A stretch of DNA of 64,000 bases from Hyphococcus luteus (GTDB lineage Bacteria; Pseudomonadota; Alphaproteobacteria; Caulobacterales; Parvularculaceae): contig NZ_PJCH01000001.1 in the NCBI RefSeq assembly GCF_002943565.1, forward strand, positions 186,001 through 250,000. The letters are read 5' to 3'. Below, piece by piece: positions 1 through 64,000 of the stretch (position 1 is its first letter; each line of letters opens with the position of its first letter). A program made the translations under genes and the position numbers. Below the pieces are notes generated by a model that saw nothing but the letters and a program-made list of their open reading frames with translations, had not been told where the DNA came from and searched no databases.

Positions 1-563
1 AGGGCCGGCGTATATTTCGGCGTCAAATCGTTCGCATCGCCGCCGAGGGCGCGTACGAGATCGTCATTGAGCAGCACTTTTTTGCCTGTCGTGGTGATCG
101 TGAAATTCTGGATATCCCCCTCAATGGTGACGACGCCGCCGCGCGGCACGCAATCGGCCGCCGCATAGGCGAGCACCATCAGGACTTTCACATTCTCTTT
201 CGCCGCAAGGCCTGTTTCAATGCGCCAGTCGAGTTCGGCCTTGGTGACGGCGAAGAGGTCGGAGAGCGCCTTCTGCGCGTCTTCAAGGCTGATCTGGGCG
301 CCAAAGCCGCCCGCGGCGCCATAAGCGAGCCGCGCATAGGAAAGGAGCGCAACGGCTTTCTGAGCCCCGTCGCGCACGAGATCCATGGCTGCGTCGCGCA
401 TGGCCCCCTCCATGGACGGATCTTCCAGAACCTCCAGGCCGGAACGCAACGCGCCGACCGGATTGATGAGATCGTGACAGACCCGCGAAGACAGGAGCGC
501 CGCAAGCGCAAGCGAGTCGGGTTCATTGTCGTCTGGCGGGGTGAGTTTGGCGGCTTCTGACAT
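1..563 (-). CDS. chpT: Histidine phosphotransferase ChpT, 3' end cut by window edge
   Basis: 187 codons are visible from ATG 563 with no stop before the window edge. ChpT is the cytoplasmic dimeric phosphotransferase that passes phosphate from the hybrid kinase CckA to CtrA and CpdR in the alphaproteobacterial cell-cycle relay. The signature helix is near residues 28-48 (SSRVCHDLINPVGAL), with the phosphorylatable His in CHDL followed by the N-P-G run typical of the family. A degenerate HATPase-like domain follows (around residues 100-187), as in known ChpT proteins, and its C-terminus is missing. The start is set by the first ATG ahead of the conserved region. It is on the same strand as ydbL, 72 nt downstream of it. 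Assignment is strong from the motif and the length seen. Confidence 0.9.
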   Translation of the reverse strand, partial: MSEAAKLTPPDDNEPDSLALAALLSSRVCHDLINPVGALRSGLEVLEDPSMEGAMRDAAMDLVRDGAQKAVALLSYARLAYGAAGGFGAQISLEDAQKALSDLFAVTKAELDWRIETGLAAKENVKVLMVLAYAAADCVPRGGVVTIEGDIQNFTITTTGKKVLLNDDLVRALGGDANDLTPKYTPA

Positions 564-635
564 GGGCGGGGACTCTCAAGCTAACGGGAGTCCCCTTATC
601 CCTGATTCGCAGCCTCAGGACGCCTTAAATCGCGC

Positions 636-992
636 TTAGCGCTTCACCCATTCGCCTGATTCGAGGCGCACGCACTGGCCCGGCCCCGCCTGATTCATCA
701 GCTTTTCCGCCGTCAGCGCCGCCGTCACCTCGATTGTGACGCCATTGCGCCGGGCGAGATTGGCGTAAGCCGCCTTGCGCTGCTGATTGATGTCGCGCAC
801 TTCGCGGCGCAGCGCCTCGCTCGCATCAGCGCCGGTCACAACGCCGAGATAGCCGTCGGCCTGTTCGCCGACGACGCAGTTGTTCTTGGCGTTTTCGACA
901 AGCGGGCTCGCCGCCAGAACCGGCGCGGCGGAAACCGCCAGCCCGGCCGCCAGAAGAATCACGGCCACTAGCTTCTTCAATGTCTGTTCCAT
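636..992 (-). CDS. ydbL: YdbL family (DUF1318) periplasmic protein
   Basis: 118 aa. A Sec signal peptide covers about residues 1-28 (hydrophobic run ending in an AxA site). The mature part is a small DUF1318/YdbL domain, with the typical alternation of helices around RREVRDINQQRKAAY and a C-terminal segment ending GEWVKR. In E. coli YdbL is encoded with YdbH and YnbE and modulates their lipid-transport bridge. The start at ATG 992 is preferred over an in-frame ATG at 1028 because AAGGGGAG sits just ahead of it and the signal peptide then starts MEQTLKK. It begins 11 nt after the ynbE stop, so the two are one transcript. A single pair of cysteines (around residues 40 and 109) could form a disulfide. 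Confidence 0.85.
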   Translation of the reverse strand: MEQTLKKLVAVILLAAGLAVSAAPVLAASPLVENAKNNCVVGEQADGYLGVVTGADASEALRREVRDINQQRKAAYANLARRNGVTIEVTAALTAEKLMNQAGPGQCVRLESGEWVKR

Positions 993-1002
993 CTCGCTCC
1001 CC

Positions 1003-1206
1003 TTAGAAAATGTCCGGATTGTCCGCAATCAGATCCTCGATCTCGCGATCGAGCCTGACGCGCACTTCCTGATCGATCTTGACGTTGAGATTCACGACAA
1101 TGGGTTCGTCCTTGTCGCCCTTCAAAGTCACCGTGGTGCAGGCGAGTAGCGCCGGCGCCGCAAAAGACGCCAGAACCGCAAGTCTCCACTGTTTCAGTCT
1201 CATCAT
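1003..1206 (-). CDS. ynbE: YnbE family outer-membrane lipoprotein
   Basis: 67 aa. A lipoprotein signal peptide has its lipobox Cys at residue 23 (ALLAC). The mature part is about 45 residues and carries the family's conserved I-V-V-N-L-N-V-K-I strand followed by a charged segment (VRVRLDREIEDL). From E. coli work, YnbE sits in the outer membrane, multimerises by beta-strand stacking and completes the periplasmic bridge begun by YdbH. Two adjacent ATG codons (1206 and 1203) are possible starts; GGAGGG lies about 9 nt ahead of the first. It sits between ydbH and ydbL in the same order as in E. coli. No Asp follows the lipidated Cys, consistent with outer-membrane sorting. Confidence 0.85.
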   Translation of the reverse strand: MMRLKQWRLAVLASFAAPALLACTTVTLKGDKDEPIVVNLNVKIDQEVRVRLDREIEDLIADNPDIF

Positions 1207-1344
1207 AGGGGATCGCCCTCCGCCCTGAATTCATCCAATCGGCCCAATCGGCATGCCGAACTTTTCACGGATACTAGCTCAGTCATAGGGCGAAAAATAG
1301 ACGAAAATCGGCGCCAACGGCCGTCGAAGCGCTGCATTTCGGCC

Positions 1345-4215
1345 TCATTGTCCATCTTCCGCCCGGGCGCCGCCGTCCGGGGGCTCCGTTCTTTGCATCT
1401 GTTCGTATTGGAGCCTGAAATCCTGCGACAGCCGCGCCTGATTGATCAACGCAAGCAACGGCGCCTCCAGGCTGATCGTGTAGCGCGCCGGAATGCGCCC
1501 CTTGCCTTCCTTGATCATCGCCTGGTTCTTGAGAGTAATTTCGCCAGCCCCTTCGAGGGCCACGACAAAATCGAGATCGCCGTCAAGAGGGCCGCTGATC
1601 TCCACCCTCATCGACTCATAGCGAAAATCGCGCAACAGATCGAAAGCAACGTCCGCCTCGCCGCTGCGCTCGGACGCGGCGTCCGTACCCTTGCCCACAT
1701 AACTCAAGACGCCCGGCCCCTCCGATTTGAAATAGCCGTTTTCGATGCGTGCTTTCCCGTCCTCGAAAGTGACGGGAAGCTCGCCGCTCAGGACACCCTC
1801 GCCGGAAAGCCCGTCGACATCCACATAGTCGAGGATCTTCGCAAGATCGGCGTTGTCTGCGCGCAAAGGGATAACCGCCTCGCCCGTAAACGCCGCCTTC
1901 GCGTCATAAACGCCGATGGTTCCGCCGAACCAGGGGAACTCCGCCTCAGCAAGATGAATGCTGTCGTCGCCGGGCATGTCAAACGTGATCGCGCCGGCCC
2001 CGAGCTGCAGCGCATCCATGTCGACGGCGCTTACCGTAATAGTCTGCAATCCGTCAGTGGTCACCGGCCAAAGGTTCGTAAGCTGAACGCTTCCATTAAG
2101 GCCCGAAGTTCGCGTCACCGCTCGTGTCGGACCGACGAAGGAAATCTCGTTAAACTGGAAATCCGCGCTCGAGGTCACGCCGTCCGGCGACCAGCCGAAG
2201 CGGATCGCGCCGTCCATGCCCCCTTCGGCGGCGTCGACAATGCCTTTCAGCGCCGGCGAAATCCTGTTGGGCTGCAAGGCCCCTGGCGCGAAAGCGAGAT
2301 TGCCGAGGGAGAACGCCGTCTCGCCGCTCGCCGTCATCATGTCATGCGTCCCCTCGCCACGGCCGAGCCGGCGCCCTTCCGGCGTCGTCAGCGTGTAGGC
2401 GAATTCCGCCTTGCTCCCTTTAAGAGACGCTTCGCCGGCGGCGACCACAGGCGAGACCAGCCGGGCCTGACCTGTTTCCCGGAGATGCTGGGCGATGCGC
2501 AGCCGGTCGACATTCGCCGACGCGCGCAAGGTTTCGGCGTCCAGCGTGATTTCAAAACGCCCGACAACGCCGGCCATGTCGAGCGCATTATTCAACGTCA
2601 TGGCGCCGCCTTCAGCCGCGCCTTTGATTTCGGTCTTTTCTTCGTTCGGACGATAGGACGCATCGATACGTATTGCCGGCGGGCGGCCTTCAGCGCGCGT
2701 CTCGCCCATGCGGAACATGGCGGTCTTCGCCGCAAGGTCGCCGGCAAGTGCAAAGACGGTTTCGCCGTTCCATGTCACAACGCCGAGCGGGCCGTCGCCA
2801 TTGCATAGGGTCATGGCCGAAATACGCGTTTCGAGATTTTGCGCTTTGATGACGCCGCGACCGCGCTCGATCGTGAAACAATCGCTTTTGCTGACGATGG
2901 TCGCGCGCCGGGCGTTCATATCCGCCTTTATTCCAAAAGCGCCTGAAAAAGGCGCATCGGAAATCGTTAGCCTGCCGACTTCCAAACGCTTGAGGCCGGA
3001 TTTAAGCCCGAGCGCCGCATCGATTATCGCACCATCCGACATTGCTGACAGATCGACGCGGCTGCCGGCGAGCGACAAGGGACCGGAGGCGAATTCAGCG
3101 ATTTCGACGGGCGCGGCGAGACGCCAGCCGCCGCCTTCCTGCGCGAAATCAACGCCGCCCGAAGCATCGACGCCGTCGCTCTCGAGCGCAAAGCCGAACG
3201 ACGACGCCATCCGGCCGCCGGACGCCTTATAGAAAGGCGCTTCGCCCTGCTGCCTCACCGTCAGCAAAGCCCCGTCCGGCGTTGCAAGCGTCAAAGGTTT
3301 CCCGCCAGCGATGCGCGCCGTCAACGCGGCCTGTGAAAAGTCGATGATGACGGCTCCGTTCAGCGCTCCCCGGCGCAATGCTGTTCCGAGAACAGCCTCC
3401 ACCGGCGCGGCGCTCATCACGCTTTGCGCCGCCGGCTCGTTGAGTTCGATATCCGGCGCGGAGAAATCGAAACGCATTCGGCCAGCCAGCGCATCCGCTT
3501 TGCCGTTCGCCGCATCGCGCCAGTCCGCCGCTTCGCCGTCAAGTTTCATATCGAGATTATTCGCTATCGCTCCTTCCGTGCCGGCAGACGCGGCTTTAAG
3601 GTCTGCGGCCAGAGATATTTTTCCGTCTGCAGACAAATCCGCCGACGCCGAACCCTCCACTTCCGAAAAATGAATATCGCGCCACACGAAGCGCTTGGCC
3701 TCGAGCGTCACGGCACCTTTGCCGCCTTTGCCGATATCGTATTCGGCGTCGATGATCGCTCTCGCATTGGTGTCCGGCGCCAGAATGAACACCTTCAAGT
3801 TCCGCAGCAGAAGCCGATCGAATGGGAGCGCCGCGCCGACACCCTCACCTTCGCCGCCCGCTTCAAATCCGGCGAACGAGGCCCGGCCCGCGTCGTCGAC
3901 CTTCACCCGCGCCACGCCCGGCCCGGCGCGCAGGGCGTCGGCTTTCTTTTCCGTCCATAAACGGCGCGGATGAAAATCCGCTTCGATCGCTTCAAAGGAA
4001 AAATCCGGCGCCAGTTCCGGTCCCGCTGCGACATCTTCGAGACGCGCGCCGGAAAAGCTTAATGCCGTCACGCGCGCCGCCGGATTTTCAAACCCGGCGC
4101 CGGCCATGGCGCTGCGCACCGCCCACCCCGCCATCGGCAGGCGAAACACATAGACGAGCGCGGCGAGGATCGCCGCAAGCGTCAGCAAAATCGCCAGTAA
4201 ACGCGCCGCCCGCAT
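1345..4215 (-). CDS. ydbH: YdbH family AsmA-like intermembrane lipid-transport protein
   Basis: 956 aa. One N-terminal membrane anchor (about residues 5-28) is followed by a very long periplasmic part rich in alternating hydrophobic residues, as expected for the beta-taco groove of AsmA-like proteins. The C-terminal segment around GVLSYVGKGTDAASE and the closing D-F-R-L-Q-Y region match YdbH proteins. TamB, YhdP and YdbH act redundantly in E. coli to move phospholipid to the outer membrane. ATG 4215 is chosen because GGGAGTGGGG lies upstream and the anchor then starts MRAARLL; an in-frame ATG at 4272 would add 19 polar residues. ynbE and ydbL follow after 138 nt and complete the operon. Reading-frame integrity is good over the full length. 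Confidence 0.85.
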   Translation of the reverse strand: MRAARLLAILLTLAAILAALVYVFRLPMAGWAVRSAMAGAGFENPAARVTALSFSGARLEDVAAGPELAPDFSFEAIEADFHPRRLWTEKKADALRAGPGVARVKVDDAGRASFAGFEAGGEGEGVGAALPFDRLLLRNLKVFILAPDTNARAIIDAEYDIGKGGKGAVTLEAKRFVWRDIHFSEVEGSASADLSADGKISLAADLKAASAGTEGAIANNLDMKLDGEAADWRDAANGKADALAGRMRFDFSAPDIELNEPAAQSVMSAAPVEAVLGTALRRGALNGAVIIDFSQAALTARIAGGKPLTLATPDGALLTVRQQGEAPFYKASGGRMASSFGFALESDGVDASGGVDFAQEGGGWRLAAPVEIAEFASGPLSLAGSRVDLSAMSDGAIIDAALGLKSGLKRLEVGRLTISDAPFSGAFGIKADMNARRATIVSKSDCFTIERGRGVIKAQNLETRISAMTLCNGDGPLGVVTWNGETVFALAGDLAAKTAMFRMGETRAEGRPPAIRIDASYRPNEEKTEIKGAAEGGAMTLNNALDMAGVVGRFEITLDAETLRASANVDRLRIAQHLRETGQARLVSPVVAAGEASLKGSKAEFAYTLTTPEGRRLGRGEGTHDMMTASGETAFSLGNLAFAPGALQPNRISPALKGIVDAAEGGMDGAIRFGWSPDGVTSSADFQFNEISFVGPTRAVTRTSGLNGSVQLTNLWPVTTDGLQTITVSAVDMDALQLGAGAITFDMPGDDSIHLAEAEFPWFGGTIGVYDAKAAFTGEAVIPLRADNADLAKILDYVDVDGLSGEGVLSGELPVTFEDGKARIENGYFKSEGPGVLSYVGKGTDAASERSGEADVAFDLLRDFRYESMRVEISGPLDGDLDFVVALEGAGEITLKNQAMIKEGKGRIPARYTISLEAPLLALINQARLSQDFRLQYEQMQRTEPPDGGARAEDGQ

Positions 4216-4426
4216 GGTGTTACCCCACTCCCTCAAACACGACCGCCGCTTTTCTCTATTGGTTAACAACAATTTCGTTTAATCAGCGCGGTTCGGCGCT
4301 TAAGCATGCAAAAAATTGCGGGCTTTGGCGAGGCGTGCGAGGATAGAAGGCGGCGGCCGCCGGCAGGCTGGCCAGGAACTTGAATGGCGATTTGAATAGG
4401 CCCAGGAAACCGGCGGCCAGGCGCGA

Positions 4427-6238
4427 ATGACAGGCGAGTTTGTTCATACAGGTCAAACCCTTACGGGAGGCGGCGACGCCTACTGCCCGCTTGAGCGCAA
4501 GCGGCGGGGGCCCGCGGCGCTCGCCGCGGCGCTGACCGTTCTGCTCGCTGGCGGCGTGTTTCTCGTCTTTTCCGCCATCTCCGAACCCCAACGGATCGCT
4601 GAAACGCCCATCGCCGCGACCCTGCCCGTCGCGCCCGAAACGGCCCCGGCGGCGCCGGTTGAAAAGGCGGCGGCCGAAGAGATGACCGTCGCCGAAGCGC
4701 TGGCGGAATCGCGCGCCGCCCGCGCCGGGCGCGCCGCCGAAACGGAGCGGGCGCTCGCAGGGGGTGAAGAAACGGCGGACAAGCCGGACGGTCTCGTCCC
4801 CCATCTCAAACCCGTAACCACAAGCATTGCGGACGGCGTCGTCAAAACCGCCGGCGTCGCGCCGAGCCTCAAGCCCGCGGCACCGGCGCCCAAGCCCGTT
4901 GCGCCGCCCTCGCGGCCGATGCAGCTTGGCGGCGTCGAATATGCGTCCGCTGACGACCAGCCGCCACCTTTCTTTTTTGCAAGCGACATCGTTCGTCATG
5001 ATGTCAGCCGCACAGCGCCCGCCGTCGCGCTCGCCGCCGATTTGTCGCGCGAGCCGCAGGAGTTCCGCATCCGCATTAATCGCGGCGAAAACTTTGTCGA
5101 CGCCTTGAAGCGCGCCGGCGTCAGCCCTGTCGACGCGAATGAGGCCGCCTACGCCTTCGGCGAATATCAAAATCTGCGCCGCCTCCTGCCCGGCCAGGAA
5201 CTGGCGCTGACTCTTGGCTGGCAGAACCAGACTCTGTTCGAACTCGCCTCCGCCCATAAGGAGCCGCAAGCCCAGCTTCTCGGGCTCGAATTCCGCGCCG
5301 ACCCGGAAAACCGCATTCTCCTCCGCCGCGCCGCCAACGGCGAAATCCTCGCGGAAAAAAAGACCGTGCCGCTGACGACGCGGGTCATGTCCATCGCCGG
5401 CCAGATCAACGGCAGTCTTTACCTGTCCGCCAAGCATGTGGGCGCGCCCGACCAGATCATCGCCGATCTCGCCGACGCTTTTTCCTATGACGTCGACTTC
5501 CAGCGCGAGATCTTCGGCGGCGACGAATTCGAGGCGATTTTCGAAGTCAATTACGACGACCGCGGCAAGATGGTCTCTGTCGGAGACATCCTTTATGCGC
5601 GCCTGAAATGGCGCGGCCGCTCGCGCGAGAAAGGCTATTACCGCTTTTCCGAGGACGGCGAGACGTCGGATTTTTACGACGCCACCGGCCAGAGCGCGCG
5701 GCGCCTTCTGATGAAAACGCCGATCGACGGCGCGCGGCTTTCCTCCGGCTTTGGCACGCGCCGGCACCCGATCCTCGGCTATCGCCGCGCCCATAAAGGC
5801 GTCGACTTCGCCGCCCCGCGCGGCACGCCGATCAAGGCCGCCGGCGACGGCGTTATCGAGCGCGCCAACCGCTACGGCTCCTTTGGCAATTACGTCCGGA
5901 TCCGTCACGCCAACGGCTATCAAACGGCCTACGCCCATCTCAAAGGCTTTGCCCGGGGCATCCGCGCCGGCAAGCGCGTGCGCCAGGGCGACATCATCGC
6001 CTATGTGGGCACGACCGGCCGCTCGACCGGCCCGCATCTTCATTACGAAGTCCATCTTCACGGCAAGGCGGTGAATCCCCAGCGCCTCAAGATCAAGACG
6101 ACAGGCAAGAAACTTCAGGGCGAAGCGCTCGACCGCTTCAAAATGATGCGCGCCATGATCGACGCCATGCGCATGCCGCCGGAAGAACGCGAGGCGCTCT
6201 ACGCCCGCCAGAACAGCGGAACACAAGGGGCGCTCTGA
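4427..6238 (+). CDS. Membrane-anchored M23 (LytM) family metallopeptidase
   Basis: 603 aa. One transmembrane helix lies at about residues 28-50, then an Ala/Pro-rich low-complexity linker to about 200. An OapA/LysM-like segment (about 213-265, RGENFVDALKRAGV) follows, and the LytM peptidase domain is at about 440-540. The zinc ligands are visible: H in TRRHP, D in HKGVDF, and the H-x-H of GPHLHYEV. All are present, so it should be an active peptidoglycan endopeptidase, or at least not a degenerate EnvC-type activator. It is divergent from ydbH and stands alone. The start is the only in-frame ATG ahead of the helix and lacks a strong Shine-Dalgarno sequence, so the N-terminus is somewhat uncertain. 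The exact cell-wall bond cleaved cannot be told. Confidence 0.9.
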   Translation: MTGEFVHTGQTLTGGGDAYCPLERKRRGPAALAAALTVLLAGGVFLVFSAISEPQRIAETPIAATLPVAPETAPAAPVEKAAAEEMTVAEALAESRAARAGRAAETERALAGGEETADKPDGLVPHLKPVTTSIADGVVKTAGVAPSLKPAAPAPKPVAPPSRPMQLGGVEYASADDQPPPFFFASDIVRHDVSRTAPAVALAADLSREPQEFRIRINRGENFVDALKRAGVSPVDANEAAYAFGEYQNLRRLLPGQELALTLGWQNQTLFELASAHKEPQAQLLGLEFRADPENRILLRRAANGEILAEKKTVPLTTRVMSIAGQINGSLYLSAKHVGAPDQIIADLADAFSYDVDFQREIFGGDEFEAIFEVNYDDRGKMVSVGDILYARLKWRGRSREKGYYRFSEDGETSDFYDATGQSARRLLMKTPIDGARLSSGFGTRRHPILGYRRAHKGVDFAAPRGTPIKAAGDGVIERANRYGSFGNYVRIRHANGYQTAYAHLKGFARGIRAGKRVRQGDIIAYVGTTGRSTGPHLHYEVHLHGKAVNPQRLKIKTTGKKLQGEALDRFKMMRAMIDAMRMPPEEREALYARQNSGTQGAL

Positions 6239-6479
6239 TTGCGCGATGGCGGCCTCGGCCATGGCCTGTCTCCTTAATCTTCAAAATTGATGCAAAAACG
6301 CCCGGCGCGCGGAACGCGTTCCGTCCCGGGACAAGGCTCATCATAGGGCCGCGCAGAAGCCCGTGGATGAAATAAATCCAACTTTTTTTAGCTCTCGGGC
6401 CTTGCGTCGCCCGAAAGTTGCAAGGCGAGGCGTAATTTAACCCGGCTTTCAGCGGCTGACGGCTAGGCTTGGAAGCCTT

Positions 6480-7787
6480 TTGTTGCGTTTGTTTATGGCG
6501 GGCCCGGATATGCCGGCGGCGAAAACCTTGCTGACTTATCTTGCGCCCGCTGCGTTTCTCGCCGGGATGGCCCATCTCGCCTGGCTTGCCGGCGCGCATT
6601 GGACCTCGTCGGCTGATGATTTTCGCCTGTTATGGCTGGCGGGCGATTTCTGGACTGCTGGCGGCAATCCTTACACAGAAGAGTTTGCGCAGACTGCGGC
6701 GGCGCAGTTCGCCGGCATCGAAAACGCGCTCTGGCTTGCGGGACCAAACTGGTTCCCTATCGCCGCAATCTTTTCCCTGTTCGATCCGGCGACAGCGGGA
6801 CGCGCGTGGTTTTTCTTCAATGCGGCGGCGCTTCTCGGCGCGAGCGGCCTCAATGTCGCCACCTTCCGGAAGATGGCGGCGCAATCGACGCTTTTCGGCG
6901 ACACGGAATTCGCCTCTCTTCTCAAAAGCCTGTCGCCGCTCACCCTGTTCCTGCTGCATGCAGGCTTCATAACGACAACGGAAGCGGTCAGCGGCGCTTT
7001 CGTCCTGGGAGCAGCGTCCCCGCTTGTCTATTTCGGCGCCAGCCTCCTGCTTTACGGCGCAGCGGCGAAACACGATCTCGCCGGCGCCGGCGGCGTCGCA
7101 TTGTTGATGCTGCAGCCTTCCATCGGACTCATCCTCATCGCCGGGCTGGGGCTTTCCGCCTATGGGCGGCGCGCCCTCATCCTCGGCGCCATCTTCTCTT
7201 TCCTGATGGCGGTCCCAGTGCTGGCGGTGACGCCGGGGGTCGATATCGCCGCCGCCCTGATCTCCGGGGCCGGACAAACCCCAAGCGGGTCCGCAGAGGC
7301 CGCTGCCGGCCTGCGCGCGCTCCTCTCAGCCGCTGGCGCGCCGGATCTTGGCGCAATGTTTTATTTTCTCCTGGCGCTGGCCGCGGTTTCCACGGCGGGG
7401 CTTGCAGGGCGCAAACGCGCGCGCGCCTTGAAGCCCGTGGACAATCTGATGATCGCCGCCAGCGCCGCGCTTGCCGTCGCGCCGCTCCACGCTCCGAATT
7501 TTGTGCTTGTCGGGGTTTTGCTGTTTTACGCTGCCGCGCTCAGGCCGCCGCTCGGCGCGGGGCTCATCGCCGCCGCCTTCCTCTCCTGGCGCGGCGGAGA
7601 CCTGCCGGGCTTCGGCCTTGTCGACGCCAGCGTTTACGCCTCGCTCGGCGCCACGGCGATGTTCGCCTTGCTGATCGGCGCCGGCTTCTTTTCACCCGCG
7701 CCAGCGCCTGTTCGCCGCCCCGCGCCGTCGCTCGGCGACAACGTGGTGCTATGGTCAGCTTTTATAAAGAAGCGCCGCAATGCTTAA
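6480..7787 (+). CDS. Polytopic membrane protein, GT87/DUF2029-like
   Basis: About 435 aa with roughly ten hydrophobic segments. The first periplasmic loop contains DDFRLLWLAGDFWTAGGNPY, which resembles the catalytic-Asp loop of GT-C-fold mannosyltransferases (GT87, DUF2029), where a YxDF/DF-type Asp and a downstream NPY are conserved. This suggests a polyprenyl-phosphate-dependent glycosyltransferase of the inner membrane, but acceptor and donor are unknown. The start is unclear: TTG 6480 has GGAAG a few bases ahead, while ATG 6495 and ATG 6510 are also in frame before the first helix. The stop overlaps the stop of the convergent gene at 7784 by 3 nt. No other polysaccharide genes are nearby. 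Confidence 0.7.
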   Translation: MLRLFMAGPDMPAAKTLLTYLAPAAFLAGMAHLAWLAGAHWTSSADDFRLLWLAGDFWTAGGNPYTEEFAQTAAAQFAGIENALWLAGPNWFPIAAIFSLFDPATAGRAWFFFNAAALLGASGLNVATFRKMAAQSTLFGDTEFASLLKSLSPLTLFLLHAGFITTTEAVSGAFVLGAASPLVYFGASLLLYGAAAKHDLAGAGGVALLMLQPSIGLILIAGLGLSAYGRRALILGAIFSFLMAVPVLAVTPGVDIAAALISGAGQTPSGSAEAAAGLRALLSAAGAPDLGAMFYFLLALAAVSTAGLAGRKRARALKPVDNLMIAASAALAVAPLHAPNFVLVGVLLFYAAALRPPLGAGLIAAAFLSWRGGDLPGFGLVDASVYASLGATAMFALLIGAGFFSPAPAPVRRPAPSLGDNVVLWSAFIKKRRNA

Positions 7788-8110
7788 GGAACGCCCGGGA
7801 AACTCTCTACGAATTCGATTTTCAGGTCCGGGAAACTGTCCACATACTGAATTTTAATGTCGGGAAAGCTCTCGACCATTTTCCATTGACCGCATTCCTC
7901 CGGGAAACTGTCGACGATTTCGACCTTCAGGTCCGGGAAGCTGTCGACGATTTGCACCTTGATATCCGGGAAACTGTCCACCACCTGTATATCGCCATGA
8001 AGCGCGACGCCGTTGAACGTGCATGCTTCTTGGTTAAAGCCGTCCCCGGCGGCGGCGGGCGCGCTCAGAGCCAGAAAGCCAATAGCGGTACAGGCAAATC
8101 GTCCGTGCAT
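7784..8110 (-). CDS. Secreted protein of six 11-residue V-D/E-S-F-P repeats
   Basis: 108 aa. A signal peptide covers about residues 1-22 (AxA site before GDGF). The mature part is about 86 residues and is almost entirely six copies of an 11-residue unit with the core V-(D/E)-S-F-P-(D/E)-(I/L)-K-(V/I)-(Q/E)-(V/I/Y/F). One spacing is 13 residues where ECGQWK interrupts the array. Two cysteines flank the first half (CTF near residue 30 and EECG) and could pair. Alternating hydrophobic and polar residues suggest a small beta-solenoid or stacked sheet, which is inference. I recall similar repeats in uncharacterised bacterial proteins but know no function. It is convergent with the GT87-like gene. 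Also see the DNA repeat entry. Confidence 0.8.
   Translation of the reverse strand: MHGRFACTAIGFLALSAPAAAGDGFNQEACTFNGVALHGDIQVVDSFPDIKVQIVDSFPDLKVEIVDSFPEECGQWKMVESFPDIKIQYVDSFPDLKIEFVESFPGVP
7790..7990 (-). repeat. Coding tandem repeat, 33-bp period
   Basis: The 11-residue protein repeat appears in DNA as imperfect 33-bp units whose best conserved part reads gggaaactgtc on the plus strand. Units are seen starting near 7797, 7830, 7862, 7912, 7935 and 7968. Third codon positions differ between units while the amino acids hold, so the array is old and under protein-level selection rather than freshly duplicated. Confidence 0.8.
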
Positions 8111-8450
8111 GTGATGATTTTAGGCAACAATCCGCTTTCGGACCAGCGCTAGAGGGCCCGAAAAGTCTCGCAAATGTTGACTTGAGGGCGAAAGCCCCCT
8201 ACTTCCCGCTCAGCAATGCTGCGATGCAGCGCGCGCAACCGGCCTTTTTCCTTGCTGGAAGTCGGCCCCACCATAAGACGCAGCGCACATTTTGCATTCG
8301 CTTCCGGTCGAAAGACCCATTGCATTGATGACGCATCGCTTCCTCGGCGGAAGGGCGGGGCGTTGAAGAGAAACAACCCCGCCGATGCAAAAACTGGTTT
8401 ACGGGCGGCGCAAGCGCGCCCCGCCAGCAAAAAAACCAAACGGAGACTGA
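8111..8450. other. 340-bp leader between repeat protein and rhlE
   Basis: No convincing gene is seen; a 96-codon minus-strand frame (8149-8439) has no recognisable signal. The stretch holds the promoter of the repeat-protein gene and a long 5' leader for the RNA helicase. A 7-bp stem (8354-8360 with 8377-8383, GGCGGGG/CCCCGCC) lies about 70 nt before the helicase start, and a run of A residues follows it. GGAG at 8441-8444 is the helicase ribosome-binding site. Long structured leaders are common for cold-responsive DEAD-box genes, so regulation at the RNA level is possible but not shown. Confidence 0.4.
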
Positions 8451-9932
8451 ATGTCGTTCGCTGATCTCGGCCTATCGCCGAAACTGCTCGAAGCTATTGC
8501 TGCGGCTGGCTACGAAACCCCCACCCCGATCCAGAAAGAGGCGATCCCGCCCGCGCTTGAGGGCAAGGACGTCCTCGGCATCGCTCAGACCGGCACGGGC
8601 AAAACCGCCTCCTTCACCCTGCCGATGATCGAGCGCCTGTCGAAAGGCCGCGCCAAGGCGCGCATGCCGCGCAGCCTCGTCCTCGCGCCGACCCGGGAGC
8701 TCGCCGCGCAGGTCGCGGAGAATTTCGAGAAATACGGCGTCAACCACAAGCTGACCATGGCGCTCCTCATCGGCGGCGTCTCGTTCGGCGACCAGGATGC
8801 GAAACTCACCCGCGGCGTCGATGTTCTCATTGCGACGCCGGGCCGCCTGATCGATCATTTCGAGCGCGGACGCCTCCTCCTCAATGGCATTGAAGTGATG
8901 GTCGTCGACGAAGCCGACCGCATGCTCGACATGGGCTTCATTCCCGACATCGAAAAAATCTTCAAACTGACGCCGATGACGCGCCAGACCCTGTTCTTCT
9001 CGGCGACCATGCCGCCGGAAATCCAGCGCATTACCGACCAGTTCCTTCACCAGCCGGTGCGGATCGAGGTCTCAAAGCCGGCGACCACCGCCGACACCAT
9101 CACCCAGAATATCGTGCGCGTGCCCTCTAAAGACGATAAGCAGAAGCGCGCTGTGCTGCGCGAACTCATCGGCAAGGAAGACGTCAAGAACGGCATCATC
9201 TTCTGCAACCGCAAATCGACGGTCGATGTCGTCGCGAAGTCGCTGCAAAAGCATGGCTTCAACGCCCGCCCCATCCATGGCGATCTGGCGCAGTCTTTCC
9301 GCACCGAAACCCTCGACAAATTCCGTAATGACGACTTGCAGTTCCTGGTCGCGTCGGACGTCGCCGCCCGCGGTCTCGACATTCCGGCGGTGAGTCATGT
9401 GTTTAATTTCGACGTGCCGATTCATTCGGACGATTATGTCCACCGCATCGGACGCACCGGGCGCGCCGGGCGCAAAGGCGCCGCGCTGATGCTGGTGACG
9501 CCCGCAGACGGCAAACATCTCGACTCGATCCTGAAGACGATCGGCGCCAAGGAGATCGAAGAGCTCGATTTCAGCGAATTCTTCGAAGCCAACCCGGCGT
9601 CCGAAAGACCGGACAGAAAAGGCGGCCGTGACGACAAGGGCGGCAAAAGCCGCTCCCGGCGGGGCGAGCGCTCCTCCGGCGACCAGCCGAGCCGCAGAAA
9701 ACCCAAAGACGCTAAGGAGCCTGCGAACGATCAGCCGGCTGTGGAAGCACAGGTCGAGCCTGAACAGGACAATGACAACCAGGCCGAGCCCAAAAAGCAG
9801 CGTGACGAGACCCGCTCGTCAAAACGCCGCCGGGGCGGCGGCGACGCCCGCTCCTCGCGCCGGCGCGAGGAAGCCGTCGTCGGCCTTGGCGATCATGTGC
9901 CAGCCTTCCTGACGCGCAAAGTCGCGCGCTAG
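8451..9932 (+). CDS. rhlE: DEAD-box ATP-dependent RNA helicase, RhlE type
   Basis: 493 aa. The ordered helicase motifs are all present: Q motif (F-adL-gLs, GYETPTPIQ, residues 1-30), motif I AQTGTGKT (about 44-51), Ia PTRELA, Ib TPGRL, II DEAD (about 153-156), III SAT (about 183), then IV-VI ending HRIGRTGRAG (about 330). The tail after residue 380 is highly charged and disordered (K, R, S, E rich), as in RhlE-type helicases where it binds RNA. The likely role is ribosome assembly or RNA turnover in the cytoplasm, possibly cold-linked. The start is supported by GGAG 7 nt upstream and by the Q motif beginning immediately. RhlE versus another DEAD subgroup is judged from the overall match only. 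Confidence 0.88.
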   Translation: MSFADLGLSPKLLEAIAAAGYETPTPIQKEAIPPALEGKDVLGIAQTGTGKTASFTLPMIERLSKGRAKARMPRSLVLAPTRELAAQVAENFEKYGVNHKLTMALLIGGVSFGDQDAKLTRGVDVLIATPGRLIDHFERGRLLLNGIEVMVVDEADRMLDMGFIPDIEKIFKLTPMTRQTLFFSATMPPEIQRITDQFLHQPVRIEVSKPATTADTITQNIVRVPSKDDKQKRAVLRELIGKEDVKNGIIFCNRKSTVDVVAKSLQKHGFNARPIHGDLAQSFRTETLDKFRNDDLQFLVASDVAARGLDIPAVSHVFNFDVPIHSDDYVHRIGRTGRAGRKGAALMLVTPADGKHLDSILKTIGAKEIEELDFSEFFEANPASERPDRKGGRDDKGGKSRSRRGERSSGDQPSRRKPKDAKEPANDQPAVEAQVEPEQDNDNQAEPKKQRDETRSSKRRRGGGDARSSRRREEAVVGLGDHVPAFLTRKVAR

Positions 9933-10083
9933 GTTTTAACCGGACGTTAATTAGGACATTCAAGAGCCCGCAACCGCCGGGCCCGGCGTGATTCGCACGG
10001 GCCCGACCTTAGGCAATCCTTTACTGCGCTCCTTTAAGCTCTTTCCAACGGGTAAGAAACGCCCATTTGGATTTCGGGGAGCT

Positions 10084-11151
10084 ATGAGTCCAGATACGGA
10101 TACGAGTCACCGCTATGCCGAGCTTGCGCTCGCGGCGTTGAAAAAGACCGGTCTTTCGGCCAGTCCGCGCAATTACGAATTGTGGTATGCGCATGTCGAG
10201 GGCAAGAACCCTTCTCTCTCCGCGCACATCCAGAAAGCCATGGACGCTAACGGCAAGGTCAGTCAGGAAAAGGCTGACGCGCTCTATAAAAAGCTTATCG
10301 AGCAAACAGATATTTCAAACGATGTCATCGAGCTGGTGACGCGGTTTCACAACGAAGTCAGCGCTCTCTACGATATTGTCGAAGAATCCGGCGAAAACGC
10401 GCAAGGCCGCACGAAACAACTGTCCAACATTTCCGAACAGCTGCGCGAGACGACGGAAACGTACCCGGCTGTGGGGGCGCTTCTCGAGGGCGTCATTTCC
10501 GTTGCGAAGTCCATGCGCGAGGAAAACGAAAATCTTGAATCCCGCCTTGCCGCGTCCGTCGACGAGGTCAACGCGTTGCAGCGCGATGTCGAGGCGATCC
10601 AGCGCGAAGCCATGCAGGATGCGCTGACCGGCGTCGCCAACCGCGCGACTTTCGACCGCTCGCTGGGAAAACATATGAGCGAGGCGCGCGACAACGGCGA
10701 GCCGCTGACGCTGCTGCTTTGCGATATCGACCATTTCAAGAAGTTCAACGACACCTGGGGCCATCTCACCGGCGATCAGGTGCTGCGTCTTGTCGCCGAA
10801 ATGATGAACGCCAATGTGAAAGGCATGGACCTTCTGGCGCGTTATGGCGGCGAAGAATTCGCTGTCGTTCTTCCGGGCACGACCATCGAAAACGCGCAAA
10901 AAGTGGCGGAAAAAATCCGCGCCGCCGTTGAATCGCGCCGTCTGCGCAAACGACGGACGGAAGAAGATCTCGGCACGGTCACCATGTCTTTGGGCGTCGC
11001 CCAGCTTCGCCCCGATGACACGATGGAAAGCCTCATCGAGCGCGCGGATACTTGCCTTTACGCGGCAAAGAGCGCTGGGCGAAACCGCGTATTCCACGAA
11101 GGCGAGCTAAGCGCGTCCGACGAGGAAAGCCCGCGCCAGGGCGTCGCCTAA
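10084..11151 (+). CDS. Diguanylate cyclase (GGDEF domain)
   Basis: 355 aa, cytosolic, with no membrane helix. The N-terminal half is helical and ends in a coiled coil (about 130-180) that leads into the GGDEF domain. The active-site loop is GGEEF at about 255-259, preceded by RY and with D-I-D-H-F-K-K-F-N-D upstream, so it should make cyclic di-GMP. The product-inhibition site (RxxD) is not intact: the position reads K-G-M-D. ATG 10084 is chosen since GGGGAG precedes it; an upstream GTG at 9988 would add 32 residues of unlike composition. The N-terminal region resembles a family of alphaproteobacterial cyclases with a conserved YELWYAH motif; its signal is unknown. It stands alone downstream of rhlE. 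Confidence 0.88.
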   Translation: MSPDTDTSHRYAELALAALKKTGLSASPRNYELWYAHVEGKNPSLSAHIQKAMDANGKVSQEKADALYKKLIEQTDISNDVIELVTRFHNEVSALYDIVEESGENAQGRTKQLSNISEQLRETTETYPAVGALLEGVISVAKSMREENENLESRLAASVDEVNALQRDVEAIQREAMQDALTGVANRATFDRSLGKHMSEARDNGEPLTLLLCDIDHFKKFNDTWGHLTGDQVLRLVAEMMNANVKGMDLLARYGGEEFAVVLPGTTIENAQKVAEKIRAAVESRRLRKRRTEEDLGTVTMSLGVAQLRPDDTMESLIERADTCLYAAKSAGRNRVFHEGELSASDEESPRQGVA

Positions 11152-11333
11152 GAGCCAGATTCAAAAGCCCGCAGCGCATTCAGAAACAGAATAGACAGAC
11201 GTCAGTCAGCAAAGACGCCGGCGCCTCTCAGGCTCTTGATTCTTAAACTGCAGAGCCGTTGGCGCATCAATACGCCGATAGGAACGTCTGATCCCTCTAT
11301 TTCGAGGACGTGTGAAGGATTTTCAGCTAGGCT

Positions 11334-11909
11334 CTAAACGGCGGCGCCCCCTACGTCTTCCGCCAGAATGTGAAACCGGTCATGGCCCCAATATTTTTGG
11401 GCGCCCATAACCGCAAAAGGCACGCCGAAAACGCCGTCTGCCGCAATCATCTCGCGATGGCGCTGCATGACGGCGGCGACGTCTTCGTCTTCCTGTGCTG
11501 TTTCAATGCGCGCCTTGTCCCAGCCGGCCTCATCGGCGCATTTTTCAAGCACCGCTAAATCGGAGACATCGCGCCCCTTGCCCCAGCGCGCATCCGATAC
11601 GGCGATGGCGAAAGCGAGCCCCTTGCCGTCGAGTTCTGCGGCGGCGGCAGCCTTGTTTGCAGTCGTCATGTCGACATCGAACGGATTGGGCGGCTGGATC
11701 GGCAGGCCCAGGCGCATGGTCATGCGCGGCGCATCGAGGAGATAATAGGAAAGCTTCAGCCGGTTCGCGGCCGGGTCGTCGAATTTATGCCCCTCGGGCG
11801 GGCCGGTGAACGGGATCAGCTCCGCTGTAAGGCCGGCCTTGACCAGCATATGGAGTCCAAGCCGCGAATAGGGACTTCGGAAGCCGTGATAAACGCGAAT
11901 ACCGGTCAT
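11334..11909 (-). CDS. DsbA/GST-kappa family protein, 2-hydroxychromene-2-carboxylate isomerase-like
   Basis: 191 aa. A thioredoxin-like fold with a helical insertion is indicated by the N-terminal strand IRVYHGFRSPYSRLGL and the C-terminal GVFGVPFAVMGAQKYWGHDRF, the classic end signature of the HCCA isomerase/GST-kappa branch. The CxxC of true DsbA is replaced by S-P-Y-S, so it is not a disulfide oxidoreductase; glutathione-dependent isomerisation or dehalogenation is more likely. There is no signal peptide, so it is cytosolic. It is divergent from an HxlR regulator, with a perfect inverted repeat between them. HxlR proteins often respond to electrophiles or aldehydes, which would suit a detoxification role. 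The substrate is unknown. Confidence 0.8.
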   Translation of the reverse strand: MTGIRVYHGFRSPYSRLGLHMLVKAGLTAELIPFTGPPEGHKFDDPAANRLKLSYYLLDAPRMTMRLGLPIQPPNPFDVDMTTANKAAAAAELDGKGLAFAIAVSDARWGKGRDVSDLAVLEKCADEAGWDKARIETAQEDEDVAAVMQRHREMIAADGVFGVPFAVMGAQKYWGHDRFHILAEDVGGAAV

Positions 11910-11947
11910 CGGCTTTCTTCCTTCTGTTTCGATATATCACTTTCATT

Positions 11948-11980
11948 TTGCAAGTTATATGGATCGACTGTAACTTGCAA
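11948..11980. promoter_or_regulatory. Perfect 10-bp inverted repeat, probable HxlR operator
   Basis: TTGCAAGTTA at 11948-11957 and its exact reverse complement TAACTTGCAA at 11971-11980, with a 13-nt spacer. Centre-to-centre distance is 23 bp, about two helical turns, as expected for a dimeric winged-helix regulator. It lies in the 95-bp gap between the divergent DsbA-like and HxlR genes, 24 nt before the HxlR start, so it could control both. Confidence 0.65.
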
Positions 11981-12004
11981 TAAAAAAGTCACCCGGGAGC
12001 CGCC

Positions 12005-12358
12005 TTGCCCAAAAAACCGACATTCAGCCGTTCGCCCTGCCCCCTGGCAGTGAGTCTCGACATTCTCGGAGACAAGTGGTCGCTGATCGTCATCCGCGAC
12101 CTCTTTCGCGGCGTCACGCGCTACAATGATTTTCTGAAGTCGCCGGAGGGCGTCACTACGAACATTCTCGCCGAACGGTTGAAACGGCTTGAAGCGCACG
12201 GACTGATCTCAAAATCGGCCTATCAGGAAAATCCAGTGCGCTATGACTATGCGCTGACGGAAAAAGGACGCGCGCTGGGCCCGGTGCTGCGCGAAATCGC
12301 GAGATGGGGCAACGCCCACTACCCCGGCACCTACAAACCGCCTTTCAAAGTCGGATAA
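12005..12358 (+). CDS. HxlR family winged-helix transcription regulator
   Basis: 117 aa. A single HxlR domain covers nearly the whole protein: the N-terminal Cys (SPCPLA) ahead of LDILGDKWSLIVIRDL, the recognition-helix region F-L-K-S-P-E-G-V-T-T-N-I-L-A-E-R-L-K-R-L-E, and the wing with VRYDYALTEKGRAL. The conserved Cys at residue 12 is the redox or electrophile sensor in HypR-like members. The start codon is TTG with GGGAG 6 nt ahead; no in-frame ATG gives a complete domain. It is divergent from the DsbA-like gene, which is the natural target. Autoregulation is likely given the operator in the gap. Confidence 0.88.
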   Translation: MPKKPTFSRSPCPLAVSLDILGDKWSLIVIRDLFRGVTRYNDFLKSPEGVTTNILAERLKRLEAHGLISKSAYQENPVRYDYALTEKGRALGPVLREIARWGNAHYPGTYKPPFKVG

Positions 12359-12361
12359 AGC

Positions 12362-12829
12362 TCATTCCGCGCCGGCGCGGCGCATCAGGTAATCGCGGGC
12401 TTCATTGATCTTGGCGGCGAGATAATCCGTGCCGCCCCGGTCGGGATGAAGCTGGGCGATAAGCTTTCTGTGCGCGGCGCGGATTTCTTCAAGGCTTGCG
12501 CCCGGTTTCAGGCCCAGCACCGACAGCGCCTCTTCCTCGCTGATGCGCTTCGCAGGGGGCGAAGCCGGCGGCGCCTCCTCCGTTTCCGGTGACCCGGCCC
12601 TAGCCCGCCAGGCCTCGATCGCCGTGACGCCCCCCGCCGCCAGCAGCACCATGAAGGCGAGCGGCCAGAGCTTTGCTGCGAACAGAACAGCCGTCAGCGC
12701 CAGCCAGACCACAAGCTTCATGACCGTCATGGAGCGCCCGCCCTGATCATCGCCGGCCCGCGCCAGCCGGAACAAGAGCCAGCCCGCAGCGGCGACGGCG
12801 ACCAGAATGGCGAGAAAAGCAAGACCCAT
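12362..12829 (-). CDS. Membrane-anchored J-domain (DnaJ-like) protein
   Basis: 155 aa. Two hydrophobic helices occupy about residues 1-20 and 34-68. A Pro/Glu linker follows, and a C-terminal J-domain is at about 95-152 with HPD near residue 128 followed by RGGTDYLAAKINEARDYL. The layout, N-terminal membrane anchor plus C-terminal J-domain, resembles alphaproteobacterial relatives of mitochondrial Tim14/Pam18. It should recruit DnaK to the inner membrane; the client is unknown. It is transcribed away from HxlR (stops 4 nt apart, convergent) and lies just downstream of mipZ on the same strand (39 nt), so it may be co-transcribed with mipZ. Confidence 0.85.
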   Translation of the reverse strand: MGLAFLAILVAVAAAGWLLFRLARAGDDQGGRSMTVMKLVVWLALTAVLFAAKLWPLAFMVLLAAGGVTAIEAWRARAGSPETEEAPPASPPAKRISEEEALSVLGLKPGASLEEIRAAHRKLIAQLHPDRGGTDYLAAKINEARDYLMRRAGAE

Positions 12830-12868
12830 CAGGCCAGCATAGCCGCTTCAGGGCTGAGCCGCGATGAT

Positions 12869-13708
12869 TTAAGCGGCCGCCGCCTTGTCGGCGTCTTTGG
12901 TTTCTTCGCCCGCCGGCAGGTTGAGCGCGGCGACAAGGGAGCGAATTTCGAGCCGCGCGGTGACATGGCTCATGGTCGACAGGCGCACCGGCGAATCGAC
13001 CCCGCCGAGATCGAGGAGGGTCAGCCCGATAGGAAACAGCTCGCGGTAAATCACCCGATCGCCGAAGCCGCGCGCCAGCCGGAAGCCGATGCGCGAGGAA
13101 AGCTCATCCAGCTTGTCGCCCATATTCTTCTTGTTGCGGGCGCGGGTGGCTGAAAGGCGATTGCGCATCACCACCCAGTCGATGCCGCTGCGGTCGCCCA
13201 TCATCGCCCGGTGCTTGCGCGCATCCCACACCATTTCACTGTAAAGGCTGGGACCGACCACCTTGCCGGTTTCCGGATCGACCTTCGCGAGAAGGTCGAA
13301 GTCGACGAAACTGTCATTCAAGGGGGTCACGATGGTGTCGGCGTGAAGATGGGCGAGCCGCGAGAGATGGGTGTTCGCGCCGGGACAGTCGATCACCGCG
13401 AAATCGCACTCCCCGAGAGTTTTCAGCGCGTTTTTAAGGTTTTCCGTCTCTTTCTTCTGGGACTCCGCGCGGCTGTCGAGGCTCGACGGCTCCACCTTCA
13501 CCATCTCCGGAAAGATGAGCTCTTTCCCTTTGATTTCACTGAATTTTCTTCGATTCTCAAGATATCGGGTCAAGCTGCCCTGACGCAGGTCAAGATCGAC
13601 CGCGCCGACCTTTTTGCCGGACTTCAACAAGGCGACGATGAGATGCATCGCCGTCGTCGATTTGCCCGAGCCGCCCTTTTCGTTCCCGAGGACGATTACG
13701 TGAGTCAT
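12869..13708 (-). CDS. mipZ: Division-plane positioning ATPase MipZ
   Basis: 279 aa. A ParA/MinD-type P-loop ATPase with the deviant Walker A KGGSGKST at residues 11-18, an A-box-like V-D-L-D-L-R-Q-G-S-L-T-R-Y segment, and VIDCPGANTHLSRLAH as switch region. The central insertion (PSLYSEMVWDARKHRA) and NRLSATRARNKKNM are typical of MipZ rather than ParA or MinD. MipZ forms a gradient from ParB at the cell poles and blocks FtsZ polymerisation, placing the septum at midcell. The start at ATG 13708 gives the canonical MTHVIVLGNEKGGSGKS opening. No parB or ftsZ lies nearby, as usual. The divergent neighbour is a pilus-type chaperone. Confidence 0.93.
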   Translation of the reverse strand: MTHVIVLGNEKGGSGKSTTAMHLIVALLKSGKKVGAVDLDLRQGSLTRYLENRRKFSEIKGKELIFPEMVKVEPSSLDSRAESQKKETENLKNALKTLGECDFAVIDCPGANTHLSRLAHLHADTIVTPLNDSFVDFDLLAKVDPETGKVVGPSLYSEMVWDARKHRAMMGDRSGIDWVVMRNRLSATRARNKKNMGDKLDELSSRIGFRLARGFGDRVIYRELFPIGLTLLDLGGVDSPVRLSTMSHVTARLEIRSLVAALNLPAGEETKDADKAAAA

Positions 13709-13814
13709 AGGAAAGGTCTCTCATCGGCCTCGCGGGACCGGCATTTCATGGTTTTTGCTTACAGTTGGGAAACTCTCCCTACTTAATTTCGACTGTGAGA
13801 CGATTCTAGGGCCT

Positions 13815-14657
13815 ATGGCGATAGCGAAGACATCTGACCGGAGACGGCGCCGGGCCGGGCTGGCGGCCATCCTGGCCGCCGCCGCGGGGGTCGTCGCCCC
13901 TGGCGCTGCGATGGCGGATATGGACCTTGCGCCCTTGCGCCAGGTTCTGGACTCCGACCACCCCCGCGCCGAATTCGCCGTCTCCAACCCTTCCGACCGG
14001 ATTGTCGAAGGCCGTGTCAGCTGGATCGATCTCGCCGCGGCCGAGACCGGCTACGAGTCGGCCGACCCGGCCTTGCGCGCCGAGCTTAGCGCCGCTCCTT
14101 ATCTGGTGGTGTCGCCAGCCCATTTCCGCCTGAAGCCTGGGGGACGCCAGACCATCACTGTCGAAATCAAAAAAGGCGCAAAGCCGCCAAAGGGAGAAAG
14201 GCGCTCGCATCTTCTGATCGAAACGGAAGCCTCGCGCACGGCGCTGCGCAAGGCGAGCAACACCGGCCTGCAGGTCGATGTGGGGCTCGGCATGTCAGCG
14301 CCCGTGATCTTGCGCAATGGCGGCAAGGCCGATGCAAAGATCACGGACGTCAAACTCCTGCGCGACGATGAGGGCCTTTTGATGCTGGAAACGACGATTG
14401 AACCCAAAGGCGACTGGTCGAGCTATGGGCGGATGGTCGTCACTTACAAACCCAAAGACGGCGAGAAACAACTGCTCGGTATTCGCGACAATGTCGCCGG
14501 CTTCACCGACGCCGAACAACGCAAGGTGACCGTTCCCTTCGGCTTCGTCTCGCTCGGCGCAGGCGAGCTTACGGTGCGCTATGAAGGCGCGGCGGAGTAT
14601 GAAGGCGTCGTTTTCGACAGCCGCGCTTTCGACATTAAACCGCCTGAAGACAATTAG
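13815..14657 (+). CDS. Periplasmic pilus-type (PapD-like) chaperone
   Basis: 280 aa. A basic N-terminus (RRRRR) and hydrophobic run to an AMA site near residue 34 form a signal peptide. The mature protein shows the two-domain immunoglobulin-like pattern of chaperone-usher chaperones: the first domain ends YLVVSPAHFRLKPGGRQTITV, matching the sub-unit-binding F1-G1 edge and following P-G, and the second has VGLGMSAPVILRNG. ATG 13815 is taken as start because the upstream TTG (13755) lacks a signal. No usher or pilin gene is adjacent, so it is an orphan in this window; partners may be elsewhere. The stop overlaps the stop of the convergent SPOR gene by a few bases. Confidence 0.75.
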   Translation: MAIAKTSDRRRRRAGLAAILAAAAGVVAPGAAMADMDLAPLRQVLDSDHPRAEFAVSNPSDRIVEGRVSWIDLAAAETGYESADPALRAELSAAPYLVVSPAHFRLKPGGRQTITVEIKKGAKPPKGERRSHLLIETEASRTALRKASNTGLQVDVGLGMSAPVILRNGGKADAKITDVKLLRDDEGLLMLETTIEPKGDWSSYGRMVVTYKPKDGEKQLLGIRDNVAGFTDAEQRKVTVPFGFVSLGAGELTVRYEGAAEYEGVVFDSRAFDIKPPEDN

Positions 14658-15424
14658 CCGCGATTTTCCGCAAGCGAGAGACGTTCGCCCTCGAAACTCT
14701 CCACCGAGCAGAACAGGCCGTTCGCCTTTAGTTGGCCGCACAGCGCCTCGGCTTTGTCGCGCGCAGCGAAGCCGCCGCCGATAAGACGCAGGAACTTGCC
14801 CTTGCCTTCAATCGTCACGGCCTCAACGCGCGGCTCCAGCAAACCAAGCTCGTCAGGGTTCTCCCGCTGCAGCTTGCGCCAGCCGGCCCGGGCTTCTTCC
14901 AGATGGCGGTAAGACGCGAGATGAACGCCGAACAAAACGCTTTCGGTTTTAATGTCGCCATTCTCGGCTTCGTTTTCAAAAACGGTTTCGTTCGACGCAA
15001 AGGTCGGCTGCACAAGCCGCGGCGAGGTTTCCACAGGCACGTCGGTTTTCGCGAGCGCGGGCGAGGCGGCGTCGTCGACCACCGCTTTCGAACGCGGCGG
15101 CGTTTCGTTGCTGGCCGTGCTGTCCGGTTTCGGCTTGACGCTAAGCTGCAGCTCTTTTTCGTCAGCCGCCTGGGCCGCCTCGTCCGCCGCCGCGCGGCGG
15201 TCACGTTCGCGTTGCAAAGAAAGCACTTCATTGGCGAGTCGCGCATTCTGGGATTTCAGGCGCGCCACCTCCGCCTCCAAAGACGCGACCTGCATCTGCG
15301 CCTCTTCGACTTCCTGCGCGGAAGCCGTAAGCGGCGTTTCGTCACCGCCCCCGCCCGGAAAGGACGCGCAAGCGGAAATGAACGCACATGCGATCACCGC
15401 GCCGGTATGTCTCAAAAGCGCCAA
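14654..15424 (-). CDS. SPOR-like domain lipoprotein with coiled coil
   Basis: About 256 aa from the TTG at 15424. A lipoprotein signal is seen (IACAFISAC), then a coiled coil (V-A-S-L-E-A-E-V-A-R-L-K-S-Q-N), a Pro/Ser-rich linker and a C-terminal SPOR-like domain of about 75 residues (FGVHLASYRHLEEARAGWRKLQ ... EALCGQLKANGLFCSV). SPOR domains bind denuded glycan strands at the septum or during cell-wall turnover. The start is uncertain: ATG codons at 15505, 15481 and 15475 are in frame, but only the TTG gives a normal-length lipoprotein signal and has AGGGAG 10 nt ahead. It probably sits in the outer membrane. It is on the same strand as the hypothetical gene upstream, separated by about 120 nt. 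Confidence 0.7.
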   Translation of the reverse strand: MALLRHTGAVIACAFISACASFPGGGGDETPLTASAQEVEEAQMQVASLEAEVARLKSQNARLANEVLSLQRERDRRAAADEAAQAADEKELQLSVKPKPDSTASNETPPRSKAVVDDAASPALAKTDVPVETSPRLVQPTFASNETVFENEAENGDIKTESVLFGVHLASYRHLEEARAGWRKLQRENPDELGLLEPRVEAVTIEGKGKFLRLIGGGFAARDKAEALCGQLKANGLFCSVESFEGERLSLAENRG

Positions 15425-15546
15425 GGGCCTATTTCTCCCTGAAATCTCTTCAAAATCCAGAATCGCCTCTATCATAGTCATCCGCCGCCGGGCGTCCAAG
15501 GCCAAGCTCCGCCAGCAGCGAAAAAAACACCTTGAAGCGGGATTTT

Positions 15547-16344
15547 TCAGCCGCCCGTCTCGCCCGCCTCATCTCCCGTAAAGGCGAAGGGTGTAAAGGC
15601 GAGCGCAGCTTCAGGCGCATCCTTCTCAAGAAGCCCCGCCTCATAAAAAGCCGCAGTGCCGCCCTGGGGGGCGCCTGCCATGAAGGCGAGAATCTCCTCA
15701 ACGCCGTCATTGTCGAAATCGGCGTTGGCGATTTCATGAATGGCGATGGAAATATCCCCGGCGCTGATGCGCCAGACATGCCCCTGTTCCTTTTTGACAC
15801 GCACATCGCCCGGCGTCGGACTCATTTCGCCGAACGTCATTTTCGCTGCAAGGTCGGCGATTTCTCCGGACCGCGGGGAGCCATTGTCGAAATAGGCGTG
15901 TTTTGCTTCTTGCGCTTCGCTCAACATGGCGAGCGTCCCGCAGGCGCGGATGAAATAAGCTTCGCGGCGCATGTCGCGTGACGTCGGCGCATACCATCCG
16001 CCAAAACGCGCCTTGCGATAATCGCGGCAATTGCCGACTTCGACCGGCGCGGCGCTCATGTCAGTCGGATGCGTCATGTTGACGGTCACTTTAGCGCCCC
16101 GCCGGTCTACAAGCGGGGCGTTAGCCATATTGCGGATTTGCTCATAAGAATAACAGCCCGCTGGAATATCCGCGAAGAAGGCGAAGTCGCCCTTGAGACA
16201 GAGCTCCCGCGCCGGCGCTCCCGTTAACTCAGCACCATCTTTGTCAGGCAGCGTTTGCGTCATCACAACGACGCCAGCGGCCGCCGCGGCGCCTGCGCCG
16301 ATCAGGCTCATTTTCAACGGCGACATCTTCAAAGGCGGCTTCAC
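15547..16344 (-). CDS. Hypothetical membrane-anchored or secreted protein
   Basis: 265 aa, family not recognised. A hydrophobic segment at about residues 10-30 (LIGAGAAAAAGVVVMTQ) is a signal anchor or signal peptide; the rest is soluble with at least five Cys. A D-x-D-N-D-G motif (NADFDNDGVEEILAF, about residues 206-220) resembles calcium-binding VCBS/FG-GAP-like loops. The start codon is GTG and overlaps the DUF1489 stop by 4 nt (GTGA), so the two are translationally coupled. No function can be given. The likely location is the periplasmic side of the inner membrane. Confidence 0.65.
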   Translation of the reverse strand: MKPPLKMSPLKMSLIGAGAAAAAGVVVMTQTLPDKDGAELTGAPARELCLKGDFAFFADIPAGCYSYEQIRNMANAPLVDRRGAKVTVNMTHPTDMSAAPVEVGNCRDYRKARFGGWYAPTSRDMRREAYFIRACGTLAMLSEAQEAKHAYFDNGSPRSGEIADLAAKMTFGEMSPTPGDVRVKKEQGHVWRISAGDISIAIHEIANADFDNDGVEEILAFMAGAPQGGTAAFYEAGLLEKDAPEAALAFTPFAFTGDEAGETGG

Positions 16345-16772
16345 AACAGCCCCAATTCCGCGAGCTTGCGCCCCAGTTCCGGCGGCGGCCCCTTGCGCGC
16401 GCCTTTTTTTAAATCCTGCGGCGCATCCTCGCCCGCAAGATAGCGCCAGCCCTGAAACGCCCGGCGCGGCTGCGCCTCGGTGAGCACATAAGCCGGATCG
16501 AGAAGGATCGCCGTTCTTTCGATTTCATCCTTGCCCGTTCTTTTTTCAAAACCGACGATTTTCTGCCGGGCGAGAATGACGCCCTTGATCACCCAGTAAA
16601 TGGAGCCGCCTTCGAGAAGCTCCTTTTCGCGGCGCGGATGCATGCGGGTGACATGATCGTGAATGCGGCCGAGCCCCGCCTTTTCATTGACAGCGACCCG
16701 GTGGTCGATGCGGTCGGCAAGGTCCTCGACGCTCCCGGCGCCGGCGCAAAGTTTAACGAGATGTAGCGTCAT
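16341..16772 (-). CDS. DUF1489 family protein
   Basis: 143 aa, matching DUF1489 over its full length: the opening MTLHLVKLCAGAGSVEDL, the central T-R-M-H-P-R-R-E-K-E-L-L-E-G-G-S-I-Y-W-V-I-K-G and a C-terminal F-Q-G-W-R-Y-L segment. The family is widespread in alphaproteobacteria and is uncharacterised. There is no signal peptide or membrane helix, so it should be cytosolic. It is coupled to the downstream hypothetical gene by a 4-nt overlap. The start at ATG 16772 gives the family's usual N-terminus. Confidence 0.85.
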   Translation of the reverse strand: MTLHLVKLCAGAGSVEDLADRIDHRVAVNEKAGLGRIHDHVTRMHPRREKELLEGGSIYWVIKGVILARQKIVGFEKRTGKDEIERTAILLDPAYVLTEAQPRRAFQGWRYLAGEDAPQDLKKGARKGPPPELGRKLAELGLL

Positions 16773-16814
16773 GGACTCGCAATATAGGGGCCGCGCGCCC
16801 GGAATTCAGCCCCG

Positions 16815-17786
16815 TTATTCCGCCACGCGCAGGCGCGCCAGATCCCGCGCGCGCTGGCGTTTCAGATCGTGCCGCGCGGCGCGCTTCACGAGAATATAGA
16901 GAATGAAATAGGACATGGCCGCGCCAAGTCCTGCGAGCCAGATCGGCAGGTTCTCGAAGATCGTCGTAAACCGCTCATAGGTGAGGCCCATGGCCTCCGC
17001 AACGCCCGGCGCTTCCTGGCCGAGAAGGAGGATCGCCCCGACGCCGGTCATGGCGAAGGCGAGGAGCCCCGCCAGCAACGCGCCCACCGTCACGCCCATA
17101 TCGGCGCGCTCTTCAGCCTTGGAGATGATCATCTTCGAGGGATCGCCGCCCAGCGCCTGCGTCGCGGCGAACAGGGCGCGGGTCCGCGCGGCGCGTTCCT
17201 CAGCCGACAAGGCTTTCTTTTCGTCTGACTTGTAGTCGTCGAAATCGACGACGGGCTTTGCGTTTAAGACGCGATCAGAAACATATTCCGGTTCACATTC
17301 CGCCGCCGGATGAACGTCCGAACTCGGAACAACAAGCGCCGCGTCGGTCGGCATCAGGAAGAGCGATTTTTCCGCCGCGCGCCGGCGCACGAGACCATCG
17401 AGCGTCACGAGTTCGTTGTTCACGAAAGCTTTGCTCCAGAGCTCGAAGGCGTTCGCCGCGCCGAGCTTGTCGCCGGCGTTCAGCTTGCGGAGCACGGTGG
17501 AGCGCCGCCAGTTGTCTTCGCCGATATTGAAAATCAGCGAGACCAGCGCGTCATGTTCATTCTGGTTTAAGGGCGCGCGAACCGTGTCGCCAATCAGCTG
17601 CTCAATTGGCTGAACGTCATCCTTCAACAGCCGTTCGGCATCGCCTTCAGTGACGCTCATGCCGTGACGCGCAGATCCTGTATGGCCGTAGCCCACGGTC
17701 CATTGCTCCGTCGGCGCATAATGCGCCGACATGCGCAGGCCCTCATACCCCTTGATCAGATTGAGACCGGTCTCTCCCGTCCGCAT
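16815..17786 (-). CDS. GH24 lysozyme-like protein with C-terminal membrane helices; catalytic Asp replaced
   Basis: 323 aa from ATG 17786 (a GTG at 17816 is also possible). Residues 1-150 are a phage-lysozyme (GH24) domain: GETGLNLIKGYEGLR with the catalytic Glu at 15, then QWTVGYGHT. Counting from Glu, the T4-lysozyme Asp position (+9) is Ala, while the Thr at +15 is kept. A linker of about 70 residues follows, with two hydrophobic helices near 227-252 and 273-295 and a basic tail. The protein is thus fixed in the inner membrane by its C-terminus, unlike a phage endolysin. Loss of Asp may weaken or change activity, though some family members tolerate substitution. No phage genes are nearby. 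Function unknown. Confidence 0.75.
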   Translation of the reverse strand: MRTGETGLNLIKGYEGLRMSAHYAPTEQWTVGYGHTGSARHGMSVTEGDAERLLKDDVQPIEQLIGDTVRAPLNQNEHDALVSLIFNIGEDNWRRSTVLRKLNAGDKLGAANAFELWSKAFVNNELVTLDGLVRRRAAEKSLFLMPTDAALVVPSSDVHPAAECEPEYVSDRVLNAKPVVDFDDYKSDEKKALSAEERAARTRALFAATQALGGDPSKMIISKAEERADMGVTVGALLAGLLAFAMTGVGAILLLGQEAPGVAEAMGLTYERFTTIFENLPIWLAGLGAAMSYFILYILVKRAARHDLKRQRARDLARLRVAE

Positions 17787-17816
17787 CAGACCCGTTCGAA
17801 CCCCTCTGGCCGTCAC

Positions 17817-18223
17817 TCCCCACTGAGGGAGTCATACTCAGGAAGCCTTGCCCGCGAAACCCGGCGCATTTCGCGGCTTCCCCCCTGGTTAATCGCCGTT
17901 AACGATTCCTACCATGCCGGGGCCCGGTTGGGTAGACGGCCCCTCGAATCCGGCGGATTTTCCGGCTCTCGCGGCGCCGAAACGGCACAGATCGGACGGC
18001 GGCCGACGCGGCTCCCTCGCCCGGGATTTTCCCCAGCGTCTGAATTCCATCTCTAACCATCTGTTTTTCAAACTTTTCCGCCGATTCGGACGGCCTCCTC
18101 GAGCGGGCGATTCTGGCACAAGTCTTGTGTGTATGGGGACGGGAAAGCCTGTCCGCAGGACGGAGGCAGGGCCGGTTCGGCCTTGATGCCGGATCCGGGC
18201 GCGGGGGCGTTTCGAGGTGAGAT
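17817..18223. other. 407-bp intergenic region ahead of PEP-CTERM gene
   Basis: No credible gene: the frames present (for example 17914-18186 plus) are Arg/Pro-rich and lack a ribosome site. It contains the promoter region of the GH24 gene on the minus strand and, on the plus strand, a sigma-54-like site (listed separately) followed by about 95 nt of leader. GAGGTGA at 18214-18220 is a strong ribosome-binding site for the gene starting at 18224. Confidence 0.5.
18114..18128 (+). promoter_or_regulatory. Sigma-54-like promoter element
   Basis: TGGCAC at 18114-18119, five bases, then TTGT at 18125-18128. The consensus is TGGCAC-N5-TTGC; the -24 half is perfect and the -12 half differs in its last base (GT instead of GC), which normally weakens the site. 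It faces the PEP-CTERM gene with a start about 95 nt downstream. PEP-CTERM genes in several bacteria are controlled by RpoN with PrsK/PrsR, which makes this placement meaningful. Confidence 0.45.
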
Positions 18224-18448
18224 ATGTTGGGCAACGGCATCCATAACATCATTGCAGCGGTGATCATCGCCGCGGCGATCCTGTGGACAGGCGGGTTTGG
18301 CGGCGGACGCGACGACGGCGTCATGACCGACGAAGAATTCGCCGCGTGGCAGGCGCGCGCCGTGGGCGACATCCGCAACGACATTGTCGTCAATTGCGGC
18401 TGCTGCGGCGACAAAGGGCCCCGGAGGGCCGCCGCGGAGTCTTTTTAG
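18224..18448 (+). CDS. N-terminal part of PEP-CTERM protein, ends at TAG after a T-run
   Basis: 74 codons. A signal-like hydrophobic stretch covers about residues 8-27 (IIAAVIIAAAILW), then a Gly/Asp linker and the acidic segment MTDEEFAAWQARAVGDI, ending with a CGCCGDKGP Cys cluster. A strong Shine-Dalgarno (GAGGTGA) precedes ATG 18224. Translation in this frame stops at TAG 18446-18448, straight after TCT TTT. The frame one base back stays open to 18813 and carries a proline-rich acidic domain and a PEP-CTERM sorting signal, so these are most likely two halves of one gene (about 196 aa if joined at the T-run). It may be a true frameshift mutation, a programmed -1 shift, or a base error. No function beyond surface sorting can be inferred. 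Confidence 0.6.
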   Translation: MLGNGIHNIIAAVIIAAAILWTGGFGGGRDDGVMTDEEFAAWQARAVGDIRNDIVVNCGCCGDKGPRRAAAESF

Positions 18449-18813
18449 CGCCCCGTCCGGTTCCGACCCGGCTGGCCGGATATAATCCGGTCGCCCCACA
18501 GGAAACGCGGCGGGTTCCGACAACCGAACCCTTGCCGACGCCGCCTCCGGCGGGCGAGAGCGAACCGCCTTTGCCGCCGCTTTACGATCCTCATTGGCCG
18601 GATTTCCCGCCGGTGATCGTGCCGCCGGTCTATATTCCGCCGGGCGAGGAGCCGCCCTGCGACGAAGACAATCCCGACGATGATGAATGCGACGAGCCGG
18701 AAGAGCCCGAAGAGCCGCCGGTGGACGCGCCGGAGCCCGGCACGGCGTTTATCCTGGGGCTGGCGGGGCTCGTTTACTGGCGGTTCAGACCGGCCGGACG
18801 CCGGAGCGCCTGA
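18445..18813 (+). pseudogene. C-terminal part of PEP-CTERM protein in the -1 frame
   Basis: This frame has no start codon of its own near its useful beginning (only a TTG far inside), so it depends on a -1 shift from the 18224 gene at the T-run 18442-18446. It encodes a Pro/Glu/Asp-rich stretch (about 90 residues with repeats of PP, EEPEEPP) and ends in a textbook PEP-CTERM signal: P-E-P-G-T followed by the hydrophobic helix AFILGLAGLVYW and a basic tail R-F-R-P-A-G-R-R-S-A. PEP-CTERM proteins are cut by exosortase and released into, or held at, the exopolysaccharide matrix. No exosortase gene is in the window. Two short DNA segments that could base-pair (TCCGG at 18456-18460 and CCGGA at 18476-18480) lie 7 nt past the stop. 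Confidence 0.6.
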
Positions 18814-18888
18814 GGCCCTGTCAGCAGCCTGTCTTGATTGTTTCAGTGCAGCCCATCGGCGCCATGACGGTTTCACCCATCATCCGGG

Positions 18889-20340
18889 CTAGAGCAAAAC
18901 GATGGCGGCAAGTCCCAGAAACACGAAAAAGCCGACAATATCCGTGATCGTCGTGACGAACACCGCCGAGGAGACGGCGGGGTCGGCGCCGGCGCGCTGC
19001 AGGCCGATGGGAATGAGAATGCCGGCAAGGCCCGCCGCCAGAAGATTGATGATCATCGCTGCGCCGACAACGCCGCCAAGGCGCATCGCCTCGCTCTCCC
19101 CGCCCCAGCCGCTCATGTAAAACCACACGCCCGCAAGCGCGCCCATAATGACGGCGAAGATGACGCCATTGAGGAACCCCACCAGCGCCTCGCGAAAGAC
19201 AATGCGCGCGGCGTTGGAGGCGGTGAGGTCTTTCGTGGCGAGCGAACGCACAACAACGGTCAGCGTCTGGGTGCCCGCATTGCCGCCCATGGAGGCGACG
19301 ATGGGCATCAGGATGGCGAGCGCCACCACCTGGCCGATGGCCGCGTCGAACAGCGCAATGACTAGCGAGGCGAGGATCGCGGTCGCAAGGTTTACGGCGA
19401 GCCAGGAAAAGCGCGAACGCACCGTTTCGAACACCGTGTCGGAAAGACCAGTGTCGGCCTCGACGCCGCCAAGCGCGAGCATGTCTTCCTGGGTTTCCTC
19501 GCGCACCATCTCGACAACGTCGTCGACGGTGATCATGCCGATCAGCCGTTCGGCGTCATCGACGACAGGCGCGGAGATGAGGTTATATTGCTCGAAGAGA
19601 TAGGCGACTTCTTCCTGGTCCATCACCGCCGGCACGGGATGCATGTCCCGGCTCGTCATGATGGTTTCAATCACCGTGTCCCGCGGCGATTTCAACAGCG
19701 TCGACAGTGGCACCGAGCCCACCGGCTTGAACGCCGGATCGACGACGAAGACTTCGTAGAACCGGTCCGGCAACTCCTCCGTGCCGCGCAGGCGGTCGAT
19801 GATCTGGCCGACGGTCCAGAAAGCCGGCGCCGCGAAGAACTCGCGCTGCATGAGGCGCCCGGCGCTTTCCTCCTCGAAATCGAGCGCGGCCCGAAGCGCC
19901 AGCCTGTCCTCGATGGTCGCATAGGACAGAATCTCGGCCTGCTTTTCCGCGTCGAGATCCTCAAGAAGGAAGGCCGCATCGTCGGTGTCGAGTTCAGCGA
20001 CGGCCTTGGCGACTTTCGCCGGCTCCATCGCCTCGATGATGTCCTCGAGAAGGTCCTCTTCGAGCTCGGCCAGCACCTCCGAATGAAGCGCGCCGCCGAG
20101 GAGCGTAATCATCCCCTCGCGGTCTTCTTCCTGCAAAAGACCGATGAGGTCGGCGATGTCGGCGGGGTGGAGTTCGCGCGTGAGGCCCTCGAAGGCTTCA
20201 GCGTCTTCGGCTTCGATGGCGTCCGCAACCGCGCGCACGAACTCCGGCGACAGCGTGCGGTCTTCCGCAAACTGAGCGTCGCTATCGGACGTCTCGTTTT
20301 CCGGGCGCGCTTCTTCTTCGATGGGCGCGGTTTCGCTCAT
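18889..20340 (-). CDS. mgtE: Magnesium transporter MgtE
   Basis: 483 aa. The N-terminal acidic superhelical domain covers about residues 30-150 with D-I-A-D-L-I-G-L-L and D-D-A-A-F-L-L-E-D-L repeats. A CBS pair follows at about 155-285 (D-F-E-E-E-S-A-G-R-L-M ... LIGMITVDDVVEMV). Five transmembrane helices follow from about 310, including the signature GGNAGTQT in the pore helix. It is a Mg2+ channel gated by cytosolic Mg2+ bound between the CBS and N domains. The start at ATG 20340 has GAGGGG upstream. It reads in the same direction as DUF1467, rnj and coaX, with about 100 nt between it and the DUF1467 stop, so it may be the last gene of that string. Confidence 0.93.
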   Translation of the reverse strand: MSETAPIEEEARPENETSDSDAQFAEDRTLSPEFVRAVADAIEAEDAEAFEGLTRELHPADIADLIGLLQEEDREGMITLLGGALHSEVLAELEEDLLEDIIEAMEPAKVAKAVAELDTDDAAFLLEDLDAEKQAEILSYATIEDRLALRAALDFEEESAGRLMQREFFAAPAFWTVGQIIDRLRGTEELPDRFYEVFVVDPAFKPVGSVPLSTLLKSPRDTVIETIMTSRDMHPVPAVMDQEEVAYLFEQYNLISAPVVDDAERLIGMITVDDVVEMVREETQEDMLALGGVEADTGLSDTVFETVRSRFSWLAVNLATAILASLVIALFDAAIGQVVALAILMPIVASMGGNAGTQTLTVVVRSLATKDLTASNAARIVFREALVGFLNGVIFAVIMGALAGVWFYMSGWGGESEAMRLGGVVGAAMIINLLAAGLAGILIPIGLQRAGADPAVSSAVFVTTITDIVGFFVFLGLAAIVLL

Positions 20341-20443
20341 GGCTGCCCCTCGCTCTTTCGGCTTCGGTCCGGTGGTTGGGATTGCCTTGGCCTGTTGCTA
20401 AGCCAGCCCATTTGCGAAGGCAAGCGTTTCAGGAACGCCCGGG

Positions 20444-20689
20444 CTAATCGCGAAAGTTAAAGACGCCGCTGAGGATGACCGACGCCGTGACGGCCCATAA
20501 AACTGCGGCGACCTTGGTCGCGAGCCAGATTTTCTGTTTCAGCTTGGGATCGGTCGGCGCGCCGGGATCGGCGCCTTCGACGCCGTCGTCCTCGGCCTCC
20601 CAGCGGCTTTTGATGTCGATCGGCAGGACGGCGAGAAACGAGACCCACCACCAGACGATATAGATGACGATTGCGCCGGCCCAGTTCAT
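20444..20689 (-). CDS. DUF1467 family small membrane protein
   Basis: 81 aa with two transmembrane helices (about residues 5-24 and 57-77) separated by an acidic loop (ADPGAPTDPKLKQK). The VYIVWWWVSFLAVLPIDI-like start is the DUF1467 hallmark. Function is unknown. It begins within the stop codon of rnj (TGATG, one base shared), so it is translationally coupled to RNase J, an arrangement common in alphaproteobacteria. Confidence 0.85.
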   Translation of the reverse strand: MNWAGAIVIYIVWWWVSFLAVLPIDIKSRWEAEDDGVEGADPGAPTDPKLKQKIWLATKVAAVLWAVTASVILSGVFNFRD

Positions 20690-22347
20690 CAGCCCGTCCT
20701 ATGAATATGGGTGACGATGACCGGGCGCTTGCCCCAGACATCGTCGTAATAAGCGCGCGCCGCCCGTTTGACCGCCAGCATCACCGCCTCGTCGTCCCGG
20801 CGCTTTGTTTTCGGCAGGCCGAGCACCGCGTCTTCGATGTCGTCGGCGAGATCCGCCGGCTCCTCGCCTTCTTCTTCGTCGACAACGCCAATGCCGGAAA
20901 CGGAGACATCATCGACAAGCGCGCACTGCTTGTCAAAAACAAGAGAGACCGCCAGCAGCCCCGCATAGGAAAGTTTGCGGCGCTCCCGCATGGGCATCGC
21001 GCCGTCCGGCAAGAGGACGTCGCCATCGAGATAGATGCGCCCCTCGGGAACCTCGTCGATGCGCTCCGGCCCGTCCGGCGCTATGCGGATCAGATCGCCA
21101 TTGCGCGGCGCAAAGGATTTCTGCGCGCCGAGCTCCAGCGCGAATTCCGCATGCTCCTCAAGGTGGCGCGCCTCACCATGCACCGGGATGGCGATTTCCG
21201 GGCGCGCCCACTCATACATGGACCTCAATTCTTCACGGCAGGGATGGCCGGAGACATGCACGAACTCATCCTTTTCGGTGATCACCTTGACGCCGAGCTC
21301 CACGAGATCGTTCTGGAGATTGTAAATCTCGCGGTCATTGCCGGGAATGATCTTCGAGGAAAAGATCACCGTATCGCCGTCTGACAGAATGAGATCGCGG
21401 TGATCATTGCGGGCGATGCGCGACAGGGCCGCACGCGGCTCACCCTGGCTGCCCGTGCAAAGGTAAAGCACATGCTGGCGCGGCAGATGGCCGGCGTCCG
21501 CCGGTTCAACGAAACGCAAGCCCTTGGGCAAAAGCCCCACCTCTTCGGCCGCATCGACGATGCGCAGCATGGACCGGCCGAGAAGGCAGACGCTGCGGTC
21601 TGCCGCGGCGGCGGCCTCGCAGATCGAGACGACGCGCGAGACATTCGACGCGAAAGTCGTCACCGCGACCCGGCCTTCCTGCTTCGCGATGAGCTTGGTC
21701 AGGGATTCCCGCACGGCCGATTCGGAGCCGGATTCGCCTGATGACAACACGTTGGTCGAATCGCAAACCATGGCGAGAAGCCCGTCATCCCCAAGCTTTT
21801 TAATCGTGCTGCTGTCGATCAGCGGCCCGAGCGACGGAGACTTGTCGATTTTCCAGTCGCCGGTGTGCAGCACCGTTCCGAGCTCGGTTCGGAGGATGAC
21901 GCCGCTCGGCTCCGGAATGGAATGCGTGAGCGTCACATATTCGATGTCGAAAGGCCCGAGCGTGAAGCGGGCGTTCATGTCGATGATATTGAGCTCAACA
22001 TTGGCGCCGCCATATTCAGCGAGCTTGCGCTCGACCAGCGCCGCCGTGAAAGGCGTCGCATAGATCGGACAGCCGAGCTTCGGGGCCAGAAGCGCCACGG
22101 CACCGATATGGTCTTCATGACCATGGGTCAGCAAGAGCCCGTGCAGCGCTTCTTTTTCTTCAAGAATATAGGTCGGGTCCGGACAAATAAGATCGACGCC
22201 CGGCGTCGTCAGATCGCCGAACATGACGCCGCAATCGATCATGATCCATTGCCGGTTGGCCGGCGACCCGACCCCGTAAAGGTTCATGTTCATGCCGATC
22301 TCGCCGGAGCCGCCGAGCGGCAGGAATACAAGCTCTTTACGGGACAT
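20689..22347 (-). CDS. rnj: Ribonuclease J
   Basis: 552 aa. A metallo-beta-lactamase/beta-CASP nuclease: the opening LGGSGEIGMNMNLYG, zinc motif HGHEDHIG (about 74-81), TLTHSIPEP, GDWKID, CDSTN and the beta-CASP segments ending in the SGHPCREELR His motif (about 368). RNase J has 5'-to-3' exonuclease and endonuclease activity and matures or degrades RNA in the cytoplasm. The length and a C-terminal oligomerisation domain (about 460-552) are as usual. The stop codon overlaps the DUF1467 start; the ATG at 22347 overlaps the last codon/stop of coaX, so coaX, rnj and DUF1467 form a tight operon. Confidence 0.93.
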   Translation of the reverse strand: MSRKELVFLPLGGSGEIGMNMNLYGVGSPANRQWIMIDCGVMFGDLTTPGVDLICPDPTYILEEKEALHGLLLTHGHEDHIGAVALLAPKLGCPIYATPFTAALVERKLAEYGGANVELNIIDMNARFTLGPFDIEYVTLTHSIPEPSGVILRTELGTVLHTGDWKIDKSPSLGPLIDSSTIKKLGDDGLLAMVCDSTNVLSSGESGSESAVRESLTKLIAKQEGRVAVTTFASNVSRVVSICEAAAAADRSVCLLGRSMLRIVDAAEEVGLLPKGLRFVEPADAGHLPRQHVLYLCTGSQGEPRAALSRIARNDHRDLILSDGDTVIFSSKIIPGNDREIYNLQNDLVELGVKVITEKDEFVHVSGHPCREELRSMYEWARPEIAIPVHGEARHLEEHAEFALELGAQKSFAPRNGDLIRIAPDGPERIDEVPEGRIYLDGDVLLPDGAMPMRERRKLSYAGLLAVSLVFDKQCALVDDVSVSGIGVVDEEEGEEPADLADDIEDAVLGLPKTKRRDDEAVMLAVKRAARAYYDDVWGKRPVIVTHIHRTG

Positions 22348-23120
22348 CAGCGCGCCTTCAGCCTTTTCGAGATCTCGTAAAGCCCGCGAATGGTGAGGTC
22401 ATGGTCGAAAATATCGATCGTTTCAGTTTCGCCTTCAAAGAGCGAAGCGATGCCGCCCGTGGCGACGACTTTCATGGGCGCGCCATATTCGGCCTTGATG
22501 CGCGCGACAAGTCCGTCGATGAGCGAGATATAGCCCCAGAAAACGCCGGTCTGCATGGCGCCCACAGTATCGATCCCGATGGTTTTCGGCGGCTTTTCAA
22601 TGGCGATGCGCGGCAGGCGCGCCGCAGCCTCATGCAGGGCCTGCATGGAAAGGTTGATGCCGGGCGCGATGACCCCGCCTTCGAAGCCGCCGTCTGCGCC
22701 GACAATGTCGAAATTGGTGGCGGTGCCTGAATCGACGACGACCAGGGGCCCGCCATGGGCGGTGAAGGCGCCGACGGCGTTAACGAGCCGGTCCGCGCCG
22801 ACCTCGGAGGGTTTCGTAATCCGCACGGCGACGCCCGGCACATTGTCATGGCCGATGACGAAAGGCTCGCAGTTGAAATAGCGCCGGGAGAGATTGCGCA
22901 GATGGAACAGCGACTGCGGCACCACGGTCGAGATAATGCATTCGGAAATGTCTTCGAGCCTGTAGCCGGCGAACTCCATCAGCTGCGACAGCCAGACCGC
23001 ATATTCGTCGGCCGTGCGCGTCGTGGACGTCGACGCGCGCCATTGCCCCGCCGGCGTTTTGTCGCCGTCGAAAAGCGCAATGACAGAATTGGTGTTGCCG
23101 ACATCGATGGCGAGCAGCAT
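22347..23120 (-). CDS. coaX: Type III pantothenate kinase
   Basis: 257 aa. An ASKHA-fold kinase: the phosphate-1 motif DVGNTN (6-11), D-E-Y in the first third, [11 protein letters not shown] (about 107-117) and [11 protein letters not shown] (about 126-136). It phosphorylates pantothenate in the first step of coenzyme A synthesis and, as type III, is not feedback-inhibited by CoA and needs a monovalent cation. The start at ATG 23120 has AAGGATCGG upstream. It lies between birA and rnj on the same strand (21 nt after birA), in an order common to alphaproteobacteria. Confidence 0.93.
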
Positions 23121-23141
23121 GGAGCCGATCCTTAACGTCCC

Positions 23142-23876
23142 TTAGTTTCCTCTGCGGGCGAAAAACACATCCCCGGCGGCGATTGTCCGCCTTCCGGCGG
23201 GCGAGCGCAACACCAAGGCGCCGGTTTCATCGAGCCCCTCAAAGACGCCCGAAAGCTCTTCATTCGGCAGGCGCACGGTGATATCGACGCCAAGCCCCAC
23301 GGCGCGGGCGAGCCATGCGTCCCGGATCGGGGCGAAGCCTTGCGCCCGCCAGAGCCTGTAGAACGTCCAGAAATGATGATCGAGCCGTTCGGCGAGCTTT
23401 TGCGGCGCCGGCGGTTGCGCGGCATGGTCCATAAGACGCGCCACAGGATAAGGAAGCCCCTCGGGCGCCGTGACGATATTGACGCCGACCCCGATGGAAA
23501 GGGCGGCTCCCAGGCTTTCAAGCAGGATGCCGGCGCATTTGGCGCCGTCCAGCAAAACATCATTGGGCCATTTCAGTGCGATCTTCTCCTCGGGCATGAG
23601 CTCGTCCAGCACCGACGCCAAAGCGAGAGCGACAATGAAGGAGATCTGTCCCCAGCTTGCCGGCAGCGCGTCCGGTTTGAAGAGAAGCGTGCAGGCGAAA
23701 TCGCCTGTTTGCTGTTCCCAGCCGCGTCCGCGGCGCCCGTAACCGGCGGTCTGCGCCAGCGCAAGGACCCATAAGGGCCCGGCCTCGCCCGCCTCCGCGC
23801 GGCGCCGCGCTTCCGCGCTCGTCGAATCGAGCGTGTCGAAAATCTCAATCGCGGTTCCGGAGGGAAACTTCGCCAC
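23142..23876 (-). CDS. birA: Biotin--[acetyl-CoA-carboxylase] ligase
   Basis: 244 aa. Only the biotin-ligase catalytic domain and a short C-terminal SH3-like part are present; the N-terminal DNA-binding domain of E. coli BirA is absent, so it is a mono-functional ligase. Visible motifs are STSAEARRR, the biotin-binding GYGRRGRGW, the lysine motif LKWPNDVLL and G-I-L-L-E. It biotinylates the carrier protein of acetyl-CoA carboxylase in the cytosol. The start codon is GTG at 23876, 3 nt beyond the nuoN stop, so it is in the tail of the nuo transcript. Confidence 0.92.
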   Translation of the reverse strand: MAKFPSGTAIEIFDTLDSTSAEARRRAEAGEAGPLWVLALAQTAGYGRRGRGWEQQTGDFACTLLFKPDALPASWGQISFIVALALASVLDELMPEEKIALKWPNDVLLDGAKCAGILLESLGAALSIGVGVNIVTAPEGLPYPVARLMDHAAQPPAPQKLAERLDHHFWTFYRLWRAQGFAPIRDAWLARAVGLGVDITVRLPNEELSGVFEGLDETGALVLRSPAGRRTIAAGDVFFARRGN

Positions 23877-23879
23877 GCT

Positions 23880-25325
23880 CTAGAAGAGAGACGCCGCAGC
23901 GGTCTCGGCAAGCTGGCGCAGCGTCCCCATGCCGACCGTCAAGAGCGGGAACATGAGGATCGCCGAGCCCCAGGCGGCGACGGCGAGCGCCGGCCCGTGA
24001 TCGCGTTCGAAAGCCGGCGCCGGCTCGTCGAACCACATGAACCAGACAACGCGCAGATAATAGAAGGCGGAAATCGCGCTCGCCGCGACGCCGATCACCG
24101 CAAGCCAGATGAGGTCCGCATCGACGGCGGCGAGGAACACATACCACTTGCCAAAAAAGCCGGCTGTGGGCGGTACGCCCGCCAGGGAGAACAGAAGCAC
24201 GGTGAGGATCAGCGCCATGGGCATGTTGGTGCGCGAGAGCCCCGCGAGATCGGAAATGTTTTCCGTCATGCCGCCGCGCCGGCGCATCATCAGAATGATC
24301 GCGAAAGTCCCGACTGTCATGACGATATAGATCGCCATATAGATCAGCACCGAGGAAACGCCCGAAGACGTGCCCGCGGCAAGGCCGACCAGCGCATAGC
24401 CCATATGGCCGATGGAGGAATAGGCCATCAGGCGTTTGATGTTGGTCTGGGCGATGGCCGAGAAGGCGCCGATCGCCATAGAGGCGACGGCAATGATGGC
24501 GATCACCAATTGCCAGTCGCCGACGGCTCCCGGGAAGGCCATCATCAGGGCGCGGGTGAAAAGCGCCATGCCGGCGAGCTTCGGCGCGGCCGCGAAGAAC
24601 GCCGTCACCGGCGTCGGCGAGCCTTCATAGACGTCCGGCGTCCACATGTGGAACGGCGCGGCGGAGACCTTGAAGGCGAGGCCGGAAATCATGAAGACGA
24701 GGCCGATGATGAGCCCGGCGTTATCGCCGCCCGCGGACGCCGCTTTGGCGATTTCCGTGAACAGGGTCGAGCCCGTGAAGCCGTAGACCAGCGAGGCCCC
24801 GTAAAGCAGCATGCAGGAGGAAAGCGCGCCAAGAACGAAATATTTAAGGCCCGCTTCCGTCGAACGGCGGCTGTCGCGGTTGAAGGCGGCGAGGATATAA
24901 AGCGCGAGGCTTTGCGTCTCGATGCCCATGTAAAGCGAGATGAGATCGGTCGCCGACGCCATCAGCGACATGCCGAGCGCGGCCAGGAGGATCAGCACCG
25001 GATATTCGAACCGGCCGAGTTTCTCGCCGGCGAGATATTTGTCGGACATTAAAATCGCGAACGCCGCCGCACCGAAAATCAGCACCTTGGCGAAGGTCGA
25101 AAAGGCGTCGATGCGGAACGCGCCGTCGAAGATGGAAGCGGTGGATCCGGCGCCGGGCGAAAACGCCGCCAGAAGGGCGCAGACGATCAAAAGGCCCACC
25201 GAGGCGAGCGAAATCTGCGGCGCGGCCTTGTCGCCCAGAAACACGCCAGTGATGAGCAGGACCATGGCGCCGATCGCAAGCGCCAGTTCCGGCCAGGCAT
25301 AGGAAAGAGTTTCGAAGAGCGTCAT
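23880..25325 (-). CDS. nuoN: NADH-quinone oxidoreductase subunit N
   Basis: 481 aa with about 14 transmembrane helices; an antiporter-like proton-pumping subunit of the complex I membrane arm. Conserved features include the E in FALETLSLALYILAA-like TM5 (here IETQSLALYILAAF), the broken-helix segment KVSAAPFHMWTPDVYEGSPTPVTAF with its essential lysine, and IKRLMAYSSIGHMGYAL. Its ATG shares one base with the nuoM stop (TGATG). It is the last nuo gene, followed by birA after 3 nt. Confidence 0.95.
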   Translation of the reverse strand: MTLFETLSYAWPELALAIGAMVLLITGVFLGDKAAPQISLASVGLLIVCALLAAFSPGAGSTASIFDGAFRIDAFSTFAKVLIFGAAAFAILMSDKYLAGEKLGRFEYPVLILLAALGMSLMASATDLISLYMGIETQSLALYILAAFNRDSRRSTEAGLKYFVLGALSSCMLLYGASLVYGFTGSTLFTEIAKAASAGGDNAGLIIGLVFMISGLAFKVSAAPFHMWTPDVYEGSPTPVTAFFAAAPKLAGMALFTRALMMAFPGAVGDWQLVIAIIAVASMAIGAFSAIAQTNIKRLMAYSSIGHMGYALVGLAAGTSSGVSSVLIYMAIYIVMTVGTFAIILMMRRRGGMTENISDLAGLSRTNMPMALILTVLLFSLAGVPPTAGFFGKWYVFLAAVDADLIWLAVIGVAASAISAFYYLRVVWFMWFDEPAPAFERDHGPALAVAAWGSAILMFPLLTVGMGTLRQLAETAAASLF

Positions 25326-26905
25326 CAGCTTGCTCCGCCGGCAGCGAGCGCCGCATCGTAATTTTCAATCAGGAGATCGACCGCCGGGCTGAAGACGTTG
25401 AGCGCCGGGCCCGGATTGAAACCGAGATAAAGCGCGAAGGCCATCAGAACGCCGAGCGTCACGAGCTCGCGCGTGTCCACATCGGGGATCGCTTTAAGCG
25501 CATCCTTTTCGAGCTTGCCGTAAATCACCGCGCGGTAAAGGCGCAGCGCATAGGCCGCCGAGAAGATGACGCCAAAAGCCGCAAAGAAGGCGATCCAGCT
25601 GTTAAACTTGAAGGCGCCGGTCATGGTGAGGATTTCACCGACGAACCCGCTTGTGCCGGGCAGACCCACATTGCCGAGCGTGAAGAAGAGGAACAGGAAG
25701 GCGTAAAGCGGCATGCGGTGAACGAGCCCGCCATAGGCCGCAATCTCGCGCGTATGCATGCGGTCGTAAACGACCCCGACGCATAGGAAGAGCGCGCCTG
25801 AAATAAAGCCGTGGGAGAGCATCTGGAAAAGACCGCCTTCGATCCCCTGCTCCGTGCCGGTGAAAATGCCCATGGTCACGAAGCCCATATGGGCGACGGA
25901 GGAATAGGCGATGAGCTTTTTCATGTCTTCCTGGGCGAGCGCCACGAGAGACGTGTAAATGATCGCAATCACCGAGAGCGCAAAGACGAAAGGCGCGAAG
26001 TCGGCGCTCGCCAGCGGGAACATGGGCAGCGAGAAGCGCAGGAACCCATAACCGCCCATCTTCAACAGGATCGCCGCCAAGACGACCGATCCCGCCGTCG
26101 GCGCCTGAACGTGCGCGTCGGGAAGCCAGGTATGCACCGGCCACATGGGCATCTTCACCGCGAAAGAAGCGAAAAACGCGATCCACAGCCATTTCTGCGC
26201 GCCCGCCGGGAAGTCGACCTGCTGAAGCGTCGGAATATCGGTGGTGCCGGCCTGCGCATACATCCACGCCATGGCGATGAGGAGCAGGAGCGAGCCGAGG
26301 AGCGTATAGAGGAAGAATTTCAGCGAGGCGTAAATCCGGCTCGGGATCGAATAGCCGGCGAATTCCTTGGTGCCCTTCGAGCCCCAGACGCCGATGATCA
26401 GGAACATCGGAATGAGGCTGCCCTCGAAGAAGAAGTAGAAAACGAAAAGGTCGAGCGCGCAGAAGACGCCGATCATCAGCGTTTCGAGAACGAGAAAGGC
26501 GATCATGTAATCGGCGATGCGCGACTTCACGGAATTCCACGACGCCATGATGCAGATCGGCATGAAGAATGTCGTCAGGAGAACGAACAAGATCGAGATC
26601 CCGTCGACGCCCATCTTGTAATTGATGCCGCCGCCGAGCCAGGGAACCTCTTCCACCAGCTGATAGCCGGCGATGGACGGGTCATAGAGCGCGTAAACGC
26701 CGAGCGAGAGAACGAAGGTCGCGGAGGTGAAGATCAGCGCGACCCAGCGCGCGACCTTGTCCACCTGCGCCTGCTCCTCGGGGGCAACCGTTCCGTCTTC
26801 GCCCGTCCCCGTCAGCATCCGGCGCAGCATGATGAAGAGCGCGCCGACGAGCGGCGCAAACGTAATAAAGGTGAGCCAGGGCTGGTTGGCGAAACTTTCA
26901 GTCAT
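25325..26905 (-). CDS. nuoM: NADH-quinone oxidoreductase subunit M
   Basis: 526 aa, about 14 helices, the second antiporter-like subunit. The proton-channel lysine and glutamate regions are visible in [24 protein letters not shown] and in [14 protein letters not shown], and the quinone-side [16 protein letters not shown] is intact. The start overlaps the nuoL stop by one base (TAATG). Length is normal for the family. Confidence 0.95.
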
Positions 26906-29079
26906 TACTGGCCGCTCCCCGCCCGGACGAGAATGAAGGTGACGAGCAGCGCAATGCCCACCAACATGACAAAGGCGTAGTGATAGACATAACCGCTCTG
27001 CATTTTGACGATGCGGCGCGCGCCGGCGGCGACGACCGCCGCGATGCCGTCGGGGCCGACCCCGTCAATGGTCTTGCCGTCGCCGTCCTTCCAGAGGAAA
27101 CGGCCGATGGCGTAGGCCGGCTTCACGAAGATGAAGTCGTAGATCTCGTCGAAATACCATTTGTTCTTGAGGAAGGCGTAGATCATGCCGCCCGGACGCA
27201 ACATGCCGGGTTTCAACGGATCGCCGCGCAGATAATGCCAGCCCGCCGAGAACGTGCCGATGAGCATAGCGAGGAAGGGCGACCAGAGGACCCAGCCAGG
27301 AATCTCGTGATGGCCGCCGCCATGTTCCTCTTCGGCCGCGCGCTCGTCAGCCGGAGCGTGGTCCGCAGCCTCGCCGTGGGCTTCCTCGACATCATGCTCG
27401 TCACGCATGGCCGTAACTTCTTCGGCGTTCAGATGATCCGCGGTCGACGCTGTTTCTTCATGGCTTGCTTCGGCGGAATAAAGCGCGCCGTTCCAGAACC
27501 TGTCCGCGTTGGAGCCAACGAAAGAGCCGTAAAACACAATGCCCGCAAACAAGGCGCCGATAGCGAGCGGCACGAGCGGCCACATCATCGTATCGGGCAC
27601 GGCGTGGGGATGTTTGCGAATATGTTCGGGCGCGCGCGACGGCCCCCAGAAGGTGAGGAAAATAAGGCGCCAAGAATAAAACGCCGTCATCACCGCAGCA
27701 AGAATGCCCAGCGTGAAAGCGAAATAGCCGAAAACCTTGCCCGCTTCGCCGCCAAAGAAGGCGCTTTCAAGGATCATATCCTTGGAGACGAAACCGGCCG
27801 TGCCGAAAGGCGCGCCGAAAAGCGTCAGGCCCGGAATGCCGACGCCGGTAATCGCAATCGTGCCGATGACCATCAGGATATGCGTGAAGGGCATCAGCTC
27901 TTTGACGCCGCCCATCTTCTTGATGTCCTGCTCGTGATGCATGCCGATGATGACGGCGCCCGAGCCGAGGAAAAGGAGCGCCTTGAAGAAGGCGTGCGTA
28001 AAGAGGTGGAACATCGCCGCTCCGTAAGCGCCGACGCCCGCCGCAAAGAACATGTAGCCGAGCTGCGAACAGGTGGAATAGGCGACGATCTTCTTGATGT
28101 CGTCCTGCAAGAGGCCGACTGTCGCCGCAAAGAAGGCCGTCACGGCGCCCACGAGCGTCACCATGGCGGCGGCGTTCGGCGCGTATTCGTAAATCACCGA
28201 GCAGCGGCAGACGAGGAAGACGCCGGCGGTCACCATGGTCGCGGCGTGGATCAGCGCGGAGACCGGCGTCGGCCCCTCCATAGCGTCGGGGAGCCAGGTG
28301 TGCAGGAGGAACTGCGCCGACTTGCCCATGGCGCCGATGAACAAAAGGACGCCGATAACCGTCAGCGCATGGAAATCCCAGCTGAGGAAATGGATGGTCA
28401 GTTCCTGAATGGGCGCGCCTTCGGCGGCGCGCCATGGCGTCGCCACCGCGTTCGCAGCCACCGCCTGGAAAACTTCGTCGAACTGGATCGTGCCGAACAC
28501 ATAGAAGATCGCCATGATGCCAAGCGCAAAGCCGAAATCGCCGACCCGGTTGACGACGAACGCCTTGATCGCCGCGTCATTGGCGGACTTCTTGTTGAAC
28601 CAGAAGCCGATGAGAAGATAGGAGGCGAGGCCGACGCCCTCCCAGCCGAAAAAGAGCTGCAGGAAATTATCCGCCGTCACCAGGGTGAGCATAGCGAAGG
28701 TGAAGAGCGAGAGATAGGCGAAGAACCGCGACTGCTCGCCATAGTCCTTCATGTAGCCCATGGAATAGGTGTGAACGAGGAAGGAAACCGAGTTCACGAC
28801 AATCAGCATCACCGCCGACAGGCTATCGAGCCGCACCGACCAGGTCGCGACGAAATCGCCCGAACCGATCCAAGTAAAGAGTTCAATCGTGCGCGCATGC
28901 GCTTCGCCGCCGAAAACCGGGGTCACATTAAAAAACAAGACCCAGGAAAGGATCGCCGCGATGAGCACGAACGCCGTCGTTAAAAGCTCCGCCGCGCGAG
29001 GCCCAAGCGCGCGCCCCACAGGCATCGCCAGCATGGCGCCGAACAGCGGCAGTAAGACGACAAAGGGTTCCCAGGTCAT
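26905..29079 (-). CDS. nuoL: NADH-quinone oxidoreductase subunit L, with long acidic/His insertion
   Basis: 724 aa, about 110 longer than E. coli NuoL. The core is normal: [18 protein letters not shown], the channel segment [33 protein letters not shown], and the long lateral helix near the C-terminus. The extra length is mainly a hydrophilic block at about residues 533-600 that is very rich in Glu, Asp, Ala and His (for example [10 protein letters not shown]) and must sit in an inter-helix loop. Many alphaproteobacterial NuoL proteins have longer C-terminal regions, but this block is notably charged and could bind metal. The stop overlaps the nuoM start; nuoK ends 5 nt upstream. Confidence 0.95.
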
Positions 29080-29084
29080 GCGCG

Positions 29085-29393
29085 TCAGTTCTTCATCAGG
29101 CTTGCGTCATCGACCGCGATGTCGCCGCGATTGCGGAAGAAAGCGACGAGAATAGCGAGCCCCACGGCCGCTTCCGCCGCCGCCACGGTCAGCACCATAA
29201 ACGCAAAGACCTGCCCCACGAGATCGCCGAGAAACTGGGAGAAAGCGACGAAGTTGATGTTCACCGCCAGCAGCATCAACTCAATCGACATCAGGATGAC
29301 GATGACGTTTTTCCGGTTGAGGAAAATGCCCGCCATGCCGATGGCGAACAAGATCGCCGCGACGGAAAGATAATGCCCTAGCCCGATGTCCAT
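29085..29393 (-). CDS. nuoK: NADH-quinone oxidoreductase subunit K
   Basis: 102 aa, three transmembrane helices. The conserved glutamates of helices 2 and 3 are visible ([14 protein letters not shown] and [15 protein letters not shown]), part of the hydrophilic axis that links quinone chemistry to proton pumping. It lies 14 nt downstream of nuoJ and 5 nt ahead of nuoL. Its length is the family standard. Confidence 0.95.
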
Positions 29394-29407
29394 GTCTCAA
29401 GCGCCCC

Positions 29408-30043
29408 TTAGGAAAGCCCCTGGCCCGGCTTGATGTCCACAAGCTCGTAGCCTTCTTCGCGTTTGCGGCCGATCTGCTTCGCCGCATCCTGTTTCTTGAT
29501 CCCTTCACGCGTGCGGAAGGTGAGAATGATCGCCCCGATCATCGCCACCAGAAGCACCATGCCGGCGATCTGAAAATAATGGACGTAATCGGTGTAGAGG
29601 ATGAGCCCCAGCGCCTCGATATTGGTCGGGCCGTTGGGATCGGCGACGGTTTGCGCCGCTGTCGGCGACGGATGGGCCCGGGCGAGCTCGGCGTCGGCAG
29701 GAAACGCCCAGACGCCGACCACCATCATCAGTTCGACCACAATGAGGCCCGCAATCATGAGACCGTAAGGCATATATTGCAGAAAGCCCTGTTTCATCTC
29801 GACGAAATCGACGTCGAGCATCATGACGACGAACAGGAACAGGACCGCGACCGCGCCCACATAGACGACGACGAGAACCATGGCGAGATACTCCGCGCCC
29901 ATGAGCACGAACAGCCCGGCGGCGGAAATGAAGGCCGAAATCAGGAACAGAACTGAGTGAACGGGATTCTTCGCGGCGATGACCATGAAGCCCGAGAAAA
30001 CGGCGAGAACAGCAAATATCCAAAAAGCAGCGGCGGCGATCAT
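29408..30043 (-). CDS. nuoJ: NADH-quinone oxidoreductase subunit J
   Basis: 211 aa, five transmembrane helices, with the conserved VLVVVYVGAVAVLFLFVVMMLDVD segment (TM3, containing the pi-bulge region) and the typical C-terminal charged tail. It is the fourth-last subunit gene in order. The next gene upstream on this strand is not nuoI but a cytochrome c lipoprotein gene, whose stop is 272 nt away, so J-K-L-M-N may have its own promoter in that gap. Confidence 0.94.
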   Translation of the reverse strand: MIAAAAFWIFAVLAVFSGFMVIAAKNPVHSVLFLISAFISAAGLFVLMGAEYLAMVLVVVYVGAVAVLFLFVVMMLDVDFVEMKQGFLQYMPYGLMIAGLIVVELMMVVGVWAFPADAELARAHPSPTAAQTVADPNGPTNIEALGLILYTDYVHYFQIAGMVLLVAMIGAIILTFRTREGIKKQDAAKQIGRKREEGYELVDIKPGQGLS

Positions 30044-30315
30044 CTTAAACCTTGCGGTCGAATAAAGCGTACACGCTTGATGAAACAGCGCCGGACGGCG
30101 CCTTTGAAACTGGCGCGCCCTCCCCCTTTAAAACCGCTCAAAAACAAGGGCGACTCAAGACGGGGGGCGCATTCGCTGGCGCTTTTAGAGGCATTGGATG
30201 GACTTTGCAAAGGGCTTGGACCTGAAAATCCGTGGGAATCCGGGACTTATCGCCACGCTCCATGAGAAAGGGTTTGGGCGGGCCGAAACGCGGCCCCGGC
30301 CAGCGGGCTTGGGGA

Positions 30316-30735
30316 CTACTCGGCGGCTCCGAGGCTTGCCAGATAGGCGGCCAGATCATCGACCCGGTCCGCCTCGACAATCAGGCTCGGCATCGACTGG
30401 TGCGGAGACCGCAAAAGGGCGGCAAGCGCCTGCCGGGTCATGTCCGGGCGGTTCGCCAGCGCTTCGAATGACGGCGCGGCGGGGTCGGGCGATTCGATCT
30501 TTCCCGCCTCCACGGCGTGACAGGACGCGCAAGCCTCGCGCGCATAGGAAAGGCCGACGCTTGCAGCGCCATAATCGCCATGGGCTGCAGGCCCCGAAGC
30601 GTCAGAGCCGCTTTCAACGGCGCAGGCGCCAAGCAGAAAAGCGGCAAGGCCGAGCGCAGCCGCTTTCGCAAATGGGCCAGACAGGCCGTTCCCCGTTCTG
30701 TTGCTGATGATCCGACGCACCATATTTTTCCCCAT
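30316..30735 (-). CDS. Monohaem c-type cytochrome lipoprotein (inside nuo locus)
   Basis: 139 aa. A lipoprotein signal (ALGLAAFLLGAC) is followed by a small class I cytochrome c domain with haem motif C-A-S-C-H at about residues 70-74 and a likely axial Met in HQSMPSL near 113. The mature protein is about 105 residues and should be anchored to a membrane on the periplasmic side. ATG 30735 or ATG 30723 could be the start; both precede the signal. It lies between the FkbH-like gene and nuoJ. A second, similar cytochrome lipoprotein gene is at 50046, just outside nuoA. Its electron partner is not known. Confidence 0.85.
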   Translation of the reverse strand: MGKNMVRRIISNRTGNGLSGPFAKAAALGLAAFLLGACAVESGSDASGPAAHGDYGAASVGLSYAREACASCHAVEAGKIESPDPAAPSFEALANRPDMTRQALAALLRSPHQSMPSLIVEADRVDDLAAYLASLGAAE

Positions 30736-30866
30736 ACGCCCCTGAGCGCTATGGAGTTAATCACAAGACGGGGCGCGGCGCCAATCAGGCGGCCGGCCGG
30801 AATACAGTTCTGGCGGCCCTGGAAAACGACCGAAACAGGGGCGGGAGAGCTATTGCTTGCCCCACC

Positions 30867-32945
30867 CTACTCGACGGCGAGCCAGGAGGGGGCTTCGATC
30901 GGCGCGGCCCCTTTTTCATACACCCAGACGCCGTCGCGCTCTTCAAAATTGTTCTCGGCATAGACCGCCTTGCAGGGCGCATTCGCCATGGTTTCGATAT
31001 AGCGCCCGACAATCGCGCCCTTGCCCGTTTCGTCGAGCGTTTTCTTCACCACATTGAGCATGGCTTGCTCCGCTCCATAACCGAAGACCCGACAACTGAG
31101 GACGAAAATCGGGATCTCCACCGCTTCGCCCGTTAAGTCTGCGACAAGAACCGAAATCACCCCCATATCACCGAAACGATCCGCCATGCTTGCAAGATAG
31201 ATCCTGTGATCCTTGCTATCGCGCCATTCGTTCATCTGCGCGAAGGTGGTGCGCGATCCTTGCATGTTGAACTGGTTGGTGCGGTTAATGAGCTCCGTCG
31301 CGCGCGCAATGTCTTTCTTTCCCGCTTCCCAGATTCGGATTCTCAAACCGAGCGACGCGAACATCGCGCTTTCATCCGGCGCATCCGCAGTCTGCTCTGC
31401 CGTGAAAGCCTCGCGCTTGGCCCGGTCATGATACATCTGGGTGCGGTCCATATCCGGCTCGTCGCCGAGCAATTGCTCCCACAAGGCGAAAGCGCGCCAG
31501 GTTCGTTCAACCGTCGGGTCGTAACAGAAGATTTCCGGATGTGCGTCTTCGACCATCGCGCGTTCGTCGGCGCGATCGTCGATAAAGATGAAATCCTTGG
31601 TCTTAAGATTGAGGGATTGCTGAATGGCCGAAAAAGCGGCGACTTTCGGCGTCCAGGCGATGTAGCTGTAGACGAAGTCATCCTCGCTTAAGACGCCGCC
31701 GGTCCAATGAACGTTTTTCGGATCGTTCTTCGACGCGACGGCGAGCAGCACGCCCTTCTTTTTCAGCCTTGCAAGCAAATGCTGGCGGTCGGCGAAATGG
31801 GAAACCGCGCCTTCTCCGATGACGCCGTCCCACAGCGTGTTGTCAAGATCGCACACGATCAGCTTCTTGCCGTGAAGATTGCCGAGCGTTTCAAGGATCA
31901 GGTCGTATTCGCCGGCGACTTCGGCCCCGAACCTTGCCGGATGCTGCAGGCCGTAAACATGAAAATAGCGCCCGAGCTCGCTGTCGCTGGCGCGCGCGCG
32001 CAAGGCGCATTCATCGAATTTGTGCACATGCGGAAAGGTGTTTTCATTAAGCCCGGCGATCAGCGCGTCTAACCGCGCGTCTATCTCCTTGCGCACGCTC
32101 TCGCGCAAACGTGCCGTCAGCGCATGTTTCAAGGCAAGCGACCGGGTCGTCTCATCGCGCAGGATGACCGCAGCGTTGTGAATGAAAACCGGGGCGGCGA
32201 ATGTCGACGCCAGCGCCCCGGCGACAGGCGCAACTCCCTCGAAAATCTGATCGATGCGCTGTTTGCGCCAGTCCGCCCCCTTCAAAGCGTTGCGCACGCG
32301 CAAGATGTCGGTGAAGCCATGGGCGAATTCATAGGTGAAGGGGCTGTAAAAAACCGCGTCGAATTTCTCGTCGCGCAGCGCCTTGACGCCGGCGACCAGT
32401 TTCGCCGGGTTTTTATCGGTCAGGAAATGCGGCGCCAGACCGACGCCCATCTCCAGCGTCTTGCCGGTCAGAAAGGCGGTCACATCGAGATAAAGACAGT
32501 CGCCGACGAAAAGCACGCGCAGTTCTTTTCGAACCGGCAGCGACAAAGTTTCAATCAACGCATCGAAAGCGGCGGCGATATGGGCGCATGAGACTTGAGA
32601 CGCTTCGCCAAGAGAGCGCAGCAGGACGTCCCTGTCGCTGGTTACAAGGCGGCGGATGAAATCATTGCGGGTTTGCGCATCGTCGCCCGGCAAATAGGCC
32701 ATCTTCGCGCGCTCGCCCAAATAAAGCGTGCGGAAAACCTCGTCGCCGTCGGCGAGCCAGCGAATGAAATAGTCGATGAGAGAAAGATGCTCGCGCCGGG
32801 CGAATTCAGCGGCGCTCTCCGGCGAGGCGCCGATTTCATCACGCATGCGCGGAACCAGCCGGACAGTTTCCAGAAGGGCTTCGGCAAGCGCATCCTTTTG
32901 CGCGGTCAGCGCCTCCCGGACCTCGCTTCCGACGCCCCCGTTCAT
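30867..32945 (-). CDS. FkbH-like HAD-IIIC protein with N- and C-terminal extensions
   Basis: 692 aa. The centre is a HAD-IIIC domain with the nucleophile motif DLDNTLW at about 366-372, then VASKND and FIDDRADER as the later HAD motifs. The C-terminal third (about 530-680) is an acetyltransferase-like domain with INRTNQFN and LSCRVFGYGAEQAML, the FkbH hallmark. The N-terminal 350 residues contain a GDCLYLD segment suggestive of an SGNH-like domain. FkbH enzymes load glyceryl units from 1,3-bisphosphoglycerate onto acyl carrier proteins in polyketide pathways, but no carrier protein or PKS gene is nearby. It starts 6 nt after the nuoI stop, so it is in the nuo transcript. Its true substrate is unknown. 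Confidence 0.8.
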   Translation of the reverse strand: MNGGVGSEVREALTAQKDALAEALLETVRLVPRMRDEIGASPESAAEFARREHLSLIDYFIRWLADGDEVFRTLYLGERAKMAYLPGDDAQTRNDFIRRLVTSDRDVLLRSLGEASQVSCAHIAAAFDALIETLSLPVRKELRVLFVGDCLYLDVTAFLTGKTLEMGVGLAPHFLTDKNPAKLVAGVKALRDEKFDAVFYSPFTYEFAHGFTDILRVRNALKGADWRKQRIDQIFEGVAPVAGALASTFAAPVFIHNAAVILRDETTRSLALKHALTARLRESVRKEIDARLDALIAGLNENTFPHVHKFDECALRARASDSELGRYFHVYGLQHPARFGAEVAGEYDLILETLGNLHGKKLIVCDLDNTLWDGVIGEGAVSHFADRQHLLARLKKKGVLLAVASKNDPKNVHWTGGVLSEDDFVYSYIAWTPKVAAFSAIQQSLNLKTKDFIFIDDRADERAMVEDAHPEIFCYDPTVERTWRAFALWEQLLGDEPDMDRTQMYHDRAKREAFTAEQTADAPDESAMFASLGLRIRIWEAGKKDIARATELINRTNQFNMQGSRTTFAQMNEWRDSKDHRIYLASMADRFGDMGVISVLVADLTGEAVEIPIFVLSCRVFGYGAEQAMLNVVKKTLDETGKGAIVGRYIETMANAPCKAVYAENNFEERDGVWVYEKGAAPIEAPSWLAVE

Positions 32946-32951
32946 CGCGCC

Positions 32952-33440
32952 CTACCTGTAGGGCGCGTCAAGTTCGAGATTGCGCGCAATCTCGCGCTCC
33001 CAACGGTCGCCATTCGCAAGCAGGCGTTCCTTGTCGTAGTAAAGCTCTTCGCGGGTCTCGGTGGCGAATTCGAAATTCGGTCCTTCGACAATGGCGTCGA
33101 CCGGACAGGCCTCCTGACAAAAGCCGCAATAGATGCATTTCACCATGTCGATGTCGTAACGCGTCGTGCGGCGCGAGCCGTCGTCGCGCGGTTCGGCCTC
33201 GATGGTGATCGCCTGCGCCGGACAAATCGCCTCGCAGAGCTTGCAGGCGATGCAGCGCTCTTCCCCGTTCGGATAGCGGCGCAGCGCATGTTCGCCGCGA
33301 AAACGCGGGGAAAGCGGGCCTTTCTCGAAGGGATAGTTGAGGGTCGCTTTCGGGGTGAAATAATATTTCATGCCAAGACCGAACGCCTTGATGAAATCAA
33401 GGAGCATGAAGCCTTTCAACGCCTGTGCGATGCGCGCCAT
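32952..33440 (-). CDS. nuoI: NADH-quinone oxidoreductase subunit I
   Basis: 162 aa. An 8Fe ferredoxin-like subunit with two CxxCxxCxxxCP motifs ([12 protein letters not shown] and [12 protein letters not shown]) that bind clusters N6a and N6b, connecting the peripheral arm to quinone. A short N-terminal amphipathic helix is present. ATG 33440 is used: it has GGAGAAG upstream and follows the nuoH stop by 2 nt; an in-frame ATG at 33548 would overlap nuoH by about 100 nt and add unlike sequence. Confidence 0.95.
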
Positions 33441-33442
33441 AT

Positions 33443-34522
33443 CTAGCTTCTCCAGCTTTGAAGGTAATCGACCGCGCCCGGGAACATGATCAAAACGCCG
33501 GCCACCAGGACGACCCAGACGAGCGACAGGGGCAGGAAGATTTTCCATCCGATGCGCATCAGCTGGTCATAACGGTAACGCGGGACAAGGGCCTTCACCA
33601 TGGCGAAAAGGAAGAAGAAAAAGACGACCTTGAGGATGAACCACAAGACCGGCATGGGCCCCGCATTCAGGAAATCGAGCGGGATCGGCGAATGCCAGCC
33701 GCCGAAAAAGAGCACGGTCATCATCGCGCACATCAAGACGATATTGGCGAGCTCGCCGATCATGAAGAGCAGGAACAGGGTCGAGGAATATTCCACCTGA
33801 TAGCCGGCGACGAGTTCGGATTCGGCTTCCGGCAGGTCGAAGGGCGGGCGGTTGGTCTCGGCCAGCGCCGAAATGAAGAAAACGACGAACATCGGCAGCA
33901 GCGGAATGAAATTCCAGTTCCAGAAGCCGCCGCCGCCGCGCCCCTGCGCCTCGACGATCTCCGAAAGATTGAGCGAGCCGACAAGCAGGAGAACCGTGAT
34001 GATCACGAAGCCGATGGAGACCTCGTAGGAAACCATCTGCGCCGCCGAACGCAGGGAGCCCAGAAACGGATATTTCGAGTTTGAGGCCCAGCCGCCCATG
34101 ATGACGCCGTAAACGCCGAGGGAGGAAATCGCGAAAAGATAGAGGATCCCCACATTGATGTCGGCGCCCACAAGGCCCGGCCCCACCGGGATCACCGCCC
34201 AGCCCACCAGGGCGAGGACGAAGGTGATGACGGGCGCAAGGACGAAAACGACCTTGTTCGCGCCGGCCGGGATCATGATTTCCTTGAAAACAAACTTCAA
34301 AAGGTCCGCGAAAGATTGAAGCAGCCCGAATGGGCCGACGACATTCGGGCCTTTGCGCATCTGCACTGCGGCCCAGACCTTGCGGTCGAAATACATCAAA
34401 AAGGCCTGCGCCAGGAGGAGGGTCACGAGGATCGCAAGCGCCCCGGCCGCCGTCGAAGCCAGCCACCAGCCCCATCCCAGATCGGTCGGGCGGCTGATCA
34501 GATTTGTCCAGATCTCTTCCAT
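33443..34522 (-). CDS. nuoH: NADH-quinone oxidoreductase subunit H
   Basis: 359 aa, eight transmembrane helices. Contains the quinone-site loop [22 protein letters not shown] and the E-rich cytosolic loop [25 protein letters not shown]. It anchors the peripheral arm and forms the quinone entry chamber. It is 2 nt ahead of nuoI. Upstream are two head-GIN genes instead of nuoG; a strong hairpin (34586-34615) separates them. Confidence 0.95.
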
Positions 34523-34585
34523 GGGCCCGCGTCATAACGGGGATCGAGCCGCTAGTCACGAGGGAAATGGGGGCCAATCGGTCGC

Positions 34586-34615
34586 GGGCTGGCCCCATTT
34601 TTCAGGGGCCAGCCC
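34586..34615. terminator. 11-bp stem between head-GIN gene and nuoH
   Basis: GGGCTGGCCCC (34586-34596) pairs perfectly with GGGGCCAGCCC (34605-34615) over an 8-nt loop. It starts 9 nt after the head-GIN stop on the minus strand. No T-run follows, so it may be a weak terminator, an mRNA end-stabiliser or an attenuator ahead of nuoH. Confidence 0.5.
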
Positions 34616-34623
34616 GGACCGGC

Positions 34624-35316
34624 CTATTTCACCGAAATCGAGGAGATGAAGCTCGTGCTCTTCTCGATTTGGGATGGCGCGCCGTAAATATCGATGGAGC
34701 CGATGCCGCTGACCGAGGCGTCCACGGCCTCGCTGGCGAAAACGCTCGCTGAACCGACGCCGGAGACGTCTACATCCGCCTCCCGGCATTCGAGTGCTTT
34801 GGCGTCTAGCTCGCCCACGCCCGAGACATGGGCGTCGAGGCGCCCGCAGGTCCCCGACAGCGCAAGATCGCCGACCCCGGCGAGATCGACGCGGAAATCG
34901 TCGGCGTCGACGCCCGTCACCTCCCCGTCGGCGACCCCGGCGAGATCGAAGCCATTGAGATCGGGGAGCGAAATGACGGCCGTCATGCCCTGATGGCGCC
35001 AGTTCCGCTTGCCGAATCTGACCTCGTCCTGATCGAGCTTCAAAACGCCGTTTTCGACCGCAGCGTCGAGGCGCGCCATTTCGTCTTCGGCCCCTGAAAC
35101 GACGACCGAGTAATCCCCGCCGACGCTCACCTCCACTTCAAAGACGCCGCCAATATCGATCTTGTCGAAGCCGGCGAGATCGAGCGTTTGCGTTACGTCT
35201 TTTGATTTATCGCGCCCGGCCACGTCGCCGAGATCGCCGAGCGCATATTTCGCCGCCGCGAAAGCAATGGCTACAGCCAGCACAAGGCCGATAATGATGC
35301 CGAAGAAAATTCTCAT
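34624..35316 (-). CDS. Head-GIN (DUF2807) domain protein, copy 1
   Basis: 230 aa. One N-terminal signal anchor (about residues 4-24), then a beta-solenoid DUF2807 (head GIN) domain with repeated short strands: L-D-L-A-G-F-D-K-I-D-I-G-G-V-F-E-V-E-V-S, VDVSGVGSASVFAS and ASVSGIGSIDIYG. Proteins of this class are exported and of unknown function. It is a paralogue of the next gene upstream (35490-36146): the order of the motifs and the G-V-G-E-L-D-A-K block are shared. The N-terminal hydrophobic segment is not followed by a clear cleavage site. Two structures bracket it, so it is probably expressed apart from nuoG. Confidence 0.8.
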   Translation of the reverse strand: MRIFFGIIIGLVLAVAIAFAAAKYALGDLGDVAGRDKSKDVTQTLDLAGFDKIDIGGVFEVEVSVGGDYSVVVSGAEDEMARLDAAVENGVLKLDQDEVRFGKRNWRHQGMTAVISLPDLNGFDLAGVADGEVTGVDADDFRVDLAGVGDLALSGTCGRLDAHVSGVGELDAKALECREADVDVSGVGSASVFASEAVDASVSGIGSIDIYGAPSQIEKSTSFISSISVK

Positions 35317-35437
35317 GGGTCGCCTCCCGTCTCACCCGTTTTCCATGATCGATCTATAGCACCGCCGCGGCGGACTTAGAACGCCGCCAGCCGCGCCACG
35401 CCCTCGCCCCGTCGATTCCCCGCGCCGGTGCAAAAGC

Positions 35438-35467
35438 AAAACGCCGCGCTTTAAGGCGCGGCGTTTT
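35438..35467. terminator. Bidirectional terminator after head-GIN copy 2
   Basis: AAAACGCCGCGC (35438-35449) and GCGCGGCGTTTT (35456-35467) form a perfect 12-bp stem with a 6-nt loop, flanked by A-run and T-run so it works on either strand. It lies 23 nt past the stop of head-GIN copy 2 and should separate that gene from copy 1. Confidence 0.8.
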
Positions 35468-35489
35468 CAGCTTTTCGGCGAAACAATCG

Positions 35490-36146
35490 TCAGTGGACGG
35501 TGATCTCCGCAAACATGCTCTTGTTCTTGTGCACGGCGTTGGGCGATCCATAGACGTCGATGTCGCCCATGCCGGAAACCCTGGCGTCGACTTCATCGCT
35601 GGCGAAGACCGCGGCGCTGCCGACGCCGGAGACATGAATGTCCGCCTTGCCGCACTCCAGCCCTTTCGCATCGAGCTCGCCGACACCGGACAGATGTGCG
35701 TCAAGCGCGCCGCACTGGCCGTCGATTGAAACGTCGCCGACGCCGGAAATATCGATCTCGAAGCGCTCGGCGTCGACGCCGGCGATCTCGCCGTCGATGA
35801 CGTCGGAAACTTCTAGGCCCGTCAGGCTTGGCAGGGTGATCACCGCTTCGACGCCGTCGCGATTATTGCGCATCCGCTCGCCCCAGCCACCTTTGCGCTG
35901 GTCGAGAACAAGCGCGCCGTTTTTCACCGACGCCTCGACGCGCTCCATTTCATATTCAGGACCGGAAAGCCGGATCGAATAATCGTCGCCGACGCGCACG
36001 TCGAGTTCGTAGACCCCGGCGATGGTGATGCGGTCGAAGCCCGACAGTTCGAGCTCCTGCGAAACCGTATCGTCGTCATCGGCATACGCCATACCTGCTG
36101 CCACTGCCGCGCAGGTTCCAGCGGCGAGAACAAGCAGTTTTTTCAT
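35490..36146 (-). CDS. Head-GIN (DUF2807) domain protein, copy 2
   Basis: 218 aa. A cleavable signal peptide (about residues 1-22, AYA site) and a head-GIN domain with the same strand order as copy 1 (LELSGFDRITIAGVYELDVRV at the start; VSGMGDIDVYG near the end). It differs from copy 1 in having a proper signal peptide instead of a signal anchor. Tandem duplication followed by divergence explains the pair. It is followed by its own terminator. It lies between nuoG and nuoH in the nuo locus without obvious link to respiration; the role is unknown. Confidence 0.8.
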   Translation of the reverse strand: MKKLLVLAAGTCAAVAAGMAYADDDDTVSQELELSGFDRITIAGVYELDVRVGDDYSIRLSGPEYEMERVEASVKNGALVLDQRKGGWGERMRNNRDGVEAVITLPSLTGLEVSDVIDGEIAGVDAERFEIDISGVGDVSIDGQCGALDAHLSGVGELDAKGLECGKADIHVSGVGSAAVFASDEVDARVSGMGDIDVYGSPNAVHKNKSMFAEITVH

Positions 36147-36253
36147 GGGTCGCCTCCATCAACTGTGACGACTGTAGCGCTTCGTCAGGATGGGAGGAAG
36201 CTCGGTTCATCGCATTGACCGCCCTGCTGGTCGAAAGACCATGCACGCCTCTT

Positions 36254-36781
36254 CTAGTTCAGGCGGATGATATTTGAACCGGCAGCCTCCGGCTCTTCCT
36301 CGGCGCGTTCCGCCGCGCGCCAATGCGGACGCATCTGGCGCGAAAAGATCAGTGCGATGATGACCGCCGGTGCGAAAATCGCCGTCGCCGTTTCGAGATG
36401 AAGATCCTCCGGCCCCGGAAGGCCGCGCGAGGCCGCAAGCATGACAACGACCGCAATAGCGAGCGCGGCCGCGAGATAGGGCCAGAGCGAACGCTGTTTG
36501 CGCTTCTCGAGCAGCCGGAACAGAGGCGCGCCCAGCGCGACGCAGGAAATAAAGCCGGTCAGAAAAATCAGGAACGCCGTCATCAGGGTTTCCAGAAAGG
36601 CCGACAACAGCACAGAAAAAGAAAAATCCTGCAGAACGCCGCCCGCCAGCCTGACGAGAAATGTCATGACGCCGCCAGCGCCGGCGCCGGCGATGACGGC
36701 AACAACCATGTTTTCGAACGCGATGTTGACGCGGACCTGATCCAGAGTCTCCTGCGAGCGATCCTTCGCAGGGAGCTGCAC
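36254..36781 (-). CDS. Hypothetical four-helix membrane protein coupled to nuoG
   Basis: 175 aa, family not recognised. Four hydrophobic segments are seen at about residues 24-46, 52-80, 99-118 and 128-148, with a short basic loop (EKRKQRS) after the second and an acidic C-terminal tail. The start codon is GTG, directly abutting the nuoG stop (TAAGTG), so it is translated by re-initiation after nuoG. That coupling is the only clue to function. Confidence 0.65.
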   Translation of the reverse strand: MQLPAKDRSQETLDQVRVNIAFENMVVAVIAGAGAGGVMTFLVRLAGGVLQDFSFSVLLSAFLETLMTAFLIFLTGFISCVALGAPLFRLLEKRKQRSLWPYLAAALAIAVVVMLAASRGLPGPEDLHLETATAIFAPAVIIALIFSRQMRPHWRAAERAEEEPEAAGSNIIRLN

Positions 36782-38887
36782 TTATTCCGCCGCGACTTTC
36801 GCCGCGCCATTCATCACCGCGGAACACTCCGCCATGGTTTTCGACGCACGGGCGATCGGGTTGGTGAGATAATAATCCGCTGTCGCAGAAACGAACGGCT
36901 CCGAGCTTAGAGAACCGGCGGCGCCGGCTGCACTCGCATCAAAGCGGTCTTCCGCGCCGCCGACCTGGTCGATGCGGCCGAGCGATGGAACCTCCGCAAT
37001 CATCGCCTGGCGCAGCGCGAACATGTCGTCATAAGGAAGCGCCTTGCCGATGCGGCCCGACAGGGCGCGAATGATGGCCCAGTCTTCGCGGGCGTCGCCC
37101 GGCGGGAAGCAGGCGCGGTTCGCCATCTGCGCCCGGCCCTCGGTGTTGACGAAAATCCCGCTCTGCTCAGTATAGGCCGCAGCCGGAAAGATGACGTCCG
37201 CATGGCGCGCGCCATTGTCGCCATGGCTGCCCTGATAGACGACGAAAGCGCCGGCGAGACGGCGCGCGTCGAATTCGTCGGCGCCGAGATTGTAAACGAA
37301 ATCGATCTCGCGGGCCTCGCAGCCGTCGAGAATGCCGGCGAAATCGCGCCCGCCCTCTCCCGGCAGGAAGCCGAGATCGAGCGCGCCGACGCGGCCCGCC
37401 GCATTATGAAGAACGTTGAAGCCGTTCCAGTCGCCGCGAACGGCGCCGACGCTGTCGGCGAGTTGCGCCGCGGCGTTCAGGATCGCCGCGCCGTCTTCGC
37501 GGGCGAGCGCGCCCATGCCGACAATGACGACAGGATTTTTCGCCGCTTTCAGCGCCTCGTAAAACGCGCCTTCGCCTTTTGCGAGCGAGGACAGCGTATC
37601 CGTTCCGGCGCCGAGATAGTCATAGTCGTAGGAAAGGTCTTTTTGCTCGCCAATCAGTCCGATCTTGACGTCGAGATTGTTGAGCCATGTCTTGCGGATG
37701 CGCGCATTGATCATGGGCGCTTCGGCGCGCGGATTGGTTCCGATCAGAAGGATGGCGTCGGCCTGTTCGAGATTGGCAATGCCTGTATTGAAGAGGTAAT
37801 TGCGGCGGTCGCCCTCTCCGACTTTTGCGAAGTCCTGACGACAATCCATGTTCGGCGAACCGATCTCGCCCATGAGGTCTTTCAGCGCCTTCACCGCTTC
37901 AGCGGGAACGAGATCGCCCGCAAGCGCAGCGACTTTCTCCTTCGGCGCGGCTTTCAGTTTTTCAGCGACGAGCGATAGCGCCTCGTCCCAACTCGCCGGA
38001 ACGAGTTTGCCGTCCTTGCGCACATAGGGCTTGTCGAGACGCTGGCGGCGCAAACCATCCCAGACGAAGCGGGACTTGTCGGCGATCCACTCCTCGTTGA
38101 TCCCTTCATGGAGAACGGGAAGGATGCGCAGCACTTCACGCCCGCGCGCGTCAACACGGATATTCGAACCGACCGCGTCCATGGCGTCGACGGATTCCGT
38201 CTTGCGCAGCTCCCAAGGGCGCGCATTGAAGGCGTAAGGTTTCGAGGTCAGCGCGCCCACCGGGCAGACATCGATGAGATTGCCCGTCAGCTCGGACTCC
38301 ACCGCCTTTTCGAGATAGGTCGTGATCTCCGCATTCTCGCCGCGATTGACGAGGCCGAGATCGTCGACACCGGCAATCTCCGTCGCAAAGCGGACGCAGC
38401 GCGTGCATTGAATGCAGCGGGTCATGATCGTTTTGATCAGGGGGCCCATATGTTTTTCTTCGACAGCGCGCTTGTTTTCCTCGTAGCGCGAGCCATCACG
38501 GCCATAAGCCATGGCCTGGTCCTGAAGGTCGCACTCGCCGCCCTGGTCGCAGATCGGGCAGTCGAGCGGGTGGTTGATGAGCAGGAACTCCATCACCCCT
38601 TCGCGGGCCTTCTTCACCATGGGCGTATTGGTGAAAAGCTCCGGCGGCGCGCCCTCCGGGCCGGGACGCAGATCCTTGACGTTCTGGGCGCAGGAGGCGA
38701 CCGGCTTCGGAGGGCCGCCCTTCACTTCGATCAGGCACATGCGGCAATTGCCGGCGACCGAGAGGCGCTCGTGATAGCAAAAGCGCGGGATCTCTTCCCC
38801 CGCCGCTTCGCAGGCCTGCAAAAGCGTGAGGTTCGAGGGAACTTCGATTTCCCGGTTGTTGACCTTGATCACCCGCGTGTCGGACAT
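36782..38887 (-). CDS. nuoG: NADH-quinone oxidoreductase subunit G
   Basis: 701 aa. The N-terminal 2Fe-2S ferredoxin domain ([16 protein letters not shown], residues about 36-51) is followed by the His-Cys3 cluster motif [15 protein letters not shown] and a 4Fe-4S pair ([18 protein letters not shown]). A molybdopterin-oxidoreductase-like fold fills the rest and holds no cofactor. It is the largest subunit of the peripheral arm, carrying electrons from NuoF onward. The start at ATG 38887 begins [11 protein letters not shown], as in the family. It is separated from nuoF by a five-gene stretch that includes an oppositely oriented regulator. Confidence 0.94.
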
Positions 38888-39135
38888 GGCTTATCTTTCC
38901 CGTCTTCGGCCCCGTTTCCGGCGCTGCATGAGGCGGCGATTCCCGCCCGCAACAGCCCCTGCATAAAGCGGAATTATTGAATGACAAGCGCCGGATTGTC
39001 CCGCCTCCGGCTAAGCCCTGCGTGATATCCGCCCGCCGGATCAGCGGGCGGCGGCTCAAAGCCGCCCGGTGATCCGGATTTTAACGGTCGCGCCGGTTTC
39101 GCGAAAAACCGGTTTCCACTTTTTCGCCCGGCGCT

Positions 39136-39351
39136 CTAGCGCTCGTGCAGCAGGGCCTCGAGCCGCGCAAGGCTTTTCGCAAGCCCTTCCTGGCGCAGGA
39201 TCATGCGCTGACCGGCGCTCGCCGTGCGCTGGCATTCTTCATGGAGGCTGTCGAGCCGCGCCTCCAGCCTGTCCAGCATGTCTGCAAGCCCATCGATCTT
39301 GTCGCCAAGGACTGCGAACTGCTGGTCTTCATTCTCCCCGGAGCGCCGCAT
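39136..39351 (-). CDS. Small coiled-coil protein, hypothetical
   Basis: 71 aa, mostly one amphipathic helix with heptad-like leucines (ADMLDRLEARLDSLHEEC and LAKSLARLEALLHER). There is no signal and the family is not recognised. It is divergent from the S24-type regulator at 39477; the 125-bp gap carries a repeat pair that may be an operator. Downstream (39093-39112) is a small hairpin of 7 bp that could end its transcript. It could be a toxin-antitoxin or anti-repressor partner of the regulator, but nothing in the sequence shows this. Confidence 0.5.
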   Translation of the reverse strand: MRRSGENEDQQFAVLGDKIDGLADMLDRLEARLDSLHEECQRTASAGQRMILRQEGLAKSLARLEALLHER

Positions 39352-39401
39352 GGTTTTCCTTCCGTTGACTCTTCTTCGTCTCGGGCTTCAGTCTGAATCA
39401 C

Positions 39402-39450
39402 CAAATTTGCGATTTTGTCAATAAATACAGCAAATTGTTGTGATTTTATC
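39402..39450. promoter_or_regulatory. Imperfect direct repeats in AT-rich divergent promoter
   Basis: CAAATTTG-CGATTTTGTC (39402-39419) and CAAATTGTTG-TGATTTTATC (39431-39450) repeat with a start-to-start distance of 29 bp in a strikingly AT-rich gap between the coiled-coil gene and the S24-type regulator. These are candidate binding sites for that regulator and lie over its promoter. Confidence 0.35.
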
Positions 39451-39476
39451 CATCGCAATTCAACTTCCCGCCTTTC

Positions 39477-40115
39477 ATGTTGCGGTCCATGCAACGGGAA
39501 ATTGACTGGATTATCGAGGCGCTGGCGCGCGACCGGACCAAAACAAAATCCGGTCTCGCAGAAGCGCTCAATATCGACAAATCCGGCGTTTCCCGGATGC
39601 TCCGGGGCGAACGACGGCTGAAATTCGAAGAGGCCCAGCGCGCGGCGGATTATCTCGGCGTCAGCCCCGGCGGGGGTTTTGCGGAAAGCGAGGCTGCTTT
39701 TGAGAGCGAGCCTCCGGCGCGCCGCGACGATGGAACCGCCCCGCTCTACAAAGCCGCTGCGGGCGAAAACGGCCTTTGGATCATCGACCGCACCGCAATC
39801 ATCGAACGCCGGCCGCGGGCGCCCGAATTCGCGGGCGCGGAGCTCGTCTTCGGCTTTTACGCGCCGGACGACGCCATGGCGCCGCGTTTTTATACGGGCG
39901 AAGTGGTGTGGACGAACCCGGCCCGCCCGGCGGCGGCCGGCGAAGACGCCGTCCTTATGGAGGACGCGGACGATCCTACGGCGTTGAAAGTCTATCTGTG
40001 CTTTCTCAAAGAAAAGACCGCGACGCAGATCGCCGGCGTTCAACATGGACGCGGCGAGACGCTGAGCGTGCCGGCGCGCGGCTGGCAAGCCGCGCATGTA
40101 TACGCACGCAATTAA
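39477..40115 (+). CDS. HTH/S24-like repressor protein
   Basis: 212 aa. An N-terminal helix-turn-helix occupies about residues 5-60 (K-S-G-L-A-E-A-L-N-I-D-K-S-G-V-S-R-M-L-R-G-E-R-R), and the C-terminal half (about 110-205) resembles an S24/LexA-type dimerisation domain with G-D-A-V-L-M and a P-A-R-P motif; the usual catalytic Ser-Lys pair is not evident, so self-cleavage is doubtful. ATG 39477 and ATG 39489 are both possible starts. The only plus-strand gene in the nuo region, it ends at a strong terminator. It probably controls itself and the small coiled-coil gene. Confidence 0.75.
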   Translation: MLRSMQREIDWIIEALARDRTKTKSGLAEALNIDKSGVSRMLRGERRLKFEEAQRAADYLGVSPGGGFAESEAAFESEPPARRDDGTAPLYKAAAGENGLWIIDRTAIIERRPRAPEFAGAELVFGFYAPDDAMAPRFYTGEVVWTNPARPAAAGEDAVLMEDADDPTALKVYLCFLKEKTATQIAGVQHGRGETLSVPARGWQAAHVYARN

Positions 40116-40172
40116 AAACATCTCCGGCCCAACGCGCGGCGCACATCTCATGTGACGAACGATCCGGAATGA

Positions 40173-40204
40173 AAAACGCCCGGCCTTTAAAAGCCGGGCG
40201 TTTT
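40173..40204. terminator. Strong bidirectional terminator between regulator and HU gene
   Basis: AAAACGCCCGGC (40173-40184) and GCCGGGCGTTTT (40193-40204) form a perfect 12-bp stem with an 8-nt loop, then TTTTGTTTT on the plus strand. It stands between two convergent genes (stops at 40115 and 40240) and serves both. Confidence 0.88.
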
Positions 40205-40239
40205 GTTTTCGGCGCCGGTTTTCCGACGTCGGCGGAAAC

Positions 40240-40653
40240 TTAAAGAACGCGTTCTTTAAGATCTTTCGACGGACGGAAAGCGACTTTCTTCGACGCTTTG
40301 ATCTTGATCGCTTCGCCGGTCGCCGGGTTGCGGCCCATGCGGGCGGGACGATGGCGAACCTGAAAGATTCCGAGACCGGCGAGGCGCAGTTTCTTGCCTT
40401 TCTTCAGGTAGCCGCCCATGCGGTCGACCAGATCGCTGACCATCGTTTCAGCCTGTTTCTTCGGCATTTCATACGCTTCGGAAAGCTCCGCTGCGAGATG
40501 CTTCAGGGTGAGAACGTCAGGCAACGCTTTTTTCGTTGCGGCTTTTTTCTTGGCGGGGGCTTTCTTAGCCGGCGCTTTTTTCGCCGCGGTTTTTTTGGCC
40601 GGCGCTTTTTTCTTCGCCGGGGCTTTTTTTGCAGTTTTCCGTTTAACGGCCAT
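40240..40653 (-). CDS. HU-family DNA-binding protein with histone-H1-like Lys/Ala/Pro tail
   Basis: 137 aa. The first 45 residues are a low-complexity K-A-P tail made of repeats of (A/P)-A-K-K, like the tail of eukaryotic histone H1 and Bordetella BpH1. The HU/IHF domain follows (about 48-137): LTLKHLAAELSEAYEMPKK, G-L-G-I-F-Q-V-R and the beta-arm R-N-P-A-T-G-E-A-I-K-I-K with the conserved N-P-x-T-G. It binds DNA non-specifically, and the tail should add charge-driven compaction; tail lysines may be acetylated. It is a single gene with its own promoter in the 140-bp gap upstream. Nuo genes are on the same strand. Confidence 0.85.
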   Translation of the reverse strand: MAVKRKTAKKAPAKKKAPAKKTAAKKAPAKKAPAKKKAATKKALPDVLTLKHLAAELSEAYEMPKKQAETMVSDLVDRMGGYLKKGKKLRLAGLGIFQVRHRPARMGRNPATGEAIKIKASKKVAFRPSKDLKERVL

Positions 40654-40795
40654 GTCAGGTATCCTCTATCAGACAGTGAATGCGAAAAGCAGCCTAAACA
40701 CGGGGGTTTTCGCCTGCTGTGATTTCATTATTGCCCTTGATTCGTCTTCAAGGGAGACTCTGAAAAGCCCATTTAGGCCCATAAAATCGAGTTTT

Positions 40796-41326
40796 TCAGG
40801 CCTTCGAGGCGTTTTTCTTCATGATCCACTCATGATCGGCGTGGTTTCCGACCATAAAGTCGTACTCGCCGACCTTCTCGAAACCGTAGCGGCGATAGAG
40901 GTCCTGAGCCTTTTCATTCTCCGAAAAGACGCCGAGATAGACATGGGTGAAATGCGCGTCGAGCCAGGCTAAAGCCGTTTCCAGCAAGGCTTTTCCGAGC
41001 CCGAGGCCTTGCGCCTCCTTCAACAGATAGAGGCGTTTCAGCTCGCCCGATCCGTCCGGCATGGCTTCGACGGGAAGGTCGCAGGGACCGGCCATCGCAT
41101 AGCCGAGAATGACCCCGTCATCATCTTCCGCCAGCCACGCCGCGGTTTCCGGCTTGGCCATGAACTCTTCGTAATAGGAAGGCGCATGAGCGCTTTTCAG
41201 GAAGCTTTGCAGGTCCTCGGGGCAATAAAGCGCGCCGAACGTCTCGATGAAGGTGGCCGCGCCGAGTTCTGAAAGCGCCGCCGCTTCAAGAACATCAGCG
41301 CGCCTGATGGCGACGCCCGAACTCAT
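40796..41326 (-). CDS. GNAT family N-acetyltransferase
   Basis: 176 aa. A GNAT fold with the acetyl-CoA loop near [10 protein letters not shown] (about 105-115), motif A strand ELKRLYLL before it, and [31 protein letters not shown] at the end. The substrate is unknown; similar enzymes acetylate small amines or protein N-termini. ATG 41326 overlaps the nuoF stop by 4 nt (ATGA), so it is translationally coupled to nuoF. It is the last gene before the HU gene. Confidence 0.85.
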
Positions 41327-42624
41327 TCCGCCGCGGCGACGGCCACATGCGGGCGATCATTGCGATAGCTGTTGATGCGCTCTTCGATCTCGCCGCGGAA
41401 ATGACGGATGAGCCCCTGCACCGGCCAGGCGGCGGCGTCGCCGAGCGCGCAGATGGTGTGGCCTTCAATCTGCGTTGAAACTTCGAGGAGCTTGTCGATT
41501 TCCTCCGTGGTCGCATCACCAATCGCCATGCGTTCAAGCACGCGCCACATCCAGCCCGTGCCCTCGCGGCAGGGCGTGCACTGGCCGCAAGATTCATGCT
41601 TGTAAAAATAGCTGATGCGGGAAATCGCGCGCACAATGTCCGTAGACTGATCCATGACAATCACCGCCGCGGTGCCGAGACCGGAGCGCGCGTCGCGCAG
41701 CGCGTCGAAATCCATCAGAATATCGTCGCAGATGTCTTTGGGCAGACAGGGCACGGACGAGCCGCCCGGGATGACGGCTTTCAGGTTTTCCCAGCCGCCT
41801 TTGACGCCGCCGCAATGTTTGTCGATCAGTTGCTTCAGCGGGATCGACATCGCCTCTTCCACATTACACGGACGATTGACGTGGCCTGAGATGCAGTAAA
41901 CTTTCGTGCCGTGATTATTCTCGCGGCCGAATTTGCGGAACCAGTCGGCGCCGCGGCGCAGGATGGTCGGCACCACCGCGATGGATTCCACATTGTTGAC
42001 GGTGGTCGGACAACCATAAACGCCCGCCCCCGCCGGGAAAGGCGGCTTCAGGCGCGGCTGGCCTTTCTTGCCTTCAAGACTTTCAAGCAGCGCGGTTTCC
42101 TCGCCGCAGATATAAGCGCCGGCGCCGTGATGGACGTAAAGGTCGAAATCCCAGCCCGACCCGGCCGCGTTCTTACCGAGGAGGCCCGCCGCATAAGCCT
42201 CGTCGATGGCGGCCTGCAGCGTGTTGCGCTCGTCGACATATTCGCCGCGGATATAGATGTAACAGACATGCGCCTGCATCGCGAAAGACGCGATGAGGCA
42301 GCCCTCGATGAAAAGATGCGGGTCGTGGCGCATCATCTCCCGGTCTTTACAGGTGCCGGGCTCGGACTCGTCGGCGTTGACCACGAGATAATGCGGGCGC
42401 TCGCCCACTTCCTTGGGCATGAAGGACCATTTGAGGCCCGTGGGGAAGCCCGCGCCGCCGCGTCCGCGCAGCCCTGAATCCTTGACCTGCTGGATCACCC
42501 AGTCGCGGCCCATGGCCATGAGGTCCTTGGTGCCGTTCCAGGCGCCGCGCTTTTTCGCCTCTTCGAGCCGCCAGTCATGGAGGCCGTAGAGATTGGTGAA
42601 TATCCGGTCTTTATCTTCGAGCAT
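41323..42624 (-). CDS. nuoF: NADH-quinone oxidoreductase subunit F
   Basis: 433 aa. The NADH- and FMN-binding subunit: [16 protein letters not shown], the NADH loop [13 protein letters not shown] and the 4Fe-4S (N3) motif [12 protein letters not shown]. It takes electrons from NADH and passes them to NuoE and NuoG. ATG 42624 is taken (AAGGATAAG upstream, LEDKDRIF next); a GTG/ATG at 42657 would run into the SnoaL gene. The stop overlaps the GNAT start. Confidence 0.95.
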
Positions 42625-42643
42625 CGTCTTATCCTTGAGGGGC

Positions 42644-43156
42644 TTACTCGGACTCATCCGGCGGCGTAACCTGAATGTGCCACCATTCCTTCAGGGAGCT
42701 GACGGTCTTCGCATCCGCGAAGGCGCACAAGAAGACGCCGTCAAGTTCAATCGCGGCGCCGCCGGACGCGCTGGTGAAGGCCGCATGCCATTGCGCCAGG
42801 CAATTATCGCCGTCGCAGGTCAAAACGTCGTAGGTGAAGGTGACGTCGCGCTGATCGGCGGTGACGCCCGACCAGTATTCCTCGATGGCGGCCCGCCCTT
42901 CCATCGCGTCCTCGAACGGGTTTTCCCGATAGGTCGCATCGGCGGTGAAGAGCGCGCCGGCTTTCGCCGCATCGCGCGTCTCCCACGCCTCCTTGTAGCC
43001 ATCGAGCCAGGCGGCGAAATCCTGCGGCGAGACGGCGCCGGTTTGCGCCGCTTCGGTTTCCGCCACGGCCGGCTGCGCGGCAAAGCACATAACCGCCATT
43101 GCGGCGGCGAAGGCCGCAAAGCCAGCGCTGCGCGCCGATTTTTTCATGGTCTTCAT
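42644..43156 (-). CDS. Secreted SnoaL-like (NTF2 fold) protein
   Basis: 170 aa. A signal peptide covers about residues 1-32 ([12 protein letters not shown]). The mature domain has the NTF2-like cone shape pattern: helix [37 protein letters not shown] and the final strand WWHIQV. Catalytic residues cannot be assigned, so ligand binding or a structural role is as likely as enzyme activity. Two Cys ([12 protein letters not shown]) could bond. It lies between nuoE and nuoF, 19 nt before the nuoF start, so it is in the nuo transcript. Two ATGs (43156, 43147) can start it. Confidence 0.8.
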
Positions 43157-43271
43157 TATGTCACCTCAAGAATTTCAAACGCTTCTTAGTATGGAGGCCG
43201 CACTTTAGGCCTTTTCACCATGACCGGGCAATTCACGAAGCCCGGCGACTCTCATCGCAGTTGAGAAACCA

Positions 43272-43955
43272 TTACTGCCCCGCCGGCTCTTTAGGCGCGG
43301 AGTTCGGGATTTCTTTCAGCGGCTGCGCGCGCGATCCGTCATAAAGCGACGGATCGGTAAGCGTCGTGTTGTCGCCTTCGGGGTCCGACGTATGGCGGCC
43401 CGGATGCTGGGTGCCGATTTTCACCTCTTCGCCGCGGGCGAGCTTGCCCAGCAGGTCTTCGAGAATCTCCGGCGTCAGGTCTTCGTAATAATGATCGCCG
43501 TCCTTGGTCGAAATCTGGATCATCGGCGCGTTGCAGCAGGCGCCGAGGCATTCGACCTCGAGCCATGAGAACTTGCCGTCTTCGGTGACATGGCCTTCCT
43601 CGCCGATCACTTTTTTGCAGACTTCGCGCAACTCGTTCGAACCGCGCAGCATGCACGGCGTCGTGCCGCAGAGCTGGACGAAGAACTCGCCTTCGGGGGC
43701 GAGATTGAACATCGTATAGAAGGTCGCGACCTCGTAGACGCGGATGTAAGGCATATCGAGCTGGCGCGCTATTCGCTCCATCATCGGGATCGAGACCCAG
43801 CCTTCCTGCTTCTGGCCGCGCCACAGGAACGGGATCACGCAGGAGGCCTGGCGGCCTTGCGGATATTTCTTGATCTGCTCCTCGCACCAGGCCTTGTTCT
43901 CAGGCGTCCAGTCAAAGGACGCGGGCTGGTCTTTCGCAGGGCGGCGGCTCGCCAT
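43272..43955 (-). CDS. nuoE: NADH-quinone oxidoreductase subunit E
   Basis: 227 aa. A thioredoxin-like 2Fe-2S protein with the cluster motif CGTTPCMLRG ... CLGACCNAPM (cluster N1a), and a C-terminal extension of about 65 residues rich in acidic and polar residues (DLTPEILEDLLGKLARGEEVK onwards), longer than in E. coli. AAGGAG precedes ATG 43955. Downstream is the SnoaL-like gene (116 nt). Upstream, the 743-bp gap to the Cys-rich gene is the longest break in the nuo region. Confidence 0.95.
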   Translation of the reverse strand: MASRRPAKDQPASFDWTPENKAWCEEQIKKYPQGRQASCVIPFLWRGQKQEGWVSIPMMERIARQLDMPYIRVYEVATFYTMFNLAPEGEFFVQLCGTTPCMLRGSNELREVCKKVIGEEGHVTEDGKFSWLEVECLGACCNAPMIQISTKDGDHYYEDLTPEILEDLLGKLARGEEVKIGTQHPGRHTSDPEGDNTTLTDPSLYDGSRAQPLKEIPNSAPKEPAGQ

Positions 43956-44698
43956 GGGCTGGTCTCCTTAAGGCGCGATCGTCAAATTCTGGAGGGGACA
44001 CATAACTGATTGTTCGCAAAACGAAAGGGCTCCAAAGGCCGCATGGCGCGGATTCCGGGCGCATTCGGGCGTTTGCGGGCCTCGCAGCCCCGCCGTGAAA
44101 CAATTTGCGTCATCTTCCTTTCTCTTCTTTTCTTTCTGGCGTCTTTCCTGGCTTTCAGCCCGATTTGGCGCCTTTTACGTAAAAATGTTTCACGGAGGAC
44201 CGCTGCCTTTCACCTCCCCCTGGAAAGGGGGAGGCCGGAATTTGCATCGGCAAATTCCGGATGGGGATCCAACCGCTCCGCCAAACCTCCAATTTCCAGC
44301 CTGACCTTCTCGTTTTTGATCCCCTCCCTAACCCTCCCCTTTTCAAGGGGAGGGAATGGCGGCGGATGCGTTTCAGTGATGAGCACTATAACCCCGCCCC
44401 GGGTCCCCGTGGATAACTACGCACCAAAGGCCGGTTTTCCGGCCTTTTTCAACGGAAATGATGAAATCCGGGCGGGCCGGTCGCGTTATTGGGGTTTGGA
44501 TTTCGGCTCATTTCCCCTCCCCCGTTTACGGGGTGATGGAGAGGGTGAACCCCCATCGGCCCTGCGGGCCAATTCCCCCGTAAACGGGGGAAGAGAAGAT
44601 CGAACGTACGGCATCTTCCCTCTTCCCCCGTTTGCGGGGGAAGTCCCGGCGAAGCCGGGGATGGGGGCGGCGCCTCCTCCGCAAACGGGGGCGAAAAG
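43956..44698. repeat. 743-bp gene-free stretch of G/C palindromes
   Basis: No gene can be supported here; a 230-codon plus-strand frame (44010-44702) is shadow-like, with Pro/Arg bias. The stretch is a chain of short palindromes: CCTCCCCC/GGGGGAGG (44213-44234), CCGGAATTTG/CAAATTCCGG (44235-44260), CCCTCCCCTT/AAGGGGAGGG (44332-44354), and several versions of CCCCCGTTTxCGGGGG or its reverse at about 44519-44532, 44573-44592, 44622-44643 and 44680-44692. Their similarity to each other suggests a repetitive intergenic element rather than separate terminators. A hairpin with T-run (44426-44449) is listed on its own. Confidence 0.65.
44426..44449 (+). terminator. Hairpin with T-run inside palindrome region
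   Basis: AAAGGCCGG (44426-44434), loop TTTT, CCGGCCTTT (44439-44447) plus two further T. The 9-bp stem and T-run fit a terminator on the plus strand; on the minus strand only three T follow, so it is a weaker stop for the Cys-rich gene transcript running toward nuoE. Confidence 0.5.
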
Positions 44699-44965
44699 TT
44701 AGTCCAGCTCGACCTCGTTCAACGCCGCGGCGTCCTCGAAACAGCCGAGGCAGAGGACGCCGATATTGTCGGGGCCCAGCGCATCGAAGTCCTCCTGGGA
44801 AAGGGCGTTGCACTCATTGCAGACCGCGTCCCAGATCCCGTCGGGCCCCCGCGACCACCAGAAGCCTTTCGGCTCCCCGTCTTTCAGGGACTGGACGATG
44901 TGCTGGCAGACATAGGTCTTGGGCTGGCGCCCATGCGTGCCGCAGGTGACGGAAGGGACTTTCAT
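44699..44965 (-). CDS. Small Cys-rich, zinc-ribbon-like protein
   Basis: 88 aa, no family name known to me. Six Cys in a C-x11-C ... CxxC ... CxxC arrangement (TCGTHG, VCQH, VCNEC near 49-52, LCLGC near 72-75) plus several His suggest two zinc sites. There is no signal peptide. I have seen similar short proteins annotated as hypothetical. It starts just after the three-helix gene ends (32 nt). Its gene order between nuoD and nuoE is odd. Confidence 0.7.
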   Translation of the reverse strand: MKVPSVTCGTHGRQPKTYVCQHIVQSLKDGEPKGFWWSRGPDGIWDAVCNECNALSQEDFDALGPDNIGVLCLGCFEDAAALNEVELD

Positions 44966-44997
44966 GACGGGTCTTGTCGGCGCTCGGCCTTAAAATT

Positions 44998-45453
44998 TCA
45001 AGACGGGCCGGGGCCAGTATCAGGTCCGGCGTCAGATCCGGTGTTCGGCGTCAGCTTGTCGAGCTGCTTTTGCGCCGCCTCGATCTGGCGGCGGAGCGAC
45101 GCGCGGCGATAGGCCTTCACCTGGGGCCCGAGAAACGGCAGGCGCGCAATGAGGCCGCGGCGCAGCGCGATGATGAGGACGAGCGCGCCGAGGCCCGAAT
45201 AACCCGCCATGCCGGTCGGCATGTCGCCATTCATCAGCGCCATGCGCAAGGGCACGATAATGAAGCCGATAATGGCGCCGAAGAGCGCGCCATAGATCGC
45301 CGCGCCGAGATAAACGTGCCAGGCGGACCTGTCGCGATGACGGTCGCGCAAGGTCAGCATCGCCGAGACGACAAAGACGCCCGTGATGAACAGCGCCACG
45401 AAGGCTTCGATGTAGAGGTTGAGATCAGACGGATAAGGGGCGGCGCTGTTCAC
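44998..45453 (-). CDS. Three-helix membrane protein, hypothetical
   Basis: 151 aa. Hydrophobic helices at about residues 12-33, 48-68 and 82-100, then a basic segment and a coiled-coil (RRQIEAAQKQLDKL) and a short D/G/P-rich end. No family recognised. It lies between a lipoprotein gene and the Cys-rich gene in the nuo locus. The direction and spacing (55 nt after the lipoprotein stop) fit co-transcription with nuoD. Confidence 0.65.
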   Translation of the reverse strand: MNSAAPYPSDLNLYIEAFVALFITGVFVVSAMLTLRDRHRDRSAWHVYLGAAIYGALFGAIIGFIIVPLRMALMNGDMPTGMAGYSGLGALVLIIALRRGLIARLPFLGPQVKAYRRASLRRQIEAAQKQLDKLTPNTGSDAGPDTGPGPS

Positions 45454-45508
45454 GGCCTGAAGACTCTCGGCGGGCGCTTTAGATCACGGATGCCTTTTTC
45501 ATATCCTG

Positions 45509-45955
45509 TCATCTATAAGACTGATCAAAGGTCATCGTTGTTTCAAGATCCGTCCAAACACGGTCGGAGACTTCATACCGCCACATGGCTACAGCGATAG
45601 CCGCCTCTTTGTCGAAACAATCATTTCTTGCCTGAATAACGCGGATATTTTCCGGCACGCCATCCGCACCTACATCATAACGCAAGTGTACAATCTCTTT
45701 ATCTCGCGAATTTCCCATACATTGCCGCGGGTATCCCCGTGGCGGACACCGATACAGCAAAATTGGCTCTGTTCCATTCAGAGCCTCAGGCGTTTGCTCT
45801 TTCGGCGGAAATCTTCGATCACACGTATAGACGCCGGATAGTTCAACCAGACGCGAAGTCTGAGCCTCGGTAACTGACTGAGGAGATGAGGCGCAACTCA
45901 CGGCGGCGAACACGGCCACAACCGTTAAGATGGATTTGCACCCAAAAATCCTCAC
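45509..45955 (-). CDS. Lipoprotein with TonB C-terminal-like domain
   Basis: 148 aa. A lipoprotein signal peptide ([10 protein letters not shown], lipobox Cys near residue 21). The last 60 residues ([40 protein letters not shown]) match the TonB C-terminal fold, normally found in TonB and energy transducers, although this protein has no Pro-rich stalk or TonB-type anchor. Four Cys in the centre may form disulfides. The DNA is visibly lower in GC than nuoD, which may mean recent arrival, yet the ATG at 45955 overlaps the nuoD stop by 4 nt. Function unknown. Confidence 0.75.
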
Positions 45956-47175
45956 CGATCAATTTCGCCGAACACGATGTCGAGGCTGCCAAGGATCGCC
46001 GAAACGTCCGCCAAGAGGTGCCCGCGATTGATCCAGTCCATGGCTTGCAAGTGCGGATAGCCCGGCGCGCGGATCTTGCAGCGATAGGGTTTGTTGGAGC
46101 CGTCGGAGACGAGATAGACGCCGAACTCGCCTTTCGGCGCTTCGACGGCGGCGTAGACCTCGCCCGCCGGGACGTGGAAGCCCTCGGTGTAAAGCTTAAA
46201 GTGATGAATGAGGGATTCCATGTTCCCTTTCATCTTGTCGCGGCGCGGCGGCGTCACCTTGCCGTCGGTCGCCATCACCGGGCCCGGCGTTTCGCGCAGT
46301 TTCGCAATCGCCTGCTTCATGATGTGGACGGACTGATACATCTCCTCCATGCGGCAGAGATAGCGGTCGTAGCAGTCGCCGTTCTTGCCGATGGGAATCT
46401 TGAAGTCGTATTCGTCATAGGATTCGTAAGGCTGCGCCCGGCGCAGATCCCACTGAACGCCGGAGCCGCGCACCATGACGCCGGAAAAGCCCCATTGGAA
46501 CGCCTCTTCCTGCGTCACGACGCCGATATCCACATTGCGCTGTTTGAAGATGCGGTTGTCGGTGATGAGAGTTTCGATGTCGCGCATCTTTTGCGGAAAC
46601 TGATCGCACCACGCATCGATGTCGTCGATCAGCGCTTCGGGCAAGTCCTGATGCACCCCGCCGACGCGGAAATAGGCCGCGTGCATGCGGCTGCCCGATG
46701 CGCGCTCATAGAACACCATGAGTTTTTCGCGCTCTTCAAAACCCCAAAGCGGCGGCGTCAGGGCGCCCACATCCATGGCCTGCGTCGTGACGTTGAGGAT
46801 ATGCGAGAGGATGCGCCCGATCTCGCAGAAGAGGACGCGGATATGCTGCGCGCGTTTGGGGACTTCGAGCCCGAGGAGCTTTTCCGCCGCGAGGCAGAAG
46901 GCGTGCTCCTGATTCATCGGCGCGACGTAATCGAGGCGGTCGAAATAGGGGATCGCCTGAAGGTACGTCTTGTATTCGATCAGCTTTTCGGTGCCGCGAT
47001 GGAGAAGCCCGATATGCGGATCGACCCGCTCGACGACCTCGCCGTCAAGCTCGAGCACCAGGCGCAACACGCCGTGCGCCGCCGGGTGCTGGGGCCCGAA
47101 ATTGATCGTGAAATTGCGCTCCGACGAGGAATCGGAAGTGGAATCTTCGGGGGCTACGTGTTGTCCGTCGGCCAT
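45952..47175 (-). CDS. nuoD: NADH-quinone oxidoreductase subunit D
   Basis: 407 aa. The 49-kDa subunit, with the hydrogenase-like opening [21 protein letters not shown], the [12 protein letters not shown] segment and the C-terminal D-I-V-F-G-E-I-D-R. It forms the quinone-binding pocket with NuoB and NuoH. The start at ATG 47175 lies 2 nt after a GFA gene, and the stop overlaps the lipoprotein start (ATGA). Length is typical. Confidence 0.95.
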
Positions 47176-47177
47176 AA

Positions 47178-47612
47178 CTACTTTCCTTGCGCCTCAGCGA
47201 ACATTTTAAAGACCTCTTCGCCGGTCAGTTTCCGTGTCGGCTGGGCGAAATCGTAATAATCCGGCTTTTCGTCGATGAAGATTTCCACCGCGAATTTGGC
47301 GTCGGACAGATCGTCCAGCGCCCCGGCGTTGACGGTGTGCAAGGAACCGTCCCGTAACCGGTAAAAAAGATTGGAGCCGCAGGTCTTGCAAAAGACGCGC
47401 TCCGCCCAATCGGAAGAGTGATGAACGCCGACATGGCTGTCGTCTTCAATCTCCGGCGCGCCTTCGAGATTGACCGCCATCATCGGACCGCCGACCTGCC
47501 GCCGGCACATGCCGCAATGACACGCGTCCACATGCACGCCGTCGCTTTCAATTTTCGGCGTCGCCTTGAATTTCACCGCGCCGCAAAGGCAGCGTCCCGT
47601 TCTCGCCGTCAT
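47178..47612 (-). CDS. GFA (CENP-V/GFA) family zinc protein
   Basis: 144 aa. The four GFA metal sites are clear: CLCGAVKF (about 9-12), C-H-C-G-M-C-R-R-Q (about 32-37) and [11 protein letters not shown] (about 75-78). Family members bind zinc and include S-(hydroxymethyl)glutathione synthase; most are of unknown role. It sits between nuoC (4 nt apart) and nuoD (2 nt), so it is in the nuo transcript. A cysteine-rich zinc protein inside complex I operon is noteworthy; an assembly role is speculation. Confidence 0.85.
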
Positions 47613-47615
47613 GGA

Positions 47616-48224
47616 CTACTCCTTGGCTTCCGCTTTCTCATCCCCGGGCAGCACATATTGCGCGCCTTCCCAAGGGCTGAGGTAATCGAAATTGCGGAAT
47701 TCCTGGACAAGCTGCACCGGTTCGTAGACGACGCGCTTTTGCTCGTCGTCATAGCGCACTTCCACATGCCCGGTGAGCGGGAAGTCCTTGCGCAGCGGAT
47801 AGCCCTCGAAATTGTAGTCGGTGAGGATGCGGCGCAAATCCGGATGGCCGGTAAAGACGACGCCGTACATGTCGAAGGCTTCGCGCTCGAACCAGTCGGC
47901 GCAGGGGAAGACGTCGATAATGCTCGGGATCGTCTCTTCCTCGCCCACCTGCGCCTTTACGCGGATGCGCGTGTTGTTGTGCATGGAAAGCAAATGATAG
48001 ACGACGTCGAAGCGCTGCTTGCGCTGCGGGTAATCGACGGCGGTGAGGTCGATCAGCACCAGAAACTTCGCCAGCGGATCGTCGCGCAGGAACTGCATCA
48101 CCGGCACGATGCGGTCGGCGCGCACCTCGATGGTCAGCTCGCCATACTCCACCCGCCAGGAGCGGATGTCGGCGTCAATCGTCGCGGCGATATGCTCGCC
48201 CAGTTCTTTCAGTTCTTCACTCAT
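47616..48224 (-). CDS. nuoC: NADH-quinone oxidoreductase subunit C
   Basis: 202 aa, the 30-kDa subunit, with the signature [25 protein letters not shown] and a C-terminal [18 protein letters not shown] 48224 overlaps the stop of the preceding two-helix gene by 4 nt (ATGA). It is a separate gene, not fused to nuoD. Length is normal. Confidence 0.95.
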
Positions 48225-48445
48225 GAGTCATAACTTGTTTGCTCTCGGCCCGGATGGTGTTTCCAGTATTGGTCAGCCTGGCGCCTCTTATCTTTTAATC
48301 CACGGTGCATTTTTCGAGCAGCTATCGAAATGCCAATACAGAACAAGCTCCAGCCTGCAATCTTCACCGTCCACACATCCGGGAAGAAATACGACCCAAC
48401 AACAAGGATCATTCCTCCCAGAAGCACGATCCCCCAGCCGATCAT
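48221..48445 (-). CDS. Tiny two-helix membrane protein, second of a pair (nuoB-nuoC gap)
   Basis: 74 aa. Two hydrophobic helices at about residues 3-21 and 27-45, then a basic tail ([20 protein letters not shown]) expected on the cytosolic side. No family recognised. The stop overlaps the nuoC start (ATGA) and its own ATG overlaps the stop of the gene before it, so it is locked in the translational chain nuoB - 83 aa - 74 aa - nuoC. DNA is lower in GC than both nuo neighbours. Candidate small accessory protein of complex I, or a recent passenger. Confidence 0.65.
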
Positions 48446-48693
48446 CCCAGGATCGCCTTCTCGCTGGATTTTCTATGTTCCTCAAACTGCTTCAACCGTG
48501 CTTCATGCTTCTTGCGAAGAGTAAGAAAAACCAAAACAGCGGCCACCCATCCAACGCCCGTTCCAAGGTCGGTCAGCCAGTCCGCCTCGGGCGCGAAACG
48601 TCCAGCGAAAGCCGCGCCGACAATGGTGAACAGGCACAATGTCGCCAATGACAGCAAGCTAACGCCAACCACATCGAAATAAGGACGCGTCAC
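48442..48693 (-). CDS. Tiny two-helix membrane protein, first of a pair (nuoB-nuoC gap)
   Basis: 83 aa with hydrophobic helices at about residues 8-30 and 42-60 and a charged C-terminal helix ([20 protein letters not shown]). The start is GTG and overlaps the nuoB stop by 4 nt (GTGA); its stop overlaps the next ATG by 4 nt. It is not recognisably related to the second protein of the pair. Composition is lower in GC than nuoB and nuoC. No function known. Confidence 0.65.
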
Positions 48694-49316
48694 CGCACGA
48701 TGCTCCCTTCGCGGCGGATCTTCTTCTGCAATTGCAGGATGCCGTAGACGAGGGCCTCCGCCGTCGGCGGGCAGCCCGGCACGTAAATGTCCACCGGCAC
48801 GACGCGGTCGCAGCCGCGCACCACCGCATAAGAGTAATGATAATAGCCGCCGCCATTGGCGCAGGAGCCCATGGAGATGACATAGCGCGGGTTCGGCATC
48901 TGGTCGTAGACCTTCCTGAGCGCCGGCGCCATCTTGTTGGTCAGCGTGCCGGCGACGATCATCACGTCCGACTGGCGCGGGGATGCGCGCGGCGCAAAGC
49001 CGAAACGCTCCACGTCATAGCGCGGCATCGAGGCCTGCATCATTTCGACGGCGCAGCAGGCGAGCCCGAAGGTCATCCACATCAGCGAGCCGGTGCGCGC
49101 CCAGTTGATGAGCGCGTCCGCCGGCGCGGTGATGAAGCCGCGGTCGGCGAGCTGGTCGGAGAGGTCTTTAAAGAACGGGTCCTTCGCCGACGGGTTGTAG
49201 CCCGGCGCGCCGGCTCGGGCAGCCGTCCCATAGGGAAGCTGCCCGGATAATGATTTGTCCGCATTCGCGGACGGGGCGGCGGTCCCGTAAGGAAGCTTGG
49301 TTTCCTCTAGCGCCAT
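48690..49316 (-). CDS. nuoB: NADH-quinone oxidoreductase subunit B
   Basis: 208 aa. Cluster N2 ligands are visible: [16 protein letters not shown] and V-P-G-C-P-P-T-A-E. The N-terminal 45 residues are unusual, with the motif L-P-Y-G-T-A-A occurring twice (about 8-14 and 27-33) separated by a Ser/Ala stretch. ATG 49316 overlaps the nuoA end by about 10 nt and has GGAG ahead; a longer frame from 49451 would overlap nuoA by 145 nt and is not used. It is followed directly by the tiny two-helix gene. Confidence 0.95.
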
Positions 49317-49702
49317 TCGAGCGCTCCTTTCTTCCATTCGTATAGGAAGCCGACGGCGAAGACGGCGATGAAGACAAACATCGACCAGAAGGCGAAAATC
49401 TGGAAGCCGCGGTCCGCCCCGAGCTCCGGATTGAACAGGGTCACCGCCCAAGGGAACAGGAACGCCACGTCGAGATCGACGATGATGAAGAGGATCGCGA
49501 CAATATAGAACTGGACGTCGAACTTCATCCGCGCGTCGTCAAAGGCGTTGAAGCCGCATTCATAGGTCGAGACCTTTTCGGGGTCGGGCTCGTTCGGGGC
49601 GATCAGCGCCGGGGCGATGAGAAAGCCCAGCGCCAGCGCCAGCGCGATCCCGAAGAAAACAAGGATGGGAAGCCAGTCGAGCAGAAAATCAGCGGTCGCC
49701 AC
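49307..49702 (-). CDS. nuoA: NADH-quinone oxidoreductase subunit A
   Basis: 131 aa, three transmembrane helices, with the conserved loop [24 protein letters not shown] and the Cys of E-C-G-F exposed at the quinone cavity. The start codon is GTG at 49702 with AAGGAG ahead. It is the first gene of the nuo locus; a promoter-like pair is upstream (separate entry). Confidence 0.95.
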
Positions 49703-50045
49703 CGGGGGCTCCTTTGAGGTCTTGAGATTCGGGCCGGAAACTAGGCAGTAAGGCCCGAAGACGCAACGCGTTTTCGCGCCGCATATTGGATTTTCCGGGG
49801 GCTTAGGGCCTTGAGCAAACGGCGCGAAACGGCCCGGGAAAAGCCTGAAATCATGGCCGAGGCGCCCGCGATGGCGAATGCATCATCCCCGGGCATGACG
49901 ATAGACCGCATGGCGGGCCCCGATTGGCGAGTGCGGCGGCGCCCGCCCCTAACCCAGCCGGTTTTCGGACCGGGCTTGGCTCGCAGGCAGGATAGCCGCC
50001 CTGGGAATCAGGAGTTTCTCTTTAATTACAGTAACTTGGCGCCGC
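49703..50045. other. 343-bp gap between nuoA and cytochrome gene; nuo promoter region
   Basis: No gene is supported. A plus-strand frame starting at 49811 is Arg/Pro-rich and overlaps the cytochrome gene in antisense, so it was dropped. The part near nuoA has a -10/-35-like pair on the minus strand (next entry). The part near 49960-50045 is A/T-richer and follows the cytochrome stop; a possible stem near 49945-49975 is imperfect and not called. Confidence 0.4.
49737..49766 (-). promoter_or_regulatory. Candidate sigma-73-type promoter of the nuo operon
   Basis: On the minus strand TTGCGTC (49766-49760) is followed after 13 bases by GCCTAGTTTC (49746-49737). These resemble the Caulobacter housekeeping consensus TTGACGS and GCTANAWC, with about three mismatches. 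Expected transcription start is about 30 nt before the nuoA GTG. Several shorter promoters further on are likely given the inserted genes. Confidence 0.35.
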
Positions 50046-50606
50046 TTATTCAGGATCGGTGGGCGCATCTTCGAGCTGTTCGGGAAATTCGCCTTCCTGA
50101 CCTTCGCGCAGATAGTCGTCCCAGTCCTCCATCTCCCAGAAGCGCTCATCGAGAAGACCGGAGCGGATTGTCTCCGGCAGGTCGTCGGGCGTCAGGCTTT
50201 CCTGCACCGCGCGGTCGGCCGCGAAGGCGGAGAGATTGGCGATGTCGTCGGCGGTGAGATAGATCGTATAGCCGAGCTCGATCGACTGCAGCTCGATCAT
50301 GGCCGGGGCCCCGCGCCACATGCGCGCGGCGAATTCCAGCGGGTCGATCGGCGGCGCGCCGATCTGCGCGTCGAGCGCCGGCGCCGCCTTGCCGCCGACC
50401 CCGTTCACGGAATGGCAGATGACGCAGCCTTTTTCCACAAACAGAGTCTTGCCGATCACCGGATCGACCTCGCGGGCGCCGGCGGTTTTCAGGCTGACCG
50501 CGGTTTCCGGCGCGCTCTCGGACGCCGCGCCCGAATTTTCCGCGCTGCAGGCGGCGATCAGGGATGCGCCCGCCAGCGCCGCCAGTGTTTTCGTCAAATG
50601 CGTCAT
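50046..50606 (-). CDS. Monohaem c-type cytochrome lipoprotein (outside nuoA)
   Basis: 186 aa. A lipoprotein signal (ASLIAAC) and a haem motif C-V-I-C-H at about residues 65-69, with H-S-V-N-G after it. The C-terminal third is acidic (EDWDDYLREGQEGEF) and probably disordered. The axial Met candidate is in the M-W-R-G-A-P-A-M region. It is a periplasmic membrane-bound electron carrier. ATG 50606 follows GGGGTGG; ATG 50630 is also in frame. It is similar in kind, not visibly in sequence, to the 30316 cytochrome. hutU starts 63 nt downstream on the same strand. Confidence 0.8.
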   Translation of the reverse strand: MTHLTKTLAALAGASLIAACSAENSGAASESAPETAVSLKTAGAREVDPVIGKTLFVEKGCVICHSVNGVGGKAAPALDAQIGAPPIDPLEFAARMWRGAPAMIELQSIELGYTIYLTADDIANLSAFAADRAVQESLTPDDLPETIRSGLLDERFWEMEDWDDYLREGQEGEFPEQLEDAPTDPE

Positions 50607-50693
50607 ATTATTACCACCCCGTTTCCTCATGGCGGGATTGTCGCGCCGATTCCGCCGCCCCGCAATGTGGCGAATATGAAACCCCGGAAATCT

Positions 50694-52364
50694 TTAAAGA
50701 ATGCCCGGCAGGTCGAGCCCCTTTTCCCTGGCGCAGTCGATGGCGTCCTCATAGCCCGCGTCGGCATGGCGCATGACGCCCGTCGCCGGGTCGTTCCAGA
50801 GAACGCGTTTCAAGCGCCGCGCGGCGTCTTCGGTGCCGTCGGCGACGATCACCATGCCCGCATGCTGGGAAAAGCCCATGCCGACGCCGCCGCCATGATG
50901 GAGCGAGACCCAGGTGGCGCCGGATGCGGTGTTGAGGAGCGCATTCAACAGCGGCCAGTCGGAGACGGCGTCGGAGCCGTCTTTCATGGCCTCGGTCTCG
51001 CGGTTCGGGCTTGCGACCGAGCCTGAGTCGAGATGATCGCGCCCGATCGCGACCGGCGCTTTCAAGTCGCCTTTCGCCACCATTTCGTTGAAGGCGAGCC
51101 CCAAGCGATGACGGTCGCCGAGCCCGACCCAGCAGATGCGCGCCGGCAGCCCCTGGAACGAAATCCGCTCCTTCGCCATGTCGAGCCAGTTATGAAGATG
51201 CTTGTTGTCGGGCAGCAGCTCCTTCACCTTTTCATCGGTGCGGTAGATGTCTTGCGGGTCACCGGAAAGCGCCGCCCAGCGGAACGGCCCGACGCCGCGG
51301 CAGAATTGCGGGCGGATGTAAGCCGGGACGAAGCCCGGAAAGTCGAAAGCGTGTTCAAGGCCTTCTTCGAGCGCGACCTGGCGGATATTGTTGCCGTAAT
51401 CGAGGGTCGGGATCCCTGCGTTCCAGAAATCGAGCATCGCGGCGACCTGGATTTTCATGGAGGCGCGGGCGGCCTTTTCCACGGCTTTCTGGTCGCTTTC
51501 GCGCTTTGCGCGCCAGTCGCCGAGGCTCCAGCCGATGGGAAGATACCCGTTCACCGGATCGTGCGCCGAAGTCTGGTCTGTGACGATGTCGGGACGCACG
51601 CCTCGCTTGACGATTTCCGGAAAAATCTCGCCGGCGTTTCCGAGAAGGCCGACGGATTTCGCCTCGCCCGCCTTCGTCCAGCGTTCGATCATCTCCAGCG
51701 CTTCGTCGAGGGTTTTCGCTTTTTCGTCGAGATAACGCGTGCGCAGGCGGAAATCGATGTGGTCTTCGTCGCATTCGACCGCGAGACATGAGGCGCCGGC
51801 CATCACCGCGGCGAGCGGCTGCGCCCCGCCCATGCCGCCCAGCCCCCCGGTCAGGATCCATTTGCCTTTCAGCTCGCCGTCGTAATGGCGCCGCCCCGCC
51901 TCGACGAAAGTTTCATACGTACCCTGAACGATGCCTTGGGTGCCGATATAAATCCACGAGCCCGCCGTCATCTGGCCGTACATCATCAGGCCCTTTTTAT
52001 CGAGTTCGGAGAAATGATCCCAATTCGCCCAGTGCGGCACGATGTTCGAATTGGCGATGAGAACCCGCGGCGCGTCCTTATGGGTTTCGAACACGCCCAC
52101 CGGCTTGCCGGACTGCACGAGCAGGGTCTGGTCTTCGCGCAGGGTTTTCAGCGTTTGCGTAATCTTGTCGAAATCGTTCCATGACCGCGCGGCGCGGCCG
52201 ATGCCGCCATAGACGACAAGCTCGTCCGGATTTTCCGCGACGTCGCGGTCGAGATTGTTCTGGATCATGCGGAACGGCGCCTCGGTCGCCCAGGAAAGGC
52301 AGTTGAGCTCCGGCCCCGTCGGGGCTTTCACCTCGCGCTTGTTCGAAAAGCGATCATTCATCAT
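50694..52364 (-). CDS. hutU: Urocanate hydratase
   Basis: 556 aa. NAD-containing urocanase with the family's [46 protein letters not shown] and [12 protein letters not shown] near the NAD site, and the reactive Cys region [10 protein letters not shown]. It converts urocanate to 4-imidazolone-5-propionate, the second step of histidine degradation. The start at ATG 52364 lies inside the hutG stop region (11-nt overlap), so the genes are coupled. The protein is at the normal length for the family. Confidence 0.95.
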
Positions 52365-53163
52365 CGGCTCCGTTCAATTTTCCGTCGCGCGCAAGCGCGT
52401 TGATGCGTTGTAAAATCTCTTTCAAAACAGCGCGCAGCTTTTCCGCTTTCGCTTCATCATAAGCGAAAGGCGCGGTCTCGCTTTCGAGGTACGCGCTTTG
52501 CGCGATTTCCATCTGGATCGCATGCACGCGCGTTTCCGGCTTGCCGTAATGGCGCGTCGTCCAGCCGCCGCGAAAGCGCCCGTTCACGACATGGGAAAAA
52601 CCCGACGCCGCACAGATGTCAGCGACGGCCTCTTCGAGAACGTTCGCGCAAGTCGCGCCGTTGTTGGTTCCGATATTGAGGTCGGGCAGCGTTCCCTCGA
52701 ACAGAAACGACAATTGCGAGCGGATGGAATGGCAATCATAAAGAACCGCAACGCCATGGGCCTCGCGCACGCGGTCGATCTCCGCGGCGAGCGCCAGATG
52801 ATAGGCGGCGTGAAATTCGATACGGCGGCGGTCGATTTCGTCTTCGTCCGGCTCTTCCGTCCAGATTGGCGCGCCCTCGAAATCCACGAGCGGGACGAGC
52901 CCCGTCGTGTTCTGGCCGGGATAAAGACTGGCGCCGGAGGGGTCGCGATTGGCGTCGATCGCATAGCGATGAAAATTCGCGCGCACCACGGTCGCATCCG
53001 GCAAAAGCCCGTCATAGAGCCGGTCCACATGCCAGTCCGTATCGGCGAGCGCTTTCCCCCGTTCATTCAAGCGCGATACAATCTCCGGCGGCATGAATGT
53101 TCCGCTGTGCGGCTGGGCGAGAATGACCGGCCCCTCGCCCTTGACGATCTCGACCGGCGTCAT
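52354..53163 (-). CDS. hutG: N-formylglutamate deformylase
   Basis: 269 aa. The N-formylglutamate amidohydrolase family: [14 protein letters not shown] with the metal-binding His, [14 protein letters not shown] and [31 protein letters not shown]. This enzyme removes formate from formylglutamate made by HutF, so histidine goes to glutamate in five steps as in Pseudomonas, without direct use of tetrahydrofolate. It begins 1 nt inside the end of hutH (4-nt overlap) and runs into hutU. Confidence 0.93.
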
Positions 53164-54698
53164 GCGCGCGCCTCCAGCGCAATCGGCGTCACGCCGTCAA
53201 AAGACAGAAGCGATGAACCGGAAACGAGCAACTTCAGCGCATCGATGTCGCCGGAAAGAATGCGGTCTTCTTTCACCGGCGGGCTTGCATCCCGGATCAG
53301 CACAATCGCGCCCTGCAGGCGCTTGCTGGTTTTCAACGGCGCGCGAAACTCGACCCCTTGCGCGCCCGCCATGGCTTCGACCGCGAGAATGCCGGCGAGA
53401 TTGTCGTTCATCTCAAGAAGCCGCCTTGCGCCGTGACAGGCCATGGAGACATGGTCTTCCTGATTGGCGGAAGTGGGCGTTGAATCGACCGAGCGCGGAT
53501 TGGAAAGCGCCTTGTTCTCGCTCATCAGCGCGGCGGAGGTCACTTCGGCGATCATCAGACCGGAATTCAATCCCGGTTTCGGCGTCAAAAACGCCGGCAG
53601 GCCGTAGCTCAGCGCCGGATCGACCAGCAAAGAGATGCGCCTTTGCGCAATCGAGCCCAATTCCGACAAGGCAATGGCGATCTGGTCGGCCGCGAAAGCG
53701 ACCGGCTCGGCATGGAAATTCCCGCCGGAAACGATCTCGCCGTCCGAGAGGACGAGCGGGTTGTCGGTGACGGCGTTGGCCTCGGTTTCGAGCGTTGCAG
53801 CGGCTTGGCGCAGAAGGTCTATGCAGGCGCCCGCGACCTGCGGCTGGCATCTGAGGCAATAGGGATCCTGCACGCGCTCGTCGCCATCGACATGGCTCGT
53901 GATGATCTGAGATCCCTCGAGCAGTTCGCGCAGGCGCCGCGCGGTTTCGATCTGGCCGCGATGGCCACGCAAAGAATGAATGTCGGAATGAAACGGCGCC
54001 GCCGTGCCCATGGCCGCATCGATGGCAAGCGCGCTCGTCGTCATTGCGGACAGCGCCAGCCGCCACGCATCGAACAATGCTGCGAGCGCCAGCGCCGTCG
54101 ACACCTGCGTGCCGTTGATCATCGCGAGGCCTTCCTTGGCGGAAAGCACAAGCGGGTCGATCCCCGCCGCCGCCATGGCCTCGCCCGCGGGCTTGCGCGC
54201 GCCCGCGTGAAAAACCTCGCCCTCGCCGATCAGCGCCGCCGTCATATGCGCAAGCGGCGCCAGATCGCCTGAGGCGCCGACGGAGCCTTGCGCGGGAATG
54301 ACCGGCAGGATGTCGGCGGCGATGAATTTTTCGATCTGTTCGATCACCGTCCAGCGCACGCCCGAGGCGCCGCGCCCGAGCGACAGGAGTTTCAGCGCCA
54401 TGACGAGACGCGTCACGTCCGGCGACAAAGGCGCGCCGGTTCCGGCGCTGTGCGAGAGAATGAGATTGCGCTGAAGCTGCGCCAGCTCGTCATGGCCGAC
54501 CCGCACGGAGGCGAGTTTTCCGAAACCGGTGTTCACGCCATAGATCGGCGCGTCGCCCGCCGCCGCTTTCGAAATCGCATCGGCCGCCCGATCGACCCCC
54601 GGCCGCGCCGCCCGGTCGAGCGTGAAGGCCTCGCCTTCGCGATAAAGCATTTCCAGCGCGGCAAGGCTTTCGGCGCCCGGCGTCAGCACTGCGGTCAT
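53160..54698 (-). CDS. hutH: Histidine ammonia-lyase
   Basis: 512 aa. MIO-type ammonia-lyase: the A-S-G that forms the MIO cofactor is in [14 protein letters not shown] (about 139-152), with [12 protein letters not shown] near the start and N-Q-E-D-H-V-S-M in the C-terminal half. It deaminates histidine to urocanate. A flexible tetramer is expected. ATG 54698 is the first start ahead of the conserved region. It is divergent from hutF, with the HutC operator candidate between them, and is the first gene of the hutH-hutG-hutU transcript. Confidence 0.95.
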
Positions 54699-54740
54699 AA
54701 GGCCCTCGATTGGTCGCGCTTGTTATGTGCAGTTTATATG

Positions 54741-54762
54741 TTAATATGTATGCACATATTAA
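54741..54762. promoter_or_regulatory. Perfect 9-bp inverted repeat, candidate HutC operator
   Basis: TTAATATGT (54741-54749), spacer ATGC, ACATATTAA (54754-54762), an exact palindrome in the 79-bp gap between the divergent hutH and hutF genes. It lies directly upstream of the hutF ribosome site GGAG at 54765-54768. GntR-family HutC regulators bind short palindromes between divergent hut operons and are released by urocanate. Confidence 0.65.
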
Positions 54763-54777
54763 TTGGAGACGCAAGCC

Positions 54778-56151
54778 GTGGCCGGACAGCGAATCGCCGC
54801 CAAGGAAATTCTGACGCCCGAAGGCTGGCGCCGGGACGTGATCGTGGAGATCGGCCCCGACGGCCGAATCACGGGGCTCCATAAGAAAGACAAGGGCGCC
54901 GCCGCCGACATGACGGTGGGCGCGCTCCTGCCCGCGCCGGGCAATGTGCACTCCCACGCTTTTCAGCGCGCCATGGCGGGGCTGACCGAATACCGCGCGA
55001 ACCCGACCGACGATTTCTGGAGCTGGCGCGCGCTCATGTATCATTTCGTCGAACGCCTGACCCCGGACGACATCGAAGCGATCGCCGCCGGCGTGCAAAT
55101 GGAAATGCTCGAAGCCGGTTTCGCGGCGGTCGGCGAATTTCACTATCTCCACCACCAGCCGGACGGCGCGCCTTACGCGAACCTCGCCGAACTTTCAGAA
55201 CGGCTCTTCGCGGCGGCGGCGGAGACCGGCATCGGCTATACGCATCTGCCCGTTCTTTACATGCGCGGCGGCATGGACGGGCGCGCGCTTGAAGGCGGCC
55301 AGCGGCGTTTCGGCTGCACGCGCGAGCAATTCGAAAACCTGTTCGCCGACGCGCGCGAGGCGATGAAAGCCCTGCCCGGCGATGCACGGCTCGGCGTCGC
55401 GCCGCATTCTTTGCGCGCCGTCGACAAAGACGGACTCGCCTTCGCCGCCGCGCTCGACCCCTCTTCTCCCGTTCACATACACATCGCCGAACAAACGGGC
55501 GAAGTCGAAGAAGCCATTACGCATCTCGGCGCGCGGCCGGTGGAATGGCTTTACGCCAACATGAATGTGGATGCGCGCTGGTGCTTGATCCACGCCACGC
55601 ACATGAACGAAGCGGAGGTCAAAGCCGCCGCCGCATCGGGCGCCGTCGCGGGACTTTGCCCGATCACCGAAGCCAATCTTGGCGACGGGATATTCGAAGC
55701 GGCGTCGTTCTTATCGGCGGGCGGGCGCATCGGGATTGGTTCGGATTCCAATATCCGCATCACGCTTGCGGAAGAATTGCGCATGCTGGAACATTCCCAG
55801 CGCCTGAAGCACCGCCAGCGCGCCGTCCTCTCGACCCTGGAAAAATCCTGCGGACGGTTTTTGCTGGAAGGAGCGGCGCTGGGCGGCGCACAGGCTTTGG
55901 GGCGCGACGGGGGCCGCATCGAACACGGCGCCCTCGCCGATTTCGTCGCGCTCGACGCCGGCAATCCCGCGCTTGCCGGCCTTTCCGGCGACCGCATGCT
56001 CGACGCCTGGATTTTCGCGAGCGCCGAATCGCCGGTAACCGATGTCTGGTCGGCAGGCCGTCATCTGGTCAAAGACGGTCGCCACATTCGTCGCGACCGC
56101 ATCGCCGGACGCTTCAATACGGTTCTCGCGCGCCTCAGGTCGGATTTATGA
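54778..56151 (+). CDS. hutF: Formimidoylglutamate deiminase
   Basis: 457 aa. Amidohydrolase fold: metal ligands in NVHSHAFQRAMAGLTEYR (H-S-H near 58-60), then HIHIAEQTGEVEE, L-I-H-A-T-H-M-N, and GSDSNIRITLAEELRMLEHSQRLK near the C-terminus. It deiminates formiminoglutamate to formylglutamate, the alternative to direct HutG hydrolysis. The start codon is GTG 54778, chosen because GGAGACG lies 6 nt upstream; TTG 54763 would lie inside the operator. The stop overlaps the hutC start by 4 nt. Confidence 0.93.
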   Translation: MAGQRIAAKEILTPEGWRRDVIVEIGPDGRITGLHKKDKGAAADMTVGALLPAPGNVHSHAFQRAMAGLTEYRANPTDDFWSWRALMYHFVERLTPDDIEAIAAGVQMEMLEAGFAAVGEFHYLHHQPDGAPYANLAELSERLFAAAAETGIGYTHLPVLYMRGGMDGRALEGGQRRFGCTREQFENLFADAREAMKALPGDARLGVAPHSLRAVDKDGLAFAAALDPSSPVHIHIAEQTGEVEEAITHLGARPVEWLYANMNVDARWCLIHATHMNEAEVKAAAASGAVAGLCPITEANLGDGIFEAASFLSAGGRIGIGSDSNIRITLAEELRMLEHSQRLKHRQRAVLSTLEKSCGRFLLEGAALGGAQALGRDGGRIEHGALADFVALDAGNPALAGLSGDRMLDAWIFASAESPVTDVWSAGRHLVKDGRHIRRDRIAGRFNTVLARLRSDL

Positions 56152-56840
56152 GCGAACATTCCCACCAGTCGATCCGCGAAGCGATCCGCGAGCGCCTCGC
56201 CGCCGGCGAATGGGCGCCGGGCGGCTTGATGCCGGGGGAAACGGCGCTTGCGGAAGACTATCGCTGCGCACGCACCACGGTGAACCGCGCGCTTCAATCC
56301 CTCGCCGATGAAGGGCTGATCGAGCGCAAGCGCCGGGCCGGCACGCGGGTGATCGAACTGCCCGTGCGCCGCGCGAAATTCGAAATCCCCATCGTGCGTC
56401 ATGAAATCGAAGCGAACGGCGCGCGTTATCATCCGCATATCCTGCTCAACGAAACAATGACGGCGCCGGACCATATCGCCGCGCGGTTGCGCCTCGAAGA
56501 CGGAACGCAAGCGCTGCATCTGCAGACGCTGCATCTCGCAGACGGCCGGCCGCATGCTTTTGAAGACCGCTGGGTAAACATCGAGGCGGCGCCGGGCATG
56601 CTCGAGGCGCCGCTTGACGAAATCAGCGCCAATGAATGGCTGGTGCGCCATGCGCCTTATTCAAGCGGCGACGTGGCTTTCTCAGCAAGCGCCGCCGCTC
56701 CGCGCGAGGCCGCCGCCCTTGAAGCGCGCGAAGGCGACGCGCTTTTCACCATCGAGCGCACCACCTGGCGCGAAGAGAGCTTCATCACCACGATGAAGCT
56801 CTTCTACCGTCCGGGTTATAAGATGGTCACGCAGCTTTAG
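56148..56840 (+). CDS. hutC: GntR-family regulator of histidine degradation
   Basis: 230 aa. An N-terminal GntR winged helix (LAAGEWAPGGLMPGETALAEDYRCARTTVNRALQSLADEGLIERKRRAGTRV, about 15-70) and a UTRA ligand domain (about 85-225), which in HutC binds urocanate. Its ATG 56148 lies in the hutF stop (ATGA), so both come from one transcript, making it self-regulated through the operator 1.4 kb upstream. No in-frame start lies further upstream that would keep a sensible N-terminus. Confidence 0.93.
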   Translation: MSEHSHQSIREAIRERLAAGEWAPGGLMPGETALAEDYRCARTTVNRALQSLADEGLIERKRRAGTRVIELPVRRAKFEIPIVRHEIEANGARYHPHILLNETMTAPDHIAARLRLEDGTQALHLQTLHLADGRPHAFEDRWVNIEAAPGMLEAPLDEISANEWLVRHAPYSSGDVAFSASAAAPREAAALEAREGDALFTIERTTWREESFITTMKLFYRPGYKMVTQL

Positions 56841-56878
56841 CATGCCGCATCAAGACTTCCGCACATAATACTTCCCGT

Positions 56879-56902
56879 TCATTCCGGCCTTCGCCGGAAT
56901 GA
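56879..56902. repeat. 10-bp palindrome between convergent hutC and metH
   Basis: TCATTCCGGC (56879-56888), loop CTTC, GCCGGAATGA (56893-56902). It resembles the CATTCCGGC-type intergenic palindromes that recur in many bacterial genomes, and could end both convergent transcripts. No T-run flanks it. Confidence 0.5.
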
Positions 56903-56928
56903 GCGGAGAAGAAAAAGTGCGAATTATT

Positions 56929-59571
56929 CTAAGGCGTGTAGTTGAGCACCGGGGCGAGCCAGCGTTCCGCCGTGCGCATGTCCCAGCCCTTGCGGTTCGC
57001 GTAATCCTCGACCTGATCTTTCTCGATCTTGCCGAGCGCAAAGTAATAAGATTCCGGGTGCGCAAGATAGAGACCGGAAACGCTCGCCGGCGGCGTCATG
57101 GCGTAGCTTGAGGTAAGCTCCACGCCGGCGCGCTCCGGCGCTTCGAGAAGATCGAACAGCGTCGCCTTTTCCGTATGGTCGGGCTGGGCCGGATAGCCCG
57201 GCGCCGGGCGGATGCCGGCGTATTTCTCCGCGATGAGCTCTTCTTCGGAAAGATTTTCCTCCGGCGCATAGCCCCAGAATTCCCGGCGCACGCGGGCGTG
57301 GAGATATTCCGCAAAGCCTTCGGCGAACCGGTCGGCGAGCGCCTTCACCATAATCGCGGAATAATCGTCATTGGCTTTCTTGAACGCATCGGAATGTTCG
57401 AGCTCGCCATGCCCGGCGGTGACGCAGAAACCGCCGACCCAGTCCGGGCCTTCCTCTTTCGAGCGCAGGAAGTCCGACAGCGCGACATTGGCGCCGTCTT
57501 TCTTTTTGATCTGCTGGCGCAGGGTGAAGAGTTTCGCGCGCTCCACATTGCGCTCTTCGTCCGTCCACAGCGCAATGTCGTCGCCGACGGCGTTGGCCGG
57601 CCAGAAACCGACGCAAGCCTTCGGCGTCAGCCATTTCTCCGTCATCATCTGGTCGAGCATTTTCTGGGCGTCGGCCCAGAGGGTCCTCGCCGCCTCGCCG
57701 CGCTTGTCGTCTTCGAGGATCTGCGGATAACGCCCCGGCATGTCCCAGCTCATGAAGAAGGGCGTCCAGTCGATGTAAGGATGGATGTCCTCGAGCGAGA
57801 CGTCGTCGATGGTCTTGGCGCCGGTGAAAGAAGGCTTCGTCGCCTCCCCGGCTTTCCAGTCCGGCATGAAGCGCGCCTTGCGCGCGTCATCCAGCGTCAG
57901 CCGCGCTTTCGGCCCGCCGCCTTCGCGCGAGGCGCGCATCTTGGCGTATTTGTCTTTGGTTTCTTCCCAGAGTTGCGGGCGCGCGTCATCGGACAATAGT
58001 TTCGATACGACGCCCACCGCGCGGCTGGCGTCGGCGACGTGAATGACGGGCGCGGCCTCATAGCCCGGCTCGATCTTCACCGCCGTATGCGCCGGAGAGG
58101 TCGTGGCGCCGCCGATCAAGAGCGGTTTGGTCATGCCGCGCCGGCGCATTTCCGTCGCGACCACCACCATCTCGTCGAGCGAGGGCGTGATGAGGCCGGA
58201 AAGACCGACAATGTCGGCGTCTTCTTTTTCGGCGGTGTCGAGTATCTCTTCGCAGGCGACCATGACGCCGAGATCGACGACTTCGTAGCCGTTGCACTGA
58301 AGAACGACGCCGACAATGTTCTTGCCGATATCGTGAACGTCGCCTTTCACGGTCGCCATCACGACTTTGCCGTTGGACTTGCCCACCATCCCCATCTCTT
58401 CCTTTTCCTTCTCCATATAGGGAAGGAGATGGGCCACCGCCTGTTTCATGACGCGGGCGGACTTCACCACCTGCGGCAGAAACATCTTGCCGTCGCCGAA
58501 AAGGTCGCCGACCACATTCATGCCGGCCATCAACGGGCCTTCGATGACATGCAAAGGACGTTCGGCGGCAAGCCGGGCTTCTTCGGTGTCTTCTTCGATG
58601 TAATCGGTGATGCCGCGCACAAGCGCGTGCTTCAACCGCTCGTTCACCGGCTCTTCGCGCCAGGCGAGATCCTTTTCCTTGGTCTCGCCTTTCTGGCCGC
58701 GATAGCGCTCGGCGATGTCCAAGAGGCGCTCGGTCGCCTCGTCGCTGCGGTTGAGGATCACGTCCTCCACAAGCTCGCGCAGCTCCGGCTCGATCTCATC
58801 GTAAATGTCGAGCTGGCCGGCGTTGACGATGGCCATGTCGAGCCCGGCCTTGATCGCGTGATAAAGAAAGACCGAGTGCATCGCCCGGCGCACCGGCTCA
58901 TTGCCGCGGAACGAGAACGACACGTTCGACAGACCGCCGGAGACGTGAACGCCCGGCATCTCTTCGCGCACGCGCCGCGTCGCATCGATGAAAGCGCGAG
59001 CGTAATCATTGTGCTCTTCGATGCCGGTCGCGACCGCGAAGATGTTCAGATCGAAAATGATGTCTTCGGGCGGGAAGCCGACTTTTTCCGTCAGGAGTTC
59101 GTAGGCGCGCTTGCAGATGCGCACTTTTTCGTCCGCCGTCTCGGCCTGGCCGTTTTCGTCGAAGGCCATGACGACCGTCGCGGCGCCGTAGGACATGATC
59201 TCCCGCGCCTGTTTCAGGAACGGCTCTTCGCCTTCCTTGAGGGAGATCGAATTGACGATGGCCTTGCCTTGCACGCATTTCAGGCCCGCCTCGATCACGT
59301 CCCATTTCGAGGAGTCGATCATCACCGGCACGCGGGCGATGTCGGGCTCGGCGGCGATGAGATTGAGGAACCTGGTCATGGCCTCGACGCCGTCGATCAT
59401 CCCCTCGTCCATATTGACATCGATGACCTGGGCGCCGTTCTCAACCTGCTGGCGCGCGACCTCCACCGCATCATCATAGCGGTCTTCGGTGATCATTTTC
59501 CGGAATCGGGCCGAACCGGTAATGTTGGTTCGCTCGCCGATATTGACGAATGTGGCTGTCTGTTCGGTCAT
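56929..59571 (-). CDS. metH: Methionine synthase, folate/B12/activation part
   Basis: 880 aa. It has the pterin-binding domain (about 1-290; [46 protein letters not shown]), a cobalamin cap, the B12 domain with the base-off motif D-V-H-D-I-G (about 410-415) and the C-terminal reactivation domain (about 600-880; [10 protein letters not shown]-like and [14 protein letters not shown]). It lacks the homocysteine domain, which is a separate gene upstream. With that subunit it transfers the methyl group from 5-methyl-THF to homocysteine. The start at ATG 59571 is 6 nt after the upstream stop, so they are one operon. Split MetH is known from alphaproteobacteria. Confidence 0.95.
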
Positions 59572-59577
59572 AAGGAT

Positions 59578-60645
59578 TTACGCGATTTCAAAAGGTTCGA
59601 GCCCGGAAAGGCGCATGGCGTCCGGGCGTTTGGAAAATTCACGGGGGGCGCCGGTAGCCGCCGCCTCGGCGATCGCCGCGATATGCTCCGGCGTGGTGCC
59701 GCAGCAGCCGCCGAGAATGTTGACGAGGCCGCTTTCGGCCCACTCTTTAAGCATGGCGGCGGTCGTTTCCGGCGTTTCTTCATATTCGCCGAACGCATTA
59801 GGCAAGCCGGCGTTCGGGAATGCGGCGACATTGGTGTCGGCGATGCGCGCCAGCGTCGCGATATGCGGGCGCATGAGATCGGCGCCGAGCGCGCAGTTGA
59901 GGCCCACCGCAAACGGCTTGGCGTGACGCACGGAATTCCAGAAGGCCTCGACCGTCTGGCCCGACAGGGTGCGGCCCGACTTGTCGGTGATGGTGCCGGA
60001 AATCCAGATCGGCAGTTTTTCCATGCCTTCGGCTTCGAGGTCCTGGATCGCCTTGATCGCCGCCTTGCAGTTCAACGTGTCGGTGATCGTCTCGATGAGA
60101 TAGAGATCGACGCCGCCTTCATTGAGCGCGCGCACCTGCGTGCGATAGGCGTCATAGACTTCATCGAAGGTCACCGCGCGCGCGCCGGGATCGTTCACGT
60201 CCGGGGACATGGACAGCATCTTGTTCAACGGCCCGATGGAGCCGGCGACGAAACGCGGCTTGTCCGGGTTCTTCGCGGTCTGCGCATCGGCGGAGGCGCG
60301 CGCCAGACGCGCGCCCTTGCGGTTGATGGCGATGACTTCGTCTTCGCCGAGATTGTAATCGTCCTGGGCGATGACCGTGGACGAGAAGGTGTTGGTCTCG
60401 GAAATGTCGGCGCCGGCCTCATAAAACGTGTCGTGCAGTTCGCTGATCACGTCCGGGCGCGTCAGGCACAAAATGTCGTTATTGCCTTTCATCTCGCCTT
60501 TATGATCGGCGAAGCGGTCGCCGCGGTAATCGGCTTCCTCAAGGCCCTTGCGCTGGATCATGGCGCCCCAGCCGCCGTCGAGAACGAGAATGCGTTGCTT
60601 GGCCGCCTGTTTCAGCGCCGCGATGCGGGTCTGGCGTTCGCTCAT
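59578..60645 (-). CDS. metH: Methionine synthase, homocysteine-methyltransferase part
   Basis: 355 aa. A (beta/alpha)8 Zn-dependent homocysteine methyltransferase domain: [23 protein letters not shown] with the first zinc Cys (about 234), and [12 protein letters not shown] with the paired Cys (about 305). It is the N-terminal part of normal MetH as a separate protein. Start ATG 60645 is used since AGGAGGG lies just ahead; a longer ATG at 60666 would run into metF. It overlaps the metF stop by about 4 nt. Confidence 0.94.
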
Positions 60646-61505
60646 GCAGCCCTCCTGTCTTTGCACAGCCCAAGCCCCTGGCAGAGCGCAGAGGCGAGCG
60701 CCGAGCGGTTCATGGTGTAAAAGTGAAAAGCCTCGACGCCTTCGCGCTTCAGCCGCTCGCAGATCGATGCGGCGATCTCCACCGTCGCGCGGTCGCGCGC
60801 CGAGCGCTCCTCGCCGCAGGTCTCATAAGCGCGCATCACTTTAAACGGCACGAAAGCGCCGCACAGACGGGCTATTTTCGTCAGGCCCTGATAGTTCGAC
60901 TGCAACATGATGCCGGGCACGATCGGCTTGTCGATGCCGAAATCCGCCGCAGCGTCGCGATAGCGCAGGAAAATCTCCGGTTCGAAAAAGAACTGCGTGA
61001 TGGCGCGGTCGGCGCCGGCGTCAAGCTTGTGTTTCAGGGTCTCAAGTTCGTCCTGCAGGCCGCGGGCATCCGGATGGGTTTCCGGATAACAGCCGACGGA
61101 GATATCGAAATCGGCGATCTTCTTAGCGCCGGCGATAAGGTCCGAGGCGTAAGGATATCCCTCCTCATGCGGACTGTATTGCGCGCCCATGCCGCCCTCC
61201 GGGTCGCCGCGCAGGGCGACGATGCGCCGGACGCCGGCCGCCCAATAGTCGCGCAGCACGCCATCCACCTCTGCGCGCGATGCGCCGGCGCAGGTGATGT
61301 GTCCCGCAGCGGGCGCCGCGTCTTCCTCGGACAAAGCGCGCACGACGCCCAGCGTCCGGTCTTTGGAAGACCCGCCGGCCCCATAGGTCACGGAAATAAA
61401 CTGCGGGCCGAGCTCCGCCAGGGTTCTGGCGGCGTCCAGCACCTTCTCCGCGCCGTCGGCGCTCTTCGGCGGAAACATCTCGAATGAAAATGCAGGCTGA
61501 GACAT
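60642..61505 (-). CDS. metF: Methylenetetrahydrofolate reductase
   Basis: 287 aa. A FAD-containing MTHFR: the opening [11 protein letters not shown] with the Glu near residue 9, [17 protein letters not shown], and [24 protein letters not shown]. It reduces methylene-THF to methyl-THF for MetH. It is first in the operon metF-metH-metH. Upstream of ATG 61505 is GGGAG within a small hairpin (GGGAGAATCTCC) that overlaps the ribosome site. The AT-rich leader is listed separately. Alphaproteobacterial metF/metH operons are often controlled by SAM- or SAH-sensing regulators. Confidence 0.94.
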
Positions 61506-61933
61506 GGAGATTCTCCCAGGCTCCTCTAACGGATTGGATTTTTGCCTATTATTGGCGATACCAGTTATGGATATCGGGATATAAACATTTCCTTATATGT
61601 ATTGGAAGGGGTTTTTGTTTTTTATCCCAGAAAATATTTAAGATGCTGATTTTAAAGGGTTTATTTAATCAAGCCGTCATGGCGGATTGTGCATTGCAGC
61701 ATGGCCGCAGCGGCGCGCGCATCAGAATCAGACGCCGGACCGGGCGCCAGGCCGGCGGACCAGGCGCCGCGCGCCGCTTCAAGCGGCTCCATTTCCAGCC
61801 CCGGCGGCGTCAATGCGCCCGTTAGAACAGCGGCGCTTCCAAAAGACGGCGGCTCCGCATTGCGCGGCCCGATCGATTGTCAGTATGGGCTCTATTGGAA
61901 ACGCCAATCACTCGCGACACGGGGACCCGCACC
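61506..61933. other. 428-bp gap between metF and MarR gene, with AT-rich metF leader
   Basis: No gene is supported. The 160 bp next to metF (61530-61690) are far richer in A/T than anything around and contain three GATAY words (61557, 61570, 61578), the last two 8 bp apart (GATATCGG/GATATAAA), which could be an ArsR-type operator for control by SAM/SAH. A strong GGGAG-to-CTCC palindrome overlaps the metF ribosome site. I checked for SAM-II and SAH riboswitch signatures and saw none. The other 240 bp, ahead of MarR, are GC-rich and hold the MarR promoter; nothing definite is seen. Confidence 0.45.
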
Positions 61934-62443
61934 ATGAGCGAAGATCACAGCCAGAAAGACTTCGACGCCTGGGCGACGGAGTATCGTCAATACTACAAGA
62001 AATCGTCGCGCGCGGATTTCGAGTTCCGTTTCAGCAGGATGCTCATTCTGGCGAGCCGGCGCTGGACTGCTTACATCGACGAAGCCGTTCAGCAGGAAAC
62101 CGGCCATACCCGCGCGCGCTGGCAGACCTTGTTCGCCATCGCTTTCGCAGATGAGCCGGTCGCGACGCTCGATCTCTCCGAACGCATGGGCGTTCAATGG
62201 CCGACGCTGATCCGCAGCTTGAACGATCTCGAAACCGAAGGCCTGATCAAGCGGAAAATGAACCCTGACGACAAACGCTCCCGCCTTGTCACAATCACGC
62301 CCAAGGGCCGCAAAGCGCTCATGCAGGTGAAAAAGGTTCTCGATCCCTTACGGCAAAACGCGCTCCAGCAATTTACGAAAGAGGAGCTCGCCACGGCCGA
62401 AAATCTTCTCGAACGATTGCTCCTGACGGTGCGGCAACTCTAG
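61934..62443 (+). CDS. MarR family transcription regulator
   Basis: 169 aa. A winged-helix MarR domain (about 25-140): HTRARWQTLFAIAF, the recognition helix region L-D-L-S-E-R-M-G-V-Q-W-P-T-L-I-R-S-L-N-D-L-E-T-E-G-L-I and the wing KRKMNPDDKRSRLVTITPKG. ATG 61934 follows GGGGA; an earlier ATG (61877) would add 19 unrelated residues. The downstream neighbour is an aromatic-acid-type MFS transporter, as often for MarR proteins that sense phenolic or hydroxycinnamate ligands. The ligand is unknown. Confidence 0.85.
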   Translation: MSEDHSQKDFDAWATEYRQYYKKSSRADFEFRFSRMLILASRRWTAYIDEAVQQETGHTRARWQTLFAIAFADEPVATLDLSERMGVQWPTLIRSLNDLETEGLIKRKMNPDDKRSRLVTITPKGRKALMQVKKVLDPLRQNALQQFTKEELATAENLLERLLLTVRQL

Positions 62444-62644
62444 CGCCCCGCAGCCCCAAACGGCTCCGCAAGAGGCGGCTTTTTCCCTGATGCGCTGTTC
62501 TCGCCGCCTTCGCGGCGGGAAATCTATGTAGCATGATACGGGAATTTTTGTTATATCGCATGAAAAAACCGCGCTCCTTCAGAGGTCGTCTGGCGGGCGT
62601 CAAAAATCCGTACCTCAAGACGACAGCGCGGAGGAATCGTCCCC

Positions 62645-64000
62645 ATGGATCGAACAAGCGAGGAGACGGCCGGCTCGGAAGAAACCCCGAACGCCCGGCG
62701 GGAGCCGCGCCTGATCGACGTCGCCCAAATTATCAATGACCGGAAAATCGGCATGTTTCATGTCCGGCTGGTCACGGTTTCCTGCCTGATCACGGTTTTC
62801 GACGGGTTCGACATGATGCTGATCGGCTTCACCGCGCCTTATATGCGCGACGAACTCGCCATCAGCACCATGCAGATGGGCAACATCTTCAGCGCCGGCA
62901 TGTTCGGCGCCATGATCGGCGCGTTTCTGATTTCCAATCTCGGAGACCGCATCGGCCGCAGGCCGACAGTGGTGCTTTGCGCCTATGTGTTCGGCGCGCT
63001 GACATTTCTAACGGGCTTTGCGCGCTCCTATGAAACGCTGATGTTGATGCGTTTCATCGACGGCGTCGCCATCGGCGGCATGTTGCCGCTCGCCTGGGCC
63101 TTGAATATCGAATATGTGCCGGACCGGTTCCGCTCCACCGTCGTGACGCTCGTCATGATCGGCTACTCCATCGGCAGCACGGTGTCGGGGCCCGTCACGG
63201 TCTGGCTGGCGCCGCATTTCGGCTGGGAGGCCGTCTTCTTCTTCGGCGGAACCGCGACGCTGATTTGCGCCGCGCTGCTGCATTTCGAATTGCCGGAGTC
63301 CTTGCGGTTTCTCGTCAGCAAGAACCGCCCGCGCAGCCAGATCGCCGGCGCCCTCAAACGCATCGCGCCTGAAATTTCCGCAGGCCCCAATGACCGGTAC
63401 ATTGTGGGCGACGAAACCGAAGCGCCGAAAAACTTCACCGTCGCGAGCCTGTTCGAAGGCTGGCTGCGCTGGCTGACGCCGCTTTTATGGCTCGGCTATT
63501 TCATCAGCTCACTCGCCATCATCTTTCAGTCCTCCTGGGGTCCGATCCTGCTTGAAGACTTGTCCTTCGACCGCAACACGGCGGCCCTCGCCTCCTCTTT
63601 AAGCAGCATTCTCGGCGCCGGCGCAGGCCTGTCGCTCATGCGCTTCACCGACCGCATCGGGCCGAAAGCGGTCGCTTTCTATCCGGTCATCACGATCCCG
63701 GTGCTGCTCGCCATCGGCTTTGCGCCGATGCCGCAGATCGCGCTTCTGTGGATGATCATCCTCGCCAGCACTTTGATCGCCGGCGCGCATTTCGGCATCC
63801 TGAGCATTATCGGCGTTTATTACCCCACCACCATCCGCGCCAACGGCTCGGGCTGGGCGACGACGGTGGCGAAAACCGGCAGCGTCATCGGTCCGATCAT
63901 CGGCGCGGCGATCTTGAGCTCAGGCATGCCGCTCATTCATACTTTTTCTCTTCTCGCTGTCTGTCCGGCGGTGCTCGCCCTGTGCGCCACCGGCATCGCC
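62645..64000 (+). CDS. MFS transporter, AAHS (aromatic acid:H+ symporter) type, 3' end cut
   Basis: 452 codons from ATG 62645, still open at the window end. About 12 transmembrane helices; the AAHS signature F-D-G-F-D-M-M-L-I-G-F-T-A-P in helix 1 and the MFS loop L-G-D-R-I-G-R-R-P between helices 2 and 3 are clear. Family members import benzoate, 4-hydroxybenzoate, vanillate or related acids by proton symport at the inner membrane. The start has GGAGG about 8 nt upstream. A CGCCGC/GCGGCG hairpin (62502-62517) lies between it and the MarR stop and may be the MarR terminator. Substrate cannot be named. Confidence 0.85.
   Translation, partial: MDRTSEETAGSEETPNARREPRLIDVAQIINDRKIGMFHVRLVTVSCLITVFDGFDMMLIGFTAPYMRDELAISTMQMGNIFSAGMFGAMIGAFLISNLGDRIGRRPTVVLCAYVFGALTFLTGFARSYETLMLMRFIDGVAIGGMLPLAWALNIEYVPDRFRSTVVTLVMIGYSIGSTVSGPVTVWLAPHFGWEAVFFFGGTATLICAALLHFELPESLRFLVSKNRPRSQIAGALKRIAPEISAGPNDRYIVGDETEAPKNFTVASLFEGWLRWLTPLLWLGYFISSLAIIFQSSWGPILLEDLSFDRNTAALASSLSSILGAGAGLSLMRFTDRIGPKAVAFYPVITIPVLLAIGFAPMPQIALLWMIILASTLIAGAHFGILSIIGVYYPTTIRANGSGWATTVAKTGSVIGPIIGAAILSSGMPLIHTFSLLAVCPAVLALCATGIA

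Follow-up and report, generated by a model that had tools for sequence, protein, structure and literature searches.

The window that we analysed, a 64,000-nucleotide stretch of contig NZ_PJCH01000001.1 from Hyphococcus luteus, contains a short gene (ORF1) that ends at a run of T and has a continuation (ORF2) in the -1 frame, with a phage-type lysozyme gene and an MgtE-type transporter gene as its neighbours (Table 1). ORF1 comprises an N-terminal hydrophobic helix and the conserved RAVGDIRNDIVVNCGCCG block, and it terminates at the slip site, where its final codons are GAG TCT TTT TAG and five consecutive T residues (T5) span positions 18442-18446. Both the strong ribosome-binding site and the end at TAG right after TCT TTT, which the initial annotation had ascribed to this gene, are indeed present. 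Except for one His, no basic residue precedes the helix here, and it is possible that the helix acts as an anchor and not as a classical signal peptide. ORF2 is made up of LAPRPVPTRLAGYNP, a Pro/Glu-rich linker, and a PEP-CTERM-like tail, and its C-terminus, APEPGTAFILGLAGLVYWRFRPAGRRSA, has the PEP motif, a hydrophobic helix, and then RFRPAGRRSA. While this layout agrees with the Pro/Glu-rich part and PEP-CTERM signal that had been read in the -1 frame, the match of ORF2 to the Pfam PEP-CTERM model (PF07589; E 0.0037) scores only 17.8 bits and stays under the 20.7-bit cut-off. Searching the whole genome yielded 17 PEP-CTERM matches that pass the cut-off, each in an open frame without internal stops (211-297 aa), and the split gene is not one of them. 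Gene-calling software can be expected to report no more than a short fragment at the split gene. The region is single-copy in the H. luteus genome (4.92 Mb, 16 contigs).

Table 1. Features of the split gene, its putative RNA signals, and its neighbours, in window coordinates.
Feature	Position	Strand	Remarks and basis
Phage-type lysozyme (PF00959), divergent neighbour	16815..17816	-	C-terminal hydrophobic segments, by eye
Ribosome-binding site of ORF1, GAGG	18214..18217	+	6 nt 5' of ATG; read from sequence
ORF1, 0 frame	18224..18448	+	74 aa; stop TAG at 18446-18448; relatives
Internal SD-like element, GGAGG	18423..18427	+	12 nt 5' of NCTTTTT; anti-SD scan
Slip site, TCT TTT TAG	18440..18448	+	U_UU.U tetramer, 0-frame stop directly 3'
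ORF2, -1 frame extension	18445..18813	+	122 aa; from TTA (18445); relatives
Stem 1, 5' arm, CCCGTCC	18452..18458	+	Begins 6 nt after the UUU codon
Stem 2, 5' arm, GTTCC	18460..18464	+	Inside stem 1
Apical hairpin, GCCGG, 7-nt loop, CCGGT	18475..18491	+	Folding
Stem 2, 3' arm, GGAAAC	18501..18506	+	RNAalifold/pair test
Stem 1, 3' arm, CGGCGGG	18508..18514	+	First position mismatched here, six pairs form
PEP-CTERM-like sorting signal	18727..18789	+	PEP, hydrophobic helix, Arg-rich end
MgtE-type transporter, downstream neighbour	18889..20340	-	Family match

Occurrence of the split gene and its genomic neighbourhood

To find relatives, we searched 62 genomes of one alphaproteobacterial family (f1), inferred from the names of the matched records to be the Parvularculaceae, with profiles of ORF1 and ORF2. 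The ORF1 profile gave 41 matches, of which 38 are the split gene and three are unsplit proteins of genus g4; an ORF1 search of 60 related genomes gave matches in 31. Record names among the matches include Marinicaulis, Parvularcula, Parvularculaceae, and unplaced Alphaproteobacteria MAGs. The split gene is also carried by a named strain, Amphiplicatus metriothermophilus CGMCC 1.12710 (L056). In the order sample of 398 genomes, no ORF1 match fell outside this family (all 41 are within it), and the single match in the class sample of 385 genomes was the H. luteus genome itself. Matches to the ORF2 profile came from 39 of the 62 family genomes. In addition to the 38 with the split gene, they include G165, in which ORF1 was not found but the edge of a contig carries part of ORF2 beside the MgtE gene (G165:C184:4-243); the split gene is probably present there and cut by assembly. 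Neither a fused nor a stand-alone ORF2 was found in the 62 genomes with this profile (E <= 1e-5).

The loci that we read number 38, one per genome and with that of H. luteus counted in. In L009, a contig end truncates ORF2, and the profile matched the remainder of an ORF2 on another contig of the same genome (G015). Three alignments were used: A1 with 21 of 30 rows, A2 with 22 of 30 (L009 lacking a complete ORF2), and A3 with 35 of 38, from which L016, L021, and L029 were left out as near-identical to L014/L015. Codon and codon-position counts were based on 36 of the 38 rows (without L009 and L070). All rows are related by descent, and the counts are not independent events.

In NCBIfam, only XDP1 was matched (E 0.087), and in Pfam, ORF1 gave SHOCT at E 0.085. 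No relative of solved structure was found (best E 0.95), no Rfam family was identified (one match at E 0.73, below the gathering score), and neither Pfam nor NCBIfam detected a transposase domain. With a single copy in the H. luteus genome, fixed neighbours, and no transposase domain, the split gene does not meet the criteria for a mobile element, and it is a new, non-mobile chromosomal family that uses a known kind of recoding.

Among 36 named loci, all from genomes within the 38 that have the split gene, the lysozyme gene adjoins the split gene in every case, and the MgtE gene follows downstream in 26, with some loci being cut by contig ends. Near full-length matches to the lysozyme neighbour also occur in 18 of the 24 family genomes that yielded no split gene. 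In two neighbouring genera, the corresponding site in all six g7 and three g4 genomes examined (L113-L118, L102, L120, and L121) holds an unsplit gene of about 360-450 aa, which has a similar start (MNG and then a hydrophobic helix) and a different C-terminal part that ends around GSDY and is without PEP-CTERM. The g4 proteins match the ORF1 profile at E values of 4e-4 to 6e-8, extending to about position 56 at best (G030), and the likeness of the g7 proteins to ORF1 rests on visual comparison alone. The MgtE and lysozyme genes of G002, which belongs to the window's genus, are only about 350 bases apart (L119, G002:C21:381700-382700), the lysozyme match contains one internal TGA, and the split gene has apparently been lost. 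We regard it as an even question whether the frame-split form is a long-kept trait of this one family, which is part of the proposal, taken up below, that frameshifting governs protein sorting.

The -1 frame ends in a PEP-CTERM-like tail in all 37 loci with a readable end, where ORF2 is 97-169 aa long, and the motif itself is PEP in 34, AEP in two (L006 and L069), and SEP in one (L056). Exosortase (PF09721), with three matches in the H. luteus genome, was found in 58 of the 62 family genomes, including all 38 that have the split gene, and in 1 of 14 known genomes used as a control. It was not found in G178, G033, G295, and G188. Since exosortase is present in 58 of the 62 genomes and two of the four without it are incomplete, its co-occurrence with the split gene is weak evidence.

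The slip site and the signals around it

The arrangement of ORF1, slip site, and -1 frame ORF2 recurs in 38 of 38 loci, each with a 0-frame stop directly after the slip site. ORF1 terminates exactly there in 37 loci, and in L070, which has an intact slip site, an additional upstream nonsense codon reflects either decay or an assembly error. The motif NCTTTTT plus stop is found in 36 loci, with GGTTTTTAG in one and CCTTTCTAG in another; the individual forms are TCTTTTTAG (13 loci), TCTTTTTGA (10), TCTTTTTAA (6), CCTTTTTAG (6), GCTTTTTAG (1), CCTTTCTAG (1), and GGTTTTTAG (1), and the stops are TAG in 22, TGA in 10, and TAA in six. Common to all 38 is U_UUY followed by a stop, as U_UU.U in 37 and as U_UU.C in one, L069 being the natural variant with a UUC slip codon. 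Likewise, the T5 run is kept in 37 loci, and the single exception, CCTTTCTAG, has just three T in a row, which breaks the homopolymer yet preserves re-pairing of tRNA-Phe (UUC to UUU), although this variant rests on a single assembly and could be an error. Slippage of tRNA-Phe by one base, as had been suggested in the initial annotation, fits this UUC variant. Moreover, L080 has the two-tRNA form G_GGU_UUU followed by UAG.

Beyond the slip site, the -1 frame opens with L-x-x-R-P-x-P-x-x-x-A-G-Y-x-P in the 38 loci, save that S replaces the first P in L006 and A replaces the G in L031. The -1-frame residue that follows U_UUY and the stop is variable (T 14, A 12, G 8, R 2, and D 2), yet the TTG|G combination, which would remove the stop, was never seen in the loci read. 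According to the initial annotation, a T4 or T6 run that gives one open frame in homologues, or an unrelated second frame in relatives, would refute recoding; the former occurs in 0 of the 38 loci, and ORF2 is homologous in all of them.

Upstream of the slip site, a feature that the earlier annotation did not include is an SD-like element. When the 38 rows were scanned with the known 16S rRNA tail sequence, the strongest mean pairing was with GGAGG (-7.96 kcal/mol, against a background mean of -0.96 and sd of 1.70). GGAGG or GGGGG is present in 27 of the 38 rows, at a spacing of 12 nt in 24, 13 in two, and 9 in one; both are lacking from the other 11, several of which have AAAGG- or AAGGAG-like stretches.

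On the downstream side, RNAalifold (35 rows) predicted a CCCGYY/RRCGGG stem that begins 6 nt past the UUU and stacks on GUUC/GAA; the covariation term is small (-0.45 kcal/mol). The 6-bp core of stem 1 is unbroken in 34 of these rows and all seven pairs form in 24, while pairing is lost at the seventh position of stem 1 in 10 rows and at the innermost position of stem 2 in 20. For the 17-pair structure, 91.5% of cells pair compared with a shuffled mean of 90.7 (reached by 3 of 500 shuffles), changes on both sides occur at five pairs (reached by none of 500 shuffles, and sliding by 1-3 columns gives 0-3), and the covariation score is 0.105 versus 0.088 when shuffled (2 of 500); the four outer pairs are invariant. 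In L026, a paired change is synonymous on both sides, and in L006, a C-G pair is now U-A with both amino acids altered (Pro to Ser, and Gly or Arg to Glu), a double change whose two sides protein selection would not couple. Even so, the apparent covariation rests on few events, and the percentage paired is hardly above that of shuffles. Folding of the window sequence gave a structure that contains both stem 1 and the apical hairpin, at -36.2 kcal/mol (z -2.3 versus shuffles). Searched against the 62 family genomes, an RNA model of the region matched strongly just once per genome in the 38, each time on the coding strand; some of the 38 places also gave weaker opposite-strand matches, and there were four weak matches at other places (G010:C178, G094 twice, and G004:C1:94209). 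At the end of stem 1, a second GTTCC (18514-18518) repeats that of stem 2 and might offer an alternative pairing, and its GTT encodes Val in 23 of 23 Val rows. As for the TCCGG/CCGGA stem placed 7 nt further on in the initial annotation, it can pair fully in only 3 of the 38 loci, and we rejected it in favour of the longer conserved stem. The elements that we infer to be stimulatory are at proper spacing, the SD-like element being present in 27 of 38 rows (12 nt upstream in 24) and the stem core in 34 of 35.

Counts of pairwise differences by codon position (36 rows) were 9743, 7436, and 21231 in ORF1, 26968, 23890, and 38128 in ORF2 read in the -1 frame, and 1734, 1371, and 3839 in the first 15 ORF2 codons. 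Such codon-position bias points to purifying selection on both frames, with ORF2, right from its first codons, being selected as protein in the -1 frame. The third-position excess is lost in the last eight ORF1 codons (2087, 1486, and 1662), as would be anticipated if third positions there are held by RNA signals. Codons at the signal positions are, moreover, mostly rare yet held fixed when compared with their use in seven nearby genes: TTT at the slip site in 35 of 36 rows (22% of Phe codons nearby), TCT in 27 of 27 Ser rows (8%), AGG at the SD-like element in 27 of 31 Arg rows (5%), TTA in 26 of 36 rows (1%), GTT in 31 of 31 Val rows (18%), and CGG in 32 of 32 Arg rows (24%). Elsewhere in ORF1, the Asn codon before Cys-Gly-Cys-Cys is AAT in 34 of 36 relatives (AAT makes up about half of the Asn codons nearby), and it creates a TTG in the -1 frame.

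Explanations for the frame break

We consider conserved, non-mobile programmed -1 ribosomal frameshifting at a chromosomal gene to be the best explanation, with a probability of roughly 0.9, though no expression data lie behind it. What the comparison of sequences shows is the conserved dual-frame organisation, slip motif, stop, and stem, together with an SD-like element in most members. That the shift takes place in the cell is inferred, as are its efficiency, the topology, processing by exosortase, and the idea that its purpose is a set ratio of plain to sortable protein.

A sub-case of frameshifting, not exclusive of it, is that the shift is obligatory, with only the long product mattering and the short form being a by-product. 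That ORF2 and its tail are kept in every member read speaks for this, but tetramer motifs are usually inefficient, pointing to the short form as the majority product, and because all three stops occur, the sensor cannot be any single release factor, so that sensing of the prfB type is excluded; an obligatory shift remains possible, if the less probable case. Far less plausible is that ORF2 is a second gene, translated from its own start or through translational coupling by the internal GGAGG. There is an SD-like sequence upstream of ORF2, many rows have a -1-frame TTG near codon -17 (18 of 38 at precisely that codon), and TTG is the first ORF2 codon in 10 of 38. Against this, 11 of the 38 rows (L005, L006, L008, L020, L024, L025, L026, L028, L031, L069, and L080) have no ATG, GTG, or TTG from the last upstream -1 stop to ORF2 codon 12, which excludes independent initiation of ORF2 as a general route. 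Moreover, the GGAGG here is 17 nt from the TTA/TTG codon, a spacing too far for initiation, ORF2 alone would lack the N-terminal export helix, and coupling would need neither a fixed TTT codon nor a fixed stop position. Slippage of RNA polymerase on the T5 run, which would produce a mixture of mRNAs, is still harder to uphold, for while the run is present in 37 of the 38 rows, it is short, CCTTTCTAG would let tRNA-Phe re-pair with only three T (if that one assembly is not in error), and the SD-like element, the stem, and the position of the stop are signals that act on ribosomes. Finally, a pseudogene, an assembly error, or one state of a phase-variable gene can be dismissed as a general explanation. 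A frame break at a T-run is indeed their classic sign, and L070 has its extra nonsense codon, but the same break recurs in 38 assemblies (including the one-contig genome G004 and L056), the codon-position bias indicates purifying selection in both frames, and the number of T is constant (albeit in a comparison between species, not within one). The initial annotation had left mutation or sequencing error in the T5 run as an alternative to recoding, and it is recoding that the homologous second frame and the shared break favour.

Under programmed frameshifting, ribosomes would translate ORF1, with its membrane helix and conserved Cys-containing block, up to NCU-UUU-stop, where pairing of GGAGG with 16S rRNA behind the ribosome, the stem 6 nt ahead, and the stop codon may slow them. 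Here, tRNA-Phe would re-pair one base back (UUU or UUC to UUU), either in the A site or in the P site with the stop in the A site, both of which give Phe-Leu, and a fraction of the ribosomes would go on with Phe-Leu in the -1 frame. Unshifted ribosomes would yield a one-helix protein of about 70 aa, and shifted ribosomes one of about 170-250 aa (196 here), which also has a Pro-rich linker and, at its end, a PEP-CTERM-like tail that an exosortase probably handles. PEP-CTERM proteins usually bear a signal peptide (PMC1569441, available to us in part). With the sole N-terminal helix encoded in ORF1, the tail is likely to be useful only after frameshifting, and surface sorting of the long product is our inference. 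In E. coli with the IS3 pseudoknot, the part of PMC4066793 at hand ranks the tetramers as A_AA.G >> U_UU.C > U_UU.U > others, which makes U_UU.C and U_UU.U the second and third of 16, and gives 0.26-5.6% frameshifting for the six best. With such tetramers not exceeding 5.6% there, the efficiency here may be low. As to whether this is a recoding switch for destination, with the frameshift ratio setting the share of chains that receive an exosortase tail, we see the odds as balanced.

Relation to known recoding systems and meaning for the family

Among known systems, prfB is a chromosomal gene with a +1 frameshift, an internal SD, and a slip at the stop codon. The split gene is similar in being chromosomal, with an internal SD and a slip at the stop, but here the direction is opposite, any stop codon serves, and the role is C-terminal, whereas prfB is autoregulatory. 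Sites of the barley yellow dwarf virus type read GGGUUUU-UAG, and they share with the split gene a UUU with UAG at once thereafter, L080 having G_GGU_UUU-UAG; the virus, however, uses long-distance pairing, whereas here there is a bacterial cellular gene with a local stem. In signals of the dnaX/IS911 type, there is likewise an upstream SD-like element, a slip motif, and a downstream structure (PMC4066793, in the portion accessible to us), but the split gene has a single-tRNA U_UUY tetramer with the stop directly 3', and its product gains a C-terminal sorting tail. According to the same portion, U_UU.[U,C] is among the prevailing Z_ZZ.N tetramers of IS1/IS3-family transposases (PMC4066793). 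Unlike these, the split gene is not a transposase and exists as one copy, syntenic beside the lysozyme and MgtE genes.

Precedent for recoding that changes destination comes from the arterivirus -2/-1 frameshift, whose product ends in a part with a different membrane segment and is directed to a different cell compartment (PMC5009743, as far as the text was available), albeit in an animal virus, with another direction and no exosortase tail. E. coli copA is, like the split gene, a cellular membrane-protein gene with two products through a -1 shift, but the shifted product is the shorter one in copA and the longer one here (PMC5009743, same extract). The split gene has the C-terminal PEP, hydrophobic helix, and basic end of PEP-CTERM/exosortase proteins (PMC1569441, same portion), though here the tail is in a different frame from the N-terminal helix. 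The GeneTack survey, to the extent that its text was accessible, lists four confirmed families (magnesium chelatase, DUF111, DUF772, and spore germination), and its main text has no mention of PEP-CTERM, exosortase, or Parvularcula, which does not exclude an unnamed cluster in the supplements (PMC3711429). In literature that pairs PEP-CTERM, exosortase, or Parvularculaceae with frameshift, we found no bacterial recoding coupled to a sorting signal, most subscription journals being outside this search.

Programmed frameshifting in an ordinary bacterial gene is a rare kind of control, and the split gene couples recoding to a protein-sorting signal. Equipping a fraction of the chains with an exosortase sorting tail by frameshift, a use that is itself inferred, looks to be new for bacteria. 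The family offers 38 natural variants for dissection, including a UUC slip codon and all three stops. If the proposal is true, one mRNA would give rise to both an inner-membrane form and a sorted form of the protein, in a fixed or regulated proportion.
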